Shown here piece after piece: positions 1-64,000 of a DNA stretch of 64,000 nucleotides. Below the pieces are notes generated by a model. The model had not been told where the DNA came from and did no database searches. It saw only the letters and a program-made list of their open reading frames with translations. The DNA comes from Gemmatimonadetes bacterium bin94 (lineage in GTDB: Bacteria > Gemmatimonadota > Gemmatimonadetes > Longimicrobiales > Gaopeijiaceae), in the NCBI GenBank assembly GCA_002238865.1, contig MPNE01000008.1, positions 62,001 to 126,000 of the forward strand. The letters run 5' to 3'. The stretch's first letter is position 1. Every line of letters begins with the position of its first letter. Made by a program: the position numbers and the translations under genes.

Positions 1-1261
1 TGTGGTCGACGGTCCTGCCTCCGTCGTAGGAGACGTGGAAGCTCGCGTCGCTTCCCATGATCACGCGCTGTGAGTCCTCGGGGTCGATCCACAGGGTCCT
101 CGTGTCTCCGAAGATCCCGGCGAAGAGTCTCCTGGGGGGCCAGTCGAGGTCATGCCAGGTCCTCCCCCCGTCCGTCGAGTTGGCCACCGCCACACCCGTC
201 ACGAAGAGCTTCCGGTCGTCGTTGGGGTCGACCCGGATCTGGCTGAAGTAGTAGGGACCCTTGCCGCTGACGTTGTCCTCGTCGGAGTTCATCCTGGTCC
301 ACGCGCGGCCGCCGTCGTCGGTGCGGTAGACCTCGCCGCCGATCGTCGGTACGCGCGCTCCCGGCTCCGCTCCTTCGTCCGGCGTCCAGTCCGGTGGCGG
401 GTTGGCGTTCTCGACAACCGCGTACACGATCTCGGGATCACGCAGGAAGATGTCGAGCCCGATCCGGCCGATCCGGTGCTCGGGAAGCCCACCCCTCAGC
501 CGCGCCCACGTCGACCCGCCGTCGGACGTCTTGTAGATGCCGCTCCCGGGCCCGCCGTTCACATACTGCCACGGCAACCTGACCTTGTCGTACGTGGCGG
601 CGTAGAGGATCTCGGGGTCCTGCGGATTGAGGACCAGGTCGATCACGCCGATCCGCTCGTCGATGTAGAGGACCTTCTCCCAGCTCTCTCCTCCGTCGGT
701 GGTCTTGAAGACACCTCTCTCCTCGTTCTCAGAGTAGAGGTGGCCCATCGACGCCACGTAGACGACTTCGGGATCGGTGGGATGGATGACGATCCTGGGG
801 ATGTGATGCGAGTCGGTCAGACCCATGTTGGTCCACGTCTCGCCGGCGTCGGTGGACCTGTAGACGCCGTCTCCCGCGTACGAGCTGCGCGACGTGAAGC
901 CGTCTCCGGTTCCCACCCACACGATGTCCGGGTTCGACCGGGCGATCGCGACGTCGCCGATCGAGAGCTTGCTCTGGTCGTCGAAGACGGGCCGGAACGT
1001 CGTACCGTTGTCGGTCGTCTTCCACAGCCCACCGTTCCAGAAACCCAGGTAGAATGTGTAGAGGTGTTCCCGCGCCGGAGACGCGGGAACCGCCAGGTCG
1101 GAGGTCCTCGCACCCATCCTGAACGGGCCGATGTTCCTGTACGCGAACGCGCGAACGAACTCCTCGTCGAAGCGGCTCCGGCTCTGCGCGTCGGCCCCGG
1201 GGGATCCGCTCAGGCCCGCCAGGACGGTCAACCCCATCAACAACGTGCGCTCGAATCTCAT
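1..1261 (-). CDS. VPS10/BNR-repeat glycosyl-hydrolase-like secreted protein (partial, runs off left edge)
   Basis: Minus-strand reading from ATG at 1261: MRFERTLLMGLTVLAGLSGSPGADAQSRSRFDEEFVRAFAYRNIGPFRMGARTSDLAV..., with repeated S/TTDGGxTW BNR motifs. Open to the window edge, so absent from the ORF track. Confidence 0.8.
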   Translation of the reverse strand, partial: MRFERTLLMGLTVLAGLSGSPGADAQSRSRFDEEFVRAFAYRNIGPFRMGARTSDLAVPASPAREHLYTFYLGFWNGGLWKTTDNGTTFRPVFDDQSKLSIGDVAIARSNPDIVWVGTGDGFTSRSSYAGDGVYRSTDAGETWTNMGLTDSHHIPRIVIHPTDPEVVYVASMGHLYSENEERGVFKTTDGGESWEKVLYIDERIGVIDLVLNPQDPEILYAATYDKVRLPWQYVNGGPGSGIYKTSDGGSTWARLRGGLPEHRIGRIGLDIFLRDPEIVYAVVENANPPPDWTPDEGAEPGARVPTIGGEVYRTDDGGRAWTRMNSDEDNVSGKGPYYFSQIRVDPNDDRKLFVTGVAVANSTDGGRTWHDLDWPPRRLFAGIFGDTRTLWIDPEDSQRVIMGSDASFHVSYDGGRTVDH

Positions 1262-2742
1262 CACTCCTCCTCATACTGTTGTCCGGATACGCGCCCCATC
1301 GGCCGCAGCTGGGACGGCACCTCGTCCAACGCCACGGGCCAGCGCGGGTGCCGCGCCGCCCGCACGTCGTCGATCTGTCCCACGACCACCGCGGTCATGG
1401 CGCCCGGATCGATGTACTCCACCGCCGCCGCGGTCACCTCTTCCGCCGTCACGGCGAGGACGGCGGCTGGCCATGCAATGAGGTAATCCAGCGATCCGCG
1501 CCGCACGGTCTCAACCGCGTACGTCGCCGCCGTGCGGCGGGCCCCGTCGAGCGACTCCTGCCACCGCCCCAACGCGAGGCCGCCTTTGGCCTGATCGAGC
1601 TCCTCACGGCTGGGCGCGCCGGCGGCCGTGCGGATTCGCGTCAACTCCGCGACCGAGTAGCGGATCAGCGGGCCCACGGACTCCGCACGGCTGCCGGTCC
1701 ATACATGCAGCACTCCGGCTCCGTCCGTGGCTTTCGGAAGGACGAGCATGGCCCGGTTGGTCAGCCCCCGGATTTCGCGCGTGGCGATGTTGAGGCGGAT
1801 GTTGACGACCTCTTCCAGCACCGCCACCGCCGCTTCGTCCTCCGGGGAGATCGCGGGCATGGCGTGCCCCAGCGCGGTCCACGACATGAACCCCGGCCGA
1901 TCGATCGTGTGAAGAGGCTGCGGCTGCGTCCGCGCCGCAGCGGCCGTTGGAGGGCGTGCGGCTGCCACGGGCCCGGTGCCCGGATCTGCCGCCCACCCCG
2001 CGGTCAGCTCCACCAGCGCGGCTTCCACCTCGTCGCGAGTGACGCCGCCGCCGACACCGAACACGACCGCCGCGGGCCGCAGCGCCCGCCGCCCGAGGGC
2101 CTGCACGGCATCGGCCCGGACGCGGACCTCCGGATCCGGCGGCGCGATGGGATGTCGCGCCACCAACGTCGTCAGTTCGGCCACCGCTCGCGCTCGGCCC
2201 CCGCCCCCACCCCGCCCACCGACGCGGCCGGCGGAGCCGCCAGACGCTCCCGGAGCGGGCTCCCGCACCGTGCCCACGACCGCCGTGAGCGCCGCGTGCC
2301 AGTCCTCGGCCATCACCTCGACGCTCAGGACCGTCACGTCGCGTTCCTGCGAGACCGCCGTGCTGGCGACGAGGCCGGGCCCGAGCCGTTCCCTCAATGT
2401 CCCGTCCAGGCCTCTCGAGACCGCCTGCGCCGCGCCGATCTCGCCGTCCTCCTCGAAATGGCTCCCGAGCGGCACCGCGGCGACAATCGTCACCAGAGGG
2501 TCGGCCGGGTCGGCGATGACATAGGCGCGCGCCCCGGACGGTGTCGTCAGCCGGGCCGACCCGGGGTCGACGGCCCGGAACCCGCTGTCCTCGAACTCCA
2601 ACTCGTCAGGATGGAGCCAGTCGTGCTCCAGCACCGGGCGCGAATGGCCGGGGAGCATCTCCGGCGCCCGTCCCTCCGGAGCACAGGACACGCACGCCAG
2701 GGTGGCGAGCATCGCCGTGGCGGTGGCCGAGGGGGCCCTCAT
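1261..2742 (-). CDS. M16-family peptidase-like protein lacking the HxxEH site (non-catalytic partner)
   Basis: 493 aa; signal/lipobox-like N-terminus (MLATLACVSC); M16-like architecture; the region equivalent to the zinc motif reads GSHFEEDGEIGAAQAVSR with no HxxEH. Confidence 0.7.
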   Translation of the reverse strand: MRAPSATATAMLATLACVSCAPEGRAPEMLPGHSRPVLEHDWLHPDELEFEDSGFRAVDPGSARLTTPSGARAYVIADPADPLVTIVAAVPLGSHFEEDGEIGAAQAVSRGLDGTLRERLGPGLVASTAVSQERDVTVLSVEVMAEDWHAALTAVVGTVREPAPGASGGSAGRVGGRGGGGGRARAVAELTTLVARHPIAPPDPEVRVRADAVQALGRRALRPAAVVFGVGGGVTRDEVEAALVELTAGWAADPGTGPVAAARPPTAAAARTQPQPLHTIDRPGFMSWTALGHAMPAISPEDEAAVAVLEEVVNIRLNIATREIRGLTNRAMLVLPKATDGAGVLHVWTGSRAESVGPLIRYSVAELTRIRTAAGAPSREELDQAKGGLALGRWQESLDGARRTAATYAVETVRRGSLDYLIAWPAAVLAVTAEEVTAAAVEYIDPGAMTAVVVGQIDDVRAARHPRWPVALDEVPSQLRPMGRVSGQQYEEE

Positions 2743-4379
2743 CGCCCCGCCGCGCCGGGGGTCGAGACCAGGTTGTCACGGGCCGGCGAGGGTGGACTGC
2801 GGCGCGTCGTGCCGACGACCCGGTTCCAGGGAACGAGGTATCGCTCGGCCACGCGCCGAATCTCCTCGACCGTGGTCCCTTGTCGCGCCTCGAAAAAGGT
2901 CCGCAGGGTACGCCAGTCGTCGCCCACGAAGAAGTCGCCGACCAGCGAAGCCAGGTCTCCACGGTGCGACCTGATCTGCTCCCACTGGAAGCGGAGCTCC
3001 CGCTTCGCGCGCGCCAGGCTCTCCTCCGCAACGTCGCTCCGCCGAAGCCGCTCGACCGCCCGCAGCGCGACCTCTTCCAGTGCTGGAAGGTCCTCGTCGC
3101 GCGCGGCACCGGCCTGCATGCTCAGCCTGGAGGGCGAGCCCGTCCGCGAGGCGCTCGCCCCCCAACTGGCCGGGGGGGCTCCTGACGCGCGCTGCTCCGT
3201 GGCCAGGAGGCCATCGGGGCCGCTCAGGAGCCGTGCGATCACGTCGAACGCGGGACGATCGGGGTGGCCGACGCCAGGGATCCGATGCCGCACGACGACC
3301 CGCGGGTCGAGCGGTTCGAGCCAATCGAATCTTACCGCGCCCCCCGGCGGCGGCTCGGCCGCGAAGTCCATTCCGGCCGGCGGCTCGGGCGCCCGCGGCA
3401 CGCGTCCGAAGTACTCCTCGGCGAGGAGCCGCACCTCATCCACGGTCACCGCGCCCACGAGCGTCAGGATCGCGTTGTTCGGCACGATGTACGCGTCGTA
3501 CATGCGGAGCACGCCCGCGCGGCTCCAGTAGTCGTGGTCGCGCATGTGGCCACCCGGGTGCAGGTAGATCGGGTGCAGCACGCCCGATGCGCCGTTGAGC
3601 GCCTCCTGGAAGCGGCCCGTTTCGGTGCGATTGAAGTTGAGGAACTGCTCCAGCACCGTGTACCGCTGCGCTTCGAACCCCCGCAGAATCGCGTTGACCA
3701 TGCGGTCCGCCTCGAGTCGGAAATACATCTCCAGACGGTTCTTCGGCAGATCGACCTCGATCCTCATGAGTTCGTTGCCGGTGTTGGCGGGGACCGGGTC
3801 CGTGTGGCGCATGAGGCCGCCGTGCTGACGATACCAGTTGTACTCCTGCCAGAAGATGCGATTCGCGGACTGCAGGTCTTCCAGCTCGTAGAGCCTTTGC
3901 CGCAGCCGGTCCATGGTGTCGGTCGTCGGCCACTCGGCCTCGTCGAAGAAGATCCGGCGCTCGCGCACCAGGTTGCGCTGTGCGTTCCGTTCCGCCAGCA
4001 GCGCTTGCTCGGCCTCATGGATCTCTTCGAGCAGCTGCCGGTCACGCACCGGATCCCTGACGCCGATCGTGGTCGTGCCCTGGTGGATGACGTGCTCGAG
4101 GAAGTGCGTGGACCCGTGTTCCCCCAGGTTCTCCTGAAGCGCGCCGACGCGGTACCAGAGGGAGGCTGCCACACGCGGCACGCGATGGTCCTCGACGACG
4201 ACGATCCGGAACCCGTTGCCGAGCACCAGTTCCTGGACTTCGATCCCCAGCGCCGGCCACCGCTCGGACCGCACCTCGGTCGTGGCCTCGACGCCTGCCG
4301 GCGCCGGCTGGCCCCGCGCGCACGCCGTTGTCGCGGCGGCAGCGGCCACACAGATTGTGACCATGCGAGGGCGTCTCAT
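2739..4379 (-). CDS. M16-family zinc metallopeptidase (insulinase/MPP-beta-like)
   Basis: Contains GEHGSTHFLEHVIHQGT (HxxEH). ORF extends to 4718, but the signal-like start MRRPRMVTICVAAAAATTACARG at 4379 is preferred. Confidence 0.8.
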   Translation of the reverse strand: MRRPRMVTICVAAAAATTACARGQPAPAGVEATTEVRSERWPALGIEVQELVLGNGFRIVVVEDHRVPRVAASLWYRVGALQENLGEHGSTHFLEHVIHQGTTTIGVRDPVRDRQLLEEIHEAEQALLAERNAQRNLVRERRIFFDEAEWPTTDTMDRLRQRLYELEDLQSANRIFWQEYNWYRQHGGLMRHTDPVPANTGNELMRIEVDLPKNRLEMYFRLEADRMVNAILRGFEAQRYTVLEQFLNFNRTETGRFQEALNGASGVLHPIYLHPGGHMRDHDYWSRAGVLRMYDAYIVPNNAILTLVGAVTVDEVRLLAEEYFGRVPRAPEPPAGMDFAAEPPPGGAVRFDWLEPLDPRVVVRHRIPGVGHPDRPAFDVIARLLSGPDGLLATEQRASGAPPASWGASASRTGSPSRLSMQAGAARDEDLPALEEVALRAVERLRRSDVAEESLARAKRELRFQWEQIRSHRGDLASLVGDFFVGDDWRTLRTFFEARQGTTVEEIRRVAERYLVPWNRVVGTTRRSPPSPARDNLVSTPGAAGR

Positions 4380-4626
4380 TTTCCCATGGGGCGCTCCAGC
4401 CCGGTGAGGCGCCGTCCCCGACGGCATCACGCGTAAGGGGTCGCACGCCGCTGCGTCCGATATAGGTCCAGCGGGATCCACGGACAAGTGCGCCCTCGGC
4501 TCGCATCTCTTGCCGGCCCCCACCCCCGGCCCTAACAGTCCGTGGACAAACCCCGCGTCAGCACCGAGGGCGGCAAGGCGCCGTGCCGGCAAGGCGCGCC
4601 GAGGGAGAATAGTGCCAACCTGCGCC

Positions 4627-7017
4627 ATGACCCGGCTCCGCATCTGCGCCGCGGTGTCGCTTCTTGCATGCGGCGCCGAGAGGGACGCCGAGGGTGCTCC
4701 CTCCGACCCGGCCTTCACGGGAAGCGGTGCCTGCGTGTCCTGCCATTCGGCCCAGGCGGAGCTGTGGACCGGGTCGCATCACGACCTCGCGATGCAGGAG
4801 GCCACCCCCGAGACCGTCCTGGGCGACTTCGCGGGAGCGCGCTTCGATGGTGCCGAGTCGACCTGGATGTTCTCACGCAGCGACGAGGTGTTTCTTGCTC
4901 GGATGGAGGCTCTCGAGGAGACGCCGGGGGAGTACCGCGTCGCGTACACCTTTGGGGCCATCCCCCTCCAGCAATACCTTGTCGAGTTCCCGGGGGGGCG
5001 GTACCAGGTGCTTCCAATCGCGTGGGACTCGCGCCCGGCCGACGAGGGCGGACAGCGCTGGTTCGACATGCGGACCGAGGACGCGACCGCCGCACGGGAC
5101 GCGGGGAACACCACCGTCCAGGCCGCGGGGAGCACCCCCGCACAAGCCGCGGACAGGTCCGCCCCTTCCGACGCCCCGCATTGGACCGGGCGCGAGCTGA
5201 ACTGGAACTCGATGTGCGCCGAGTGCCACTCGACGGGAGTGCGCAAGAACTACTCGCCGGCATCGGATCGCTTCTCGACCGAGTGGGCTGAGCTGGACGT
5301 AGCCTGCGAGGCGTGCCACGGGCCCGGGTCGGACCATGTGGCCTGGGCCGTGACCCTCGACCGCGGCCCTCCCCGGCCCGCCGCGCCGTCGGCCGACACG
5401 AATCCCCGGCTCCTCGTTCGATTCGAGCCGCACGATCCGGGCATCTGGAGGCTGGACCCCGGGACGGGAACCGCCCGTCCCCTCACGAGGCCCGATCCCG
5501 ACGGACAACTGGACGCCTGCGGCCGCTGTCACGCTCGCCGCTCCACCATCTCCACGCGGTACCGGCACGGCCCAGCACTCCCCGACTCGCACCAACCCGC
5601 GCTGCTGGAAGAGGGACTCTACTTCGCGGACGGGCAGATTCGGGACGAGGTCTACGTCTGGGGCTCGTTCGTGCAGAGCGCCATGTACCGCGCGGGCGTC
5701 ACCTGCAACGACTGTCACGATGCGCACTCGTTGCGCCTCCGGGGCGAAGGGAACGCCGTCTGCGCGCAGTGTCACGCCCCGTCCTCGTTCGACACCGTCA
5801 ACCACCACTTCCACGAGGCGGGGACGGAGGGAGCCCTCTGCGTCTCCTGCCATATGCCCGCGCGCACCTACATGGTTGTCGACCCGAGGCGCGACCATTC
5901 CTTCCGCGTCCCGGATCCCGAGGTCTCGGAGGCCGTGGGTGCGCCGGACCCGTGCACGAGCTGCCATACCGGAATGACGGGCGCGGCGGCGGCCATCGAA
6001 ATCGCCGAGCGGCTGGAAGGTGTCTCGATCAGGCGCACGCGGCACCACGCCGAGGCGATCGCAGCCGCCCGGAGAGGAGATCCGCAGAGCCTGCCCGGCT
6101 TGTACACTCTGCTGCGCGATCCGCAGACTCCCTCCATCACCAAGGCGACGGCGCTGACGCTCCTGGGGTCGGACCCGAGCCCGGAACGCGCAGCCGCGGT
6201 GCGGCGAGGCACGAGCGATCCCGACCCGATCGTGCGCCTGGGGGCCCTGCGGGGCATCCGGCTGTCCCCCACTCGTGAACTCGCGGCTTTGGCGGCGCCT
6301 CTCCTGGAGGATCCCGTGCGTGCGGTGCGTCTGGCAGCCGTCGAGGCGGTGGCTCCCTTTGCCGGACCCCCTGCGTTCGAAGGTCCGTCGCTCGGACCGC
6401 AGCTCGATTCCGCGCTCGCCGAGGGTCTGACCGCGTACCGCGACGCCCAACTCGCCCACCAGGAGCGCCCGGAGGCGCAATTGAATCTGGCGTGGCTGGC
6501 GACGCTCGAAGGCGCATACGACGACGCGGAGGGGGCCCTGCGGAGGGCGATCGTCCTGGACCCCACCTTCGTGCCCGCATACGTCACCCTCGCGGACCTC
6601 TACCAACGCACCGGACGCGACCCCGAGGGCGAACCGCTTCTTCGGTCCGCGCTCGACCTCTCCCCTCGATCGGCGGACGCACATCACGCGCTGGGGCTCC
6701 ACCTCGTTCGCAGCGGTCGTGCCGGCGAGGCAATGGCGTCGCTACGGCGCGCCGCGGAGCTGGATTCCCGGGGTACCCGTCATACCTACGTGTACGCGGT
6801 GGCGCTCCAGTCGGCAGGTGATACGGCGACAGCCCGGACCGTGCTGGAGCTGGCGCTGGACCGACACCCTCGCGACCGGGACCTGTTGGTCGCCCTGGCC
6901 GTGCTCCATCGCGACGCGGGCAGAAGCGAAGAGGCGCTGCAGTACGCGCGAGCGCTGGTGGAGGCCCACCCCCACGACCCGGCGGGTCCGGCTCTGATCG
7001 CGGAGCTGGACCGCTGA
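4627..7017 (+). CDS. Octaheme c-type cytochrome lipoprotein with HEAT-like and TPR C-terminal region
   Basis: Eight CxxCH motifs (CVSCH, CAECH, CEACH, CGRCH, CNDCH, CAQCH, CVSCH, CTSCH); lipobox LLACGA after start MTRLRICAAVSLLACGA; TPR-like repeats in the last third. Confidence 0.88.
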   Translation: MTRLRICAAVSLLACGAERDAEGAPSDPAFTGSGACVSCHSAQAELWTGSHHDLAMQEATPETVLGDFAGARFDGAESTWMFSRSDEVFLARMEALEETPGEYRVAYTFGAIPLQQYLVEFPGGRYQVLPIAWDSRPADEGGQRWFDMRTEDATAARDAGNTTVQAAGSTPAQAADRSAPSDAPHWTGRELNWNSMCAECHSTGVRKNYSPASDRFSTEWAELDVACEACHGPGSDHVAWAVTLDRGPPRPAAPSADTNPRLLVRFEPHDPGIWRLDPGTGTARPLTRPDPDGQLDACGRCHARRSTISTRYRHGPALPDSHQPALLEEGLYFADGQIRDEVYVWGSFVQSAMYRAGVTCNDCHDAHSLRLRGEGNAVCAQCHAPSSFDTVNHHFHEAGTEGALCVSCHMPARTYMVVDPRRDHSFRVPDPEVSEAVGAPDPCTSCHTGMTGAAAAIEIAERLEGVSIRRTRHHAEAIAAARRGDPQSLPGLYTLLRDPQTPSITKATALTLLGSDPSPERAAAVRRGTSDPDPIVRLGALRGIRLSPTRELAALAAPLLEDPVRAVRLAAVEAVAPFAGPPAFEGPSLGPQLDSALAEGLTAYRDAQLAHQERPEAQLNLAWLATLEGAYDDAEGALRRAIVLDPTFVPAYVTLADLYQRTGRDPEGEPLLRSALDLSPRSADAHHALGLHLVRSGRAGEAMASLRRAAELDSRGTRHTYVYAVALQSAGDTATARTVLELALDRHPRDRDLLVALAVLHRDAGRSEEALQYARALVEAHPHDPAGPALIAELDR

Positions 7018-7035
7018 CGGCCATGGCCGGCGCGA

Positions 7036-8646
7036 TCAGAGGCCGCCCGGCTCCCTGGCGCCGCTGGAGGCCGTGGAGCCAACTGCGTCCCCTGAGCCGT
7101 CCCGGTCCCCTGAACCGTCCCGATCCCTCGCTGCCTCAGCCGCCAGAATCGGCTCCAGCCAGCGGGCGAGCATCGCCAACGTGTCGGCGTAGACCCGGTC
7201 CCCCACGAGATTGACCCGCTCTTCCGGGTCGACGGCGTGATCGTAGAGCTCACCGCTCCCGTCCCGATACCGGATGTAGCGCCACCGATCCGTACGAACC
7301 GTGTGCTGACCGCTGGCCGCCGTCGAGATCGCCGGGCGGTCCCTGGGCCGCGCGGGATCCAGGAACCAGGGTGCCAAACTTCCGCCTTCGAATTCGTGGC
7401 CCGGGGCGGGCACGCCGGCCAGCTCCACGAGTGTGGGATAGATATCCAGCAGGTCGACCGCGCGCGCCGACCGCGTGCCGGGCTGCACCCGACCAGGCGC
7501 CACGACCATGAACGGCACCCGTGTGGATTCCTCCCAGAGGGTGAACTTCTCCCACGTCTCGCGCTCGCCGAGATGGAAGCCGTGGTCGGACCAGAGCACG
7601 ATGATCGTGTTGTCCGCGCGGCCGCTCGCCTCCAGCGCATCAAGGAGACGTCCGACCTGGGCGTCGGCGAAGCTGATCGACGCCATGTACCCCTGCACCG
7701 CCCGGGCCCACTCGCCGTTGGCCTCGATCCAGCGGTGCCATTCCCTGCGCTCCGCCCCCATCCTTTGCCCGGCGTCCGGCAGGCCCTCGCGCCAGTCCCC
7801 CGGCTCGGGCAACCGGATGTCGCTCAGAGGGTACAGGTCGAAGAACTCCTCCGGCACGAACCACGGGATGTGCGGTCTGAAGATCCCCACGGCCAGAAAC
7901 AACGGCTGCTCGTGCTCTCGGCCCAGCTGGTCCACCGCCCAGTCGGTGACCTGTTCATCCGGGAAGGGCTCGCCGGCCGGGAAGGGCGCCCAGTCCATGT
8001 AGTACGGCACATCGATCTCGGACAGCTCCCCGGCCCCCGCCGCGATCCTCTCCCACTCGTACAGCCAGAATCCCTGCTCATCCACCGTCCGCACCGTTCC
8101 CTCGGGGAAGCGCGCATCGGGCATCTGCTGGTCGAGCGAAGGATGGAACTCGTCCCAGGCGTTCACGTCGTTCTGGTCCACCCCGTAGTCGCCGTTCAGC
8201 CAGGACAGCGCGTGGAAGATCTTCCCCGTCCCCAGCGTGCGGTAGCCGTTGGCCCGGAAGTGCGCGGGGAGCGTAGCCACACCCTGGAGGGCCGGCGCTT
8301 CGTACCAGAGCGTCCTGAGGTCGTAGACGCCCGAGGTCGACGGCCGCACCCCCGTCAGCACCGCGATCCGGGAAGGGTTGCACGAGACGGCGGGCACGTG
8401 CGCGTTCGTGAAGGTCATCCCCTGCTCGGCCAGACGCTCCAGGCTGGGCGTGTGAACCGTCCCAGGGTACCCGCCCAGCGGCGTGATCCAGTCGTTCATG
8501 TCGTCGATGGCGATGAAGAGGACGTCGGGCCGGTCCGCTTCTTCGCCCGGCGCGCGCTCGTCGGGGCTTACGCAGGCATGGCTCGCCAGCAGGAGGACCA
8601 GCGCCGCCGCCGCGGGCGACCAGCGGTGAAGGAGGAGGAGGCTCAT
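7036..8646 (-). CDS. Sulfatase (iduronate-2-sulfatase-like, Cys-type)
   Basis: VLFIAIDDMNDW and VSCNPSRIAVLTG (CxPxR FGly motif); lipoprotein-like signal. Confidence 0.88.
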   Translation of the reverse strand: MSLLLLHRWSPAAAALVLLLASHACVSPDERAPGEEADRPDVLFIAIDDMNDWITPLGGYPGTVHTPSLERLAEQGMTFTNAHVPAVSCNPSRIAVLTGVRPSTSGVYDLRTLWYEAPALQGVATLPAHFRANGYRTLGTGKIFHALSWLNGDYGVDQNDVNAWDEFHPSLDQQMPDARFPEGTVRTVDEQGFWLYEWERIAAGAGELSEIDVPYYMDWAPFPAGEPFPDEQVTDWAVDQLGREHEQPLFLAVGIFRPHIPWFVPEEFFDLYPLSDIRLPEPGDWREGLPDAGQRMGAERREWHRWIEANGEWARAVQGYMASISFADAQVGRLLDALEASGRADNTIIVLWSDHGFHLGERETWEKFTLWEESTRVPFMVVAPGRVQPGTRSARAVDLLDIYPTLVELAGVPAPGHEFEGGSLAPWFLDPARPRDRPAISTAASGQHTVRTDRWRYIRYRDGSGELYDHAVDPEERVNLVGDRVYADTLAMLARWLEPILAAEAARDRDGSGDRDGSGDAVGSTASSGAREPGGL

Positions 8647-8689
8647 CCGTGTGCCGTCATTGCTTCATCATCGTTTCATCATCGTCCGA

Positions 8690-10225
8690 TCAGCGGTCCA
8701 CCACCGAGAACGCTGGCGGCCACTCGGGCGAAAACACCCGAATTTGCTCGGAGAGCTCCTCGCGCACGCCAAGGTAGTCACCGTCTCCGAAGCGGTTGAT
8801 CAGCTCGTAGGGGTCGTCCTCCAGGTCGTACAGATCGCCCTCGCCGTCGTGGGGGTAGAGCCCCAGCTTCCACCGGTCCGTCACGATCGAAACGTTGCCG
8901 CGGACCTCGATGAAGACCTCATCCTGCACCGACCCCTCCGCTTCCTCGAGGAGCGGCGTGAGGTCGCGGCCCTCCATCTCGTCGGGAAGGGGCGCTCCGG
9001 CCAGAGAGAGGATCGTCGGCATGAGATCGACGTGGGCGGTAAATCCGTTCCGCACCCCCGGCTCGACACGATCGGGATGGCGCACGACGAGCGGCACCCT
9101 TGCCGAAGCATCGTAGTGGGTGCCCTTGTGGATCAGATCGTGATCGCCCAGGTGGGAGCCGTGATCACTGGTCCAGAGGATGACCGTCTCGTCCAGCTCG
9201 CCGCGCCGCTCCAGGGCCTGGATGACACGGCCGACCTGCTCGTCGATAAAGGTCAGATTCCCGTAGTGGCCGGCGCGGATGGCATGGATGATCTGGTCCC
9301 GGCGCGGGTAGTCGGAGTCGATCCGCCGTGCGATCTCCCCCGTGTAGTTGAAGCGCAGCCGGGTGTGATCGGTGGGCTTGGTGGCGAGTTCGCCCGGGAA
9401 GGTGTGCCCCAGCGGCAGGTCCATCTCCTTGTACGGAGCCGAGCAGCGGGCCGGCGGATCCCAGGGATTGTGGGGACCGTTGAACGACACCCAGAAGAAC
9501 CACGGTTCCTTTAGCTCGCTCCGCTCGACGATCTCGAGCGCGCGCGCTCCCACGTAGGCGTCGATGTGCCAGGACTCGTCCCACGGCCAGTCGTAGACGT
9601 GGGGCATGGGCGCCTCGACTCCCATCCGCAGATAGTCGTCGCGCTCGAGTCCCCGCTCCGCCAGAAAGGCGGCGTAGTCGTCCTGTTGCCCGGCGGCCCC
9701 GAAGTTGCCCTTCCGGTCGGCAGACACCCAGCGGTCGAAGCCGCCCAGCGGTCTGTCGTCGGGGAAGCCGAGGTGAAGCTTGCCCACCGCCGTGGTCTGA
9801 TAGCCTCGGCCGGCAAGTTCTTCCATGAGCACGGGACTCGTCTCCGGCACCCACCCGCCGACGTTTTCCCACTTGCCGTGGGTGTGAGGATACTGGCCGG
9901 TGATCCAGGTGTTGCGCGCCGGGATGCAGATGGGCCCCGTCGAATAGTGTCGTCGAAAGACCGCTCCCTCGCGGGACAGGCGGTCGAGTGTGGGCATTTC
10001 CAGGAAACGATGGCCGATCGCGGGGACATCCATGCCGCTCTGGTAGTCCGTCGTGATCAGCAGGACATTAGGGCGGTCGACGGGCTGGCGGCTTGCTCTT
10101 CCGGCGTCGCCCTCGGAGGGCGGGGGGCCTTCGGGCACACATCGCACAAGCGCAAGCGCCATCGCGCCCAAGCCGGCCTGCTCGAGGAAGCCTCGCCGGG
10201 AACTCGTCATGCCACTCTCATCCAT
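8690..10225 (-). CDS. Sulfatase (Cys-type) with Tat-like signal
   Basis: SSRRGFLEQAGLGAMALALV signal; PNVLLITTDYQSGMD; ICIPARNTWITGQYPHTHG (CxPxR). Confidence 0.87.
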   Translation of the reverse strand: MDESGMTSSRRGFLEQAGLGAMALALVRCVPEGPPPSEGDAGRASRQPVDRPNVLLITTDYQSGMDVPAIGHRFLEMPTLDRLSREGAVFRRHYSTGPICIPARNTWITGQYPHTHGKWENVGGWVPETSPVLMEELAGRGYQTTAVGKLHLGFPDDRPLGGFDRWVSADRKGNFGAAGQQDDYAAFLAERGLERDDYLRMGVEAPMPHVYDWPWDESWHIDAYVGARALEIVERSELKEPWFFWVSFNGPHNPWDPPARCSAPYKEMDLPLGHTFPGELATKPTDHTRLRFNYTGEIARRIDSDYPRRDQIIHAIRAGHYGNLTFIDEQVGRVIQALERRGELDETVILWTSDHGSHLGDHDLIHKGTHYDASARVPLVVRHPDRVEPGVRNGFTAHVDLMPTILSLAGAPLPDEMEGRDLTPLLEEAEGSVQDEVFIEVRGNVSIVTDRWKLGLYPHDGEGDLYDLEDDPYELINRFGDGDYLGVREELSEQIRVFSPEWPPAFSVVDR

Positions 10226-10421
10226 CTACGGACCCACCCGCCCGACACTGACGCGGGTTTGGACCACCAGAAATATCACACGGCGCGTTCCGCCGACAGG
10301 CCCGGGTCTCGTGGAGTCTCTCGAAATGACCAACACGTCGGTGCCCGCCGACTGTCCGACCGCCGCCCATGGACGTAATGTGTACCCGGTGGAATCCGCA
10401 CTCCGAGGGCAGGAGGCCCCA

Positions 10422-12899
10422 ATGAATCTCTCTCGTCGCACTGCATTGAAACTCGGCGTCGGAGCTGGCGCGCTGCCGTTGCTGGGGCGCTCACCCCTCG
10501 CAGCCCGGCAGGACGCTCCGTCTCCCGACGTCTCGACCGGCGACCTCGTCCAGGCCAGACCGATCCCTCTGAGCGCCGTCCGCCTCACCGGCGGGCCGCT
10601 CAAGCACGCACAGGACCTCAACGGCCGCTATCTGCTCGAACTCGAGCCCGACCGGATGCTCGCGTACTATCGCGACCGGGCCGGCCTGACCCCGAAGGGC
10701 GAGCCGTACGGAGGCTGGGACGGGGACGGCCGGAACCTGACGGGTCACATCGCTGGCCACTATCTGACCGCGGTGAGCCTCATGTGGGCCGGGACCGGCG
10801 ACGAGCGCTTCAAGGAGCGCGCCGACTACCTGGTCACGGAACTCAAGGAGGTGCAGGATGCCCACGGCGACGGCTACCTCAGCGCGCTGGCCGGCCTGCG
10901 GCGGGCATTCGGCGAGCTGGCCCGCGGCCGGATCCGCTCGGCCTCCTTCGACCTGAACGGTGAGTGGGCGCCCTGGTACACCCTCCACAAGACCTTCGGC
11001 GGTCTTCGCGACGCCTATCGGCTCACCGGCAACGAAACCGCGCTGGATATGGAGATCACCTTCGCAACGTGGGCCGAGGGGATCCTCTCGGGGCTCTCCG
11101 ACGCCCAGCTCCAGCACATGATGAACACGGAATTCGGCGGCATGAACGAGATCATGGTCGACCTCTTCGCAGACACGGGCGACGAGCGCTGGCTCGACCT
11201 CTCGTACAAGTTCGAGCACCGCGCCTTCATCGAGCCGCTCCAGCGCCACCAGGACATCCTCGCCGGCAAGCACGGGAACACCGCCGTGCCCAAGCTCATC
11301 GGTTCGGCGGACCGCTTCGCCCTGACCGGCAATCCCGCCGACCTTATGGGGGCGAGCTTCTTCTGGGACCGTGTGGTCCAGTACCACACCTTCTCCAGCG
11401 GCGGCCACGGCAAGGACGAGTACTTCGGCCCGCCCGGGCAGCTCAATGATCGCATCGACGGGCGCACGGCCGAGACGTGCAACATCTACAACATGCTCAA
11501 GCTCACCCGGCAGCTCTTCTCGCTCCGGCCCGACGCACACTACGCCGACTTCCACGAGCGCGCCCTCTTCAACCACATCATGGCGTCGATCGACCCGGAG
11601 GACGGGCGCACCTGCTACATGGTTCCGGTGGGCCGCGCCGTGCAGCGCGAGTACCAGGACATGCAGCGCAGCTTCACCTGCTGCGTGGGGTCGGGGATGG
11701 AGAGCCACGCACTCCACGGCGACGGGATCTACTACGAAGACGGGGACGGGATGTGGGTGAACCTGTACGCGCCTTCGACCGCTGACTGGGCGGAAGCCGG
11801 GGTTCAACTGGCGATGGAGACCGGGTTCCCCGAGGGGGAGACCGCGACGCTCCGGGTGGAGACGCGGGCGCCGCGCGAGTTCACGCTGATGCTTCGCCAG
11901 CCGTACTGGGCGGGCGAGGGGTTCTCGGTGAGTGTGAACGGCGAGGTGGTCGCGGCGGAGGTCCGGCCCGATGGCCTCGAGTTCAACGGCCGCAGCCAGT
12001 ACGGACGACTCTCCTATGAGGCAAGTTCGTTCAGGGAGCTCAAACGCACCTGGAGGACCGGGGACGTGGTCGAGGTCGCCCTGCCGAAATCGGTCCGGCT
12101 GGAGGGGCTACCGGACAATCCGCGGCGGGCATCGATCATGTGGGGGCCACTCGTGCTGGCCGGAGACCTGGGGCCCGAAGCCGCGCGCGATGGCGATGAG
12201 CGACGAGAGCGCCCGAAGGTGCCGGTCTTCGTCGCGGCTGAGGAGCCTTTGGAATCGTGGGTCCAGCCGGTCGCTGGCCGCGCCGGCCACTTCCGCACGG
12301 ACGGCGTGGGCCGCGAGCCCGACGCCGCGGGTAGCGCCACGGACATGGACCTCCAGCCCTTCTTCCGCCTCCACCGGCGGACATATTCCACGTACTGGGA
12401 CCTTTTCACACCGGACGAGTGGGAGGAGCAAAAGGCGGAGTACGCCGCTGAAGCCGAGCGCCTGCGCAGGCTGGAGGGGGCAACCGTCGCCTATCTGGAA
12501 CCCGGCGAGCGCGTCTTCGAGGACGAGTTCAACTACCAGGGCGCCGAGGACGCGGTGACGCAGCGCATGCTGGGCCGCCCCGGGCGAAGGGGTGGGAGCT
12601 GGTTCTCCTTCGAAGTCCCGGTGGCGCCCGATCACCCCATGACCCTCATCGCGACCTACTACAGCGATGACCGCCGGGGCACGCCGGCGTCGTTCGAGAT
12701 CATCGTCGACGGGACCCGCGTGGCCGAAGCCGAGGTCGACCGCAGCGAGCCGCCGCGCTTCTTCGATGTCGAGTATCCGATCCCGGCAGAGGTGGTCGAG
12801 GGCAAGGAAAGCGTGACCGTGCGTCTGCAGGCGCAGCCGGACAACCAGATCGCCACGGTCTTCGGGCTTCGGATGGTGCGCGCGGACGAGCTGCGGTGA
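10422..12899 (+). CDS. GH127-like (DUF1680) putative beta-L-arabinofuranosidase, Tat signal
   Basis: Tat signal [24 protein letters not shown]1680-like core, [16 protein letters not shown] and [12 protein letters not shown] motifs. The ORF begins at 10053, but the ATG at 10422 fits the signal peptide. Confidence 0.83.
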
Positions 12900-12906
12900 G
12901 CGGGGC

Positions 12907-14397
12907 TTGATCGACTACGCTCCCTTCGAGGCGTGGTTCGTCACCGGCAGCCAGCACCTGTACGGGCCGGAGGCGCTCGAGCGGGTGCGCGCCAACTCCG
13001 AGGCGGTTGTGGCGGGCCTCAACGGATCGGGCGTTTTGCCGGTCCGGGTCGTCTTCAAGGCCGTGGTCACGACGCCGGAGGAGATCTCGGCGGCGCTGCG
13101 TGAAGCGGACGCCGCGCCGAACTGCCTCGGTGTCATCGCGTGGATGCACACCTTCAGCCCTGGCAAGATGTGGATCGGCGGGCTGAGCAGGCTGCGGCGG
13201 CCGCTGTGCCACCTGCATACGCAGACGGGCAAGGGCATCCCCTGGTCCACCATCGACATGGACTTCATGAACCTGAACCAGTCGGCGCACGGCGGGCGCG
13301 AGTTCGGGTATATCTGCACCCGGCTGGGGATCGAGCGGAAGGTCGTCGTCGGGCACTGGAAGGAGCCGACCGTCCAGGAGCGGGTGGCGACCTGGCTGCG
13401 CGCCGCGGCGGCGTGGCACGACAGCCGGGGGATGAGGATCGCGCGCATCGGGGACAACATGCGGCAGGTCGCCGTGACCGAGGGGGACAAGGTCGAGGCC
13501 GAGTTGCGCTTCGGGGTTGCCGTCAACGGGTACGGACTCGGGGATGTTGTGGCGCATGTCGAGGCCGTGCGGAAGGCCGCCGTCGACGCGCTGTGCGAGG
13601 AGTACGCCGCGTCGTACACGATGATGGAGTCGCTGCTGCCCGGCGGGGCGCGCCATGCCTCACTGAGAGACGCCGCCCGGATCGAGCTCGGCTTGCGCTA
13701 CTTCCTGGAGGAAGGCGGCTTCCACGCCTTCACCGACACCTTCGAGAACCTGCACGGCCTCAGGCAGCTCCCGGGCATCGCCGCGCAGCGCCTCATGGCC
13801 GACGGCTACGGGTTCGGCGCCGAAGGGGACTGGAAGACCGCAGCCCTCGTGCGGTCCATGAAGGTCATGGCCCACGGTCTCCCGGGCGGCACCAGCTTCA
13901 TGGAGGACTACACCTACCACCTCGATTCCGGGGGCCAGGCGGTACTGGGCGCCCACATGCTGGAGATCTGCCCGACGATCGCCGCGGACACGCCGTCGTG
14001 CGAGGTGCACCCGCTCGGGATCGGGGGCCGCGAGGACCCGGTGCGCCTCGTGTTCGATGCGGCCGCCGGGCCGGCGGTGAAGGCGACGCTGGTGGACCTG
14101 GGCGACCGCTTTCGCATGGTGGTGAACGAGGTGGACGTGGTCGAGCCGTTGGCAGCGCTGCCCAGGCTCCCCGTAGCGCGGGCGTTATGGAAGCCGCTTC
14201 CGGATCTGGAGACGGCGGCTGCAGCCTGGATCCACGCGGGAGGCAGCCATCACACGGGGTTTTCGCTTGCGCTGACGGCCGAGCATTTCGAGGACTTCGC
14301 CGCCATGGCGGGGGTGGAGTGCCTGTTTATTGATGGGGATACGGAGTTGAGGAGGTTTCGCCGAGAGCTGCGGTGGGGGGATGGAAGGCGGGACTAG
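12907..14397 (+). CDS. araA: L-arabinose isomerase
   Basis: [51 protein letters not shown]; start is TTG at 12907. Confidence 0.95.
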
Positions 14398-14424
14398 CTA
14401 CGTCAGCCAATTGGCCGCCGCCAA

Positions 14425-15759
14425 TCAGCCGGACCGGTCGAGCGGCCAGAGTTGCACGTACTCCACCCGCAGCTCATCGAGCACCTTGCCGAGGATGTAG
14501 TCTTCGCCGATCTCGTAGATGACCAGACCGGCGGGTGTTTCGATGAAGCCCTGCACGATCCCGTCGGGGTCGAAGACGGTCCAGAGCGGGGGATCGTCTT
14601 CTTCACCCGGCAGCCTGTATTCCCGGACCCAGAGGTAGTCGAGCGCATCGACCTGGATGCCGAGCACGTCCATCTCGATGGGCAAAAAGGCGGGAAAAGA
14701 CGACGGGAGCGGCAGCGCGTCGAGGACCGGGGTCATCCTTTGCCTGAAGTCGGCGTCCGTGATCCCGTCCAGGCGGCCGGCCTTGAACCGTTCGAGGTCG
14801 GCCTCGGCCGGGGTCCGCACCTGGTGATCCCGCCGCACGATACGGGCAAGGGTGCCGTCGGCACCATACGCCCTGATCTCGTAGCGGTCCGTGTTGCTGA
14901 CAATGGCCAGCCCGTCCCACGCACCCCAGACGATGGATTGCTGAAACGGCGGATCGTGCATCCAGAAGTTGAACGGGGGGAAGCCCACTTCGTCGTTGTA
15001 TTGGAACTCCACGGCACCGGGATGGGTGCCGAGCTCGGCTCGGAGCGAGCCATCCCCCTCCAGGAGGAAGAAGTCGATCTCCGGACGGTCGATGCCGGTA
15101 GGCGGATACCCCGACCACTCCGGTGAGCGGCTGGCGAGGATCGTTCCGTCCGGCAGCACGTCGCGGCACACCGTGCGCGAGCCGGCCCGCCCGAGATTGA
15201 CCTGACGCCCATGCTTGCCATTCGAGTCGAAGACGGAGAGCAGCTCCAGCCCCAGCGAATAGGTTCCGTGACAAACCGCGATGGAGTCACCCGGCCATGG
15301 CTCCGCCCAGAAGAGTCTGAATCCAAACGCGTTTCCGCCCCACACACCGCCAAGATCGCCAGGCCCGTCACCCTTCTGTCCCCAGGCCGTCAGATAGTTG
15401 CCGGCCTCGTCGAACACGAGCAGTTGGTGCGAACCGCCGTTCGCAACCACCAGCCGCCCGTCGCCGAGCTCGAGTGCGTCGTCCACCTGGAACAGTTGGA
15501 AGTCGGCGTTTGCCTCCACCGAGCCGATGGAGACGGCGGGTTCAGCGCCGATCTCCCAACCGAGTCGAGAACCCTCCGCGGGGCGGCCGTTCTCGATGAT
15601 TCTTATGCCGGCGCTGTCACGGATCTGGTATTGGAGGGCCGGCCTTGTATCCGGCTCCGGCCCGCCCAAGTCGGCGTCCGTTCCGCAAGCGATGAGGGCG
15701 CTGAACAGGGTGGCCGCCCCCAATAGGGTGGTCGGTCTCCTCATCGCGGCGATCTTCAT
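14425..15759 (-). CDS. 6-bladed beta-propeller lipoprotein
   Basis: Start MKIAAMRRPTTLLGAATLFSALIACGTD; DSAGIRIIENG; propeller-like repeats. The N-terminal extension of the 655-aa ORF (15760-16392) overlaps the neighbouring GH127-like gene and is not credible. Confidence 0.7.
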   Translation of the reverse strand: MKIAAMRRPTTLLGAATLFSALIACGTDADLGGPEPDTRPALQYQIRDSAGIRIIENGRPAEGSRLGWEIGAEPAVSIGSVEANADFQLFQVDDALELGDGRLVVANGGSHQLLVFDEAGNYLTAWGQKGDGPGDLGGVWGGNAFGFRLFWAEPWPGDSIAVCHGTYSLGLELLSVFDSNGKHGRQVNLGRAGSRTVCRDVLPDGTILASRSPEWSGYPPTGIDRPEIDFFLLEGDGSLRAELGTHPGAVEFQYNDEVGFPPFNFWMHDPPFQQSIVWGAWDGLAIVSNTDRYEIRAYGADGTLARIVRRDHQVRTPAEADLERFKAGRLDGITDADFRQRMTPVLDALPLPSSFPAFLPIEMDVLGIQVDALDYLWVREYRLPGEEDDPPLWTVFDPDGIVQGFIETPAGLVIYEIGEDYILGKVLDELRVEYVQLWPLDRSG

Positions 15760-15809
15760 GGCGTACGGCTCGCCTGGTGACGAACGCCTTCGCCCCGTCG
15801 TCGGTCTAT

Positions 15810-18227
15810 TCAACCCTCCTCGATCCACACAATCGACGTCGCCGGGAACGGCTCCGGCCGCGAGCCGTCCGCTAGCCGCTCGGGGCGCCGGGGCCCGTAG
15901 GTGCCGTCCACGCGATTGTCCCGCGCGTAGTTCGGGATCGCCAGCAAGGGCGCACCGTGCGCGAACGTGCCCTCGATAACCGTCACCCCTCCGAGAAAGT
16001 CCTCCCGCCACCTCGGGGTCAGACGGGAGCCCGGCCTCAACGCCTGGTGGATGTCCTGATCTTCCTGCTCGATGTTGTAGACCAGCGGGCCGTACTTCAG
16101 CGCCACCCTGCCCCGGTTCGCCTCGATCCTCTCGTCGGCGTGCACGCGCTGCACCCGCAGAGGAAGCACCAGGTCGATCCGGTCCCCGGTCTTCCAGGCT
16201 CGCTCGATCACCGCATACCCGTTCCTGATCGTCGGATCGACGGCCGTGCCGTTCACCGCGATGGACGTGATGCCGTTCGCATCGGGCGTCGCTTCGTAAA
16301 GGCTGCTCACCGCGCGGTCGGGCACCCGCACCCGGACGCTGAAGGATCTGTCGGCTGCGGGGTTGACGGTGATCGACACCTTCCCGTCCCACGGATACTC
16401 GGTCTCCTGAACGATCTCAACGTCGGTGCCCGCCACACCCTCCACGGTCACCGTACTGCCGATGAAGAGGTTCACGTAGAGCCCGCCCGCGTCCTTCGCA
16501 TACATCCAGGTGGGCAGCATGAGGAGCGTTCTGGGGATGTTGCCGACGCAGCACGGGCAGGTGTGCCAGGCGTATCGCGGCACGTTGGCGTCGAGGGGAT
16601 TGTCGTAGTAGTAGTGCCGCCCCTCGAGGTCGGTGGACCCCAGGAGCGCGTTGTACATCGTCTCCTCGATGAGATCGGCGTACTTCGCTTCGCCGTAGAG
16701 ACGGTTCATCTTCGACTGGAAGAAGAGCTCGCCGCAGCTCGAGCAGGACTCGCAGTAGGAGTTGTTCCTCAGGGAATACTCCGGGCCGAAGCCCTCCGAC
16801 GTCTCGCCGCTCCCCACCCCTCCGGTCACGTAGTACTTCCTGTGGACGATGCCGTCCCAGAGCGAGCGCACCGCGCTGAGGTAGTCGGTGTCCCCGGTCT
16901 CGAGCGCCACGTCGGCCATGGCCGAGTAGCTGTAGACGGCGCGCACGGCGTGCCCTACGGCCTCGTACTGCTGCACCGCCGGCAGGTGGCTCTGGTCGTA
17001 CTCGCGCCCACCGCCGCGACAGTCGAGGAGGAACTTCGCGAGCTCCACGTAACTGTCTCCGCGACCCTCTCCCTCAACGTCATTGACGAAGCGGCCGAAG
17101 CGCACCAGCGCCTGCTCCATCTCCTGATGGCCGTCGAACCACTCCTGTTTGGGCGGAGGGCCGATGTGCTCGCACCAGGTGTCCGCTAGCTGCTTCGCAG
17201 CGTCGTACAGCCGGGTGTCCCGTCCCTCGGTCATGACGTAGTGGTTGATCGCCGACTCGATGAAATAGCCGGCCACATACCCCTCGTGATGGCGTCTGCC
17301 CTCGGGTGTCCAGCGCTCGGCCCAGTCGTCGCGATCGCGCAGCGTGAACGCCGTGTGCAGGTATCCGTCGGGTTCCCGCGCCGCCAGGATCCTGGGGATC
17401 CAGTCCTCGAGCGTCGCCCTCATCGTTCCGTGAGCGGCGAGAATCTCGGGATCGCCCTGGGGATCGACCATGAGCGCGATGCACATGGCCTCCACCGTCT
17501 GGTGGACCCAGGCGTTCGAGAAGACGTAGCCCTTGTGCCCGCCGTGGGGCTCGCCGGCCAGGGCTCTGGCCGCCTCGTCGAAGTTGTCCATGCCTCCCGG
17601 ACCCAGCTCCAGGTCCGAGCGGTTGATCTGATCGATGCACCAGGGGATCCAGTTGACCATGAGCACCCTGGCCTTCTCGCCCCAGAGCCGGTTGTCGATC
17701 CGGTATCCCTTGGTGTGGACTACGTCGAGGTACTCGGGCGGCGGCGGCTCTTCCACCGTCACATGGAACGACGACGTGACCTCTTCCTCGCCGCTGCGCG
17801 CGTTCAGCTTCAGCACGTACGCGCCGGGAGCCGAGAAGGAAGCGGTGGTGACGACGGCCGCCGCATCGGCGAAGGTGACATCGCCCGGCCCGGATTCCAC
17901 GGACCAGGTCACGGCCACCTCGGGTTCCGCCGGCGAAGGGGCCGGGTCCGGAGCCTCGCGACGCATGCGCCGCAGCCAGGGAGGATCCCCGTGCCCGGCC
18001 CAGCCGTTGATGTAGGTTGCACCCGGCAGCACCGTCACGCGGTCGGGTCCGGCGACCGCGGCGAGGGGTGCACTCACCGCCTCGGCAGGTGCTCCCGGGG
18101 ACAGGTTGTCCGCGAGGGGAGGAAGCACGACGGTCGCCACCGCCGCCTTGCCCATGGTGCCCAGCATCTCTCGCCGGCTGATGTCGTGTCTGCTCGCTTC
18201 GTCCTTCATGCGAACCCCTGTCGCCAA
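15810..18227 (-). CDS. GH127-like (DUF1680) putative beta-L-arabinofuranosidase, Tat signal
   Basis: ISRREMLGTMGKAAVATVVLPP signal; YCESCSSCGELFF and WHTCPCCVGNIPR Cys clusters resembling the GH127 Zn-thiolate site; N-terminal Ig-like segment. Confidence 0.82.
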   Translation of the reverse strand: MATGVRMKDEASRHDISRREMLGTMGKAAVATVVLPPLADNLSPGAPAEAVSAPLAAVAGPDRVTVLPGATYINGWAGHGDPPWLRRMRREAPDPAPSPAEPEVAVTWSVESGPGDVTFADAAAVVTTASFSAPGAYVLKLNARSGEEEVTSSFHVTVEEPPPPEYLDVVHTKGYRIDNRLWGEKARVLMVNWIPWCIDQINRSDLELGPGGMDNFDEAARALAGEPHGGHKGYVFSNAWVHQTVEAMCIALMVDPQGDPEILAAHGTMRATLEDWIPRILAAREPDGYLHTAFTLRDRDDWAERWTPEGRRHHEGYVAGYFIESAINHYVMTEGRDTRLYDAAKQLADTWCEHIGPPPKQEWFDGHQEMEQALVRFGRFVNDVEGEGRGDSYVELAKFLLDCRGGGREYDQSHLPAVQQYEAVGHAVRAVYSYSAMADVALETGDTDYLSAVRSLWDGIVHRKYYVTGGVGSGETSEGFGPEYSLRNNSYCESCSSCGELFFQSKMNRLYGEAKYADLIEETMYNALLGSTDLEGRHYYYDNPLDANVPRYAWHTCPCCVGNIPRTLLMLPTWMYAKDAGGLYVNLFIGSTVTVEGVAGTDVEIVQETEYPWDGKVSITVNPAADRSFSVRVRVPDRAVSSLYEATPDANGITSIAVNGTAVDPTIRNGYAVIERAWKTGDRIDLVLPLRVQRVHADERIEANRGRVALKYGPLVYNIEQEDQDIHQALRPGSRLTPRWREDFLGGVTVIEGTFAHGAPLLAIPNYARDNRVDGTYGPRRPERLADGSRPEPFPATSIVWIEEG

Positions 18228-18314
18228 GCGGAGTGATGACCCTTAGTATGTGGGGGCCGAGTCGAAGCGGCCAGAAGAGCCGCGCCTCGCAGCCCCCGGA
18301 AGAGAGCGCCTCGC

Positions 18315-19508
18315 ATGGTCTGTACACGTTTCCGGCTTTCCTTGAGGTGCCTCACCTCCGTACTGCCCCTGCTCGTGCCGGTCGGCTGCGCACCGAGCGA
18401 ATTCCCCATGACGCGAAGCATCACCAGCGCCCCGTTCGGCACGACCTCGGCGGGCGAGGTCGTCGAACTCTTTACGATGGCCAACGCGAACGGGATCGAG
18501 GTGCGGGCCATCACCTACGGCGGGATCATCCTTTCAATCAAGACGCCCGACCGCGACGGCCGCTGGGACGACATCGTGCTGGGCTTCGACTCGCTGGAGC
18601 CCTACGACGCCGGATCGCCCTACTTCGGCTCGATCATCGGCCGGTACGGGAACCGGATCGCACGGGGGCGTTTCACGCTCGACGGAGAGACGTTCGCCCT
18701 CGCGACCAACAACGCGCCGAATCACCTGCACGGCGGCGACATCGGCTTCGACAAGGTCGTCTGGACGGGGACAGCGTTCGAGGGCGACGACGCGGTGGGC
18801 GTCGTGTTCACCTACACCAGCCCCGACGGCGAGGAAGGCTATCCCGGGACGCTGGACGTGCGCGTGACCTACACGCTCACCGACGCGGACGAACTCATCT
18901 TCGACTACCACGCGACGACCGACCGCGCGACGCCGGTCAACCTCACGCAGCACAGCTACTTCAACCTCGCCGGGGCCGCGAGCGACAACATCCTGGGCCA
19001 CGAGCTGACGATCGACGCGAGCCGATTCACCCCCGTGGACTCGACGCTGATCCCCACGGGAGAGCTGGCGCCGGTCGAGGGCACGCCCTTCGACTTCCGC
19101 ACGTCGATGGCCATCGGGGCACGCATCGAAGAGGACGATCCCCAGCTCCGGCACGGCCTGGGCTACGACCACAATTACGTGCTCGACGCGGACCCTGACG
19201 TTGCGTCAGGGTTAACGGAAAACATCGGCGTGGGTCTGCATCGCGCCGCGTTCGTGTTCGAACCGGTGACCGGCCGCACGCTGGAGATCCACACGGAGGA
19301 ACCGGGGATCCAGTTCTACTCCGGGAACTTCCTCGACGGCACGATCGCCGGCAAGAGCGGCCGGGTGTACGCGCACAGGAGCGGCTTCTGCCTCGAGACG
19401 CAGCACTATCCGGATTCGCCCAACCAGCCGACCTTCCCGTCAACCATCCTCCGTCCCGGAGAGGAATACAGCACACGCACCGTCCTCACCTTCGGCGTGA
19501 CGGGCTGA
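18315..19508 (+). CDS. galM: Aldose 1-epimerase
   Basis: ITYGGIILSIKTPDRDG, IIGRYGNRIARGRF, NAPNHLHGG, TQHSYFNLAG, DHNYVLDA; lipoprotein-like signal. Confidence 0.9.
   Translation: MVCTRFRLSLRCLTSVLPLLVPVGCAPSEFPMTRSITSAPFGTTSAGEVVELFTMANANGIEVRAITYGGIILSIKTPDRDGRWDDIVLGFDSLEPYDAGSPYFGSIIGRYGNRIARGRFTLDGETFALATNNAPNHLHGGDIGFDKVVWTGTAFEGDDAVGVVFTYTSPDGEEGYPGTLDVRVTYTLTDADELIFDYHATTDRATPVNLTQHSYFNLAGAASDNILGHELTIDASRFTPVDSTLIPTGELAPVEGTPFDFRTSMAIGARIEEDDPQLRHGLGYDHNYVLDADPDVASGLTENIGVGLHRAAFVFEPVTGRTLEIHTEEPGIQFYSGNFLDGTIAGKSGRVYAHRSGFCLETQHYPDSPNQPTFPSTILRPGEEYSTRTVLTFGVTG
19192..19212. repeat. Perfect 9-bp inverted repeat with 3-nt loop inside the aldose epimerase gene
   Basis: ACCCTGACG-TTG-CGTCAGGGT read directly at 19192-19212. 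Confidence 0.85.
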
Positions 19509-19527
19509 CACAGGCGAAAGGGATCTC

Positions 19528-21291
<1,764 letters not shown>

Positions 21292-21298
21292 GGAAGAC

Positions 21299-22996
21299 GT
21301 GGAGCGGGCCTACACCCTGGGACTCGACTACGGCACGAACTCGGTGCGGGCGGTCGTGGTCGACTGCACGGACGGCCGCACCGTGGGAACCCATGTGTTC
21401 GACTACCCGTCGGGGGAGCGAGGGGTCATCGTGGACGCCAGAGACCCGCACCTCGCGCGACAGAACCCGGGCGACTACGTGGACGGGCTCCGGGCGGCGA
21501 CGCTGGGGGCTCTGGACGAAGCCGTGGGAGAGGAGGGCTTTGCGCGGGACCGGGTGGTCGGGATCGGCGTCGACACGACGGGCTCCACGCCGCTCCCCCT
21601 GGACGCCAATTGCCGTCCCCTCGCGCTCGGCCCGCGGTGGAGCGGGAACCCCGCCGCCCACGCCTGGCTGTGGAAGGACCACACCGCGGCCAAGGAGGCG
21701 GCGACCATTACCGAAGTTGCCGGGCGGCACGCCCCGGAGTATCTGGCGCCCATCGGCGGGACGTATTCGTCCGAGTGGTTCTGGTCGAAGGTCTGGCGCT
21801 GCCTGAATGTGGCGCCCGATGTCTTTGCGGCGGCAGTGACCTGGGTGGAGCTCGCCGACTTCATCCCGGCGGTCCTCGCTTCGGTGACCGACCCGCGCAA
21901 CATTTTTCGTTGCGTGTGCGCGGCGGGGCACAAGGCGATGTACTCGCGTGCCTGGGGCGGCCTTCCCTCGAAGGACTTCCTCGCGCGGCTCGATCCGCGG
22001 CTGGCCGAGCTGCGGGGCCGTCTCTACGACGAGGCGCATCCTCCACACCTCCCTGCTGGCACGCTCTCGCCGGTCTGGGCCGAAGAGCTCCGTCTCCCCG
22101 TCGGGATCCCGATCGCCATGGGGGGATTCGACGCCCACTACGGCGCTGTGGGGGCGGGAGTGGCGCCGGGCACCCTGGTGAAGATCATCGGGACATCGAC
22201 GTGCGACATCACCGTCGCGCCCACTTCCGAGCCGCTCGGCGACGTGCCGGGCATCTGCGGGATCGTGGACGGCTCGGTCATGACCGGCTACTACGGCATC
22301 GAGGCCGGCCAGTCCGCCGTCGGGGACCTCCTCCACTGGTGGGTCGACTCAATATGCGAGGGCGACGACAGCCTTCACGGCAGGCTCTCCGACGAGGCGG
22401 CACGCCTTCGCCCCGGCGAGTCCGGACTCCTCGCCCTGGACTGGAACAACGGGAACCGCACGGTGCTGGTCGACCCCCGCCTGACGGGGCTCATCCTGGG
22501 GCAGACGCTGCGCACGGGACGGGCGGAGGTGTACCGCGCGCTCATCGAGTCGACCGCCTTCGGTGCCCGCATGATCGTCGAGCGCCTTGCCAACTGCGGC
22601 GTTCCCATCGACCGGATCGTCTGTTGCGGTGGGATCGCCGCAAAGAACGACCTCTTCATGCAGATCTACGCCGATGTGCTGGGGCGGCCCATGCTCCTCG
22701 CCGGCTCGCCCCAGACCCCTGCGCTGGGCGCCGCGATCTCGGCAGCGGTCGCGGCGGGGGATGGAGCCTGCGGGTATGCGAGCTTCGAGGAGGCCCAGGA
22801 GCGGATGACGTTTCTGCGGGATGAGCGTTTCGACCCGGACCCCATGGCCGGCGCCGTCTACGACGAACTCTTCGCCATGTATCGCGAACTGCATGACGCC
22901 TTCGGTGCCGTCTCGACCGCCCGGGCCGACTTCCCTTCCCTGATGAAGCGGCTCCTCGTGCTCCGCGAGCGTGTCGCGGGAGACGGCGTGTCATGA
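21299..22996 (+). CDS. araB: Ribulokinase
   Basis: FGGY kinase: LGLDYGTNSVRAVVVDC, GIGVDTTGSTPLPLD, WLWKDHTA, MGGFDAHYGAVG; GTG start. Confidence 0.92.
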   Translation: MERAYTLGLDYGTNSVRAVVVDCTDGRTVGTHVFDYPSGERGVIVDARDPHLARQNPGDYVDGLRAATLGALDEAVGEEGFARDRVVGIGVDTTGSTPLPLDANCRPLALGPRWSGNPAAHAWLWKDHTAAKEAATITEVAGRHAPEYLAPIGGTYSSEWFWSKVWRCLNVAPDVFAAAVTWVELADFIPAVLASVTDPRNIFRCVCAAGHKAMYSRAWGGLPSKDFLARLDPRLAELRGRLYDEAHPPHLPAGTLSPVWAEELRLPVGIPIAMGGFDAHYGAVGAGVAPGTLVKIIGTSTCDITVAPTSEPLGDVPGICGIVDGSVMTGYYGIEAGQSAVGDLLHWWVDSICEGDDSLHGRLSDEAARLRPGESGLLALDWNNGNRTVLVDPRLTGLILGQTLRTGRAEVYRALIESTAFGARMIVERLANCGVPIDRIVCCGGIAAKNDLFMQIYADVLGRPMLLAGSPQTPALGAAISAAVAAGDGACGYASFEEAQERMTFLRDERFDPDPMAGAVYDELFAMYRELHDAFGAVSTARADFPSLMKRLLVLRERVAGDGVS

Positions 22997-23066
22997 AGCC
23001 ATGGATGCGGTGCTCTGGTCACGTTCCCACCCGCGCGACATCGTGGCGTCGCGGAGGACAGCGGTC

Positions 23067-23765
23067 ATGAGTCCAGTGGACCTTCAGGAGTCCGTCTGCG
23101 CGGCCAACCTGGAACTCGCGTCGAGCGGCCTCGTCACGGGAACCTTCGGCAACGTGTCGGGCGCCGACCGCGACGCGGGCCACTTCGCGATCAAGCCGAG
23201 CGGCGTGCCGTACGCCGAGCTGACGCCGGACCACATGGTGTTGGTCTCCCTCGAGACGGGAGGTGTGGTCGAGGGCGATCTGCGGCCGTCCTCCGACACC
23301 CCGACGCACCTCGAACTCTACCGGGCGTTCCCGTGCGGAGGCGTTGCCCATACGCACTCGGAGTTCGCGACCGCACTCGCGCAGGCGAGCGTCCCCGTGC
23401 GCTGCATGGGGACGACCCACGCCGACTGCTTCCGGGGAGACGTCCCCGTGACGCGCGCGCTTGCGCGGGACGAGGTGGAGAACGAATACGAGCGCAACAC
23501 CGGGCTCGTCATCATCGAGACGTTCACCGACGGCAACATCTCGTCCGAAGAGGTGGCCGCGGTGCTTGTTGCAAATCACGGACCATTCACCTGGGGTGCC
23601 GACGCCCACGAGGCCGTGGCGCGATCCGCGATGCTGGAAATGCTCGCGCGCATGGAGTGCACGATCCTCGCCCTTGCGCCCGACGCCCCTCGCCCCGCGG
23701 CTCACCTCGTCGACAAGCACTTCCTCCGCAAGCACGGGAGGGACGCGTATTATGGGCAGGGGTGA
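23067..23765 (+). CDS. araD: L-ribulose-5-phosphate 4-epimerase (class II aldolase family)
   Basis: LVTGTFGNVSGADRDAGHFAIKPSG, VAHTHSEFATALAQA, MGTTHADCFRGDVPVTR. ORF extends upstream to 22971; start at 23067 preferred. Confidence 0.9.
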   Translation: MSPVDLQESVCAANLELASSGLVTGTFGNVSGADRDAGHFAIKPSGVPYAELTPDHMVLVSLETGGVVEGDLRPSSDTPTHLELYRAFPCGGVAHTHSEFATALAQASVPVRCMGTTHADCFRGDVPVTRALARDEVENEYERNTGLVIIETFTDGNISSEEVAAVLVANHGPFTWGADAHEAVARSAMLEMLARMECTILALAPDAPRPAAHLVDKHFLRKHGRDAYYGQG

Positions 23766-24414
23766 AGGCTCGCGGCCCCGCGCCGTCCTCTGGGACCTCG
23801 ATGGCACGCTCGCCGACTCCAGCGAGTATCACTGGCGCTCCTGGCAGGCGGTCTTGGAATCCGAGGGAGTGACGGTCACCCGGGACGAATTCTTCGCCAC
23901 CTTCGGGCAGCGCAACGAAGAGATCCTGCGCGGGTGGCTCGGGCGCTCAGCCGACGCGGCGCGGATCCAGCGCGTCGGAGACGCCAAGGAGGTGGCGTAT
24001 CGAAGCTACGTGGCCGCCGAGGGCATCGCGCCGCTCCCCGGGGCCGCCGAGTGGGTGCGCTCGCTCCACTCGGCGGGATGGCGCCAGGCGATCGGGTCCT
24101 CCGCCCCTCGTCTCAACGTCGAGGTCATGCACGAGGCGCTCGCGTTCCAGGGGCTCATCGAGACCCTCGTCAGCGCCGAGGATGTGCGTGCCGGAAAGCC
24201 GGACCCGGAGGTGTTCCTGGTGGCCGCGAGCCGGCTGGGTGCGACGCCGGAGCGCTGTGTCGTAGTTGAGGACGCGGAGGCGGGGATCGAGGCGGCTTGC
24301 CGGGCCGGCATGCGGAGCGTGGGAGTCGGAAGCGGCAACGTGGGAGCGGCCGACCTGGTGGTGGCGTCGCTCGCCGACCTGCCGCCGGAGGCGTTCGAAG
24401 AGCTGGTTGGGTAG
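23752..24414 (+). CDS. HAD-family hydrolase (beta-phosphoglucomutase-like)
   Basis: VLWDLDGTLADSSEYHW, VVVEDAEAGIEAA; overlaps araD stop by 14 nt. Confidence 0.85.
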   Translation: MGRGEGSRPRAVLWDLDGTLADSSEYHWRSWQAVLESEGVTVTRDEFFATFGQRNEEILRGWLGRSADAARIQRVGDAKEVAYRSYVAAEGIAPLPGAAEWVRSLHSAGWRQAIGSSAPRLNVEVMHEALAFQGLIETLVSAEDVRAGKPDPEVFLVAASRLGATPERCVVVEDAEAGIEAACRAGMRSVGVGSGNVGAADLVVASLADLPPEAFEELVG

Positions 24415-24418
24415 GCGG

Positions 24419-25015
24419 TCATGAACCCCCCCGCGGCACCAGGCTGAACGGTTCGCGCGCGAACACCCGGCGCACCAACGGCTCGAAGAACTCCAGCGGC
24501 AGCGACTCGTAGTCGGGATCGAATGCGCACTGGTCCCAGCGGTGACAGAAGTCGACGGCGTCCTGATACCAGGGATGATCGCGGTACTTGTCGCGCGCGT
24601 TGCGGTCGCCACCGACGTGGTGGCCGTAGTAGTAGTACTGGAACAGGCCGTGGTGCCGGACGATCCAGTACGTTCGCTCGGTCACGTAGGGGCGCAGCAC
24701 CAGCGCAGCCAGCTCGCCGTGGCTGTGCGGGGCCAGCAGGTCGTCGATGTCGTGCAGGAGCGCCGCCACCACTATCTCCTCTTCCGCGTCGTCGCGATAG
24801 GCGCGGGTCGCGGTCTGCAGAGAATGCTCCAGCCGATCGACCTTGTAGCCGCCCATCGAGCCGGACAGCTCGCGGAGATGCGCCAACACCCGATCGGCGG
24901 TGCCGGCGGCGAACTCCTCCTCGAGGTGATCGAGCAGTTCGTAGTCCTCGCGGGTGCCGTCCGCCATGCTGGTGAAGCTGACCGTGGGACCGCTCGGCTT
25001 TGCCATGTCGTCCAT
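24419..25015 (-). CDS. HD-domain protein resembling TmpB/PhnZ-type mixed-valent diiron oxygenases
   Basis: LEHSLQTATRA, AALLHDIDDLLAPHSHGELAALVLRPYVTERTYWIVRHHGLFQYYYYGHHVG, HPWYQDAVDFCHRWDQCAFDPDYESLPLEFFEPLVRRVF. TmpB/PhnZ resemblance is by recollection, not search. Confidence 0.65.
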   Translation of the reverse strand: MDDMAKPSGPTVSFTSMADGTREDYELLDHLEEEFAAGTADRVLAHLRELSGSMGGYKVDRLEHSLQTATRAYRDDAEEEIVVAALLHDIDDLLAPHSHGELAALVLRPYVTERTYWIVRHHGLFQYYYYGHHVGGDRNARDKYRDHPWYQDAVDFCHRWDQCAFDPDYESLPLEFFEPLVRRVFAREPFSLVPRGGS

Positions 25016-25256
25016 GCTTGTCCCTATCGCAAATGAGGGCTCCTGGCCACGCAGCGTGTGTCGAAGCAGAGAGCCATGTCAAGGGCGGGACGCCTGAACG
25101 GGCCGGTGCCCGGTGCTTGACACGCGCAGGATGAGCGCGCCTGATACTCGGTAGCGTTTCGCGTGCGCTGCGCCTGAGGCTCAACGCACCGATGCCCGCA
25201 GCCACAGCGGCAACGCATGCTCCAGGCCGGTCGCAACGGACCTGAGGGGATCGACC

Positions 25257-25597
25257 ATGCATCACTCGATCAGCAGCATCGCGCAGAATGCCGACGCCCT
25301 GGCCGCAGTCTGGAGCGGTCGCGAAACGACCGATCTTCCCTACCTCTGGCTGCGCGACAATTGCGGTTGCAGCGAGTGCGGCGTCGGGGCGTCCGCGCGG
25401 GCGCTGAAGCGCAAGCCCGGCGTCGCACGGTTGGCGGGCAGATGGTCGCCGACCCCATTACGCTGACGCTGGCCACGCACCTGGCCGCCCGCAAGAACGC
25501 GCTTCCCGTCGACATTCACCTGTTCACCTTCGGCGGCCTGGCGGACGCCGCCGAATGGCTGTCGAGTTTGCGCACCGCCAAACCGGGAGGACGCTAG
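25257..25597 (+). pseudogene. Collapsed remnant: dioxygenase N-terminus fused to MetF-like C-terminus
   Basis: MHHSISSIAQNADALAAVWSGRETTDLPYLWLRDNCGCSEC matches 47745-47867; GVGASARALKRKPGVARLAGRWSPTP matches 49529 onward; frameshift (CCCCC to CCCC) near 25456, then VDIHLFTFGGLADAAEWLSSLR in another frame. Confidence 0.9.
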
Positions 25598-25658
25598 TGT
25601 GTTCCGATCCCGTGCCCCATGTTGTCAAGCAGGGAATGACCTGACGGGAGGCCAGCCC

Positions 25659-28508
25659 ATGCCAGAGACTCCAGTTGCATTCGAGCGGCGATGCATGCCG
25701 CATGGACGGCGCACTTCGGCGCGACCCGGGGCCTTGCCACTGGCCGCTGACATGTGGCGCCTGTGCCATTCGGCGGGAGTCCTGCTGCTCGCGCTATCCA
25801 CGGGAGCCGCGCCGCAAGACGCATCTGCCCAAGAGCCCGACCGCGCCGCGGATACCATTCCCACGCTCGGGCTCGATCGGGGAGTGCACAGCCTGGAGGT
25901 GGGCCCGTTGCGCGTGGAACTCGTTCGCGCCTCGCAGACCTTGGCCGCGCTCCAGCCCGAGGACCATGGCGGGTTCGACTTCACGCCGGCCGACTGGCTG
26001 GAGCGCCGCGCGGGTGACGGGTACTTCCACCTGGGCGACCTGACGCTACGGTTGCGCTGGGAGGCGTCGGACGGGTGGAGGCACTACTCGACCGCCGAAG
26101 CCCGTCGCCCCGTCGAAGTGCTCTCCGCCCGGGCACCCGTGCTCGCTGCCGCCGACCTTGCCCCCACGCTCCCCACCGACATCCCCCTCCGGGTCCGTCG
26201 CTACTGGGAGTCCACGGGCGGGCAGCTGGCGCTCCGCTTCGAACTGCATAACCCGACAAGTACGCCCATAGAGATCGGGGCGCTCGGTATCCCCATGGTG
26301 TTCAACAACATCCTGTCGGATCGATCACTCGACGAGGCGCACGCGGTGTCGTCGTTCTTCGACCCCTACATCGGACGGGACGCCGGGCATCTGCAGGTCA
26401 CGCGCCTAAGCGGTGAGGGCCCCGTCCTGGTCGTGGTGCCGCTGGGGCGCACACCCTTCGAAGCGTACAACCCGCTGCTCAGCGACCCGACCCCGCGAGG
26501 AATTACGTTCGAAGGGTTCTACGAGTGGATGGCGCACAGTCTTGCCTACGTCGAGGACGAGTGGAGTGCGGCCGATCCGTGGAATCCGCCGACCTCGGCC
26601 ACGCTGGCCCCGGGCGAAAGCCGTTCTTACGGCGTGGAGTTCCTCCTTGCCGATGAGTTACGTGCGATCGAGTCGACTCTGCTTGCAAACGGCCAGCCGG
26701 TCGCCGTGGGAGTGCCCGGCTACGTGTTGCCGATGGACATCGAGGCCCGGCTCTTCCTCAAGCACACGGCCGGTGTACGGACCCTCGCGGTGGAGCCGGC
26801 CGGGGCACTGACCATTGCACCCGCCGAGATGACGGAATCCGGCTGGCGCGCCCACGACGTGCGCGGACGGTCGTGGGGACGCGCGCGCCTCACCGTGACG
26901 TACGAGGACGGGCTGGAGCAAACCGTCCACTACAAGGTCATCAAGCCGGCTGCTGCCGTGGTCGCCGACCTGGGCCGCTTCCTCACTTCCGAGCAGTGGT
27001 TCGAAAAGCCTGACGATCCCTTCGGACGAAGTCCGTCGGTAATCAGCTACGACTACGACGAGCGCAGCCAGGTCACCGAGGACAACAGGGCCTGGATCGC
27101 CGGACTCGGCGACGAGGGAGGATCCGGCTCGTGGCTGGCCGCGATCATGAAGCAGCTGGTGCAGCCCGACCCCGACGAACTCGCCAAGATGCAGCGCTTC
27201 GTGGACGGCGTGGTGTGGGGCGGGCTCCAGTACGCCGAGGGCGAACTCGCCTACGGGGTTCGCAAGAGCATGTTCTACTATCAGCCGGACGAGATGCCCG
27301 AGGGCACATACAGCGAGGACGTCCGCTACGGCGGCTGGTCGAGCTGGGACCGCGAGCACGCCATGACGGTCGTGCGCTCATACGACTATCCCCACGTCGC
27401 CGCGCTGCACTGGGTCCTGTACCGCCTGACCCGCAACCAGGAAGGTCTGGTCACCAATCACCCCTGGGACTGGTACCTCGATCGCGCCTGGCGGACCGGG
27501 CAGGCGATGGCCGAGCACGCTCCGCGCTACGCGCAGTTCGGCCAGATGGAGGGGACGGTCTTCCTTCTCATTCTGCTCGACCTGCAGCGCGAGGGCTGGG
27601 TGGAGCAAGCCGCGGCGCTTGAAGAGACGATGCGGGCGCGGGCGGAGGTGTGGCGCGAACTCGGCTACCCCTACGGCAGCGAGATGCCGTGGGACTCGAC
27701 CGGGCAGGAAGAGGTCTACGCCTGGTGCAAGTATTTCGGCTACGACGAGAAGGCGATGGTGACCCTGAACGCCATCCTTGCCTACACGCCGACGGTGCCG
27801 CACTGGGGGTACAACGGGAGCGCCCGCAGGTACTGGGACTTCATGTACGCGGGCAAGCTCCGCAGGGTCGAACGCCAGCTCCACCACTACGGCTCGGCGC
27901 TGAACACGATTCCCGTACTCTCGGAGTACCGCGACCACCCGGAAGACCTGTACCTCCTGCGCGTCGGGTACGGAGGCCTGATGGGCGGCATCGCGAACGT
28001 CACGGAGGAGGGCTTCGGCCCCAGCGCGTTCCATGCCTACCCTTCCACGCTTCGGATCGACGGGTACTCCGGCGACTATGGGCCCGGGTTTTTCGGGCAC
28101 GCGGTCAACACGGGCACGTATGTCGTGAACGACCCGGAGTTCGGCTGGATCTCCTTCGGAGGCAACCTGAGCGAAGCCGACGGCGATGCAGCCGACGGCG
28201 CGGTTCGCGTGACCCCGCTCGATGCGGCGCGCTCTCGCGTGTACCTGGAGCCGCTTGGTCTGTGGCTTACGCTCGACGCGGGCACGTTCGAGGCCGTCGA
28301 GCTGTCTGGAGAGGGGGTCCGGGTGACGCTCTCGCAGGGGACGGCGGCAGTTCGCAACGCACGCCTGCGCGTCGAGCAGCCGGCGGCACCGGAAGGCGTC
28401 GGGCGGATCGCGCCGACCGGCTCATACGACCTGGAGCGTGGCGCCTACGTGGTGCCGCTGGGCGAAGAAGCGACGGTCCTCGTGCTGGACCGTGTCACGC
28501 CCGGGTAA
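25659..28508 (+). CDS. DUF5695-like large secreted protein, putative carbohydrate-active (Sec signal)
   Basis: Shares VVWGGLQ, YDYPHV, PWDSTGQEEVY and DPEFGWISFGGNL-type motifs with 32495-35311. Start uncertain (25659 or 25752, MWRLCHSAGVLLLALSTGA). Confidence 0.62.
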   Translation: MPETPVAFERRCMPHGRRTSARPGALPLAADMWRLCHSAGVLLLALSTGAAPQDASAQEPDRAADTIPTLGLDRGVHSLEVGPLRVELVRASQTLAALQPEDHGGFDFTPADWLERRAGDGYFHLGDLTLRLRWEASDGWRHYSTAEARRPVEVLSARAPVLAAADLAPTLPTDIPLRVRRYWESTGGQLALRFELHNPTSTPIEIGALGIPMVFNNILSDRSLDEAHAVSSFFDPYIGRDAGHLQVTRLSGEGPVLVVVPLGRTPFEAYNPLLSDPTPRGITFEGFYEWMAHSLAYVEDEWSAADPWNPPTSATLAPGESRSYGVEFLLADELRAIESTLLANGQPVAVGVPGYVLPMDIEARLFLKHTAGVRTLAVEPAGALTIAPAEMTESGWRAHDVRGRSWGRARLTVTYEDGLEQTVHYKVIKPAAAVVADLGRFLTSEQWFEKPDDPFGRSPSVISYDYDERSQVTEDNRAWIAGLGDEGGSGSWLAAIMKQLVQPDPDELAKMQRFVDGVVWGGLQYAEGELAYGVRKSMFYYQPDEMPEGTYSEDVRYGGWSSWDREHAMTVVRSYDYPHVAALHWVLYRLTRNQEGLVTNHPWDWYLDRAWRTGQAMAEHAPRYAQFGQMEGTVFLLILLDLQREGWVEQAAALEETMRARAEVWRELGYPYGSEMPWDSTGQEEVYAWCKYFGYDEKAMVTLNAILAYTPTVPHWGYNGSARRYWDFMYAGKLRRVERQLHHYGSALNTIPVLSEYRDHPEDLYLLRVGYGGLMGGIANVTEEGFGPSAFHAYPSTLRIDGYSGDYGPGFFGHAVNTGTYVVNDPEFGWISFGGNLSEADGDAADGAVRVTPLDAARSRVYLEPLGLWLTLDAGTFEAVELSGEGVRVTLSQGTAAVRNARLRVEQPAAPEGVGRIAPTGSYDLERGAYVVPLGEEATVLVLDRVTPG

Positions 28509-28525
28509 GCCCTGAGAGGTGACGG

Positions 28526-31420
28526 ATGAACATCATAGCGGCAGTCACGCTCGCCATTGCGGCACAGGATGCCGGGTGTGTCCAGCCGGTCACGACGGTC
28601 GCCCAGTTGGATTCCGCGGTCGTCGCGACAGGACATCGGCTCGAGGAGCAGTCGGCGGCTCAGGATCTTCGTTGCCGAATTGCGGCGCTGCGCATGCAGG
28701 CCGGTCGCTACGAGGAAGCCGATTCGATCCTGGACCAGCTGCTTGGTGAGGAGCCGGACCACCTGGATGCCCTGCTCACGCAGGCGATCCTCCGTCGCCG
28801 CCAGTATCGGTTTGCCGACGCAGAGCTGACCCTCTCACGTGCCGCCGAGTTGGCGCCCGAGAGCCCCGAGGTCCGACTGCTTGAGGGCCGGCACGCTCTC
28901 GACAGGATGGACCTGGCCGCGGACACGGTCTACCGGGAACTCCTGCAGACCGACCCGGGCTCCGCGCCGGCAAGGCTGGGTCTGGCCGAGATCGCGTTCT
29001 GGACGGACCAGCATGCCGACGCGCAGGAGCTTCTGGATCAAGCGCTAGACCTGGATCCCGACCTTGCGCCGGCCCATCTGCTGGCTTCACGCATCCACCG
29101 TGAGGCGCAGGCCATCTCCGCGTGGAAGGCGGCCGTGCGCGACGCGGTCGCGGCCGATTCGCTGTCTGCCGACGCGCATGCCGCGTTGGCCTCGGTCCTC
29201 CGTAGCGACGGCGCGCTGGAGGACGCGTATCGGCACGCCCAACTCGCCATCGAACTCGACCCGTTCTCCCAAAGTGCGCACTCGTATCTGGGGAACGGAG
29301 GATCCCTCTTCGGCTACGACTCGGTACCGGCAGACCCTGGCGCGTTCGATGGTCGCGTCGGCGAACTTCTGACCCTCGGAGACAACCACCTGCTGGCCCG
29401 CCGATACCGGGAGGCGCCGGGACCCTTCCACGAGGCCCTCGCCGTGGACCCCGGCAACGTGATCGCGCTCATGGGCATTGGCACAGCCCACTACCACCTG
29501 GGAGAGTTCGAGACCGCCCTGGGCTGGTTTCAACGCATCCTCTCCGATCACCCCGGGTACGGTCTCGCACACTACGGCGTCAGCTATGCGCTCCGCAGAA
29601 TGCAGGATCGGGTGCTCGTCGGACTGGACGAAATGCGCGCGGTCTTCGAGCAGCGCGACGCCCCCGAGCCTCCGGGTCTCCGAGAGGTGTTTCCGGACTA
29701 CGAGCGGCTCGACGACGAGCTCCAGAGGATCGTCCGCCTGTCAGTGGCTCCCTTCAGCAACTACCTGCCCGCACTCGCGCTGGCCGGCGCCAGCTTCCAT
29801 CTGCTGCCGTTTCACAAGCTGCTTTGGCAGTCGCCCCACAAGGAACGCAGCAAGGGCACGCGCACCTTCGATCTGCGTCTGTGGGACGATGTCAAGGGGC
29901 AGGGCGGCTTTCACGCCGTCGGCGGAGAGGAATGGGTGCGGGATGTGCGCTACCAGCGCTGGAATGTCGTCACACACGAGTTCACGCATCAGGTGCACGG
30001 CATGTTCCCGGAGGATCTGCGGGAAGAGGTCGCCCGCCTCTTCCAGACCGCCAAGGCGGAACGGCGCACCCTGGACTACTACGCCGACTTCAACGAGATG
30101 GAGTACTTCGCCCAGGCGGCCGAGGCTTTCATCTCGGAGGTTAAGTTCATAGATCAGCGAGGAACCTCGAAGCACACCCGAGCCCAACTCGCCGACAGGG
30201 ACCCGGCGCTCTTCGAGCTCCTCGATCGGGTGAACGAGCGGGACAGCTACCGGGACGTCGAGCTCCGGGCGTACCGGCAGAGGGGGAACACGCTGCTCCG
30301 AGGAGGAAATGTCGCCGAGGCGGCCGCAGCCATGCTGGAGGCACTGGATCAGTACGGCGACCACCCGGAATTCCTCGACCTGCTCGCGCGCACACACCGG
30401 CTTCAGGGTGACTACGCGGAGGCCAAGCGCCTCCACGACCTCTCCATCGCCACCTTCCCGGACGCCATTGTCGGGTACACCGGGCTCGCCGAGGATGTCG
30501 TTTTGGAGGAGCGCGATCACGAGCGCGCCATAGCGCTTCTGCATACCGCCGCACAGCGGCATCCGGAGTCCGCGGAGCTTCAGCTCAGACTGGCCGATGT
30601 CTATCTCACCGCCGGCAGGCTCGACAGTATGGAGCTGGCGCTGGACTCCGCGCTGCGCCTCCAAGGGTCGCCCAGTCCGTATGCCGGGACGGCCGACCCC
30701 TGGATCCTGAGAGCACGTGGGAGGATGCTCAGGGAGGACTACGAGGGAGCTGAGGCGGCCTTCCGGCAAAGCCTCGAGAACATCAACCGCCGGAATCCTT
30801 CGGCGTGGGCGGAGTTGGCGCTGCTGCAGCTGCGTACGGGAAGAGCCCCACCAGGCCGGGAAGACCTTGCGACCGCCAAACTGCTGGAACCGGGCGGGGC
30901 GCGCGTGCTGGAAGTCGAATCGGACTTCGCCGCGCACGACGGCGACACCGCAACCGCACGGTTGTTGCTCGAGCGAGTTCTTGAAGAGGACGGGTCACGA
31001 CTGCGGGCGATCGTCAAGCTCAGCGAGCTGCTCCACACTCCGGACGCAGAAACCTCCCGGACGCTCGTCGGGCGCGGGATGGCGATGATCACGGAGCCGG
31101 ACCCGGTCGAGTTCGTTGTGAGGGACGGCGACTTCGTCCCACGGGGAGGATTCAACGAGTCCACTGCGTCTCGGGTGCACACGCATGCCGGCATTCTCGC
31201 CGAACGAGACGGCGACCTGGCCGCGGCGCTCACGCATCACGAGCGAGCGGTGGAAATCTTCCGGTTCAACTATGCGTCAGGCGTGGCGTTGGTGCGGCTG
31301 AATGCAGAGGACGGTCGGGTCACCGACGCCCGTCGCGAACTCCGGCGACTGGAGGGAATTGGAGCACCGAGCCGCTACCTGACTCAGGCCCGCACCGGAC
31401 TGCTGGGCCTCAACCGGTGA
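28526..31420 (+). CDS. TPR-rich exported protein with embedded HExxH metalloprotease-like domain
   Basis: Many TPR-like repeats; central WNVVTHEFTHQVHGMFPEDLREEV...NEMEYFAQAAEAFISE. Confidence 0.7.
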   Translation: MNIIAAVTLAIAAQDAGCVQPVTTVAQLDSAVVATGHRLEEQSAAQDLRCRIAALRMQAGRYEEADSILDQLLGEEPDHLDALLTQAILRRRQYRFADAELTLSRAAELAPESPEVRLLEGRHALDRMDLAADTVYRELLQTDPGSAPARLGLAEIAFWTDQHADAQELLDQALDLDPDLAPAHLLASRIHREAQAISAWKAAVRDAVAADSLSADAHAALASVLRSDGALEDAYRHAQLAIELDPFSQSAHSYLGNGGSLFGYDSVPADPGAFDGRVGELLTLGDNHLLARRYREAPGPFHEALAVDPGNVIALMGIGTAHYHLGEFETALGWFQRILSDHPGYGLAHYGVSYALRRMQDRVLVGLDEMRAVFEQRDAPEPPGLREVFPDYERLDDELQRIVRLSVAPFSNYLPALALAGASFHLLPFHKLLWQSPHKERSKGTRTFDLRLWDDVKGQGGFHAVGGEEWVRDVRYQRWNVVTHEFTHQVHGMFPEDLREEVARLFQTAKAERRTLDYYADFNEMEYFAQAAEAFISEVKFIDQRGTSKHTRAQLADRDPALFELLDRVNERDSYRDVELRAYRQRGNTLLRGGNVAEAAAAMLEALDQYGDHPEFLDLLARTHRLQGDYAEAKRLHDLSIATFPDAIVGYTGLAEDVVLEERDHERAIALLHTAAQRHPESAELQLRLADVYLTAGRLDSMELALDSALRLQGSPSPYAGTADPWILRARGRMLREDYEGAEAAFRQSLENINRRNPSAWAELALLQLRTGRAPPGREDLATAKLLEPGGARVLEVESDFAAHDGDTATARLLLERVLEEDGSRLRAIVKLSELLHTPDAETSRTLVGRGMAMITEPDPVEFVVRDGDFVPRGGFNESTASRVHTHAGILAERDGDLAAALTHHERAVEIFRFNYASGVALVRLNAEDGRVTDARRELRRLEGIGAPSRYLTQARTGLLGLNR

Positions 31421-31424
31421 CCTC

Positions 31425-32498
31425 ATGCACCTGACGCGGATGATCCAGGCGGTCGATCTCCACGCCGACGGAGAGCCGGGGCGGGTCATCGTCGGGGGCG
31501 TGCTCGACGTCCCCGGCGCCAGCATGTTCGAGAAGATGCAGTATCTGCAGACCCGCCGGGACCACATCCGCAAGCGCATGCTTCGCGAGCCGCGCGGATA
31601 CCCGGCGGCGAACTGCAATCTGATCCTGCCGCCAACGCGTCCGGCGGCGGATGCCGGGTTCGTCATCATGGAACAGACCGAGTACCCCCCGATGTCGGGC
31701 ACCAACACGATCTGCGTCGTGACCGCGCTCATCGAGACCGGCATGGTGAGGGCGGAGGAGCCCCGGACCTCACTCGTGCTGGAGACGCCAGCCGGGCTGA
31801 TCCAGGTTCAGGCGGAGGTGGCCGCGGGCAAGGTCAAGCAGGTCACGTTCGAGAACGTGCCCGCCTTTGCGGTGCACACCGATGCCACGATCGAGGTGCC
31901 GACCCTGGGCCGCGTGACCGTCGATGTCGCGTGGGGCGGCATGTTCTATGTGATCGCCGATGCGGAGCCCCTCGGGCTCGAACTCGTACCGGAGCGCGCC
32001 GACGAGATCACCCGTGTCGGTGAGATGATCAAGGCGACCGCACGCGAGCAGCTCCCCGTGGCGCATCCGGAGAATCCCGAGATCGCCGGGGTCACGATCG
32101 GGGTTGTCTCGGGGCCACCGAGCCGACCGGACGCGACGCTCAAGAACGCGGCGATCGTCTCCACGGGCACCTTGGACTGGGATCGGCCCGACTCCTGGAC
32201 GGGCGTCCTGGACCGCTCACCCTGTGGAACCGGGACGTGTGCGAAGATGGCCGCGCTTCACGCGAAAGGACAGCTCGCACTCGGCGAGGACTTTCACCAC
32301 GAAGGCATTCTGGGGACCATCTTCACCGGTCGCCTGGTGAGGGAGACACAGGTCGGGCCGTACCGTGCCGTCGTTCCGACCATAAGTGGTCACGCATGGA
32401 TCACCGGGTTTGCACAGTACGTGGTCGATCCGGACGACCCATTCCCGGACGGCTTCACCGTGGGCGACATCTGGGGCGCCCGGGAGACGATCCCATGA
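31425..32498 (+). CDS. Proline racemase superfamily (4-hydroxyproline epimerase / trans-3-hydroxy-L-proline dehydratase-like)
   Basis: AVDLHADGEPGRVIVGG, PPMSGTNTICVVTALIETG (Ser at first catalytic position), DRSPCGTGTCAKMAAL (Cys at second). Confidence 0.85.
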   Translation: MHLTRMIQAVDLHADGEPGRVIVGGVLDVPGASMFEKMQYLQTRRDHIRKRMLREPRGYPAANCNLILPPTRPAADAGFVIMEQTEYPPMSGTNTICVVTALIETGMVRAEEPRTSLVLETPAGLIQVQAEVAAGKVKQVTFENVPAFAVHTDATIEVPTLGRVTVDVAWGGMFYVIADAEPLGLELVPERADEITRVGEMIKATAREQLPVAHPENPEIAGVTIGVVSGPPSRPDATLKNAAIVSTGTLDWDRPDSWTGVLDRSPCGTGTCAKMAALHAKGQLALGEDFHHEGILGTIFTGRLVRETQVGPYRAVVPTISGHAWITGFAQYVVDPDDPFPDGFTVGDIWGARETIP

Positions 32499-35311
32499 GC
32501 AGCAGAGATATCACAGGCCCGAGCCGACGCCAGTTCCTGGAGACCGCCGGCCTGGTCGCACTTGGCACGACACTGGGAACGCCGAAGGGGGCGAATGCGC
32601 AGGCACGTGACGATGCGGCCTCGCCCGCCCAGGCCTCCGAGTTCGAAGTGGCCTTTGAGGACGGAGCAATCACCAGCCTGCGGTACGCGGACGATACCGT
32701 CGACACCGAGTACGTAACCCCCGGGTCCCGTCTCGGGGACATCGTCCTCCGCTATCGACACGGTGACGGCGAGTGGCAGGGATTCGAGACCGGCGGGGCG
32801 GACGCCCGCCGCAGCGCTACCGCGAGCGCGGACGGCACGGAGCAGCTCGTCAGGGTCTCCGGTCCGTCCGGCTCGGACGCACCGGAACTGGAGGTTCGCT
32901 TCAAGGTAGTCGAGCGCTCGATCGTCTGGTCCATCCGGGTCCGGAACCCAACCGATCGTCCCATCGAGATCGGAGACCTCGCGATCCCCCTCCCCATCAA
33001 CCGCAACCGCCCGACAAGAGGCGAGGAGAGCCCGTCACCCCCCGTCCTCAAGCACAGCCTTGTCGCGGGGCACGGTTCGTATCTCGTGTGGACACGCGGC
33101 AACAGCGTGGGCCCCTACCTCATGATCACCCCCGACGGGCACACCAGCCTCGAATACTGGGAGGCGCAGGACGGCTACCGGGTGTTCATCCACTCCGCGG
33201 CGGCGGGCGCCGAGGCCGCGGCGCGCGGATGTAACTGGCGGCAGCCCAACACGAGCCTGGTGCTCGCACCCGGCGAGGAGCAGTCCTACTCGTTCACCGC
33301 GCGCTGGGCGGACGACTACGATCACGCCCGGGACATCCTGGTCGCGCAGGGCCTGGTCGATGTCCACGTGGTGCCCGGCATGACCGTGCCCACCGACCTC
33401 CCGGCCCGATTCGCGCTGCGCTCGGGAGAACCGATCCACGGGGTGGACGCGGAGTATCCCGATGCGACCAACCTCCGCCGCACGGGCAAGAACGGCGACA
33501 CGGAAATCTACGAGGTGAGCTTCTCCAGGCTCGGCGAGAACCGTCTCACGCTTCGATTCGGCGACGACCGGCACATGCACCTGGAGTTCTTCGCCACCGA
33601 GCCCCTGGAGACCCTCATCGACAAGCGGGCCGCCTTCATCGCCGCCCACCAGCACCGCGACCCCTCGCTCTGGTACGACGGGCTCCTCGCCGAGTGGGCC
33701 ATGGACACGCACGTCATACTCGGGCCCGACAACTACGACCGGATCGTCGGCTGGCGGATCTACGAGGTCACCTGCGATGACCCCGGCCTGAGCAAGCCGG
33801 CCTTCCTCGCCTCCAAGAACGCGGAGTCCCCCGTCCAGGAAGAGGTCGAGACCCTCGACTACTACATCGAGAACTTCGTTTGGGGCGGGCTGCAGCGGAC
33901 CACCGAGGAAACCTTCTCCTACGGCATCTATGGTATCCCCGACTGGAAGACCAACCGGGAAAGCGACGACCCCGGGCGTACGGGCAGGCAGCACCTGTGG
34001 CGGATCTACGACTATCCCCACATCACGCTCATGTACCTGAGCATGTACCGGGTAGCGAGGAACCACCCCTACATGCGCACGGCACTGACCGCGCAACAAT
34101 ATTTGATGCGCGCGTACGGGACCGCGCTGGCCCTGTTCACCATCCCCTGGGAGATCGAGCGCTGGTCGGCGTACCAGACCGGCCTGATGAACGGGCTGGT
34201 CGTAGAGGACGTCATCGACGCGCTGTACACCGAAGGGATGCGCGACGAGGCCGAGCGCCTGCGCCCGCACTGGGAGCGCAAGGTACGAACCTTCGTCAAC
34301 GACCGCCCCGACCTCTTCCGCTCGGAATACGCCTTCGACACCACGGGCTTCGAGGGGACGCATGCGCTGGCGAAGTACGCCCTGCGGGTCGCCGACCCGG
34401 GGGGGTCCGATGAGCCGCGTGAGGTGCGCGTGGGATGGGTCGACTACCCCGCGTCAACGCGCATCCCACTCGAGGCCGCGCAAGCGTTCATGGAGACCCA
34501 GATGGCCGCCAACGTCTTCTGTCGCGGCTGGCTGGCGAACGCCTACTACCTCCTCGGGAGCGACATCCGCGGGTCGGACGGGAATTCCTACACGCTCAGC
34601 TACATGTCCCAGATGGGGGGCTGGAGCGTCCTCGATTACGCCCTGCACCACGCGGAGGACCCGTGGCCGTACCTGCGGCTCGGGTACGCCTCTTTCCTGA
34701 GCGCCTGGGCCCTGATGAACACCGGCACCCCCGAATCCGACTACGGCTACTGGTATCCCGGCCCCGAGAGCGACGGCGGCGCCGGCGGTGGCTTCGAGCC
34801 CGCCCCATACGGGGAGACCTGGCTCGACCAGCCGCATTCACGCGGGTCGTGGTACTACTCCTGTGAGATCGACCTGGGCTTCTGCGGGGGGCTCCGCTGC
34901 GCCCGCACGGTGATCGCCGACGACCCTGTCTTCGGCCGGTTCTGCTTCGGCGGCGACTGGCGGGATGCGGAAGGCGGCTTCGAAGTAGTCCCGCGGGACG
35001 GCCTCCGCCGACGCTTCCACGCGATGCTGGCGGGCGCGCGCCTCCACCTTGAGACGGACGTCGACCGCTTCGCCGCGGGCAAGCCGATTTTCCTCCAGGA
35101 AGATCTCTCGTCACTCCGCTTCGAACTTGAGAGCCGGAACCCCACCGTGCACGTCAACACCGTGCGTGTGGCCGGTCTCCCGGCGGGCACCTACCTCGTG
35201 CAACGCGGCGACGAAGTCATCACGTCGTTCGAGGCCGCCGACGGAGTCACGGCAATCTTCAAAGTCCCCGTGAACGGCACGACGGGATCGGGAGTGCTCA
35301 CAGTGACCTGA
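32495..35311 (+). CDS. DUF5695-like large exported protein with Tat signal (paralogue of 25659-28508)
   Basis: SRRQFLETAGLVALGTTLG signal; FVWGGLQ, YDYPHI, FDTTGFEGTH, DPVFGRFCFGGDW; ATGA overlap with upstream stop. Confidence 0.65.
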   Translation: MSSRDITGPSRRQFLETAGLVALGTTLGTPKGANAQARDDAASPAQASEFEVAFEDGAITSLRYADDTVDTEYVTPGSRLGDIVLRYRHGDGEWQGFETGGADARRSATASADGTEQLVRVSGPSGSDAPELEVRFKVVERSIVWSIRVRNPTDRPIEIGDLAIPLPINRNRPTRGEESPSPPVLKHSLVAGHGSYLVWTRGNSVGPYLMITPDGHTSLEYWEAQDGYRVFIHSAAAGAEAAARGCNWRQPNTSLVLAPGEEQSYSFTARWADDYDHARDILVAQGLVDVHVVPGMTVPTDLPARFALRSGEPIHGVDAEYPDATNLRRTGKNGDTEIYEVSFSRLGENRLTLRFGDDRHMHLEFFATEPLETLIDKRAAFIAAHQHRDPSLWYDGLLAEWAMDTHVILGPDNYDRIVGWRIYEVTCDDPGLSKPAFLASKNAESPVQEEVETLDYYIENFVWGGLQRTTEETFSYGIYGIPDWKTNRESDDPGRTGRQHLWRIYDYPHITLMYLSMYRVARNHPYMRTALTAQQYLMRAYGTALALFTIPWEIERWSAYQTGLMNGLVVEDVIDALYTEGMRDEAERLRPHWERKVRTFVNDRPDLFRSEYAFDTTGFEGTHALAKYALRVADPGGSDEPREVRVGWVDYPASTRIPLEAAQAFMETQMAANVFCRGWLANAYYLLGSDIRGSDGNSYTLSYMSQMGGWSVLDYALHHAEDPWPYLRLGYASFLSAWALMNTGTPESDYGYWYPGPESDGGAGGGFEPAPYGETWLDQPHSRGSWYYSCEIDLGFCGGLRCARTVIADDPVFGRFCFGGDWRDAEGGFEVVPRDGLRRRFHAMLAGARLHLETDVDRFAAGKPIFLQEDLSSLRFELESRNPTVHVNTVRVAGLPAGTYLVQRGDEVITSFEAADGVTAIFKVPVNGTTGSGVLTVT

Positions 35312-35330
35312 CCGCCCACGCCAGGCCTTC

Positions 35331-36134
35331 TCAGCCGGCCGGACACTCCGGCCGCCAGCTCGCGTCTCCCATGAATCGCTCGACGACCGCGGCGAGCGGC
35401 GGATCGTAGTCCTTCAACTCGACCCTCGTGTCCACGTGGTTGTGAACGCCCGCCTGCGGATCCTGGTTCACATCAAACCACGACTGGACGCCCTCGGCCC
35501 AGTACTCCAAGCGATTGGCGGCGGCGTAGGTGTCGGACCAGAGTCCTTCGCTCAAAGCGGCCTCGTACAGCTGCTGCAGTTCGTCGTGGATCGTGGGCTC
35601 GACCATGTCGATGCCAATGAGGTGCACGGCGTGCGCAAACTCGTGAACAAGGATGCTCTCCCCCCGGTAGCGGTCGGCAACCAGGCAAAGGAGATTCTCC
35701 TCGCCGGCGGTCGTGATCGGGTTCGCGGGGGTGCCACCCAGCCCCCGGGCACGCTGGTTCCAGTCGACATCGGGGTCGTTCGCGAGATGGCTGTGTTCGG
35801 GAATGTCCGTCGTCACCTCGTCGCGCGACATGATTCCGACATACGCCCCATGTGTCACCATGGCCGCGTGCACGTCCTCCCGATGGGCCAGCATCTGCTC
35901 CACGATCTCTTTCGCGACCAGCAGTGCCCGGTCTTCGACATTCTCGGAGCTGATCACGGGGATTCCGTTCGCGTCGACGTACTTCTTGTAGAACGGGTGG
36001 GCGCCGAAGGCATCCAGAGCCGCACGGTCGCACAACGGCGCAGTGCAGGTGGCGGGCTCTTCCGGAACCGGTTCTACGGCGTCACCGCCACACCCGATGG
36101 CGGTGGAGACAGCGAGGAGGAGAAGACAACGCAT
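35331..36134 (-). CDS. Lipoprotein with HEFAH zinc-metalloprotease-like motif
   Basis: MRCLLLLAVSTAIGCGG lipobox; ILVHEFAHAVHLIG ... ANRLEYWAEGVQSWFD. Confidence 0.7.
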   Translation of the reverse strand: MRCLLLLAVSTAIGCGGDAVEPVPEEPATCTAPLCDRAALDAFGAHPFYKKYVDANGIPVISSENVEDRALLVAKEIVEQMLAHREDVHAAMVTHGAYVGIMSRDEVTTDIPEHSHLANDPDVDWNQRARGLGGTPANPITTAGEENLLCLVADRYRGESILVHEFAHAVHLIGIDMVEPTIHDELQQLYEAALSEGLWSDTYAAANRLEYWAEGVQSWFDVNQDPQAGVHNHVDTRVELKDYDPPLAAVVERFMGDASWRPECPAG

Positions 36135-36144
36135 CGCACGCCTC

Positions 36145-37137
36145 TCAACCGCCCGTTTGCGCCGGACACGTCACGGGTCGGATGCGTTTCCCGTGGAAGA
36201 TGTCCATGGGTATGCGGTGCGTGTCGAAGACCCGGCCGATCAGCTCGCTGAGCACAGGGTCGTAGGCCTCGAACTCATCCGGCGATTCCACCTGCACATC
36301 CCCGGCAAAACACTCCCCGTAGTTGGAGAAGAACCACCACTGGACGCCTTCCGCCCAGTACTCGTTCGCGTTCGTGGTCGCGTAGTGCCTCCGGCCGTCC
36401 TCGTACTGGTACCTGTTCGCCGCCATCGCGGCGTCGTACGCGTCGGCGATCTCCTGCGTCATTCCCGGGTCGACGTCCCGGACCGCGCGGTGGATGGCGT
36501 GGGCGAACTCGTGCACGAAGATGTGCTCCCCGAAGTACCGGGTCCCGGGATAGCCAAGCACGTTCTCCTCGGCCCCGGTCGTCGGGTTCCCGCCCAGGCC
36601 GCGCGACCGATTGGCATGATAGTCCCGGTCCGCCTGCATGATGGGCTCGTCGCGCGGCGCACCGGGGCGCTTCCGTGACCCGTACTCCGGGATGTCCATG
36701 GTCATCTCGACCTCGGCGATGATCCCGGTGCGCCAGTTCCTCGCAATCATCGAAGCGCGCAGGTCCGGCCGTGCCGCCAGCATCGTGTTGACGATGTCAC
36801 GGACGACCAGCAACGCGATATCGGGCACCTTGGTCGACGCCAGCACCGGGATGCCGTTCGCGTCCACGTGTTTCTGGTAGAACGAATCGACCGCGAGTGC
36901 TTCCGGGACGGGTCCGACCGTTGCCCCCACGTAGTCGTGGATCAGCGCGACCGGCTGGCCGGTTTCCGCCACCTGCCTGGCTCGTTCCGCCCGGTTGCGT
37001 TCGGCCGCGGCCCGCGCCTCCGCCTCGGTACGTTGCCGCTGTTGGGCCAGAGCCGTACTTGTCGCGCTGCCAACCATGAAAACGGCTGCCACGCAGGCGA
37101 ATGTCCATCTGTGCCGGGCTGGTATCGGTCTTTGCAC
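36145..37137 (-). CDS. Secreted protein with HEFAH zinc-metalloprotease-like motif (paralogue of the adjacent gene)
   Basis: IFVHEFAHAIHRAV ... NANEYWAEGVQWWFFS; GTG start at 37137 preceded by GGAGGGG; signal WTFACVAAVFMVGSATSTALAQ. Confidence 0.7.
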   Translation of the reverse strand: MQRPIPARHRWTFACVAAVFMVGSATSTALAQQRQRTEAEARAAAERNRAERARQVAETGQPVALIHDYVGATVGPVPEALAVDSFYQKHVDANGIPVLASTKVPDIALLVVRDIVNTMLAARPDLRASMIARNWRTGIIAEVEMTMDIPEYGSRKRPGAPRDEPIMQADRDYHANRSRGLGGNPTTGAEENVLGYPGTRYFGEHIFVHEFAHAIHRAVRDVDPGMTQEIADAYDAAMAANRYQYEDGRRHYATTNANEYWAEGVQWWFFSNYGECFAGDVQVESPDEFEAYDPVLSELIGRVFDTHRIPMDIFHGKRIRPVTCPAQTGG

Positions 37138-37289
37138 GGTATCCCCTCCTTCTGGAGTATGCGGACGAGTGACTACCGCCACGGACCCCGTGCGACCCTC
37201 GGGAGCCGCGGCTTCGCCGCAGCCTGTTCACGATATACTATAGGTGAGGGCCACCATCCCCGCATCGGCAAGCGACAGGAAGGGCACTT

Positions 37290-40200
37290 ATGAGCCCCAT
37301 GCATTGGCCGCGTCATCCTCCTCCACTCCTCCTTCTGCTCGCCCTGACCCTGGGCGGATGCCGCTCAACGGAACAGGACGAAGCAGTTCGCGAGTCCGAG
37401 CCGCTTTTCACCCTCATGCCCTCGTCAAGCACGGGTATCACCTTCGCCAATCGGTTGCCCGAGACCGCGGCGAGAAACGGCCTGGCCTACCAGTACTACT
37501 ACAACGGCGCCGGGGTCGCCGTGGGCGACGTGAACGGTGACGACCTGCCCGACCTGTATTTCACGGCAAACATCGGTCCGAACCGGCTGTATCTGAACCG
37601 GGGCGGGCTGCGTTTCGAGGACGTGACGGACCGCGCCGGGGTCGCGGGCCCAAGCGACGGATGGGCCACCGGTGCAACGCTTGTCGACATCAACGCGGAC
37701 GGACGGCTCGACATCCATGTCAGCCAATCGGGACCGTTCGGCGAGGACGACCTGCGGCGCAACGTACTGTACATCAACCGGCCAGGGGAGGACGGCATTC
37801 CCGCCTTCACGGACGAGGCCGCCGCCTACGGTCTCGACGACCCGGCGTACTCCACGCAAGCGGCGTTCTTCGACAGCGATGGCGACGGCGACCTGGACAT
37901 GTACCTCATGAACCACGGGATCCCCGCGTACCGCACGCTGTTCCAGCTCGGTACCGGTCGCTCGCCTCTCGAGGTCGACAAGCTGTACCGTAACGATGGG
38001 GGACGCTTCGTCGACGTGTCTTCGGAAGTGGGGCTCATCGACTCGAACCTCGGCTTCGGTCTCGGCCTGAGCGTGGGCGACCTGAACAATGACGGCCTGC
38101 CCGACATCCATGTCGCCAACGACTATTCCGGCGCCGACTATCTGTACCTTGCCCGCGCGGACGGCAGCTTCCGCAACGTGATCGAACGGTCCATGGGGCA
38201 CATCCCGCTCTCTTCCATGGGCTCGGACATCGCCGACCTGGACGGGGACGGGTGGCTGGATCTGGCCGTAGTCGAGATGGACCTTCCGACGCACTACGGT
38301 CGCAAGACCATGGAGTTGGGCACGGAACAGGAGCGCTTCGCACTCATGGCTCGCGAGGGCCTGCACTACCAGTACATGACGAACGCCCTTCAGTGGAACC
38401 GCGGGACGCCGGACGGCCACGTGCCCGTCTTCTCCGATGTCGCACACCTCGCCGGCGTCGCCCGAACCGACTGGAGCTGGGCGACACTGCTCGCGGATCT
38501 GGACAACGATGGCCGGCAGGACATGTTCGTGACCAACGGGATGGCCGGTGTGAGCATCAACCCCGACTTCGATGCATACATGGGCCGCCGCATCGCCGAG
38601 GTCCAGGCGGCCGTGGGGAGGACCACGGAGGCGCTGATCCTCGAGCTCATCGACAACATGCCCCGCCGCAGGGCAGCGAACTACGCCTTCCGGAACGAGG
38701 GGGATCTGGCCTTCACCGACCTGGCTGAGGAATGGGGACTGGACCAGCCGGCGTACTCCACCGGAGCCGCGTACGCCGACCTCGACCGTGACGGCGATCT
38801 CGATCTGGTCGTGAGCAACGTGCAGGAAGAGGCGTTCGTCTACCGCAACAACATCCGCGAGACGGACGGAGCGCACTTTTTCACAGTCCGACTCCAGGGC
38901 CCCCCGGGGAATACATTCGGCATCGGCGCACGCGTGTGGTTGACGGCCGGCAGCACACGGCAGCTCCGTGAGATGCAGCTCACGCGTGGATACCAATCGT
39001 CCGTAGAGCCGCAGCTGCACTTCGGTCTCGGAGAACTGGCAACAGTGGACACCGTGGAGATTCGCTGGCAGGACGGATCCGTGGAGACGCGCACCGGGGT
39101 CGCGGCGGATGTCGCGCTCACGCTCGATCACGCGGGCGCACGTCCACCCAACCAACCACCACCCGGCTCGGCTCCCCTCTTCACGGACGCCCGCACCTCG
39201 ATCCGCCCCGTTCCGCGACACACGGCGAGCCTGTCCATGCTCGACGCCACGCTGGAGCCGTATCCCTCCAGACGGGAACAGGTTGCGCTGGCCGTGGGAG
39301 ATATCGACGGCGACGGACTGGACGACTTCGTCTTCGGTGGCAGCCGGAGCGAGCCCTCCCTGGTGTACTTCCAGCGAGAGGACGGGACGTTCCAGAGCGT
39401 GGCCCGGCTCCCCGCGAGCGCGGCCATGTCCGAGACCACGGCCGCCGCCATCTTCGATGTGGACGGCGACGGCCTGAACGACATTTGGACGGTCGCCAGC
39501 TACGCGGCGGGCCTGGACCGGCGCGAACACCGGCATCGCCTGTTCCTCAATGCCGGGGACGGGAGCTTCCAGGCGTCACCCGAGACGGTCACCCGGCAGG
39601 CTGGGCAGGGCACGACGCTCGCGCCAGCGGACTACGACGGCGACGGCCGCATGGACCTGTTCGTCGGTGGCCACAACGTCCCGGGCAGCGGCCCGGCGAC
39701 AGGCAGTCGCCTCCTCAGGAATGAGGGACGCGCGTTCCTGGACGTAACCGCCGAGGTGGCGCCTGCGCTTGCGCGACTTGAAACGGTGACCGATGCCCTG
39801 TGGACGGACCTGGACGGAGACGGCGCGGTCGACCTGCTCATAACCGGGGAGTGGATGCCTCCCACCCTGCTACTCAACGAAGGTGGCCGACTCCGTGACG
39901 CCACGACGGCAGCTGGCCTGGATGGCCTCACCGGTTGGTGGCAGACGTTGGCCGCGGCAGATTTCGATGGCGACGGGGACCCCGACATCGTGGCCGGCAA
40001 CCTGGGACTCAACTACCCATACCGCCCGTCGGCGGATCGGCCCTTCGAGCTGTATGTGGGGGACTTCGACCGCGACGGGGAAGATGAGACCGTGCCGGCG
40101 TACCACGAGGCCGGCATGTTGTACCCGTGGTTCGGTCGGACCCGCTTGGGGTCCATGCTCCCCTGGGTCTCCCAGCTCTACCCCACACTCGACTCGTTCG

Positions 40201-40658
40201 CGCGTGCCACGCTGCCCGACATCTTGAGGCCGGAGGGGATACGGGCGGCACAGCGCTTCGAGATCCGCACGCTGGCCAGTACGTACCTGGAAAACACCGG
40301 AGACGGCCGGCTACTCCCTCGCCCGTTGCCGCGGGCCGCCCAGGTCTCGACAGTAGCGGGGGCAGTCCCAGCCGACTTCGATGGCGACGGCGCCATCGAC
40401 CTCGTCCTTGCAGGCAACCTGCACGCCTTCGATCAGAGCGTTCCCAGGCTCGACGGCGGCGTCGGCCTCTTCCTCCGCGGCGATGGAGCAGGCGGTTTCC
40501 ATCCGGTGCCGCCGAGCAAGAGCGGGCTCTGGCTGGAGGGAGTCGTTCGCGAACTCGCGCTGCTGCGCGTGGGGCGGGACCGTGAGCCGACTCTCCTGGC
40601 CGGCGTCGCGGGTGGCGAGGCGCTTCACGTGCGTCCGGTCAGGTCCCCGCCGTCCTGA
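37290..40658 (+). CDS. FG-GAP/VCBS-repeat and ASPIC/UnbV-domain lipoprotein (CRTAC1-like)
   Basis: Repeated VGDVNGDDLPDLYF / DLDGDGWLDL motifs; GIGARVWLTAGSTRQLREMQLTRGYQSSVEPQLHFGLG (UnbV); lipobox LTLGGCRS. Confidence 0.88.
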   Translation: MSPMHWPRHPPPLLLLLALTLGGCRSTEQDEAVRESEPLFTLMPSSSTGITFANRLPETAARNGLAYQYYYNGAGVAVGDVNGDDLPDLYFTANIGPNRLYLNRGGLRFEDVTDRAGVAGPSDGWATGATLVDINADGRLDIHVSQSGPFGEDDLRRNVLYINRPGEDGIPAFTDEAAAYGLDDPAYSTQAAFFDSDGDGDLDMYLMNHGIPAYRTLFQLGTGRSPLEVDKLYRNDGGRFVDVSSEVGLIDSNLGFGLGLSVGDLNNDGLPDIHVANDYSGADYLYLARADGSFRNVIERSMGHIPLSSMGSDIADLDGDGWLDLAVVEMDLPTHYGRKTMELGTEQERFALMAREGLHYQYMTNALQWNRGTPDGHVPVFSDVAHLAGVARTDWSWATLLADLDNDGRQDMFVTNGMAGVSINPDFDAYMGRRIAEVQAAVGRTTEALILELIDNMPRRRAANYAFRNEGDLAFTDLAEEWGLDQPAYSTGAAYADLDRDGDLDLVVSNVQEEAFVYRNNIRETDGAHFFTVRLQGPPGNTFGIGARVWLTAGSTRQLREMQLTRGYQSSVEPQLHFGLGELATVDTVEIRWQDGSVETRTGVAADVALTLDHAGARPPNQPPPGSAPLFTDARTSIRPVPRHTASLSMLDATLEPYPSRREQVALAVGDIDGDGLDDFVFGGSRSEPSLVYFQREDGTFQSVARLPASAAMSETTAAAIFDVDGDGLNDIWTVASYAAGLDRREHRHRLFLNAGDGSFQASPETVTRQAGQGTTLAPADYDGDGRMDLFVGGHNVPGSGPATGSRLLRNEGRAFLDVTAEVAPALARLETVTDALWTDLDGDGAVDLLITGEWMPPTLLLNEGGRLRDATTAAGLDGLTGWWQTLAAADFDGDGDPDIVAGNLGLNYPYRPSADRPFELYVGDFDRDGEDETVPAYHEAGMLYPWFGRTRLGSMLPWVSQLYPTLDSFARATLPDILRPEGIRAAQRFEIRTLASTYLENTGDGRLLPRPLPRAAQVSTVAGAVPADFDGDGAIDLVLAGNLHAFDQSVPRLDGGVGLFLRGDGAGGFHPVPPSKSGLWLEGVVRELALLRVGRDREPTLLAGVAGGEALHVRPVRSPPS

Positions 40659-40682
40659 CCAGCCCGTCCCTGGCCAGCCCGA

Positions 40683-41075
40683 CTACCGGGGCACGATTTC
40701 GATCACGCCTCTGGGATTCCCCATGCCGAACCGGGCACCAGCTTCCCCGGTCGGCCAGTAGCGGAGCTCGGCAACGTCCTGGACGTAGACGCTCCTGAGG
40801 TAGTCCAGGTCACCCACACGCGAGCCGTACATATACACGTTGGGACGCGCTTCGGACGAATTCGTCATGGATACGGGGCCGCGTCCGGTCAGCCACTGGG
40901 GTCTGATCAACTGCAGAGCCTCGTACACGGTGGGGCTGTTGGTTTCAGCGAGTTCGTCGCCGCTGACCACGTTCCGCGCTGATCCGGAGCCGGGAGCACC
41001 GGCCGTGGCGCAAGCCGTGACCGCGGCGACCGCAATCGCGGCGAGCCCGGCGACGAGAAGATATCTGGTTTTCAT
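40683..41075 (-). CDS. Small lipoprotein resembling an isolated TonB plug domain
   Basis: AVTACATAG lipobox; NSPTVYEALQLIRPQWLTGRG...VYMYGSRVGDLDYLRSVYVQDVAELRYWPTGEAGARFGMGNPRGVIEIVPR. Confidence 0.6.
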   Translation of the reverse strand: MKTRYLLVAGLAAIAVAAVTACATAGAPGSGSARNVVSGDELAETNSPTVYEALQLIRPQWLTGRGPVSMTNSSEARPNVYMYGSRVGDLDYLRSVYVQDVAELRYWPTGEAGARFGMGNPRGVIEIVPR

Positions 41076-41093
41076 GGTTTCACCTTTCGGGTT

Positions 41094-41579
41094 CTAGCCG
41101 ATGGGGATTCGGAGAAGCCTGAAGCCCGCAGGTGGAGGATTCTCGTCGTCAACCTCAGGGGGACGGTTCGGGTCTTCCTGGAGGAATATCTGATCCACCA
41201 GAAGCGCGAACACGGCCGCCGCTCCGACCAGAGCGGCGGCCGTGCGCTTGGCGGACAGCCGTCTCAGGTGGATGTCGCTTACCTCGTGCCGGGGGAGGAC
41301 GATGGTCTCCCGTACATCCTCGAACTGGGTGCCGGGGTAGTTCTTGCCGAGCCACACAATCACCGTCACTGAATCCGGGGGCCGCAAGGCGACAGCCGCA
41401 TCGAACTCGGTCCTGAACCGTCCCAGGTGCCGGGCCGCACGGACGGCCCCTTCGTCGGTGAGCCGAACGCGCACTTCCTCCACCTCCGGTGCAAGGGCCG
41501 CGTCGACCTCTACGTACGTCACACATGCCGTCGACGAGAGGGAGGTCCCGAGCAGCAGCGCCAAGCCCACTCCCCGCAC
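41094..41579 (-). CDS. Small lipoprotein of unknown function (start uncertain)
   Basis: GVGLALLLGTSLSSTACVTYVEVDAALAPEVEEVRVRLTDEG; no ATG fits the signal, so a GTG near 41579/41570 is proposed. Confidence 0.5.
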   Translation of the reverse strand: MRGVGLALLLGTSLSSTACVTYVEVDAALAPEVEEVRVRLTDEGAVRAARHLGRFRTEFDAAVALRPPDSVTVIVWLGKNYPGTQFEDVRETIVLPRHEVSDIHLRRLSAKRTAAALVGAAAVFALLVDQIFLQEDPNRPPEVDDENPPPAGFRLLRIPIG

Positions 41580-41844
41580 GATCCCGCGCCCGCCTCCGGC
41601 TCGACGGCACACCACTTCACCAAGCGCCACCGGATGGACCGGATGCCGCCCGCCGACGTTCCTCAACCTACACGAAGTCTTCTCAGCCACGCCCCCTCCA
41701 CGTAAACCAGGACGACGACATTGCCGACCCGAGGTCCAGCAAGAATGCACCAGCAACCGCGCTCGCGGGGGATTCCGCGCAAGGCCAGGACCGCCGACGC
41801 CGGTCAGCGTCGCCGGTCCTGGCCGACTCGCAAAGCGGTGCGTC

Positions 41845-43335
41845 CTAGTTTCCTCCTGTCACGGCGGCCGGCGGCGACCCTCCCCACCAGACCGAGGGTC
41901 CCGTGAACAGCATCCCCTGGAGACCGGGGTCCACACCACTGGCCATCACGTTCGCGGAGTTACTGGCCAACTCCGATTCCGGCGTCCGGATCCGCACCGG
42001 GATGGATGGCAGGAAAGCATCCGGCACCGGGTCGATCTCGGGATAGCCGGTACGCCGCCAGTCGTTCCACGGCTCGATCGTCAGGTAGTTGGCAATCCAC
42101 TTCTCCCTGATAATCTCCTTCAGCGGGTTGGCCATCGACGCCAGCATCGGTCGCTCGGCCAGATAGGCATCGATGTCCGCCCCATCCACACCCCACTTCT
42201 CCATGATGGCCCGGATTCCTTCCCGGTAGGGCGCGTCGGCCGCGCCGGGGCCGCTCAGGATGAGCCTCGCTTCCGCTTCGGTGAACTTCGCGTCGGCAAA
42301 GCTGGCGACGTTCAGAGGCGCGTCCTCTTCCGTGAAGAAGCGGCCGACTTCGGATATTGTCGAGTCATCGGCAGGCCCCTCCGCGTTGTAGTGTCCGCGA
42401 TACACCATCTCCCCGTTCTCCATATCCCTTATGGCCGGCTCCAACATGATCGAAATCCTCGGGTCGTTGCGCTCCTTCAGCATGTCGACCGTCAATCCGC
42501 TTGCAGTGAAGAGCAGGCTGCGGTCGACGTACCGCCACAGCGGGTTTCGGGCACCCGCTCCTCCCGGGTATTCGAAGACGGCGTCGTCAGCGTTGCTGCT
42601 GAAGCCTTCGCCGAGCGCGCTGAGCGCCGCTTGTGCACGTTCCTGAGGGTTTTCACCCGGCGCGTACGCCAGGCGGAGCTGATGTCGGGCCTGGACCACA
42701 CGCGCCAGCTTGACCCAGCGAGACATGTCTCCGCCAAAGAGCAGGTCGTTCGCACCCGGGGTCCGCAGGCTCGGTTGCTTCATCGCGGCGATCGCCGCGT
42801 CCATGTCCGCGAGATTCTGCGTGTAGATGGTCGGCAGTTGGTTGTCGTAGGCCGGCGTCGGTACCGTCGCGTCGAGCGCTTCCGTGAACGGCACGGGGCC
42901 CCACAAGTCGGTCGTGTGGGCCCAGACCCATGTTGAGAGGAACTGGGCAAGTCCGAAGTAGGCGGGATCCTCGTCGGGGTCGAGTTCCTCCATCATGAGC
43001 CGGAGTTCGTTAAGCATCGTCGCGTAGTGGAAGCTCCACGCCCCGTTTGCGGAGTTGTCCTGCACCTCGTAGCGCTGGAGCTCATCGTACGAACGCGAGT
43101 CCCGGTTGTACGAGGTCTGCTGCATCCATTCCACGGTCCACTGTCCCGGGTCTCCGTAGTAGACGGTGTGCACCATGCCCGTGACGACCGCCGGGATGCG
43201 TACATCCACGCGGGCGGTCACGGGGGCGTTGGGGTCCGTATTGACGTCGAGGAAGCTATCGCAACCACCCGCAAGAACGGCCAGAAGCGCCACCGATACC
43301 GTCCGAGCCATCGTCGATTTTCCCATGTCAAACAT
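41845..43335 (-). CDS. SusD/RagB-family outer-membrane lipoprotein
   Basis: MARTVSVALLAVLAGGCDSFLDVNTDPNAP; DLWGPVPFTEAL; directly downstream of the SusC-like gene. Confidence 0.85.
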   Translation of the reverse strand: MFDMGKSTMARTVSVALLAVLAGGCDSFLDVNTDPNAPVTARVDVRIPAVVTGMVHTVYYGDPGQWTVEWMQQTSYNRDSRSYDELQRYEVQDNSANGAWSFHYATMLNELRLMMEELDPDEDPAYFGLAQFLSTWVWAHTTDLWGPVPFTEALDATVPTPAYDNQLPTIYTQNLADMDAAIAAMKQPSLRTPGANDLLFGGDMSRWVKLARVVQARHQLRLAYAPGENPQERAQAALSALGEGFSSNADDAVFEYPGGAGARNPLWRYVDRSLLFTASGLTVDMLKERNDPRISIMLEPAIRDMENGEMVYRGHYNAEGPADDSTISEVGRFFTEEDAPLNVASFADAKFTEAEARLILSGPGAADAPYREGIRAIMEKWGVDGADIDAYLAERPMLASMANPLKEIIREKWIANYLTIEPWNDWRRTGYPEIDPVPDAFLPSIPVRIRTPESELASNSANVMASGVDPGLQGMLFTGPSVWWGGSPPAAVTGGN

Positions 43336-43365
43336 GGCTATTCTCCTTTCTCCCGATACCATTGG

Positions 43366-46300
43366 TCAGAAGCTCGTCCGGAAACCGAAGGTCAAACCCC
43401 TCGTTTGTGGCGCCGGGAAGTGACGGTAGTACTGCCACGCGCTGTTTGAACCACCAGAGATATCACCTTCCGGATCGCCCATCGAGAAATCCGACCACAC
43501 GCCCAGGTTTCGCCCGGTCAGGTATAGGGTCCCACGGTCGATACCCACCCCGGCCAACAGGCTCCGCGGGATGTCGTACGAAAGCGTGACCTCCCGCAGC
43601 TTGACGAAGCCACCGGGCTCTATCTGGCCCTCGTGCTTGTCGTAGCCGTACATGAGTTCATAGTACGTCGGATCCTTGACGACTTCCTTCGTGTTGGGTT
43701 GGCCGGTCGACTGGTTGATCCCCTCAAGGGTCACTCTCGAGTACCGATCGTTGGTGAGGATGTGACGTCCGTTGCGGCCCGTTGTGTACTGGATCTCGAA
43801 GTTGAGGATCTGGCTGCCCTTGCGCATGTCCCAGAGACTCGAAAGCCCGAACCCCTTGTAGCGGATGCTGCTTCTGAGGTTGGCAAGCCAGTCCGGCAGC
43901 GCGGAGCCCAGCGGTATCTGGCTCTGGGTCCGGATGGGGAGGCCGTAGCAGTCGCCGGTCCGGTTGTACCGCACGCTCGCGCAGTTCTCGTCACCGAGGA
44001 TGAGCGCACCCATGGGCTGATCAGGGAAGCAGTAGTTGCCCGTCGCCGGCACGCAGTTGCGCTGGTAGCCGTAGCCCCAGATCACGCCGTACGGAAGGCT
44101 TTCCATGATGCGGATACTTGGCCAGGAGTAGCCCGCCAGATGGAGGTTGTCGATGCCCGGCGCCAGCTCAATGACCGAGTTCCGGTTGCGCGTCCAGTTT
44201 GCGGCGAGATCCAGGGTAAAGTCTCCGGTCTGCACCGGTCGTCCGCGAACCGACACCTCCCAACCCTGGTTGCGGAGGTCTCCGGCATTCCGGGTGATGC
44301 GGGTATACCCGCTTGACGCCGAGGCCGGCACCGAGAAGATCTGGTCATAGCTCTTCTTGTTGTAGTACGAGACATCGATGCTGGCGCGGTTGTTCAATCC
44401 GCGCATCTCAAAGCCGACCTCGATCTCCGATGTCGACTCAGGTCTGATGGTTGGATTGCCAAGCTGTGTGCCCTGGACGAATCCGACCTGCCCCCTGAAC
44501 GGGAAGCTGAGCGTCGTCGGGTCGAACTGGTAGCTCCCCTGGTGCACGCCCGGCACGCTCGCGGCGTAGTAGCGCGACGAGAGGCTGTAGGCGGGTGCGT
44601 CAGCCCCCACCCTCGCGTACGAAAGGCGTACCTTGCCGTACTGCAGCCATCCGGGACGCCAGTTGAGAGCGTCCGTGAAGACGATCCCCACGCTTGCGGA
44701 CGGGTAGATGTAGTTGTTCGCTTCCTTGGGAAGCGTCGAACTCCAGTCGTTTCGCCCCGTCAACGTGAGGTACGACCAGCCCTTGTAGTCCATGGTGACC
44801 TGGCCGTACGCCCCCAGCAGGCGCCTTTGCTCCGGCAGGTCGGCGAAGACATCCTGGTTCTCGAAGTTCTCGACGTTGTAGTAGTCCGGGATGACGATGG
44901 TGTTGCCCTGACCGGTGATACGGCTGTTCTCGGTCATCCAGATGTTGCCGCCGACCAACCCGCTGAGGTTGAAGTCCGGAGCGAGCTGGATCTGGTCCAG
45001 GCTGAGCACCAGATCGTTGTTGATCTGCGTGCGGTTGAGCTTCTCCTGACGCGTTCCGCCGGACGAGAGCCCGTCCGCGGTGCGCCAGGGTCGCTCGTTC
45101 TGATAGGTGCGCCGCTCATCGAGGTACGTGTCCAGGCCCCAGGTGTTCGTCAGCCTGAGCCCCGACACGATCGTGGCCGCGAAGCGCTGCGAGACGATCC
45201 AGCGGTTCACGTTGCTGTCTCTGTACTCGTTCTCCATCACCCACTGGTAGTGTGGGCTGTTCGAGCCCCACAGCACCGGGGTGCCATCCTCGTTCCACGC
45301 CGTCCGGATGTCGACGTTGGCGGGGATGTGGAGCAGGCTGTGATGAACGCCGCCCCAGGAGTCGGCAGGCCAGGGGTTCTGGGTGTTGATCCGCTGCACG
45401 CTCGTGGTCGACATCAGCCTGTCGGACATCTGCAGGTTGACGTTGGCGCTCAGGTTGAGCCGCTCGAGCTTCCCGGTCGGGGTGATGTCGCCCTGGTTCA
45501 GGTACGAGACACCGAACGTGTACGACCCCGCGTCTCCCAGGCTACCCGTCGCGCGGAGGGAGTTGTCCATCGACTGCGCCCTGTTGTAGAACTGTGAGCG
45601 CGTATCCTCGAAGGCGATGTCGCCCAGAGCGGCGATGACCTCCGCCGGAATGCTGTCCTTGTGGGGACCCCAATTCGGATAGCTCGAACTCGTAATCGCG
45701 CGAGTCTCGAAGCCGGTGGACGTCGGGTATCCCGGCTGACAGTAGCCACCCTCCGCCTCCCGCATGCCGTTGCAAAAGAAGCGGTCACGACCGGCGGCCC
45801 AGTCGGTGACATAGCCCGCTATGATCGGTTCGTCAAAACGTGCGGAGCTCGAGAACTCAAAGCGGACAGGCATGCCCGGCCGTCCCCGCTTCGTCGTGAT
45901 CACCACCGCGCCCGCGGCGGCCCGCGATCCGTAGAGCGCCGTGGCAGCGGCACCGCGCAGCACCGAGATCTCCTCGACGTTGGACATGTCGAAGTCTATG
46001 CCTCGGTTTCCGGCCTGCCCACGTCCGAAGATGCTCCCACCCCTCTCCGCGTCCAGGTCGATGCTGACGGGTACGCCGTCGATGATGAACAGCGGCTGGC
46101 CCGAACCCGTGAATGTCGACTGTCCACGGATCTGGATGGTCGAGGAAGCTCCTGGACGGCCGCTCGATTGAACGACCTGAATGCCCGCGGACTGGCCCTG
46201 CAGCGCCTGCACCAAGTTGACTTCCGGAGTCCGCTCCAGGACCTCCGCGCTCACCTTCTGGACCGAGTAGGTGAGGGCGCGCTGTTCTCGCTCGATGCCG

Positions 46301-46659
46301 AGCGCGGTGACCACAACCCCCTCGACCTCGATCGCCTGCTGCGTAAGTTCGAAGTCCAGCGCCACCGTGCCGCCCGCGGTGATCGTCACGGATTGCTCGG
46401 CGGCGGCATAGCCCAGGGACTGCACCCGCAACGTGTAGGTGCCTGCCGGGACGTTCAGGATGATGTAACGACCATCCGCGTTGCTGAGGGAACCGCGGTT
46501 GGTCCCGTCGATGCTAACCTGCGCACCAGACAGAGGCGCATCGTTAGCGGCGTTCGTGACGGCCCCCGTCACACTGCCGGTCTGCTGGGCCACGAGACCC
46601 GTGGCTACAAGCAGGGGGAAGACTCCCAGGCCAAGCGTTCTCACCATACTCTTCATCAT
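43366..46659 (-). CDS. SusC/RagA-family TonB-dependent receptor
   Basis: CarboxypepD_reg-like N-terminus [25 protein letters not shown]; plug [58 protein letters not shown]. Start [10 protein letters not shown] at 46659 with AAAGGAG upstream; the ORF extension to 47301 is spurious. Confidence 0.9.
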
Positions 46660-46907
46660 CACTCTTCTCCTTTCGTGCGGATTCCAGACCAGGGATGGCC
46701 CAATCGGACCTGGCTCAATACGCGGATCGGGGCGTTGTCCCCAAAAACAGAGACACGACGGGAGTGGAGACCCCGTCTCATCGCGGAGAGTCCAGCCTGT
46801 TGCACGGTTGACTGCCGGTGAGGGTCGGCGGATTACACCTCCTAACAGTACGACCCGGCGGGCTGTCAAGCAAGAAGATTCTGTATCCCGTCTCGTATCC
46901 CGCCGGA

Positions 46908-47473
46908 TGACCTCCGCGCGGATGAAGCAGCGCTCCAAGTCGCTGTAGACGCATCCGGCGGCCGCACGCGCCACCGTACCCCGCCGGATCGTCCAGGCGC
47001 GCACTTCGTCCGGCCCGATGGTGAAAAACGACACCAGCCCGTACGGACGAACCGCGCGAGCATGGGCTCGGAGAGTCCCAGGTCCTCCAAGAAACTCCGG
47101 TTGCTCCTCGGGCTTCAGGCTGGCGATTTCCGCCTCCACACTGGCCGATAGAACCATTGCCGCGCCCCCCATTGCCTTGACTTCGTCGGCCAGGGCGGGG
47201 TCGAGTTCCTCGGCGGCACGGTCCTCGTCATCGTTTCGAAGGCGTCGATTTCGCGCACGTCCGCGCGTTCCTTTGCGGGCACGGTCCAGACGCCGCTCCA
47301 CGACGGCCAGATCCGCGAGGACGCACTCGTCGTGGAAGGCGCGCAGGTCGCCGAGCGGGTCGGGGTCGCTGTCGAGCGCGGGGTTGAGGAAGTCCCGCAG
47401 GAGCAGGCATAGCGCCTCCCGGTCGCGGATCTCCCGCAGAGTTCTGGGTGACAGAACCCGTGAACCGCCACGC
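46908..47473 (-). pseudogene. Degraded partial copy of ychF-like GTPase (cf. 51994-53034)
   Basis: Long collinear match, e.g. [32 protein letters not shown] and [44 protein letters not shown]-terminal GTPase region absent, 121-bp internal deletion, frameshift and C-terminal truncation. Confidence 0.92.
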
Positions 47474-47599
47474 AGCGTGTGGAGAAACGGAGGACTCTGT
47501 CAAGGACGGGACGGCTGAGCGTGACCATTGCATGCGGCCTGGTACGCGCCCCACCCCGGAGTAGTGGGGGCCGGGCACCGGACGCCCCCGCCCGGGCCC

Positions 47600-47744
47600 G
47601 GTGCTTGACACACGCGGGCCAAGCGCACTTTGATACTCGTTAGCGCGCCGGTGCGCTGCGCCTGAGGCTCAACGCACCGATGCCCGGAGCCACAGCGGCA
47701 ACGCACGCTCCGAGCCAATCACAACGGACCTGAGGGGATCGACC
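47600..47744 (+). promoter_or_regulatory. Conserved leader upstream of dioxygenase, shared with 25117-25256
   Basis: CCCGGTGCTTGACAC...TGATACTCG.TAGCG and GCTGCGCCTGAGGCTCAACGCACCGATGCCCG.AGCCACAGCGGCAACGCA occur in both copies; TTGACA present, but spacing to TGATAC (19-20 nt) is not ideal for a sigma70 promoter. Confidence 0.4.
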
Positions 47745-48860
47745 ATGCATCACTCGATCAGCAGCGTGGCCCAGAATCCCGATGCCCTGTCCGCAGTCTG
47801 GAACGATGGCGCAACGACCGATCTTCCCTACCTCTGGCTGCGTGACAATTGCGGGTGCAGCGAGTGTCACGTCGTGCAGACCACGGAGAAGCGGTTCCAC
47901 CTCTTCCGGGTCCCCAGGGATCTGAAACCGCTGCAGATCAGCATCGAACGCGCCGGATCCGAGGACGAGGCGATCGCCATCGCCTGGACGGACGGACACC
48001 GCACCCGCTACCGGTCGAGCGAGATCCACGGCCTCCTGAGCCGGCCTCGATTCGAACTGCGCTACTGGAATGGCCGGTTCCAGCCGCGAAGGTTCGACTA
48101 CCAGCGATTCCTGGCGAGCGATCGCGCGGCGGCGGAGCTGATCGACGAGTTTCTGCGGACCGGGGTCTGCGTACTGGTCGACGCTCCCACCGAACCGGAT
48201 TCGTCGGAGCAGCTCGCGGCCCGCCTGGGCCCGATCCGCGAGGTGCTGTTCGAGCGCATCCACAACGTCAAGCTCGATCCGAAGGGCTACAACATCGCGC
48301 ACACGGGTCTGGCCGTCGCACCGCACAACGACTTTACCAGCTACACCTGGCCGCCGAACGTGCAGGCGCTGCACATGCTCGTGAACGAGTGCGAAGGCGG
48401 CGAATCCATCGTCGTGGACGGCTTCCGCCTGCTCAACGAGCTGCGGGGCGATCACCCCGACAAGTTCGACGCGCTGTGCGAGGTGCCTGTGCCGTTCCGC
48501 ATCTTCAGCGAAGAATTCGAATGCTACGCTGTCAACCCCATGGTCGAACTCGACAGCGACGGAGCCGTCAGGATGGTGCGCTTCAACACCGCGCAGATGC
48601 AGGCCGTTCCCCTGTCGGAGCCTCGGCTGGGCGACTTCTACGCCGCCTATCACGAGCTGTCCAGACGCGTCAATGCAGACAGCAACCAGGTTTCCTTCCG
48701 GTTGGAGGGCGGGCAGATTCTGCTGTGCGCCGGGCACCGGGTGCTGCACGGCCGCACGCCGCTACGGTCAAAGGGGCAGCGCCACCTGCAGGACGCCTAC
48801 TTCGAGCACGACAACGTGCGCACTCACCTGAGGCTGCTGCGCCTCGCCGGCCGGATCTGA
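47745..48860 (+). CDS. Gamma-butyrobetaine dioxygenase-like Fe(II)/2-oxoglutarate oxygenase (BBOX/TmpA-like)
   Basis: N-terminal Zn-type motif LPYLWLRDNCGCSEC; HND (HxD) in VAPHNDFTSYTWPPNVQALHML; distal RVLHGRTPL. Confidence 0.85.
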   Translation: MHHSISSVAQNPDALSAVWNDGATTDLPYLWLRDNCGCSECHVVQTTEKRFHLFRVPRDLKPLQISIERAGSEDEAIAIAWTDGHRTRYRSSEIHGLLSRPRFELRYWNGRFQPRRFDYQRFLASDRAAAELIDEFLRTGVCVLVDAPTEPDSSEQLAARLGPIREVLFERIHNVKLDPKGYNIAHTGLAVAPHNDFTSYTWPPNVQALHMLVNECEGGESIVVDGFRLLNELRGDHPDKFDALCEVPVPFRIFSEEFECYAVNPMVELDSDGAVRMVRFNTAQMQAVPLSEPRLGDFYAAYHELSRRVNADSNQVSFRLEGGQILLCAGHRVLHGRTPLRSKGQRHLQDAYFEHDNVRTHLRLLRLAGRI

Positions 48861-48892
48861 AGACCGCAGACCCGCGCCACCGGACGGACAGC

Positions 48893-49735
48893 GTGTCGGC
48901 CGCGCTCCGCGACCTGGCCCTCGGTGCCTCCGTGGAGGTTCTGGCGCGTCAGTTGCCGCCTGCGGAAGTTCTCGCCGGCCACCTCCGGCGCGGCACTGCC
49001 GTCTATTTGCCGTTTCCGCCAAAGGGCCGCTGGCCGGACACGATCGCCGCCTGCGAACGGGTGCTGGCGGCGGGCATGAGGCCGGTGCCGCATCTGGCGG
49101 CGCGCTCGGTGCGGAGCCCGGGCGAACTCGGCGACAGGCTGTCCGCGCTGGTGGAGACGGGCGTGGACTCCCTGATGCTGGTGGCCGGAGACCACGCCGC
49201 GCCCGCCGGCCCGTACCCCGATGCCCCGACCATGCTGGAATCCGGTCTGCTCGCCGACCACGGCCTCCGCCGGCTCGGTGTCACCTCGTACCCGGATGGG
49301 CATCCCCTGGTCGGCCCGGCCGATCTGGATGAAGCACTTCGGCGCAAAACGCAGTACGCCCGGTCGACGAGTTCGGATCTCTGGGTGGTGACGCAGTTCG
49401 TGTTCGCACCCGCTCCCGCTCTCGCCTGGCTCGCGCGGACGAGGGAGGCCGGTTGCACGCTGCCGGTCCGCATCGGGGTGCCGGGGCCCGTCGCGCTGCG
49501 CACGCTGATCGGATACGCGGTTCGCTGCGGAGTCGGGGCGTCCGCACGGGCGTTGAAGCGGAAGCCCGGCGTCGCACGGTTGGCGGGCAAATGGTCACCG
49601 ACCCCCATTGCGCGGGCGCTGGCCCGGCACCTGGCCGCCCGCGAGAACGGGCTTGCCGTCGACATTCACCTGTTCACCTTCGGCGGCCTGGCGGACGCCG
49701 CCGAATGGTTGTCGACTTTGCGCGATCCCTCCTAG
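48893..49735 (+). CDS. Short methylenetetrahydrofolate reductase (MetF)-like protein
   Basis: VYLPFPPKGRWPDTIAACERVLAAGMRPVPHLAARSV...VDSLMLVAGDHAAPAGPYPDAPTMLESGLL...HLFTFGGLADAAEWL. GTG start at 48893 proposed; closely follows the dioxygenase stop. Confidence 0.65.
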   Translation: MSAALRDLALGASVEVLARQLPPAEVLAGHLRRGTAVYLPFPPKGRWPDTIAACERVLAAGMRPVPHLAARSVRSPGELGDRLSALVETGVDSLMLVAGDHAAPAGPYPDAPTMLESGLLADHGLRRLGVTSYPDGHPLVGPADLDEALRRKTQYARSTSSDLWVVTQFVFAPAPALAWLARTREAGCTLPVRIGVPGPVALRTLIGYAVRCGVGASARALKRKPGVARLAGKWSPTPIARALARHLAARENGLAVDIHLFTFGGLADAAEWLSTLRDPS

Positions 49736-51036
49736 ACCGTCGCGTCCAGGCCCCGGGCCAGCGCCACCTCTCGTGCGCTGGGGTTAACGGAGGGTCGGAA
49801 GGGAACCTCGCACACCCGCGCGCGGTCCGGTCGGCCCGGCTCGGTCGCGTATTCGTCAGGCAGCCACACGGTGAGCTCCGTGCCGACGGCCGACTTCCCG
49901 GCGGGCACGTGCCCGAGCGCGATGTTGCAGCCCAGTTCAGGGGCGTGCCACGGCGACGTCAGGTAGCCGATCGGGTCGCCGCCGTGCGCATCCGACACGA
50001 GCCAGAAGTCCGGGGCGTAGTCGTCGATGGGCCTCCCGTCCAGCGTCATCCCCACCATGACCATCGCGAACGGCCAGCGTCCGGCGTCAAGCTCGGCCCG
50101 CTGGCGCTCCAGGGCGGCCCGCCCGATGTAGTCTCCCGCCTTCTCGCGCGGCACCTGGTAGGCCAGGTTGCACTGGAACGGACTTGTCTCATGGTCGATA
50201 TCCTGTCCCCACGAAAGGATGCCGGCCTGGATCCGGCGCTGGTGGCCCGGGGCGATGACCATCAGCCGGTGCGCCTCCCCCGCCTCGAGCACCGCGCGCC
50301 ACAGCTTCTCGGCGTGCAGGGTGGCGTCACGAAGATAGATCTCGTACCCCTTCTCGCCCGAGAACCCGGACTGGGACACCAGCACGGAACACCCCGCGAT
50401 TTCCGCCTCCAGGAGCCCGTAGTACGGGATGTTCCGGATGCGCGCGCCCACCAGGTCGGCCATGAGGTCGAGCGACCTGGGTCCCTGGATCTGCACGGGA
50501 CAGACATCGATCTCGTCGATCTCCACCTCCATCCGGAGCCCGACGTTCACGCCCTGCAGCCAGAACATGAGGTCGGAGTCGGCAAGCGAGAACCAGAACT
50601 CGTCCTCGGAGAGACGCAGCAGTATCGGGTCGTTGAGGATGCCGCCCTTCTCGTTGCAGAGGATGACGTACTTCGCGTGCATCGGCTCGATGCGGGTCGC
50701 GTCCCGGGTAATCACGTAGTCGGCAAACCGCTCCGCATCCGGTCCCCTGACCCGGATCTGCCGCTCCACCGCGACGTTCCACAGCGTGACGTCGCGCGTC
50801 AGCGCTTCGTGCTCCGCCGCCGCGCCGCCATCCTCGGGCCGCACGTAGCCGCGGGGGTGGTAGATGCGGTTGTAGACGGTGGCCCGCCAGCAGCCCGCTT
50901 CATGCGAGAGATGCCAGTAGGGGGACTTCCGTATGCGTGTGGAGATGAGCAGCTCGGTCGGCGTGCGACCGCTCTGGCGAAGGTTGATCGGGACGATCCT
51001 GTCGGACTGGTCCACGCTGGTCGGTTGATGGATCAT
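49732..51036 (-). CDS. DmdA/GcvT-like THF-dependent demethylase (aminomethyltransferase fold)
   Basis: SPYWHLSHEAGCWRATVYNRIYHPRGY...DVTLWNVAVERQIRVRGPDAERFADYVITRD...GGILNDPILLRLSEDEFWFSLADSDLMFWLQGV...VQIQGPRSLDLMADL. Start 51036 preceded by AGGAGGG. Confidence 0.8.
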   Translation of the reverse strand: MIHQPTSVDQSDRIVPINLRQSGRTPTELLISTRIRKSPYWHLSHEAGCWRATVYNRIYHPRGYVRPEDGGAAAEHEALTRDVTLWNVAVERQIRVRGPDAERFADYVITRDATRIEPMHAKYVILCNEKGGILNDPILLRLSEDEFWFSLADSDLMFWLQGVNVGLRMEVEIDEIDVCPVQIQGPRSLDLMADLVGARIRNIPYYGLLEAEIAGCSVLVSQSGFSGEKGYEIYLRDATLHAEKLWRAVLEAGEAHRLMVIAPGHQRRIQAGILSWGQDIDHETSPFQCNLAYQVPREKAGDYIGRAALERQRAELDAGRWPFAMVMVGMTLDGRPIDDYAPDFWLVSDAHGGDPIGYLTSPWHAPELGCNIALGHVPAGKSAVGTELTVWLPDEYATEPGRPDRARVCEVPFRPSVNPSAREVALARGLDATV

Positions 51037-51246
51037 CGGTCCCTCCTGGAGCAGAGATCGAACCCGCGGCAACCACGCTCGCCACGGCCGGAAATGCTTG
51101 CGTCAAGCTGGGGGGGTGTGCAGTCCGCGGCAATCCAATGGCCGGATGGCAGAGCAGGCTCACCTGCCCCATACTGTGAGAGAGCCGGGGCGGCTCGGGC
51201 GGGGCGTCGGCCCGGGTGCCGCGACGATGTCGGTTGGAGAGTTGAA

Positions 51247-51963
51247 ATGACACACACGAGGAAGGGGCGCGTTGCGCGCCGTCGCAGAGTCCGGGTCGGA
51301 ATCCTCCTCCTCGTGTCCCTTGTGGCCGGATGCACCGCTCCCGACTCGGGTGCCGGCCCGTCGGCCGTGCTGCTCGATCCGGCGAACCCGGAGTGGACCC
51401 GACCTTCACCGCCCGAGTGGCGCGCTCGCTTCGAGACCAGTCAGGGGGAGTTTGTGGTTGAGGTGGTCCGGGAGCACGCGCCCATCGGGGTGGACCGCTT
51501 CTACAACCTCGTGCGGCTGGGGTACTACGACGACACCCGCTTCCACCGCGTAAGCGAGGGCTACATCGCCCAGTTCGGTCTGCACGGCAACCCCCGCGTG
51601 AACGCCGCGTGGCTACACCGGCAGATCCCCGACGACCCCGCGCACGGGAGCAATGTCCGCGGGACGCTGGCCTTTGCGATGTCCCCCGAGCCGAACACCC
51701 GCAACACGCAGATCTACATCAACCTCGAAGACAACCTGCGAAATGACGTGGAGCCCTTCGCGATCTTCGGACGGGTCGTCGAGGGAATGAATGTGCTCGA
51801 CCGCCTCTACTCGGGCTACGGGGAGCAGTCCGGCAGCGGCGTGCGGCAGGGCCGCCAGGGCCCGATTGTCGAGGGCGGAAACGAGTACCTGGACCGGGAG
51901 TTCCCACTCCTTGACCGGATCGTCCGCGCCACTCTCGTCGAGTCCCGGCCGCCCGGCGGGTGA
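51247..51963 (+). CDS. Cyclophilin-type peptidyl-prolyl cis-trans isomerase (lipoprotein)
   Basis: ILLLVSLVAGCTAPDSG; FYNLVRLGYYDDTRFHRVSEGYIAQFGLHGNP; GTLAFAMSPEPNTRNTQIYINLEDN. Confidence 0.88.
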   Translation: MTHTRKGRVARRRRVRVGILLLVSLVAGCTAPDSGAGPSAVLLDPANPEWTRPSPPEWRARFETSQGEFVVEVVREHAPIGVDRFYNLVRLGYYDDTRFHRVSEGYIAQFGLHGNPRVNAAWLHRQIPDDPAHGSNVRGTLAFAMSPEPNTRNTQIYINLEDNLRNDVEPFAIFGRVVEGMNVLDRLYSGYGEQSGSGVRQGRQGPIVEGGNEYLDREFPLLDRIVRATLVESRPPGG

Positions 51964-51993
51964 CATTGACTCCTCGCTAGCGGTCCCCGCCTT

Positions 51994-53034
51994 CTACACG
52001 TTGAACAGCACGTGGATCAGCTCCCCGTCGGCCACCACGTAGTCCTTCCCCTCCACCCGCAACAGCCCCGCTTCCTTGACCGCCTGCTCCGATCCGTACT
52101 GCGCGAACACCTCATAGGGGATGACCTCCGCGCGGATGAAGCCGCGCTCCAGGTCGCTGTGGATGCACCCGGCGGCCGCACGTGCGACCGTGCCCCGGCG
52201 GATCGTCCATGCTCGCACCTCGTCCGGCCCAATGGTGAAGAAGGACACCAGGTCCAGCAAGCTGTACGCGGTGCGGATGAAACGCCCAAGCACGGGCTCG
52301 GACAGCCCCAGATCCTCCAGAAACTCCGGTTGCTCTTCGGGGTCCAGGCTGGCGATCTCGGCTTCCACGCCGGCCGACAGAACCATTGCCGCGCCCCCCA
52401 TTGCCTGAACCTCGTCCGCCAGCGCGGAGTCGAGTCCCTCGGCGGCCCGATCCTCGTCCACGTTCACTGCGCACACCAGCGGCAGGTCCGTAAGCAGCCC
52501 GTACCCTTTCGTGAAGCCCCGGTGCAGCTCGGTCCCCGAGAGCAGCCGCAGCGCCGTTCCCTGTTCCAGTGCGGCGGTCATCGTCTCGAAAGCGTCGATT
52601 TCGCGCACGTCGGCCCGCTCCTTGCGGGCACGGTCGAGGCGCCGCTCCACGACGGCCAGGTCCGCCAGGACGCACTCGTCGTGGAAGGCGCGCAGGTCGC
52701 CGAGCGGATCGGCATCGCTGTCGAGCGCGGGGTTGAAGAAGTCACGCAAAACGAGGCACAGCGCCTCCCGGTCCCTGATCTCCTGCAGGCTTCGAGCCGA
52801 AAGCACCCGTGATCCGGCGCCATGCTCGCCAGGGACGTCGCGGAGGTTGATGGTCGCATGGGTGGTCTTGCGGGGCGAGAAGACCCCGGACAGGAAGTCG
52901 ACACGCGGATCGGGCACGCGGACCGTACCCACGCGGATCTCTCCGCCGTATCCAACCGGTACGTTGAGGCCGGTCATGGCGTTGAACAGGGTGGTCTTCC
53001 CGGAGCCGGCAAAGCCGGCGAGGCCGAATCTCAT
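51994..53034 (-). CDS. ychF: YchF/OLA1-family P-loop NTPase
   Basis: GFAGSGKTTLFNAMTG P-loop; NVDE in place of NKxD; C-terminal [46 protein letters not shown] (TGS/DUF933-like). Confidence 0.88.
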   Translation of the reverse strand: MRFGLAGFAGSGKTTLFNAMTGLNVPVGYGGEIRVGTVRVPDPRVDFLSGVFSPRKTTHATINLRDVPGEHGAGSRVLSARSLQEIRDREALCLVLRDFFNPALDSDADPLGDLRAFHDECVLADLAVVERRLDRARKERADVREIDAFETMTAALEQGTALRLLSGTELHRGFTKGYGLLTDLPLVCAVNVDEDRAAEGLDSALADEVQAMGGAAMVLSAGVEAEIASLDPEEQPEFLEDLGLSEPVLGRFIRTAYSLLDLVSFFTIGPDEVRAWTIRRGTVARAAAGCIHSDLERGFIRAEVIPYEVFAQYGSEQAVKEAGLLRVEGKDYVVADGELIHVLFNV

Positions 53035-53120
53035 CCAGGTGCGTCCGCTTGCGGGTGGGCTGTGGTGCTGAAACGTTGCATCGCAAGGCGCGAGGTGGAA
53101 CCCCGTGCAGGGTCAGGCTC

Positions 53121-54443
53121 ATGAGGAACGTTCGGATGTCAGAGAACTTGAGGGCGAAAAGGAGCGCGGGTTCGGACCTTTCCCGCCGGGGCTTCCTGAC
53201 GGTCGGCGCGGCGGGGCTTGCGGGCGCGTCGCTGTCGGGGTGCGACGCCGGAGCCGAACCCGGTGGCGCGGTGGACGGTCAATCCGCCATCGCCACACCG
53301 GCGGGAGTCGAAGACGAGGCCTGGGCCCATGTACGCGCCCGCTTCATCCTGGAAGCGGGTACGGCATACATGAACAACGCGAGCCTGGGGATGCCTCCCG
53401 CGTCCGTCGCGGAGGCCGTGGGTGCCGGGTACGAGGCCTTGTCGCAAGAGCCGCTGCACGGGAAGCACGACCTGGGCGAGGTCATCGCCCGCCGTGTGGT
53501 TCCGGGACTCGCGGCCCTGCTCGGGGCGGACCCCGGGGAGGTGGTGCTGACCCGCAACGCCAGCGAGGCGCTCCACATGGGCGCGGTCGGCGTCCGCCTG
53601 GAAGCCGGCGACGAGGTTCTGGTCACCAGCCAGGAGCACCCTGCCGGCCGGCGTCCATGGGACTACCGGGCCGCGCGCGACGGCGTGAAGGTCAACACCG
53701 TCTTCATCCCGAGCCCCTTCGAGAGCGAAGCACAAGTGGTGGGACTCATGGAGGACGCCATCACACCCGCGACCCGGGTGATCGCGTTTTGCCACGTAAC
53801 CCGGGGCGGTCATCTGTACCCGGTCAGGCAACTGTGCGCCATCGCCCGCGAGCGGGGAATCGTGAGCCATGTGGACGGCGCCCAGGCAGTCGGGATGTTC
53901 CCCGTCAATCTGCACGACCTGGGGTGCGACACCTACTCCGCAAGCCTGCACAAGTGGCTGCTGGGACCGATGGGAACCGGCGTCTTCTTCGTGCGCGCGG
54001 ACGCTCGCGAACGGGTCCGGTCCGCATTCGCCCCCGATGGCAGCGGCGGGACGCTGGACTACCAGCCCCCCGGCACGTCGAGCCTCCCCACGCGGGCTGC
54101 TCTGGCCGCCTCGCTGGACTTTGTCGAAGCGGTGGGACCCGGCAATATCGCCGCCCGCACCCGCTACCTCTCCGACTACCTGAAGACGCGGCTGGCGTCC
54201 CTGCCGGGCGTCACGATCCTGAGCGGGCCAACCCCCGCCACCTCCTGCCCCGGATCCACCATCTTCGAGCAGGAAGGGGTCGACGCGGTCGAAGCCGTGA
54301 CCCTCGTCGCGGAGCGCGCCGGCATCCACATTGACGAGCACCAGCGGGACGGTCACAACGCGATCAGGATATCGACCCACGTATACAACACGACCGCCGA
54401 AATCGACCGATTGGCAGATGTGCTGAAAGGGCAGCCGGCGTAA
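53121..54443 (+). CDS. Class V aminotransferase-like protein with Tat/lipoprotein signal
   Basis: LSRRGFLTVGAAGLAGASLSGCDAG; LTRNASEALHMG; SHVDGAQAVGMFPVNLHDLGCDTYSASLHKWLLGPMGTG. Confidence 0.85.
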   Translation: MRNVRMSENLRAKRSAGSDLSRRGFLTVGAAGLAGASLSGCDAGAEPGGAVDGQSAIATPAGVEDEAWAHVRARFILEAGTAYMNNASLGMPPASVAEAVGAGYEALSQEPLHGKHDLGEVIARRVVPGLAALLGADPGEVVLTRNASEALHMGAVGVRLEAGDEVLVTSQEHPAGRRPWDYRAARDGVKVNTVFIPSPFESEAQVVGLMEDAITPATRVIAFCHVTRGGHLYPVRQLCAIARERGIVSHVDGAQAVGMFPVNLHDLGCDTYSASLHKWLLGPMGTGVFFVRADARERVRSAFAPDGSGGTLDYQPPGTSSLPTRAALAASLDFVEAVGPGNIAARTRYLSDYLKTRLASLPGVTILSGPTPATSCPGSTIFEQEGVDAVEAVTLVAERAGIHIDEHQRDGHNAIRISTHVYNTTAEIDRLADVLKGQPA

Positions 54444-54488
54444 CAGGCCGCCGCGGCCGCCTCATCACCCGAGCAAGGAGTTGTCACG

Positions 54489-55571
54489 ATGTGTGCCAAG
54501 CCGAAGTCACCTGCATTCGCCGAGACCGCGCCCGTGGGGCCGTTGCGTCGCCCGGCCATCCGCCACCGCCAGGCGGGATTCGCCGCGGCGCTCGCCATCA
54601 TCATCCCCCTCGCCACGACCTCGTGCAGGGTCGAACCCATCCCGGACGGAGCCGCCGACCCGGGGCCGACGCCGGAGTTCACCCTTGGCTCTGAGAACAC
54701 CCACAACCGCTGGAGCGCGACGATTCCGCCGGTACTGACGGTGCCCTCGGGAGCGGTGGTCGAGGTGCGGACCAAGGAAGCGTCCGACGGGCAGATCATC
54801 GAGTCCACGACCGTGGATGAGCTGGCCGATGTCGATTTCGGCCTCATTCACGCTCTGACGGGACCGATCTACGTGGAGGGAGCCGGTCCGGGCGATCTCC
54901 TCGCCGTCACCCTTCACGAGATCGAGGTCGAAGGATGGGGATGGGCGACCATCCTGCCCGGCTTCGGTTTCCTCGCGGACGAGTTCACGGAGCCCTGGAT
55001 CCGCGGTTTCCCCATGGAGCCGGGAGCCACCGAAGTCCGCTTCAACGACAACATCACGATCCCGCTCGCCCCGTTCGCGGGCGTGATGGGGGTCGCGCCC
55101 GACACCGATTCCATGCTGGTGACGATCCCGCCGCGGACCAACGGCGGCAACATGGACAACCGCCACATGACCGCGGGAACGACCGTCTACTTCCCCGTAC
55201 AGGTGGAGGGGGCCCTGTTTTCCATCGGCGACACCCATGCGGCCCAGGGCGACGGCGAGGTCTCCGGCACGGCGATCGAAGCCCCGATGCGGATCGTGCT
55301 CAGCGTCGAGGTCATGGAGAACACCCGCGGGATGGTCGAGCCGCAGTACGAGACCGACGAATACTACGGCGTGACCGGCTTCGCGACGACGATCGACGAA
55401 GCGGCTCGCAAGGCGACGCGCTACATGATCGCCTACCTGGTCGCGGAGCACGGGCTCACGCCGGAGGAGGCGTACGTGCTTTGTTCGCTGGCGGGGGATC
55501 TCAAGATCTCGGAGACGGTGGACGTGCCGCACATGCTGGTGAGCATGCACATGCCGAAGGGGATCTTCTGA
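54489..55571 (+). CDS. Acetamidase/formamidase family protein
   Basis: FTLGSENTHNRWS...VYVEGAGPGDLLAVTLHEI...HMTAGTTVYFPVQVEGALFSIGDTHAAQGDGEVSGTAIE. Confidence 0.87.
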   Translation: MCAKPKSPAFAETAPVGPLRRPAIRHRQAGFAAALAIIIPLATTSCRVEPIPDGAADPGPTPEFTLGSENTHNRWSATIPPVLTVPSGAVVEVRTKEASDGQIIESTTVDELADVDFGLIHALTGPIYVEGAGPGDLLAVTLHEIEVEGWGWATILPGFGFLADEFTEPWIRGFPMEPGATEVRFNDNITIPLAPFAGVMGVAPDTDSMLVTIPPRTNGGNMDNRHMTAGTTVYFPVQVEGALFSIGDTHAAQGDGEVSGTAIEAPMRIVLSVEVMENTRGMVEPQYETDEYYGVTGFATTIDEAARKATRYMIAYLVAEHGLTPEEAYVLCSLAGDLKISETVDVPHMLVSMHMPKGIF

Positions 55572-55619
55572 TCCGCTCTCGCCGGGCAAGCCATCGCCCC
55601 CCCGTTGCCCGGTGCGCTC

Positions 55620-57449
55620 CTACCTCATTCCGCAGGGCCGACCGGCTTCGCGTATCGCGTCGGCTGCACCCTCCAACGGGTAGGTGTAGCGGACGGAGCC
55701 CACTTCCTCCCAGTCCAGTTCGATCACCAGCGAGTCGCTCGCCATCGAAGGACTCTCCAGGAGACGCCTGACGAATTCGGCATCCGAACTCTCGCCCGTG
55801 TCCCTGTCCCGGGCGTCCTCCTGGTCAAGGAAGATCCGGTAGCGGGCGGGGACCGCGCGGGCGTGCAATACAACCGCTTCTTCGCCCCAGGTGGTCCGCA
55901 GTTCCAGGGGACCCGTGACCAATGACCCCGGAACTGGCGGCGCGGTCGGGCGGGGCTGTTCCCAGAACACAAGAGAGACGGGGGCGACGTTCCCCCGTTC
56001 CCTTTCATTGGCGTTGAGGCACAGATACCGGATCAGACTCCGGAAGTCGCCCTCGAGGTCGGCAAGCGCATCGGGCGGAGTTGCGGCGGGAGAATAGGCA
56101 TTGCGCATGGTGTCGAGCGGGTTGCCCTCGTCAGGGTTAATCTCCACCCGCCATTTGGCCGGGTCCTGGTCCGCAGCGGCCCCATCCGTCTCCGCAACAG
56201 CACGGGTGGCAGATGTCGCTGCGGGTAGTTCCACCGCGTCCCTCTGCCCCGTCGCTGCACCTTCCAACGCATACACCACCACGCTCTCCACGTCCATGTC
56301 GTCCGTGTGTACGCCGAGAACCAGCCCATCGGCCACATCCAGAATGCGGAACCTCGGTGGGGCCTGCACCGTGCCCAGCCACTCCCCGTCGGCGGAAATG
56401 ACGGTATAGTCGGGCGCGCCCTCGCGCCGACCTCCCGGCCGGTACGAAGGCAGCCATACCCGGCCCTCCGCGTCGCCGAAAGGAATGGTGAAGAGGGGCA
56501 TCGGGCCGCCGATGACCGCCCGATAAACGGCCATGTCATCATCGGTCATGCGATCGATGTCGGCATCCGCCGCGCCCGGGTTGGCCATCTGGTTGCCCGC
56601 CCGGAATCCGGCCTCGATCCCGTCAAGCAACTCCTCCGTCAGCGGAGCCGCCTCGGCCTGCCAGCGCACGATCCGGGTCACGGTGCCATCGGGCAGACGC
56701 CAGGTGACCTCCGGCCTGTCGGAACGGGCGTAGACGAAATGACCGGAGGCGACCGCAACCGTGCCGCCCGCTCCGATCGGGTTCCACCGCAGCCCCGGCG
56801 GAGGTCGCGAGATGAAGTCGTAGGACGCGACCGTGTCGAGGGCGCCGGTCCCCATGTCGAAGCTGGCCATGTGCCCCGGGAGCCATTCACCTTCGAAGCC
56901 GGACCTGAACGAATTCGTGGCCATCAACAACTCGCCGGATGAGCCGATTCCCTGGACGCCCAGACCGCGCGTGTGCCGGATGTCCACCGTGCGCTCGACA
57001 GCCCCGTCGGCGAAAACGGTCACCCGGTACAGGTCGCGGTCGGCCGCCAGAACCATGTCCTGCCCCAGCGCGAAAACGGCTCCGACATAGCTGACGTCGC
57101 CCGGTCCCTCTCCCGGCCCGGCCAGCACCTCGTGCGTCGTGCCGTCCGGACTCAACACGACCAGTTCCTCGTTGAACACGTCCGAGACCACGGCGCTGCC
57201 GTCCGGGAAGAGGCTGCCGGCGTCGATTCCCTGGAACGCGTAGTCGCCCGGGCTGGCACCGTGCCGGTACAGTGGCTCCGCAGAGAACCGGAAGGGAGCA
57301 TCGATGACCGGGGTCCCCATGTACTCCACGATCCGCACACCGGCGCTGTCTTCGACTTGGACCGGGATGCCCGCGGTCGAGCCGGTTTCGGGCTGGCACG
57401 CCGCGAGGGCCACCGCCACCATGAGGATGAGCTGGCTTCGGCTTGGCAT
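55620..57449 (-). CDS. 6-bladed beta-propeller lipoprotein (same family as 14425-15759)
   Basis: ILMVAVALAACQPE; VEDSAGVRIVEYMG; propeller-like repeats. Confidence 0.68.
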   Translation of the reverse strand: MPSRSQLILMVAVALAACQPETGSTAGIPVQVEDSAGVRIVEYMGTPVIDAPFRFSAEPLYRHGASPGDYAFQGIDAGSLFPDGSAVVSDVFNEELVVLSPDGTTHEVLAGPGEGPGDVSYVGAVFALGQDMVLAADRDLYRVTVFADGAVERTVDIRHTRGLGVQGIGSSGELLMATNSFRSGFEGEWLPGHMASFDMGTGALDTVASYDFISRPPPGLRWNPIGAGGTVAVASGHFVYARSDRPEVTWRLPDGTVTRIVRWQAEAAPLTEELLDGIEAGFRAGNQMANPGAADADIDRMTDDDMAVYRAVIGGPMPLFTIPFGDAEGRVWLPSYRPGGRREGAPDYTVISADGEWLGTVQAPPRFRILDVADGLVLGVHTDDMDVESVVVYALEGAATGQRDAVELPAATSATRAVAETDGAAADQDPAKWRVEINPDEGNPLDTMRNAYSPAATPPDALADLEGDFRSLIRYLCLNANERERGNVAPVSLVFWEQPRPTAPPVPGSLVTGPLELRTTWGEEAVVLHARAVPARYRIFLDQEDARDRDTGESSDAEFVRRLLESPSMASDSLVIELDWEEVGSVRYTYPLEGAADAIREAGRPCGMR

Positions 57450-60400
57450 CAGTTCGCTCGCCGGGGTGATCGGCCAGCTGGTGTCGGGTGGAGGTGGCCT
57501 CGGACCGGGATGGTGTCGGGCCGGATCGTATCGGGGCGGACGGAGTCCCCGGGTGCGGCCACGGTGTCGGCTTCCGCCGCCACAGGCTCCTCCTGGGCGC
57601 CCACATCCTCCTCCGCGCCCGCCGGCTCCGACGCCGTCTCCATCCGCACCTCACCGGTCCCCACGTTTACCGAAAACACGGTGCGGATCATGGCCCGGTC
57701 CGACAGCATGCGGATATTGGGCGCAAGCTCGGGGGGCCTGGCAAAGCGGTCCGTCCCCAAAAGCTCGCTGGGGCGAAGGTGATGCTCCACCACGGCGAAG
57801 CGCAGGTCCCCCGCACTTTCCTCACGCTCGAAATCGAGGAAAACGCCGTCGCCCGCCGGCGTACCCCAGTGCTCGATCCGTGACCCGCGATGGTCGCCGG
57901 GAACGGATTTGCCGTTCACCGCGGCCAGAGGGGGACCGCCTTCGCCGAATTGGAAGAGCACCATCTCCGCGCCGATCCCGGAAGCGACACTCACCCGCAG
58001 CAAGCCCGAAGGGACGGTGCTGTCCGCCACGATGGACACGGTGGGCGGGGGCGCGTCGAGCGGCTCCGCCGCCGCGAGGGCAAAGCGAACGCCCCGGGTG
58101 TTGAGTTCGCCGAGTGCGTCCAGTGGCTCGGCCGTGGCGGGGGACGAAAACGGCCCGGCTGCAGCGGACGCCCACTGGACGCCCCGATCCGAGTCGTCCC
58201 GCGTGGGGTCCGTGCCCCAATAGGCGGACCCGGTTTCGCGGTCCAGCGCGTAGACGAGCGTCGAAGGGGCGGGCCGCTCGGCCGAGGGTGTGGCGGTCCA
58301 CATTCCGACCGCGAGGAACGCGCCCGCCATCGCCAAACCCGCGAGAGGTGCCCACCATCCGTTCGGCTCCCGCATCGTATCCAAAAGCGGCAGCAACAGG
58401 ATAAAGATGAGCGCGGCCAACGCGGCCACCGCCGGCGCCAGCCCCAGTCCCATGGCCAGCCACACACCCTCGGTCAACGGCGTGAGCACGACCACGACGG
58501 GCACGGCGGCCACGACCGCTGCCAGCCAGCGCAGGAAACCCGGCCGCCCGCTGCGGGGCAGTCTCACGATGGCCAGAGCGCCAACACACGCCGCCAGCGC
58601 GGGCCACTGCATGTTCATGGCTGCCATCGGGAACATCACGGTCGTCACGCCTGCCAACGCAACCGGTACGAACAGGCCCCCGACGACCAGCTCACCCAGC
58701 GAGAACCACCTCCTGAGCAATGCCAGGATCGCTGTGACGAGGGCGAACGTGAAGCTCACGATTGCAAGGACATACCATCCCTCATTGTGAAACACCCCCG
58801 CGTCGAGCGCTCCGGCTTCCACGTGGGCGCCGCTTCGCCACTGGACCAGGTAGAAGGCCGCCACGCCGGCCGCGACCCACCACACGACCCCGGCTACGAG
58901 GCCCACGAGAACCCCGCTCGTCCGTGACCCTCCCCGCTTCCCCACCAGGAACGCGGCGACCCAGGCCACCACCGCCAGCACGCCCAACAGCCAGATCCAC
59001 AGGGCGCCGTAGGTCACCAGCCCGAGGAACGGAATCGAGATGAAGCTGACATCGGGCCCGTCCACCTCCGTCAGATCCGCGTCGCCGAAGTGCTGGAGCA
59101 TGGCCAGAGCGTGCTCACCGTGGTGCTGCAGCGTCCGCTCGTCGAAGTTCTCGGGCGTGTCGTAGACCTGGTGGTAGACGTGCGCCCGACCCAGGCCGGC
59201 GAAGTTCAGCCCCTGCTTCCCGGCTTCCTTGAAGGGTGTGAAGTCCGTGTCGTTGGACATGCGCTGATAGATCTCGTAGCTCACCGAATTCGCGGCCGGA
59301 TAGGGATCCGCCTGGCGCATCGCCTCGATCACCCAGCCGTTTTCGGCACCCGTCTCGAACATCATGGACGGGCCACCACCCCCCCGCATTTCGATCGAGA
59401 TCAAGAGGGCGACGTCTTCCATCCACGGGTGCTCGTCGACGAACGCGCGGGCACCCAGCAGTCCCGGCTCTTCCGCGTCGGTGAGCAGGACGATCAGGTC
59501 GTTGCGGAGCTGGGCGCGCTCACCCAGCGCTCTCAGCGCCTCCAGGATGGCGACGACACCTGAGCCGTCGTCCCCGGCGCCGCGTGCGATCTCGCGGCTG
59601 TCGTAGTGCGCGGTGACGAGCACGGCACGGCCGCCGGGGTCCGCGCCGGGGATCCTGGCCACCACGTTCCGGATCGTCGCCGCAGTCGGGGCAAAACCGC
59701 CTCCCGCGAACGAGGTGGTGGTCTGCACGGCGGGCTCGTGCCCGAGGCCGCGCAACTCTTCCAGCAGGTATTCGCGCACCCGGCCGTGCGCGGGGGAGCC
59801 GGGGGGATGGGCGTCCGAGGCGATGCGCACGAGGTGGGTCATCGCCCGCGCCGAAGAGAACACCGAGTCCGGGGCGCTGGCCGGAACCGGGGCCGGAGCC
59901 ACGCGGAAGGAGCTCGAGAACCAGGCGGCGACGACAAGGAGGACAAGGGATACGGGCCCGCGCATGCCTCCCCAGGGGGGCGGAGCCAGGGTGGCCTCTT
60001 CCGGGGCGGCGGCCTCGGGTGCGGAACCGGCTTCCGTCGGGGGGCCGGCCTGCGTCGGTGGGCCGGCTTTCGTCGCTCGGCCAACGCGCGGATCACTCCC
60101 CACCGTCGCTGGAGCTGCCGCCGGCGCAGCCTTCTTCCGCTTGCGGCCGCCGAAAAGAGACCGCTTGCGACGTCCGGGCTTCCTGGCGGGGGGTTTGCGG
60201 CCGGCTGTGGACGGATCATCCCGGCGCTTCGAGCGGTCCCCGGGCGATGCCCGCCCCGCCGCTGGCGCCTGACCTGCCGCTGGTGCCCGGCCCGCCGCCG
60301 GAGGACGACCCGCCGGCGATGCCCGCTCCCCAACCGTCGCCGGGTCCGAGGCCGACTTACCCGCACCACCCTCTTCCTCCGCGTCCTTCGCTGCCGCCTC

Positions 60401-60493
60401 CTCCGCGATATCGCGCTCCAGCTCCTCGATCTCGTCTTCGCTGATCCCCAATTCCGCGAAGGACGGAATCCTCGGCAGCTTGTCGTCGCTCAT
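57449..60493 (-). CDS. M28-family zinc peptidase, membrane-anchored, with low-complexity basic N-terminal extension
   Basis: AVLVTAHYDSREIARGAGDDGSG, DAEEPGLLGARAF, SYEIYQRMSNDTDFTPFKEAG, HVYHQVYDTPENFD; TM segments; N-terminal A/P/R-rich region before the first TM. Confidence 0.85.
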   Translation of the reverse strand: MSDDKLPRIPSFAELGISEDEIEELERDIAEEAAAKDAEEEGGAGKSASDPATVGERASPAGRPPAAGRAPAAGQAPAAGRASPGDRSKRRDDPSTAGRKPPARKPGRRKRSLFGGRKRKKAAPAAAPATVGSDPRVGRATKAGPPTQAGPPTEAGSAPEAAAPEEATLAPPPWGGMRGPVSLVLLVVAAWFSSSFRVAPAPVPASAPDSVFSSARAMTHLVRIASDAHPPGSPAHGRVREYLLEELRGLGHEPAVQTTTSFAGGGFAPTAATIRNVVARIPGADPGGRAVLVTAHYDSREIARGAGDDGSGVVAILEALRALGERAQLRNDLIVLLTDAEEPGLLGARAFVDEHPWMEDVALLISIEMRGGGGPSMMFETGAENGWVIEAMRQADPYPAANSVSYEIYQRMSNDTDFTPFKEAGKQGLNFAGLGRAHVYHQVYDTPENFDERTLQHHGEHALAMLQHFGDADLTEVDGPDVSFISIPFLGLVTYGALWIWLLGVLAVVAWVAAFLVGKRGGSRTSGVLVGLVAGVVWWVAAGVAAFYLVQWRSGAHVEAGALDAGVFHNEGWYVLAIVSFTFALVTAILALLRRWFSLGELVVGGLFVPVALAGVTTVMFPMAAMNMQWPALAACVGALAIVRLPRSGRPGFLRWLAAVVAAVPVVVVLTPLTEGVWLAMGLGLAPAVAALAALIFILLLPLLDTMREPNGWWAPLAGLAMAGAFLAVGMWTATPSAERPAPSTLVYALDRETGSAYWGTDPTRDDSDRGVQWASAAAGPFSSPATAEPLDALGELNTRGVRFALAAAEPLDAPPPTVSIVADSTVPSGLLRVSVASGIGAEMVLFQFGEGGPPLAAVNGKSVPGDHRGSRIEHWGTPAGDGVFLDFEREESAGDLRFAVVEHHLRPSELLGTDRFARPPELAPNIRMLSDRAMIRTVFSVNVGTGEVRMETASEPAGAEEDVGAQEEPVAAEADTVAAPGDSVRPDTIRPDTIPVRGHLHPTPAGRSPRRAN
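60029..60082. repeat. 18-bp imperfect tandem repeat x3 in M28 N-terminal region
   Basis: CCGGCTTCCGTCGGGGGG / CCGGCCTGCGTCGGTGGG / CCGGCTTTCGTCGCTCGG. Confidence 0.75.
60255..60308. repeat. 18-bp imperfect tandem repeat x3 in M28 N-terminal region (second block)
   Basis: CCCGCCGCTGGCGCCTGA / CCTGCCGCTGGTGCCCGG / CCCGCCGCCGGAGGACGA; encodes PAAGRA-type units on the minus strand. Confidence 0.7.
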
Positions 60494-60505
60494 GATTGGA
60501 CCCCC

Positions 60506-61981
60506 CTACAGCGGGCCGTCTTCCCAGGGTCCCCACAGAGCGAAGGTCCCGCTCGCGACCCCTTCGCCGACCTTGCGTCCACCCTGCTGGTTGAAGAACA
60601 TCACCCGGCCATCGGGACTGTAGCACGAACCCGCGAACTCGCCCGGCTGCGGTCCACCCTCCTCGCGTGCCACCCTCACCAGGTTCACGATCCGTCCGTC
60701 GCGGTCCAGCCCGCGCACGTACTGGTCGCCGGATCCGTCCTCGCACATCACCAGACCCCCGCGCGAGCTCACCACGATGTTGTCCGGACTGTCCAGAACG
60801 TCCTTGGACGGCGACTCGAAGACCAGCGTCAACTCTCCGGTGTCGGCGGATGTCGGCCTGTAGTGGAAGACCTGTCCGGCAGTCGCGTCCCCGCCGTTCG
60901 TCGAGACCACGTAGATCCCGCCGTCGCCGTGGAAGGCACCCTCCAGACGCGCGAACCGCGCGGCGCCCTTCGCGACCCCCTGCTTGAAGACCGCCAGCCG
61001 ATCTTCCTCAGCGGACGCCGGGTCGGGATCGTCGATGTCCACCCAGTGCGCGGGCAAGACTGCCCCGGGGGATTGGCCGCGCGCCGTCAGGTAGCCGGGC
61101 TCTCCGGTCACCGCCATCATCTGCAGCCTGCCGCCGGCGGCAAGCACCCCGGGCTCATCCGGGATGAAGCGGTAGAGCCCCGCCCCGGGAAGCCGGTCCG
61201 GCACGTACCAGGTGTCCTCTGTCTCGTAGACGATGCCCGTCTCCGGATCCACCGCGATCGCCTCGTGGATGAAGCGCCCCATGGCGCGCAGCGGCACCGG
61301 ATCCACCGGACCGGTGGCGGACGCGGCAACTTCGAAGATGTAGCCGTGCTCCTCGTCGAAGCCCGACTCGCGACCGGCGGTGATCTCTTCGCACGACAGC
61401 CAGCTCCCCCACGGCGTGGGTCCCCCGGCGCAGTTCACCCAGGTGCCCGCCAACGACACGAACTCGTCCACGAGTTCGATGCTCAGGTCGCCACCCTGTT
61501 CCGAGATTCGCACCTCCAGCGACGTCGTGCCCCCGCTGGCTTTCCCGTCGTAGTACGGCTCGCCGATGGCCTGGCCCGTGTCCGGCTCATCCACCATCTC
61601 GTGGTTGCGAATCAGTCGGACGTTGCCGTTGGGAAGGGGAAAGGCGGCCATCCCGTCGAACGCGTTGGGCACGATCAGCCCGTCACGCACCGACGACGGC
61701 AATCCGCCGCTGCTGATGCGCACGCACCGGAAGGTCTCGGGGATCTCGAACTCGGGGCAGTCGGCGCTCGTCACCAGAGGACCGTAGGGTTCGATGAACG
61801 GGCTGCCGTCGCCCCGGAGAACGGCATCCGCGCCATCGGCCGGATCCGCCACCTTCGAGCCGGCGTCACCACGCGCGCGAAGCCCGTTGAACGCGGCGAG
61901 TCCCGCAAGGGAGGGTGTCAGCACGACGCCCCCCGTGGCGGAAGCGAGCTTGGTCAGAAAGACACGGCGGGCAATCGTCAT
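60506..61981 (-). CDS. PhoX-family (DUF839) phosphatase-like protein, Tat signal
   Basis: ARRVFLTKLASATGGVVLTPS; VRLIRNHE; CAGGPTPWGSWLSCEE; GRFIHEAIAVDPETGIVYETED. Confidence 0.87.
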   Translation of the reverse strand: MTIARRVFLTKLASATGGVVLTPSLAGLAAFNGLRARGDAGSKVADPADGADAVLRGDGSPFIEPYGPLVTSADCPEFEIPETFRCVRISSGGLPSSVRDGLIVPNAFDGMAAFPLPNGNVRLIRNHEMVDEPDTGQAIGEPYYDGKASGGTTSLEVRISEQGGDLSIELVDEFVSLAGTWVNCAGGPTPWGSWLSCEEITAGRESGFDEEHGYIFEVAASATGPVDPVPLRAMGRFIHEAIAVDPETGIVYETEDTWYVPDRLPGAGLYRFIPDEPGVLAAGGRLQMMAVTGEPGYLTARGQSPGAVLPAHWVDIDDPDPASAEEDRLAVFKQGVAKGAARFARLEGAFHGDGGIYVVSTNGGDATAGQVFHYRPTSADTGELTLVFESPSKDVLDSPDNIVVSSRGGLVMCEDGSGDQYVRGLDRDGRIVNLVRVAREEGGPQPGEFAGSCYSPDGRVMFFNQQGGRKVGEGVASGTFALWGPWEDGPL

Positions 61982-62141
61982 CTACTTCACCTCGAGCCGG
62001 GTGAGCGGAGCGCGTTCGTTTGCGAACTACCACAGTGGCGATCCGCGCGCCCATAGCCAACCCCAGTGACGTAACTGTTTCCCCGCAGGTTGCAAATCCG
62101 TACCTTGTTGCCCGGAGCGAAACCAGCAGGAGGCAACGAGA

Positions 62142-63314
62142 ATGGCGGAACAGGGCAAGATGTTGTGGCAGAACCGGCGGGACTTTCTGAAGACGTCCGC
62201 TGCGGCGGCGGGGGCCCTCGGTCTCGGCTTCGGCTGCGGCCCTTACGGAGATGCAGGCGGCGACGACCCGGCGCCCATGTCCATTCTGGTCCTGGGCGGA
62301 ACCGCGTTCATCGGCCCGCACACGGTGCGGTACGCGGTTTCGCGAGGCCACACGGTCACCCTCTTCAACCGGGGACGAACCAACACTCACCTCTTCCCCG
62401 ATCTGGAGAAGCTCGTCGGTGACCGTGACGGCGACCTGGCCGCCCTGGAAGGCCGCCGCTGGGACGCGGTGATCGACAATTCGGGCTTTGTCCCGAGGCT
62501 TGTGCGTGACTCGGCGACGCTCCTCGCCGATTCGGGACGATACCTGTTCGTTTCGTCCATCTCGGCCTACAAGGATCTCACGCCACACGGAATCACCGAG
62601 GACTACGAAGTGGGCCGGATCGAGGATCCCACCGTCGAGGAGGTCACCGGCCTCACATACGGCCCCCTCAAGGCCCTCTGCGAGGAAGCGGTGCAGGAGA
62701 TTTTCGGCGAGCGCGCCAACATCGTGCGGCCCGGCTACATCGTCGGCCCCGGGGACAACAGCGACCGGTGGACGTACTGGCCCGTCCGGGTAGCGGCCGG
62801 CGGCGACATGGCAGTGCCCGGCACTCCCGAAGATCCGGTCCAGTTCATCGATGCGCGCGACCTGGGAGCATGGATGGTTCGCATGCTGGAAGACGAGGTC
62901 GGCGGTGTCTTCAACGGCGTGGGACCCGCGGAACCCGTGGACATGCGCCAGATGCTGGAGGCGTGCCGCGACGTGAGCGGGTCCGACACCGCCTTCCACT
63001 GGATCGATGCGGAGTTTATCGAGGAGCAGGGGGCCGTGTACCCGATCTGGAACACCACGACCGGCGATTGGGGCGGCGCCCACCTGGTGGACGTTTCCCG
63101 CCAGCTCGAAACCGGCTACACAAGCCGTCCGATCACCGAGACCATCCGCGACACGTTGGAATGGTGGAACGGGCTGAGCGAGGATGACCGGCCAGGAGGC
63201 GTGATGCGCAGCGGACTCCGCAAGCCGCCGGATCTCGCGTTCGCGCCGGCCACGATGGAGGCGATGATGGAAGTTGAAGCGGCGTTGCTGGAGGCGTGGG
63301 CCGCACGCGGCTAG
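62142..63314 (+). CDS. NAD-dependent epimerase/dehydratase-like protein with Tat/lipoprotein signal
   Basis: NRRDFLKTSAAAAGALGLGFGCGP; SILVLGGTAFIGPHTVRYAVSRGHTVTLFNRG; LFVSSISAYKD. Confidence 0.83.
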   Translation: MAEQGKMLWQNRRDFLKTSAAAAGALGLGFGCGPYGDAGGDDPAPMSILVLGGTAFIGPHTVRYAVSRGHTVTLFNRGRTNTHLFPDLEKLVGDRDGDLAALEGRRWDAVIDNSGFVPRLVRDSATLLADSGRYLFVSSISAYKDLTPHGITEDYEVGRIEDPTVEEVTGLTYGPLKALCEEAVQEIFGERANIVRPGYIVGPGDNSDRWTYWPVRVAAGGDMAVPGTPEDPVQFIDARDLGAWMVRMLEDEVGGVFNGVGPAEPVDMRQMLEACRDVSGSDTAFHWIDAEFIEEQGAVYPIWNTTTGDWGGAHLVDVSRQLETGYTSRPITETIRDTLEWWNGLSEDDRPGGVMRSGLRKPPDLAFAPATMEAMMEVEAALLEAWAARG

Positions 63315-63337
63315 GGACAAGGGGAAGCGAAAGGGTC

Positions 63338-63700
63338 ATGGCAATTCAGATCGACTGGTCGCGTAACAACGGTGTTCTCATCGCGAGGCCGCAGGGGCGC
63401 ATCTTCAGTTCCAACTCAATGGATTGGCAAAGCGCTCTCGAACGCGGCTCCGAGCCAGAGGACAAGGCGATGGTCGTCGATTTCGCTCAGGTTCCTTATC
63501 TGAGCAGCGCCGGCCTCCGGGTCCTGCTGACGCTCGCGAAACAATTCACGGGAGCCGGTCACGCATTCGGGATCTGCCAACTCACCCGCAAGGTCCGGAA
63601 GGTCGTCGACGCCAGTGGCTTCGACAGGGTGGTCTCCGTGTACGAATCCGAAGCCGAGGCGGTCGCCGCGATCACAGGAGCCGACGGCGACGGCTCCTGA
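63338..63700 (+). CDS. STAS-domain anti-sigma factor antagonist
   Basis: VVDFAQVPYLSSAGLRVLLTLAKQ; Ser in the SSAGLR phosphosite context. Confidence 0.87.
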   Translation: MAIQIDWSRNNGVLIARPQGRIFSSNSMDWQSALERGSEPEDKAMVVDFAQVPYLSSAGLRVLLTLAKQFTGAGHAFGICQLTRKVRKVVDASGFDRVVSVYESEAEAVAAITGADGDGS

Positions 63701-63733
63701 CCGGACAGCGCCGGACAGCGACCCCCGGCAGGC

Positions 63734-64000
63734 TTACACGGGATCCTGGCCACCGGGCTGCACAACCTCGCCGCCGCTGGCCGCCTTCCAGGCGTCGTAG
63801 CGCATCCTGAGCGTCTTCACCGGATTCGCGTTCTCGCCCTCCTGGATGTTCTCGTCGGTAACATCGATGTAGAGCGAGTATTCGCCGTCGTTGAACGACT
63901 CTCCTTCGGGGTCGTCGGACTCTGCGACGAGGATGTAGGCGACAAACGATGTCTTCCCGTCGCAGGGCACGTGGTCGAGCACCGGTTCCGATTCGCAGGT
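63734..64000 (-). CDS. Unknown protein, C-terminal fragment (open to right edge)
   Basis: Reading continues upstream of the listed GTG to the window edge (TCESEPVLDHVPCDGK...); stop TAA at 63734. Confidence 0.5.
   Translation of the reverse strand, partial: TCESEPVLDHVPCDGKTSFVAYILVAESDDPEGESFNDGEYSLYIDVTDENIQEGENANPVKTLRMRYDAWKAASGGEVVQPGGQDPV

Follow-up and report, generated by a model that had tools for sequence, protein, structure and literature searches.

A candidate quaternary-ammonium catabolism gene set with a DmdA-like protein and an Fe/2OG–HD oxygenase pair in a Gemmatimonadota genome

The window analysed here, a stretch of 64,000 nucleotides from Gemmatimonadetes bacterium bin94, carries three adjacent ORFs: an Fe/2OG oxygenase of the BBOX/TmpA superfamily (47745..48860, + strand); a short MetF-like methylene-THF reductase of 280 aa (48893..49735, + strand), which starts with GTG 32 bp behind the oxygenase stop; and a DmdA-like GcvT-fold protein of 434 aa (49732..51036, − strand), whose ATG is preceded by AGGAGG. 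The latter two are convergent and overlap by 4 bp, and the region upstream of the oxygenase (47467..47744, no strand assigned) is a likely promoter. All three ORFs are intact and show purifying selection relative to their relatives (dN/dS 0.11-0.30), and are therefore not chance ORFs. A preliminary description had reported these ORFs with the oxygenase motifs CGCSEC, HND and RVLHGR, all of which were found, and its enzyme classes were borne out by Pfam matches for the oxygenase and the DmdA-like protein and by a solved relative (7xg9) for the MetF-like protein. It had overlooked a gene for a diiron oxygenase of the HD-domain type represented by PhnZ, TmpB and MIOX, recognizable by its HD metal motif (24419..25015, − strand), the scar of a second oxygenase–MetF copy, in which an oxygenase start is joined to a MetF tail (about 25258..25597, + strand), and a dimethylglycine-oxidase-like gene elsewhere in the genome.

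The oxygenase matches the Pfam families TauD (2.6e-36) and GBBH-like_N (1.1e-12). Its Fe ligands, H194 and D196 (HND) and H335 (RVLHGR), and its 2OG ligand, Arg346, are invariant in the alignment, and the N-terminal Zn residues C36/C38/C41 (CGCSEC) and H85 are present. The superfamily and Fe/2OG ligands of the ‘BBOX/TmpA-like dioxygenase’ described previously were thus confirmed, but the protein is neither BBOX nor TmpA by curated cut-offs or substrate cage. It scores 223.5 versus 414.75 bits for gamma-butyrobetaine dioxygenase (TIGR02409) and 230.7 versus 400 bits for TmpA (NF049936), the latter being its top-scoring curated family. The aromatic trimethylammonium cage of human BBOX (Y177, W181, Y194) is not found, with F169, H173, H186 and F197 replacing Y177/W181/Y194/Y205 (the first three in human BBOX numbering). 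As this F/H/H/F cage is not a classical trimethylammonium cage, any substrate assigned to the oxygenase is tentative.

The constant partner of the oxygenase is the HD-domain oxygenase and not MetF. We counted co-occurrence in 301 Gemmatimonadota genomes and found the oxygenase in 32, the HD protein in 34, the DmdA-like protein in 32, the dimethylglycine-oxidase-like protein in 34 and MetF in 12. The genes of the locus do co-occur in other genomes, but the three-gene unit proposed previously was not sustained: the HD oxygenase accompanies the oxygenase in 32/32 genomes, whereas a dedicated MetF is present in 12/32 and missing in 20/32, and MetF was dropped as an obligate member. The HD gene lies 127-353 bp from the oxygenase in 28 of the 30 genomes measured. 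In the window it is 22 kb away and beside the scar, in which the first 43-45 oxygenase codons are fused to the MetF tail with deletion of about 1.65 kb. The stretch at 47467-47744 is also found upstream of the scar (25046-25257, 80-87% identical), and this duplicated sequence is the shared HD/oxygenase intergenic region, likely with its promoter. Within the HD protein, the motif H64...H88-D89...H97/H99...H121/H122...D161 is invariant in six sequences. In Spirochaetota the DmdA-like gene clusters with those for the oxygenase and the HD protein, and in both loci its ORF shares 4 bp with the HD ORF. A BCCT transporter and TonB receptor adjoin the genes in relatives. On one P. aeruginosa plasmid the oxygenase–HD pair has genes for choline uptake and for choline/aldehyde dehydrogenases as neighbours; the contexts of the HD protein on other plasmids are too varied to fix a substrate.

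Adjacent genes for an Fe/2OG hydroxylase and a diiron oxygenase of the HD-domain type are also a feature of the TmpA/TmpB and PhnY/PhnZ pathways. The pair might therefore represent a TmpA/TmpB phosphonate pathway, converting 2-trimethylammonioethylphosphonate from host phosphonolipids to glycine betaine and phosphate, as the same two enzyme types occur there in tandem (PMC8177086), TmpA gives the best curated score and the product would be glycine betaine. However, of the phosphonate residues named for TmpA (N187, N287 and R288; PMC9296572) N187 is kept, as N183, while N287 and R288 are replaced by Thr and Ala, and the window oxygenase further differs from TmpA in its F/H/H/F cage and in retaining BBOX-type Zn cysteines. 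The HD protein has M-G-G-Y in place of the YxxE loop of TmpB/PhnZ, and a close homologue (in locus L006) falls far below both cut-offs (Phn-HD, 42.9 versus 214.6 bits; TmpB, 36.8 versus 300). Moreover, the transporter adjoining the genes in relatives is of BCCT type and no phosphonate transporter was recognized. We regard this phosphonate reading as rather unlikely; it is a special case of the second step of the pathway proposed below and not an alternative to its third.

The MetF-like protein has no Pfam match, and its NCBIfam scores are under the cut-offs. It matches the solved 5,10-methylene-THF reductase 7xg9 (7.8e-47 over 273 residues), which we take to originate from Sphingobium SYK-6, and retains the core motifs AGD, YPxGHP and TQxxF (residues 97-100, 133-138 and 167-171). 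The LigM/DesA and MetF system for aryl-methoxy catabolism in Sphingobium SYK-6 similarly pairs a THF demethylase of the GcvT fold with a short 7xg9-type MetF dedicated to it, but the DmdA-like protein would be expected to perform onium and not aryl-methoxy chemistry, and its LigM score is 38 bits. The predicted direction of the MetF-like enzyme is from 5-methyl-THF to methylene-THF. Such an oxidation step fits the observation that in R. pomeroyi no protein is induced more strongly on betaine-type substrates than a MetF paralogue (PMC12478193).

The DmdA-like protein matches GCV_T (2.5e-42) and GCV_T_C in Pfam and is below the cut-offs for GcvT (NF001567, 153.7 versus 300 bits; TIGR00528, 136.7 versus 235.85 bits). 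In the tree it groups with haloarchaeal proteins (57-67% identity to the window protein) in a distinct clade that has 100/100 support and lies apart from both DmdA (100/99) and GcvT (100/100). Judged by its sequence, the protein is neither DmdA nor GcvT. The folate-site residues Y123, D136 and E232, equivalent to Y95, D108 and E204 of P. ubique DmdA, are retained in all rows of the alignment, and the catalytic-site residue D136 is kept within an N135-D136-P137 motif. A D-to-N change in N-D-P was considered as a loss of the catalytic Asp and rejected, because D96 of T. maritima GcvT corresponds to the second residue, which is kept. The protein shares with DmdA its sequence family, folate site, N-D-P motif and expected redox-neutral transfer of a methyl group from an onium compound to THF, and a role as a DMSP demethylase in sponge symbionts supplied with DMSP by algae or host would accord with its best curated family (DMSP demethylase, 256.6 bits) and best solved relative (P. 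ubique DmdA, 3tfh). We consider this role highly improbable, given that the score is short of the equivalog cut-off (NF009133, 410), that the clade is separate, that F225, R267 and W276 replace W/Y197, E238 and Y247 of the DmdA substrate pocket and are fixed in all sponge-type rows, that dimethylglycine-type genes, in place of dmdB/C/D, lie next to it, and that the genome encodes a closer DmdA homologue (402 bits) at another site. The residue that the literature describes as DMSP-specific (PMC7487153, where it is W171 by alignment numbering) seems to correspond to Trp197 of P. ubique DmdA; as annotated Roseobacter DmdAs carry Tyr there, the lack of this Trp is by itself not enough to exclude DMSP. 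A GcvT homologue is found on contig C63 of the same genome. Structure predictions were poor and of low confidence for both the HD and DmdA-like proteins (mean pLDDT 54.4 and 54.9) because the alignments are shallow, and neither model was given weight; a fold search with the DmdA-like model placed DmdA and GcvT first but was given no weight because query-normalized TM-scores were <0.41 and the rmsd was near 16 Å.

The oxygenase, HD, DmdA-like and dimethylglycine-oxidase-like genes are nearly always found together, often on separate contigs, with the DmdA-like gene accompanied by the oxygenase in 31/32 genomes and by the DMGDH-like gene in 31/32. A dimethylglycine-oxidase-like gene lies within 4 kb of the DmdA-like gene in 34 of 39 well-flanked sponge-symbiont loci, and in a marine alphaproteobacterium a DMGDH/SarDH-type gene follows it directly; betaine genes were not nearby in two gammaproteobacterial loci (L011, L022). 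The partner in the bin94 genome, a flavoprotein on contig C71, has a DAO + FAO_M + GCV_T architecture and dimethylglycine oxidase as its best solved relative (466 bits). Its His69, H225 and Y259 align to a His, His and Tyr of that enzyme, presumably the FAD-His and the catalytic His/Tyr, so that in architecture and in these residues it corresponds to a dimethylglycine oxidase/dehydrogenase. No match to the MttB family (PF06253) was found in this genome, which is 97.5% complete. The constant pairing could also mean that the DmdA-like protein assists the flavoprotein by binding folate, or that it supplies methyl groups for methionine synthesis, since folate-binding accessories such as YgfZ exist among GcvT-fold proteins. 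This is very unlikely, as a GCV_T folate domain is already part of the flavoprotein, all rows of the alignment keep Y123, D136 and E232 of the catalytic site, and the MetF companions imply that 5-methyl-THF is produced.

Seven haloarchaeal neighbourhoods of the DmdA-like gene all contain a short MetF; six have dimethylglycine-oxidase-like flavoproteins (two copies in five of them), four have a BCCT betaine transporter, and subsets have FolD, Fhs, GlyA and Ser/Thr ammonia-lyase genes. Neither BHMT nor MttB is annotated in these neighbourhoods, and a Rieske oxygenase is found in one only, the H. marismortui cluster, where this GbcA-like protein (132 bits versus a cut-off of 670) could perform the betaine step. 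In Haloarcula sp. GH36 (L172) there are no betaine genes nearby. These gene sets would appear to encode a route from betaine to pyruvate in which only the conversion of betaine to dimethylglycine is without a known enzyme. In 2011, haloarchaeal dimethylglycine oxidase genes were reported beside betaine transporters with no first-step enzyme given (PMC3102087). A demethylase acting directly on the hydroxylated onium product, such as carnitine or hydroxy-gamma-butyrobetaine, in place of glycine betaine, would be in keeping with the Spirochaetota clusters and with the co-occurrence of the DmdA-like protein and the oxygenase. This seems unlikely, because a constant HD oxygenase implies bond cleavage following hydroxylation, and because the haloarchaeal and marine alphaproteobacterial neighbourhoods inspected have dimethylglycine/sarcosine-type enzymes without the oxygenase pair.

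We therefore favour, with slightly better than even confidence, a role of the gene set in quaternary-ammonium catabolism with steps from uptake to methylene-THF. In the first step, substrate would be taken up by the BCCT-type betaine transporter and TonB receptor. In the second, a trimethylammonium precursor would be hydroxylated by the Fe/2OG oxygenase and then cleaved beside the new hydroxyl by the HD diiron oxygenase to give a carboxylate, most likely glycine betaine, by analogy with the action of TmpA/TmpB on 2-trimethylammonioethylphosphonate; the pair thus probably makes betaine. In the third, the DmdA-like protein, most likely a cobalamin-free, THF-dependent glycine betaine demethylase, would move one methyl group to THF in a redox-neutral reaction, yielding dimethylglycine and 5-methyl-THF. 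The MetF-like protein would then oxidize 5-methyl-THF to methylene-THF and, in the fifth step, the flavoprotein would take off the following methyl group(s), converting them straight to methylene-THF. The third step is the best supported and the exact precursor in the second the least; from gene content, homology, residue conservation and co-occurrence we infer the substrates and direction of every reaction and the sequence in which the reactions occur. The earlier theme of an onium substrate, methyl transfer to THF and oxidation of 5-methyl-THF by a MetF-type enzyme is retained. Since the demethylase is constantly accompanied by a dimethylglycine-oxidase-like enzyme, the order first suggested, in which the hydroxylated compound is demethylated, is better replaced by hydroxylation, oxidative cleavage and demethylation of the resulting betaine.

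Seawater and brines are rich in the osmolyte glycine betaine. The same net step as proposed for the DmdA-like protein is performed by the known enzymes of first demethylation, GbcAB, BHMT and the cobalamin enzyme MtgBCD, the last of which, with MetF2, also shares the methyl fate of 5-methyl-THF followed by a dedicated MetF (PMC12478193). The proposed route differs in using one GcvT-fold protein with no cobalamin, Rieske centre or homocysteine. As noted previously, the DmdA-like SAR11_1265 lies beside metF, and the GcvT-like SAR11_1303 lies near a betaine transporter, a GcvT-like protein having been postulated in betaine metabolism (PMC3160333); these are likened to the present clade by description, and no oxygenase pair is described there. 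Neither a GcvT-family betaine demethylase that depends on THF nor a betaine route combining a DmdA-like protein with the oxygenase pair was found in the open-access literature, and the grouping is, as the preliminary description stated, without a name. It is conceivable, although we put this somewhat below even, that a fourth route of first demethylation exists in which a single GcvT-fold protein methylates THF with no need for cobalamin or oxygen, spread horizontally across haloarchaea, marine Alphaproteobacteria and multiple phyla of sponge symbionts, and fed in the symbionts by a new Fe/2OG and HD pair liberating betaine from a compound of the host, perhaps through C–C and not C–P cleavage. 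If true, the clade would fill the haloarchaeal gap between betaine and dimethylglycine and would link sponge-derived methylated nitrogen to symbiont one-carbon metabolism. The prediction is directly testable because the haloarchaeal orthologues come from culturable species. Many genomes carry genes labelled ‘glycine cleavage T protein’ or ‘aminomethyltransferase’ that the proposed function, if true, would explain.

The preliminary description had proposed a three-gene module comprising a BBOX/TmpA-superfamily Fe(II)/2-oxoglutarate oxygenase (47745-48860, plus strand), a MetF-like protein encoded behind it (48893-49735, plus) and a convergent DmdA-like protein of the GcvT fold (49732-51036, minus), here predicted to be a THF-dependent glycine betaine demethylase. 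All three ORFs are present as described, apart from small start corrections: the MetF-like gene probably begins at GTG 48893, 32 bp past the stop codon of the oxygenase. The probable start of the DmdA-like gene is ATG 51036, which is preceded by AGGAGG; this gene overlaps the MetF-like stop by 4 bp. The enzyme classes proposed for the outer two genes were recovered at superfamily level in Pfam and NCBIfam (TauD/BBOX for the oxygenase; GcvT, with DMSP demethylase as top model, for the DmdA-like protein), both far under equivalog cut-offs. Despite the lack of a match in a Pfam search, the MetF-like identity was borne out by full-length alignment with 7xg9, a reductase of solved structure (163 bits). 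Against relatives, dN/dS of the three genes was 0.11-0.30.

The DmdA-like protein clusters with neither canonical GcvT nor DmdA. Together with haloarchaeal rows it forms one clade (100/100), which the tree separates from DmdA (100/99), GcvT, Tdm-like and DMGDH rows; a group consisting of the bacterial rows is less sure (87/82). The folate-binding residues are retained, with the folate/catalytic-site Tyr, Asn-Asp and Glu aligned in 27/27 clade rows, all of which also carry Phe at position 197 and Arg at position 238 (P. ubique numbering); Trp is found at 247 in 26/27. The same genome encodes a closer DmdA homologue on contig C45 (402.3 bits, just under the DMSP-demethylase cut-off of 410), a GcvT homologue on C63 and a Tdm-like protein, indicating that the paralogue in the window is not a housekeeping copy. 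The genome's sole Pfam MTHFR match is a bifunctional homocysteine S-methyltransferase/methylene-THF reductase (L161, contig C78, 1324-3249), and it has no MttB-family protein.

Scanning of collections dominated by bins yielded 67 DmdA-like loci (71-92% identity), mostly from metagenome bins of Gemmatimonadota, Acidobacteriota, Gammaproteobacteria, Nitrospinota and Spirochaetota. Many of these bins belong to what we take to be sponge-derived series, e.g. Candidatus Palauibacter and RHO/SB06xx. Carnitine has been reported from sponge tissue and considered as a symbiont substrate (PMC9999580); another study reported carnitine pathways without enrichment in sponge bins (PMC8163846). Acidobacteriota sequences fall inside a Gemmatimonadota subclade of the tree (100/99), which points to horizontal transfer of the gene.

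Gene calling and clustering of genes around these loci identified an 842-aa flavoprotein as the commonest DmdA-like neighbour, present within 4 kb in 34 of the 39 well-flanked loci (at least 4 kb on each side); others were the oxygenase (7), an HD gene (8), MetF (2) and a BCCT transporter (4). One locus (L009) carries DmdA-like, MetF, oxygenase, HD and flavoprotein genes in a single block, and two Spirochaetota loci (L050 and L059) show a 4-bp overlap between their HD and DmdA-like ORFs. The flavoprotein (own-genome copy, C71:9754-12297) contains DAO, FAO_M, GCV_T and GCV_T_C domains, and among solved structures it is closest to dimethylglycine oxidase (466 bits) and to the mammalian dimethylglycine dehydrogenase. 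It has His, His and Tyr at the positions of three dimethylglycine oxidase residues: His69, which links FAD, and the catalytic residues H225 and Y259.

The closest DmdA-like relatives in the plasmid collection were haloarchaeal (57-67% identical). Among eight haloarchaeal regions examined, seven (Haloarcula marismortui, Halomicrococcus, Haladaptatus, Salinigranum, Halorientalis, Halobellus and Haloarcula marina) have a short MetF within about 3 kb of the DmdA-like gene. One or two 850-aa flavoproteins occur in six of these seven (572 bits against dimethylglycine oxidase for that of Haladaptatus) and BCCT transporters in four, accompanied, varying by region, by GlyA, FolD, Fhs, folate-synthesis genes and a Ser/Thr ammonia-lyase; these neighbours are absent from the Haloarcula sp. 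GH36 region. Such gene sets would allow betaine uptake and conversion via dimethylglycine, sarcosine, glycine and serine to pyruvate, with methyl groups exiting via THF. For the step from betaine to dimethylglycine, only one of the regions read, that of H. marismortui, contains a candidate besides the DmdA-like protein, namely a GbcA-like Rieske protein. Dimethylglycine and sarcosine enzymes yield no 5-methyl-THF, whereas a redox-neutral betaine demethylase would (established DmdA/DMGDH chemistry; PMC5395565). MetF makes sense only if some methyl arrives as 5-methyl-THF. Betaine demethylation is known from GbcAB, BHMT and MtgBCD, and the protein most induced in Ruegeria pomeroyi on betaine-type substrates is a MetF paralogue (PMC12478193). 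In SAR11, a DmdA-like protein adjoins metF and a GcvT-like protein lies near a betaine transporter, with speculative roles (PMC3160333), so the association has some precedent. Earlier work also recorded dimethylglycine oxidase genes close to BCCT transporters in haloarchaea, with the first-step enzyme missing (PMC3102087). In a marine alphaproteobacterium (L064), the DmdA-like gene is followed by DMGDH/SarDH-type and sarcosine-oxidase-like genes.

Across one set of 301 Gemmatimonadota genomes, the oxygenase was present in 32, HD in 34, DmdA-like in 32, flavoprotein in 34 and MetF in 12. Oxygenase and HD co-occurred in 32 genomes, oxygenase with DmdA-like and DmdA-like with flavoprotein in 31 each, and MetF never occurred without the oxygenase (Fisher p for these pairs 2e-13 to 4e-41, which overstates independence as the genomes are related and phylogeny is uncorrected). 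The proposed three-gene unit is not supported: MetF is present in only 12 of the 32 genomes that have the oxygenase. As the oxygenase and DmdA-like genes are often on separate contigs, linkage alone does not explain their co-occurrence.

The oxygenase is usually divergent from the gene for a 193-aa HD-domain protein (a PhnZ/TmpB/MIOX-type diiron oxygenase), at a distance of 127-353 bp in 28 of 30 genomes measured; in G152 the two are on different contigs, and in the window they are 22 kb apart. In the oxygenase, the residues for Fe, 2OG and Zn are conserved, as is N183 (N191 in the human enzyme), which is Ser in both Spirochaetota rows; F169, H173, H186 and F197 replace Y177, W181, Y194 and Y205, and Thr-Ala stands where TmpA has N287-R288 (PMC9296572). 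The diiron motif of six residues is intact in the HD protein, but M-G-G-Y takes the place of the YxxE loop found in PhnZ and TmpB (PMC8177086). Judged by these sequence tests, neither protein belongs to the TmpA/TmpB families; by analogy, we infer that they form a hydroxylate-and-cleave pair working like TmpA/TmpB. Proteobacteria have HD relatives at 44-56% identity. In one case, a P. aeruginosa plasmid carried by a cystic fibrosis isolate (pF045_1; L164, 8881-14838), the HD gene lies directly behind a related oxygenase; the pair adjoins genes for choline uptake (choline-binding protein) and for choline and aldehyde dehydrogenases, a setting in line with a betaine-type product.

Within the window, homology matching and mapping placed the HD gene at 24419-25015 (minus strand). 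Adjoining it is a deleted second oxygenase-MetF copy (25046-25597; 80-91% identical to the intact copy), in which oxygenase codons 1 to about 43 are fused to the tail of MetF through loss of about 1.65 kb; its upstream region is kept and is shared with the intact block at 47.7-51.0 kb. Two copies of a YchF-type GTPase gene, 82-87% identical, flank that block, one decayed (about 46905-47467) and one intact (51994-53034), which suggests segmental duplication or relocation; either event with subsequent loss is the simplest reading of the arrangement.

Other DmdA-like genes lie in different settings. On C45 (L086, 5831-11491), a DmdA homologue, a Tdm-like aminomethyltransferase and two related FAD oxidoreductases form a run. 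Loktanella and Phaeobacter plasmids (L166 and L176) carry a fixed cassette that combines a DmdA-like gene with genes for an Lrp regulator, an OsmC-family protein, an enoyl-CoA hydratase and an acyl-CoA synthetase. A Lichenihabitans psoromatis plasmid (L177, 5091-11182) carries a DmdA-like gene outside the clade with MetF, FolD, PurU and an FAD oxidoreductase, likely a second THF-linked demethylation cluster.
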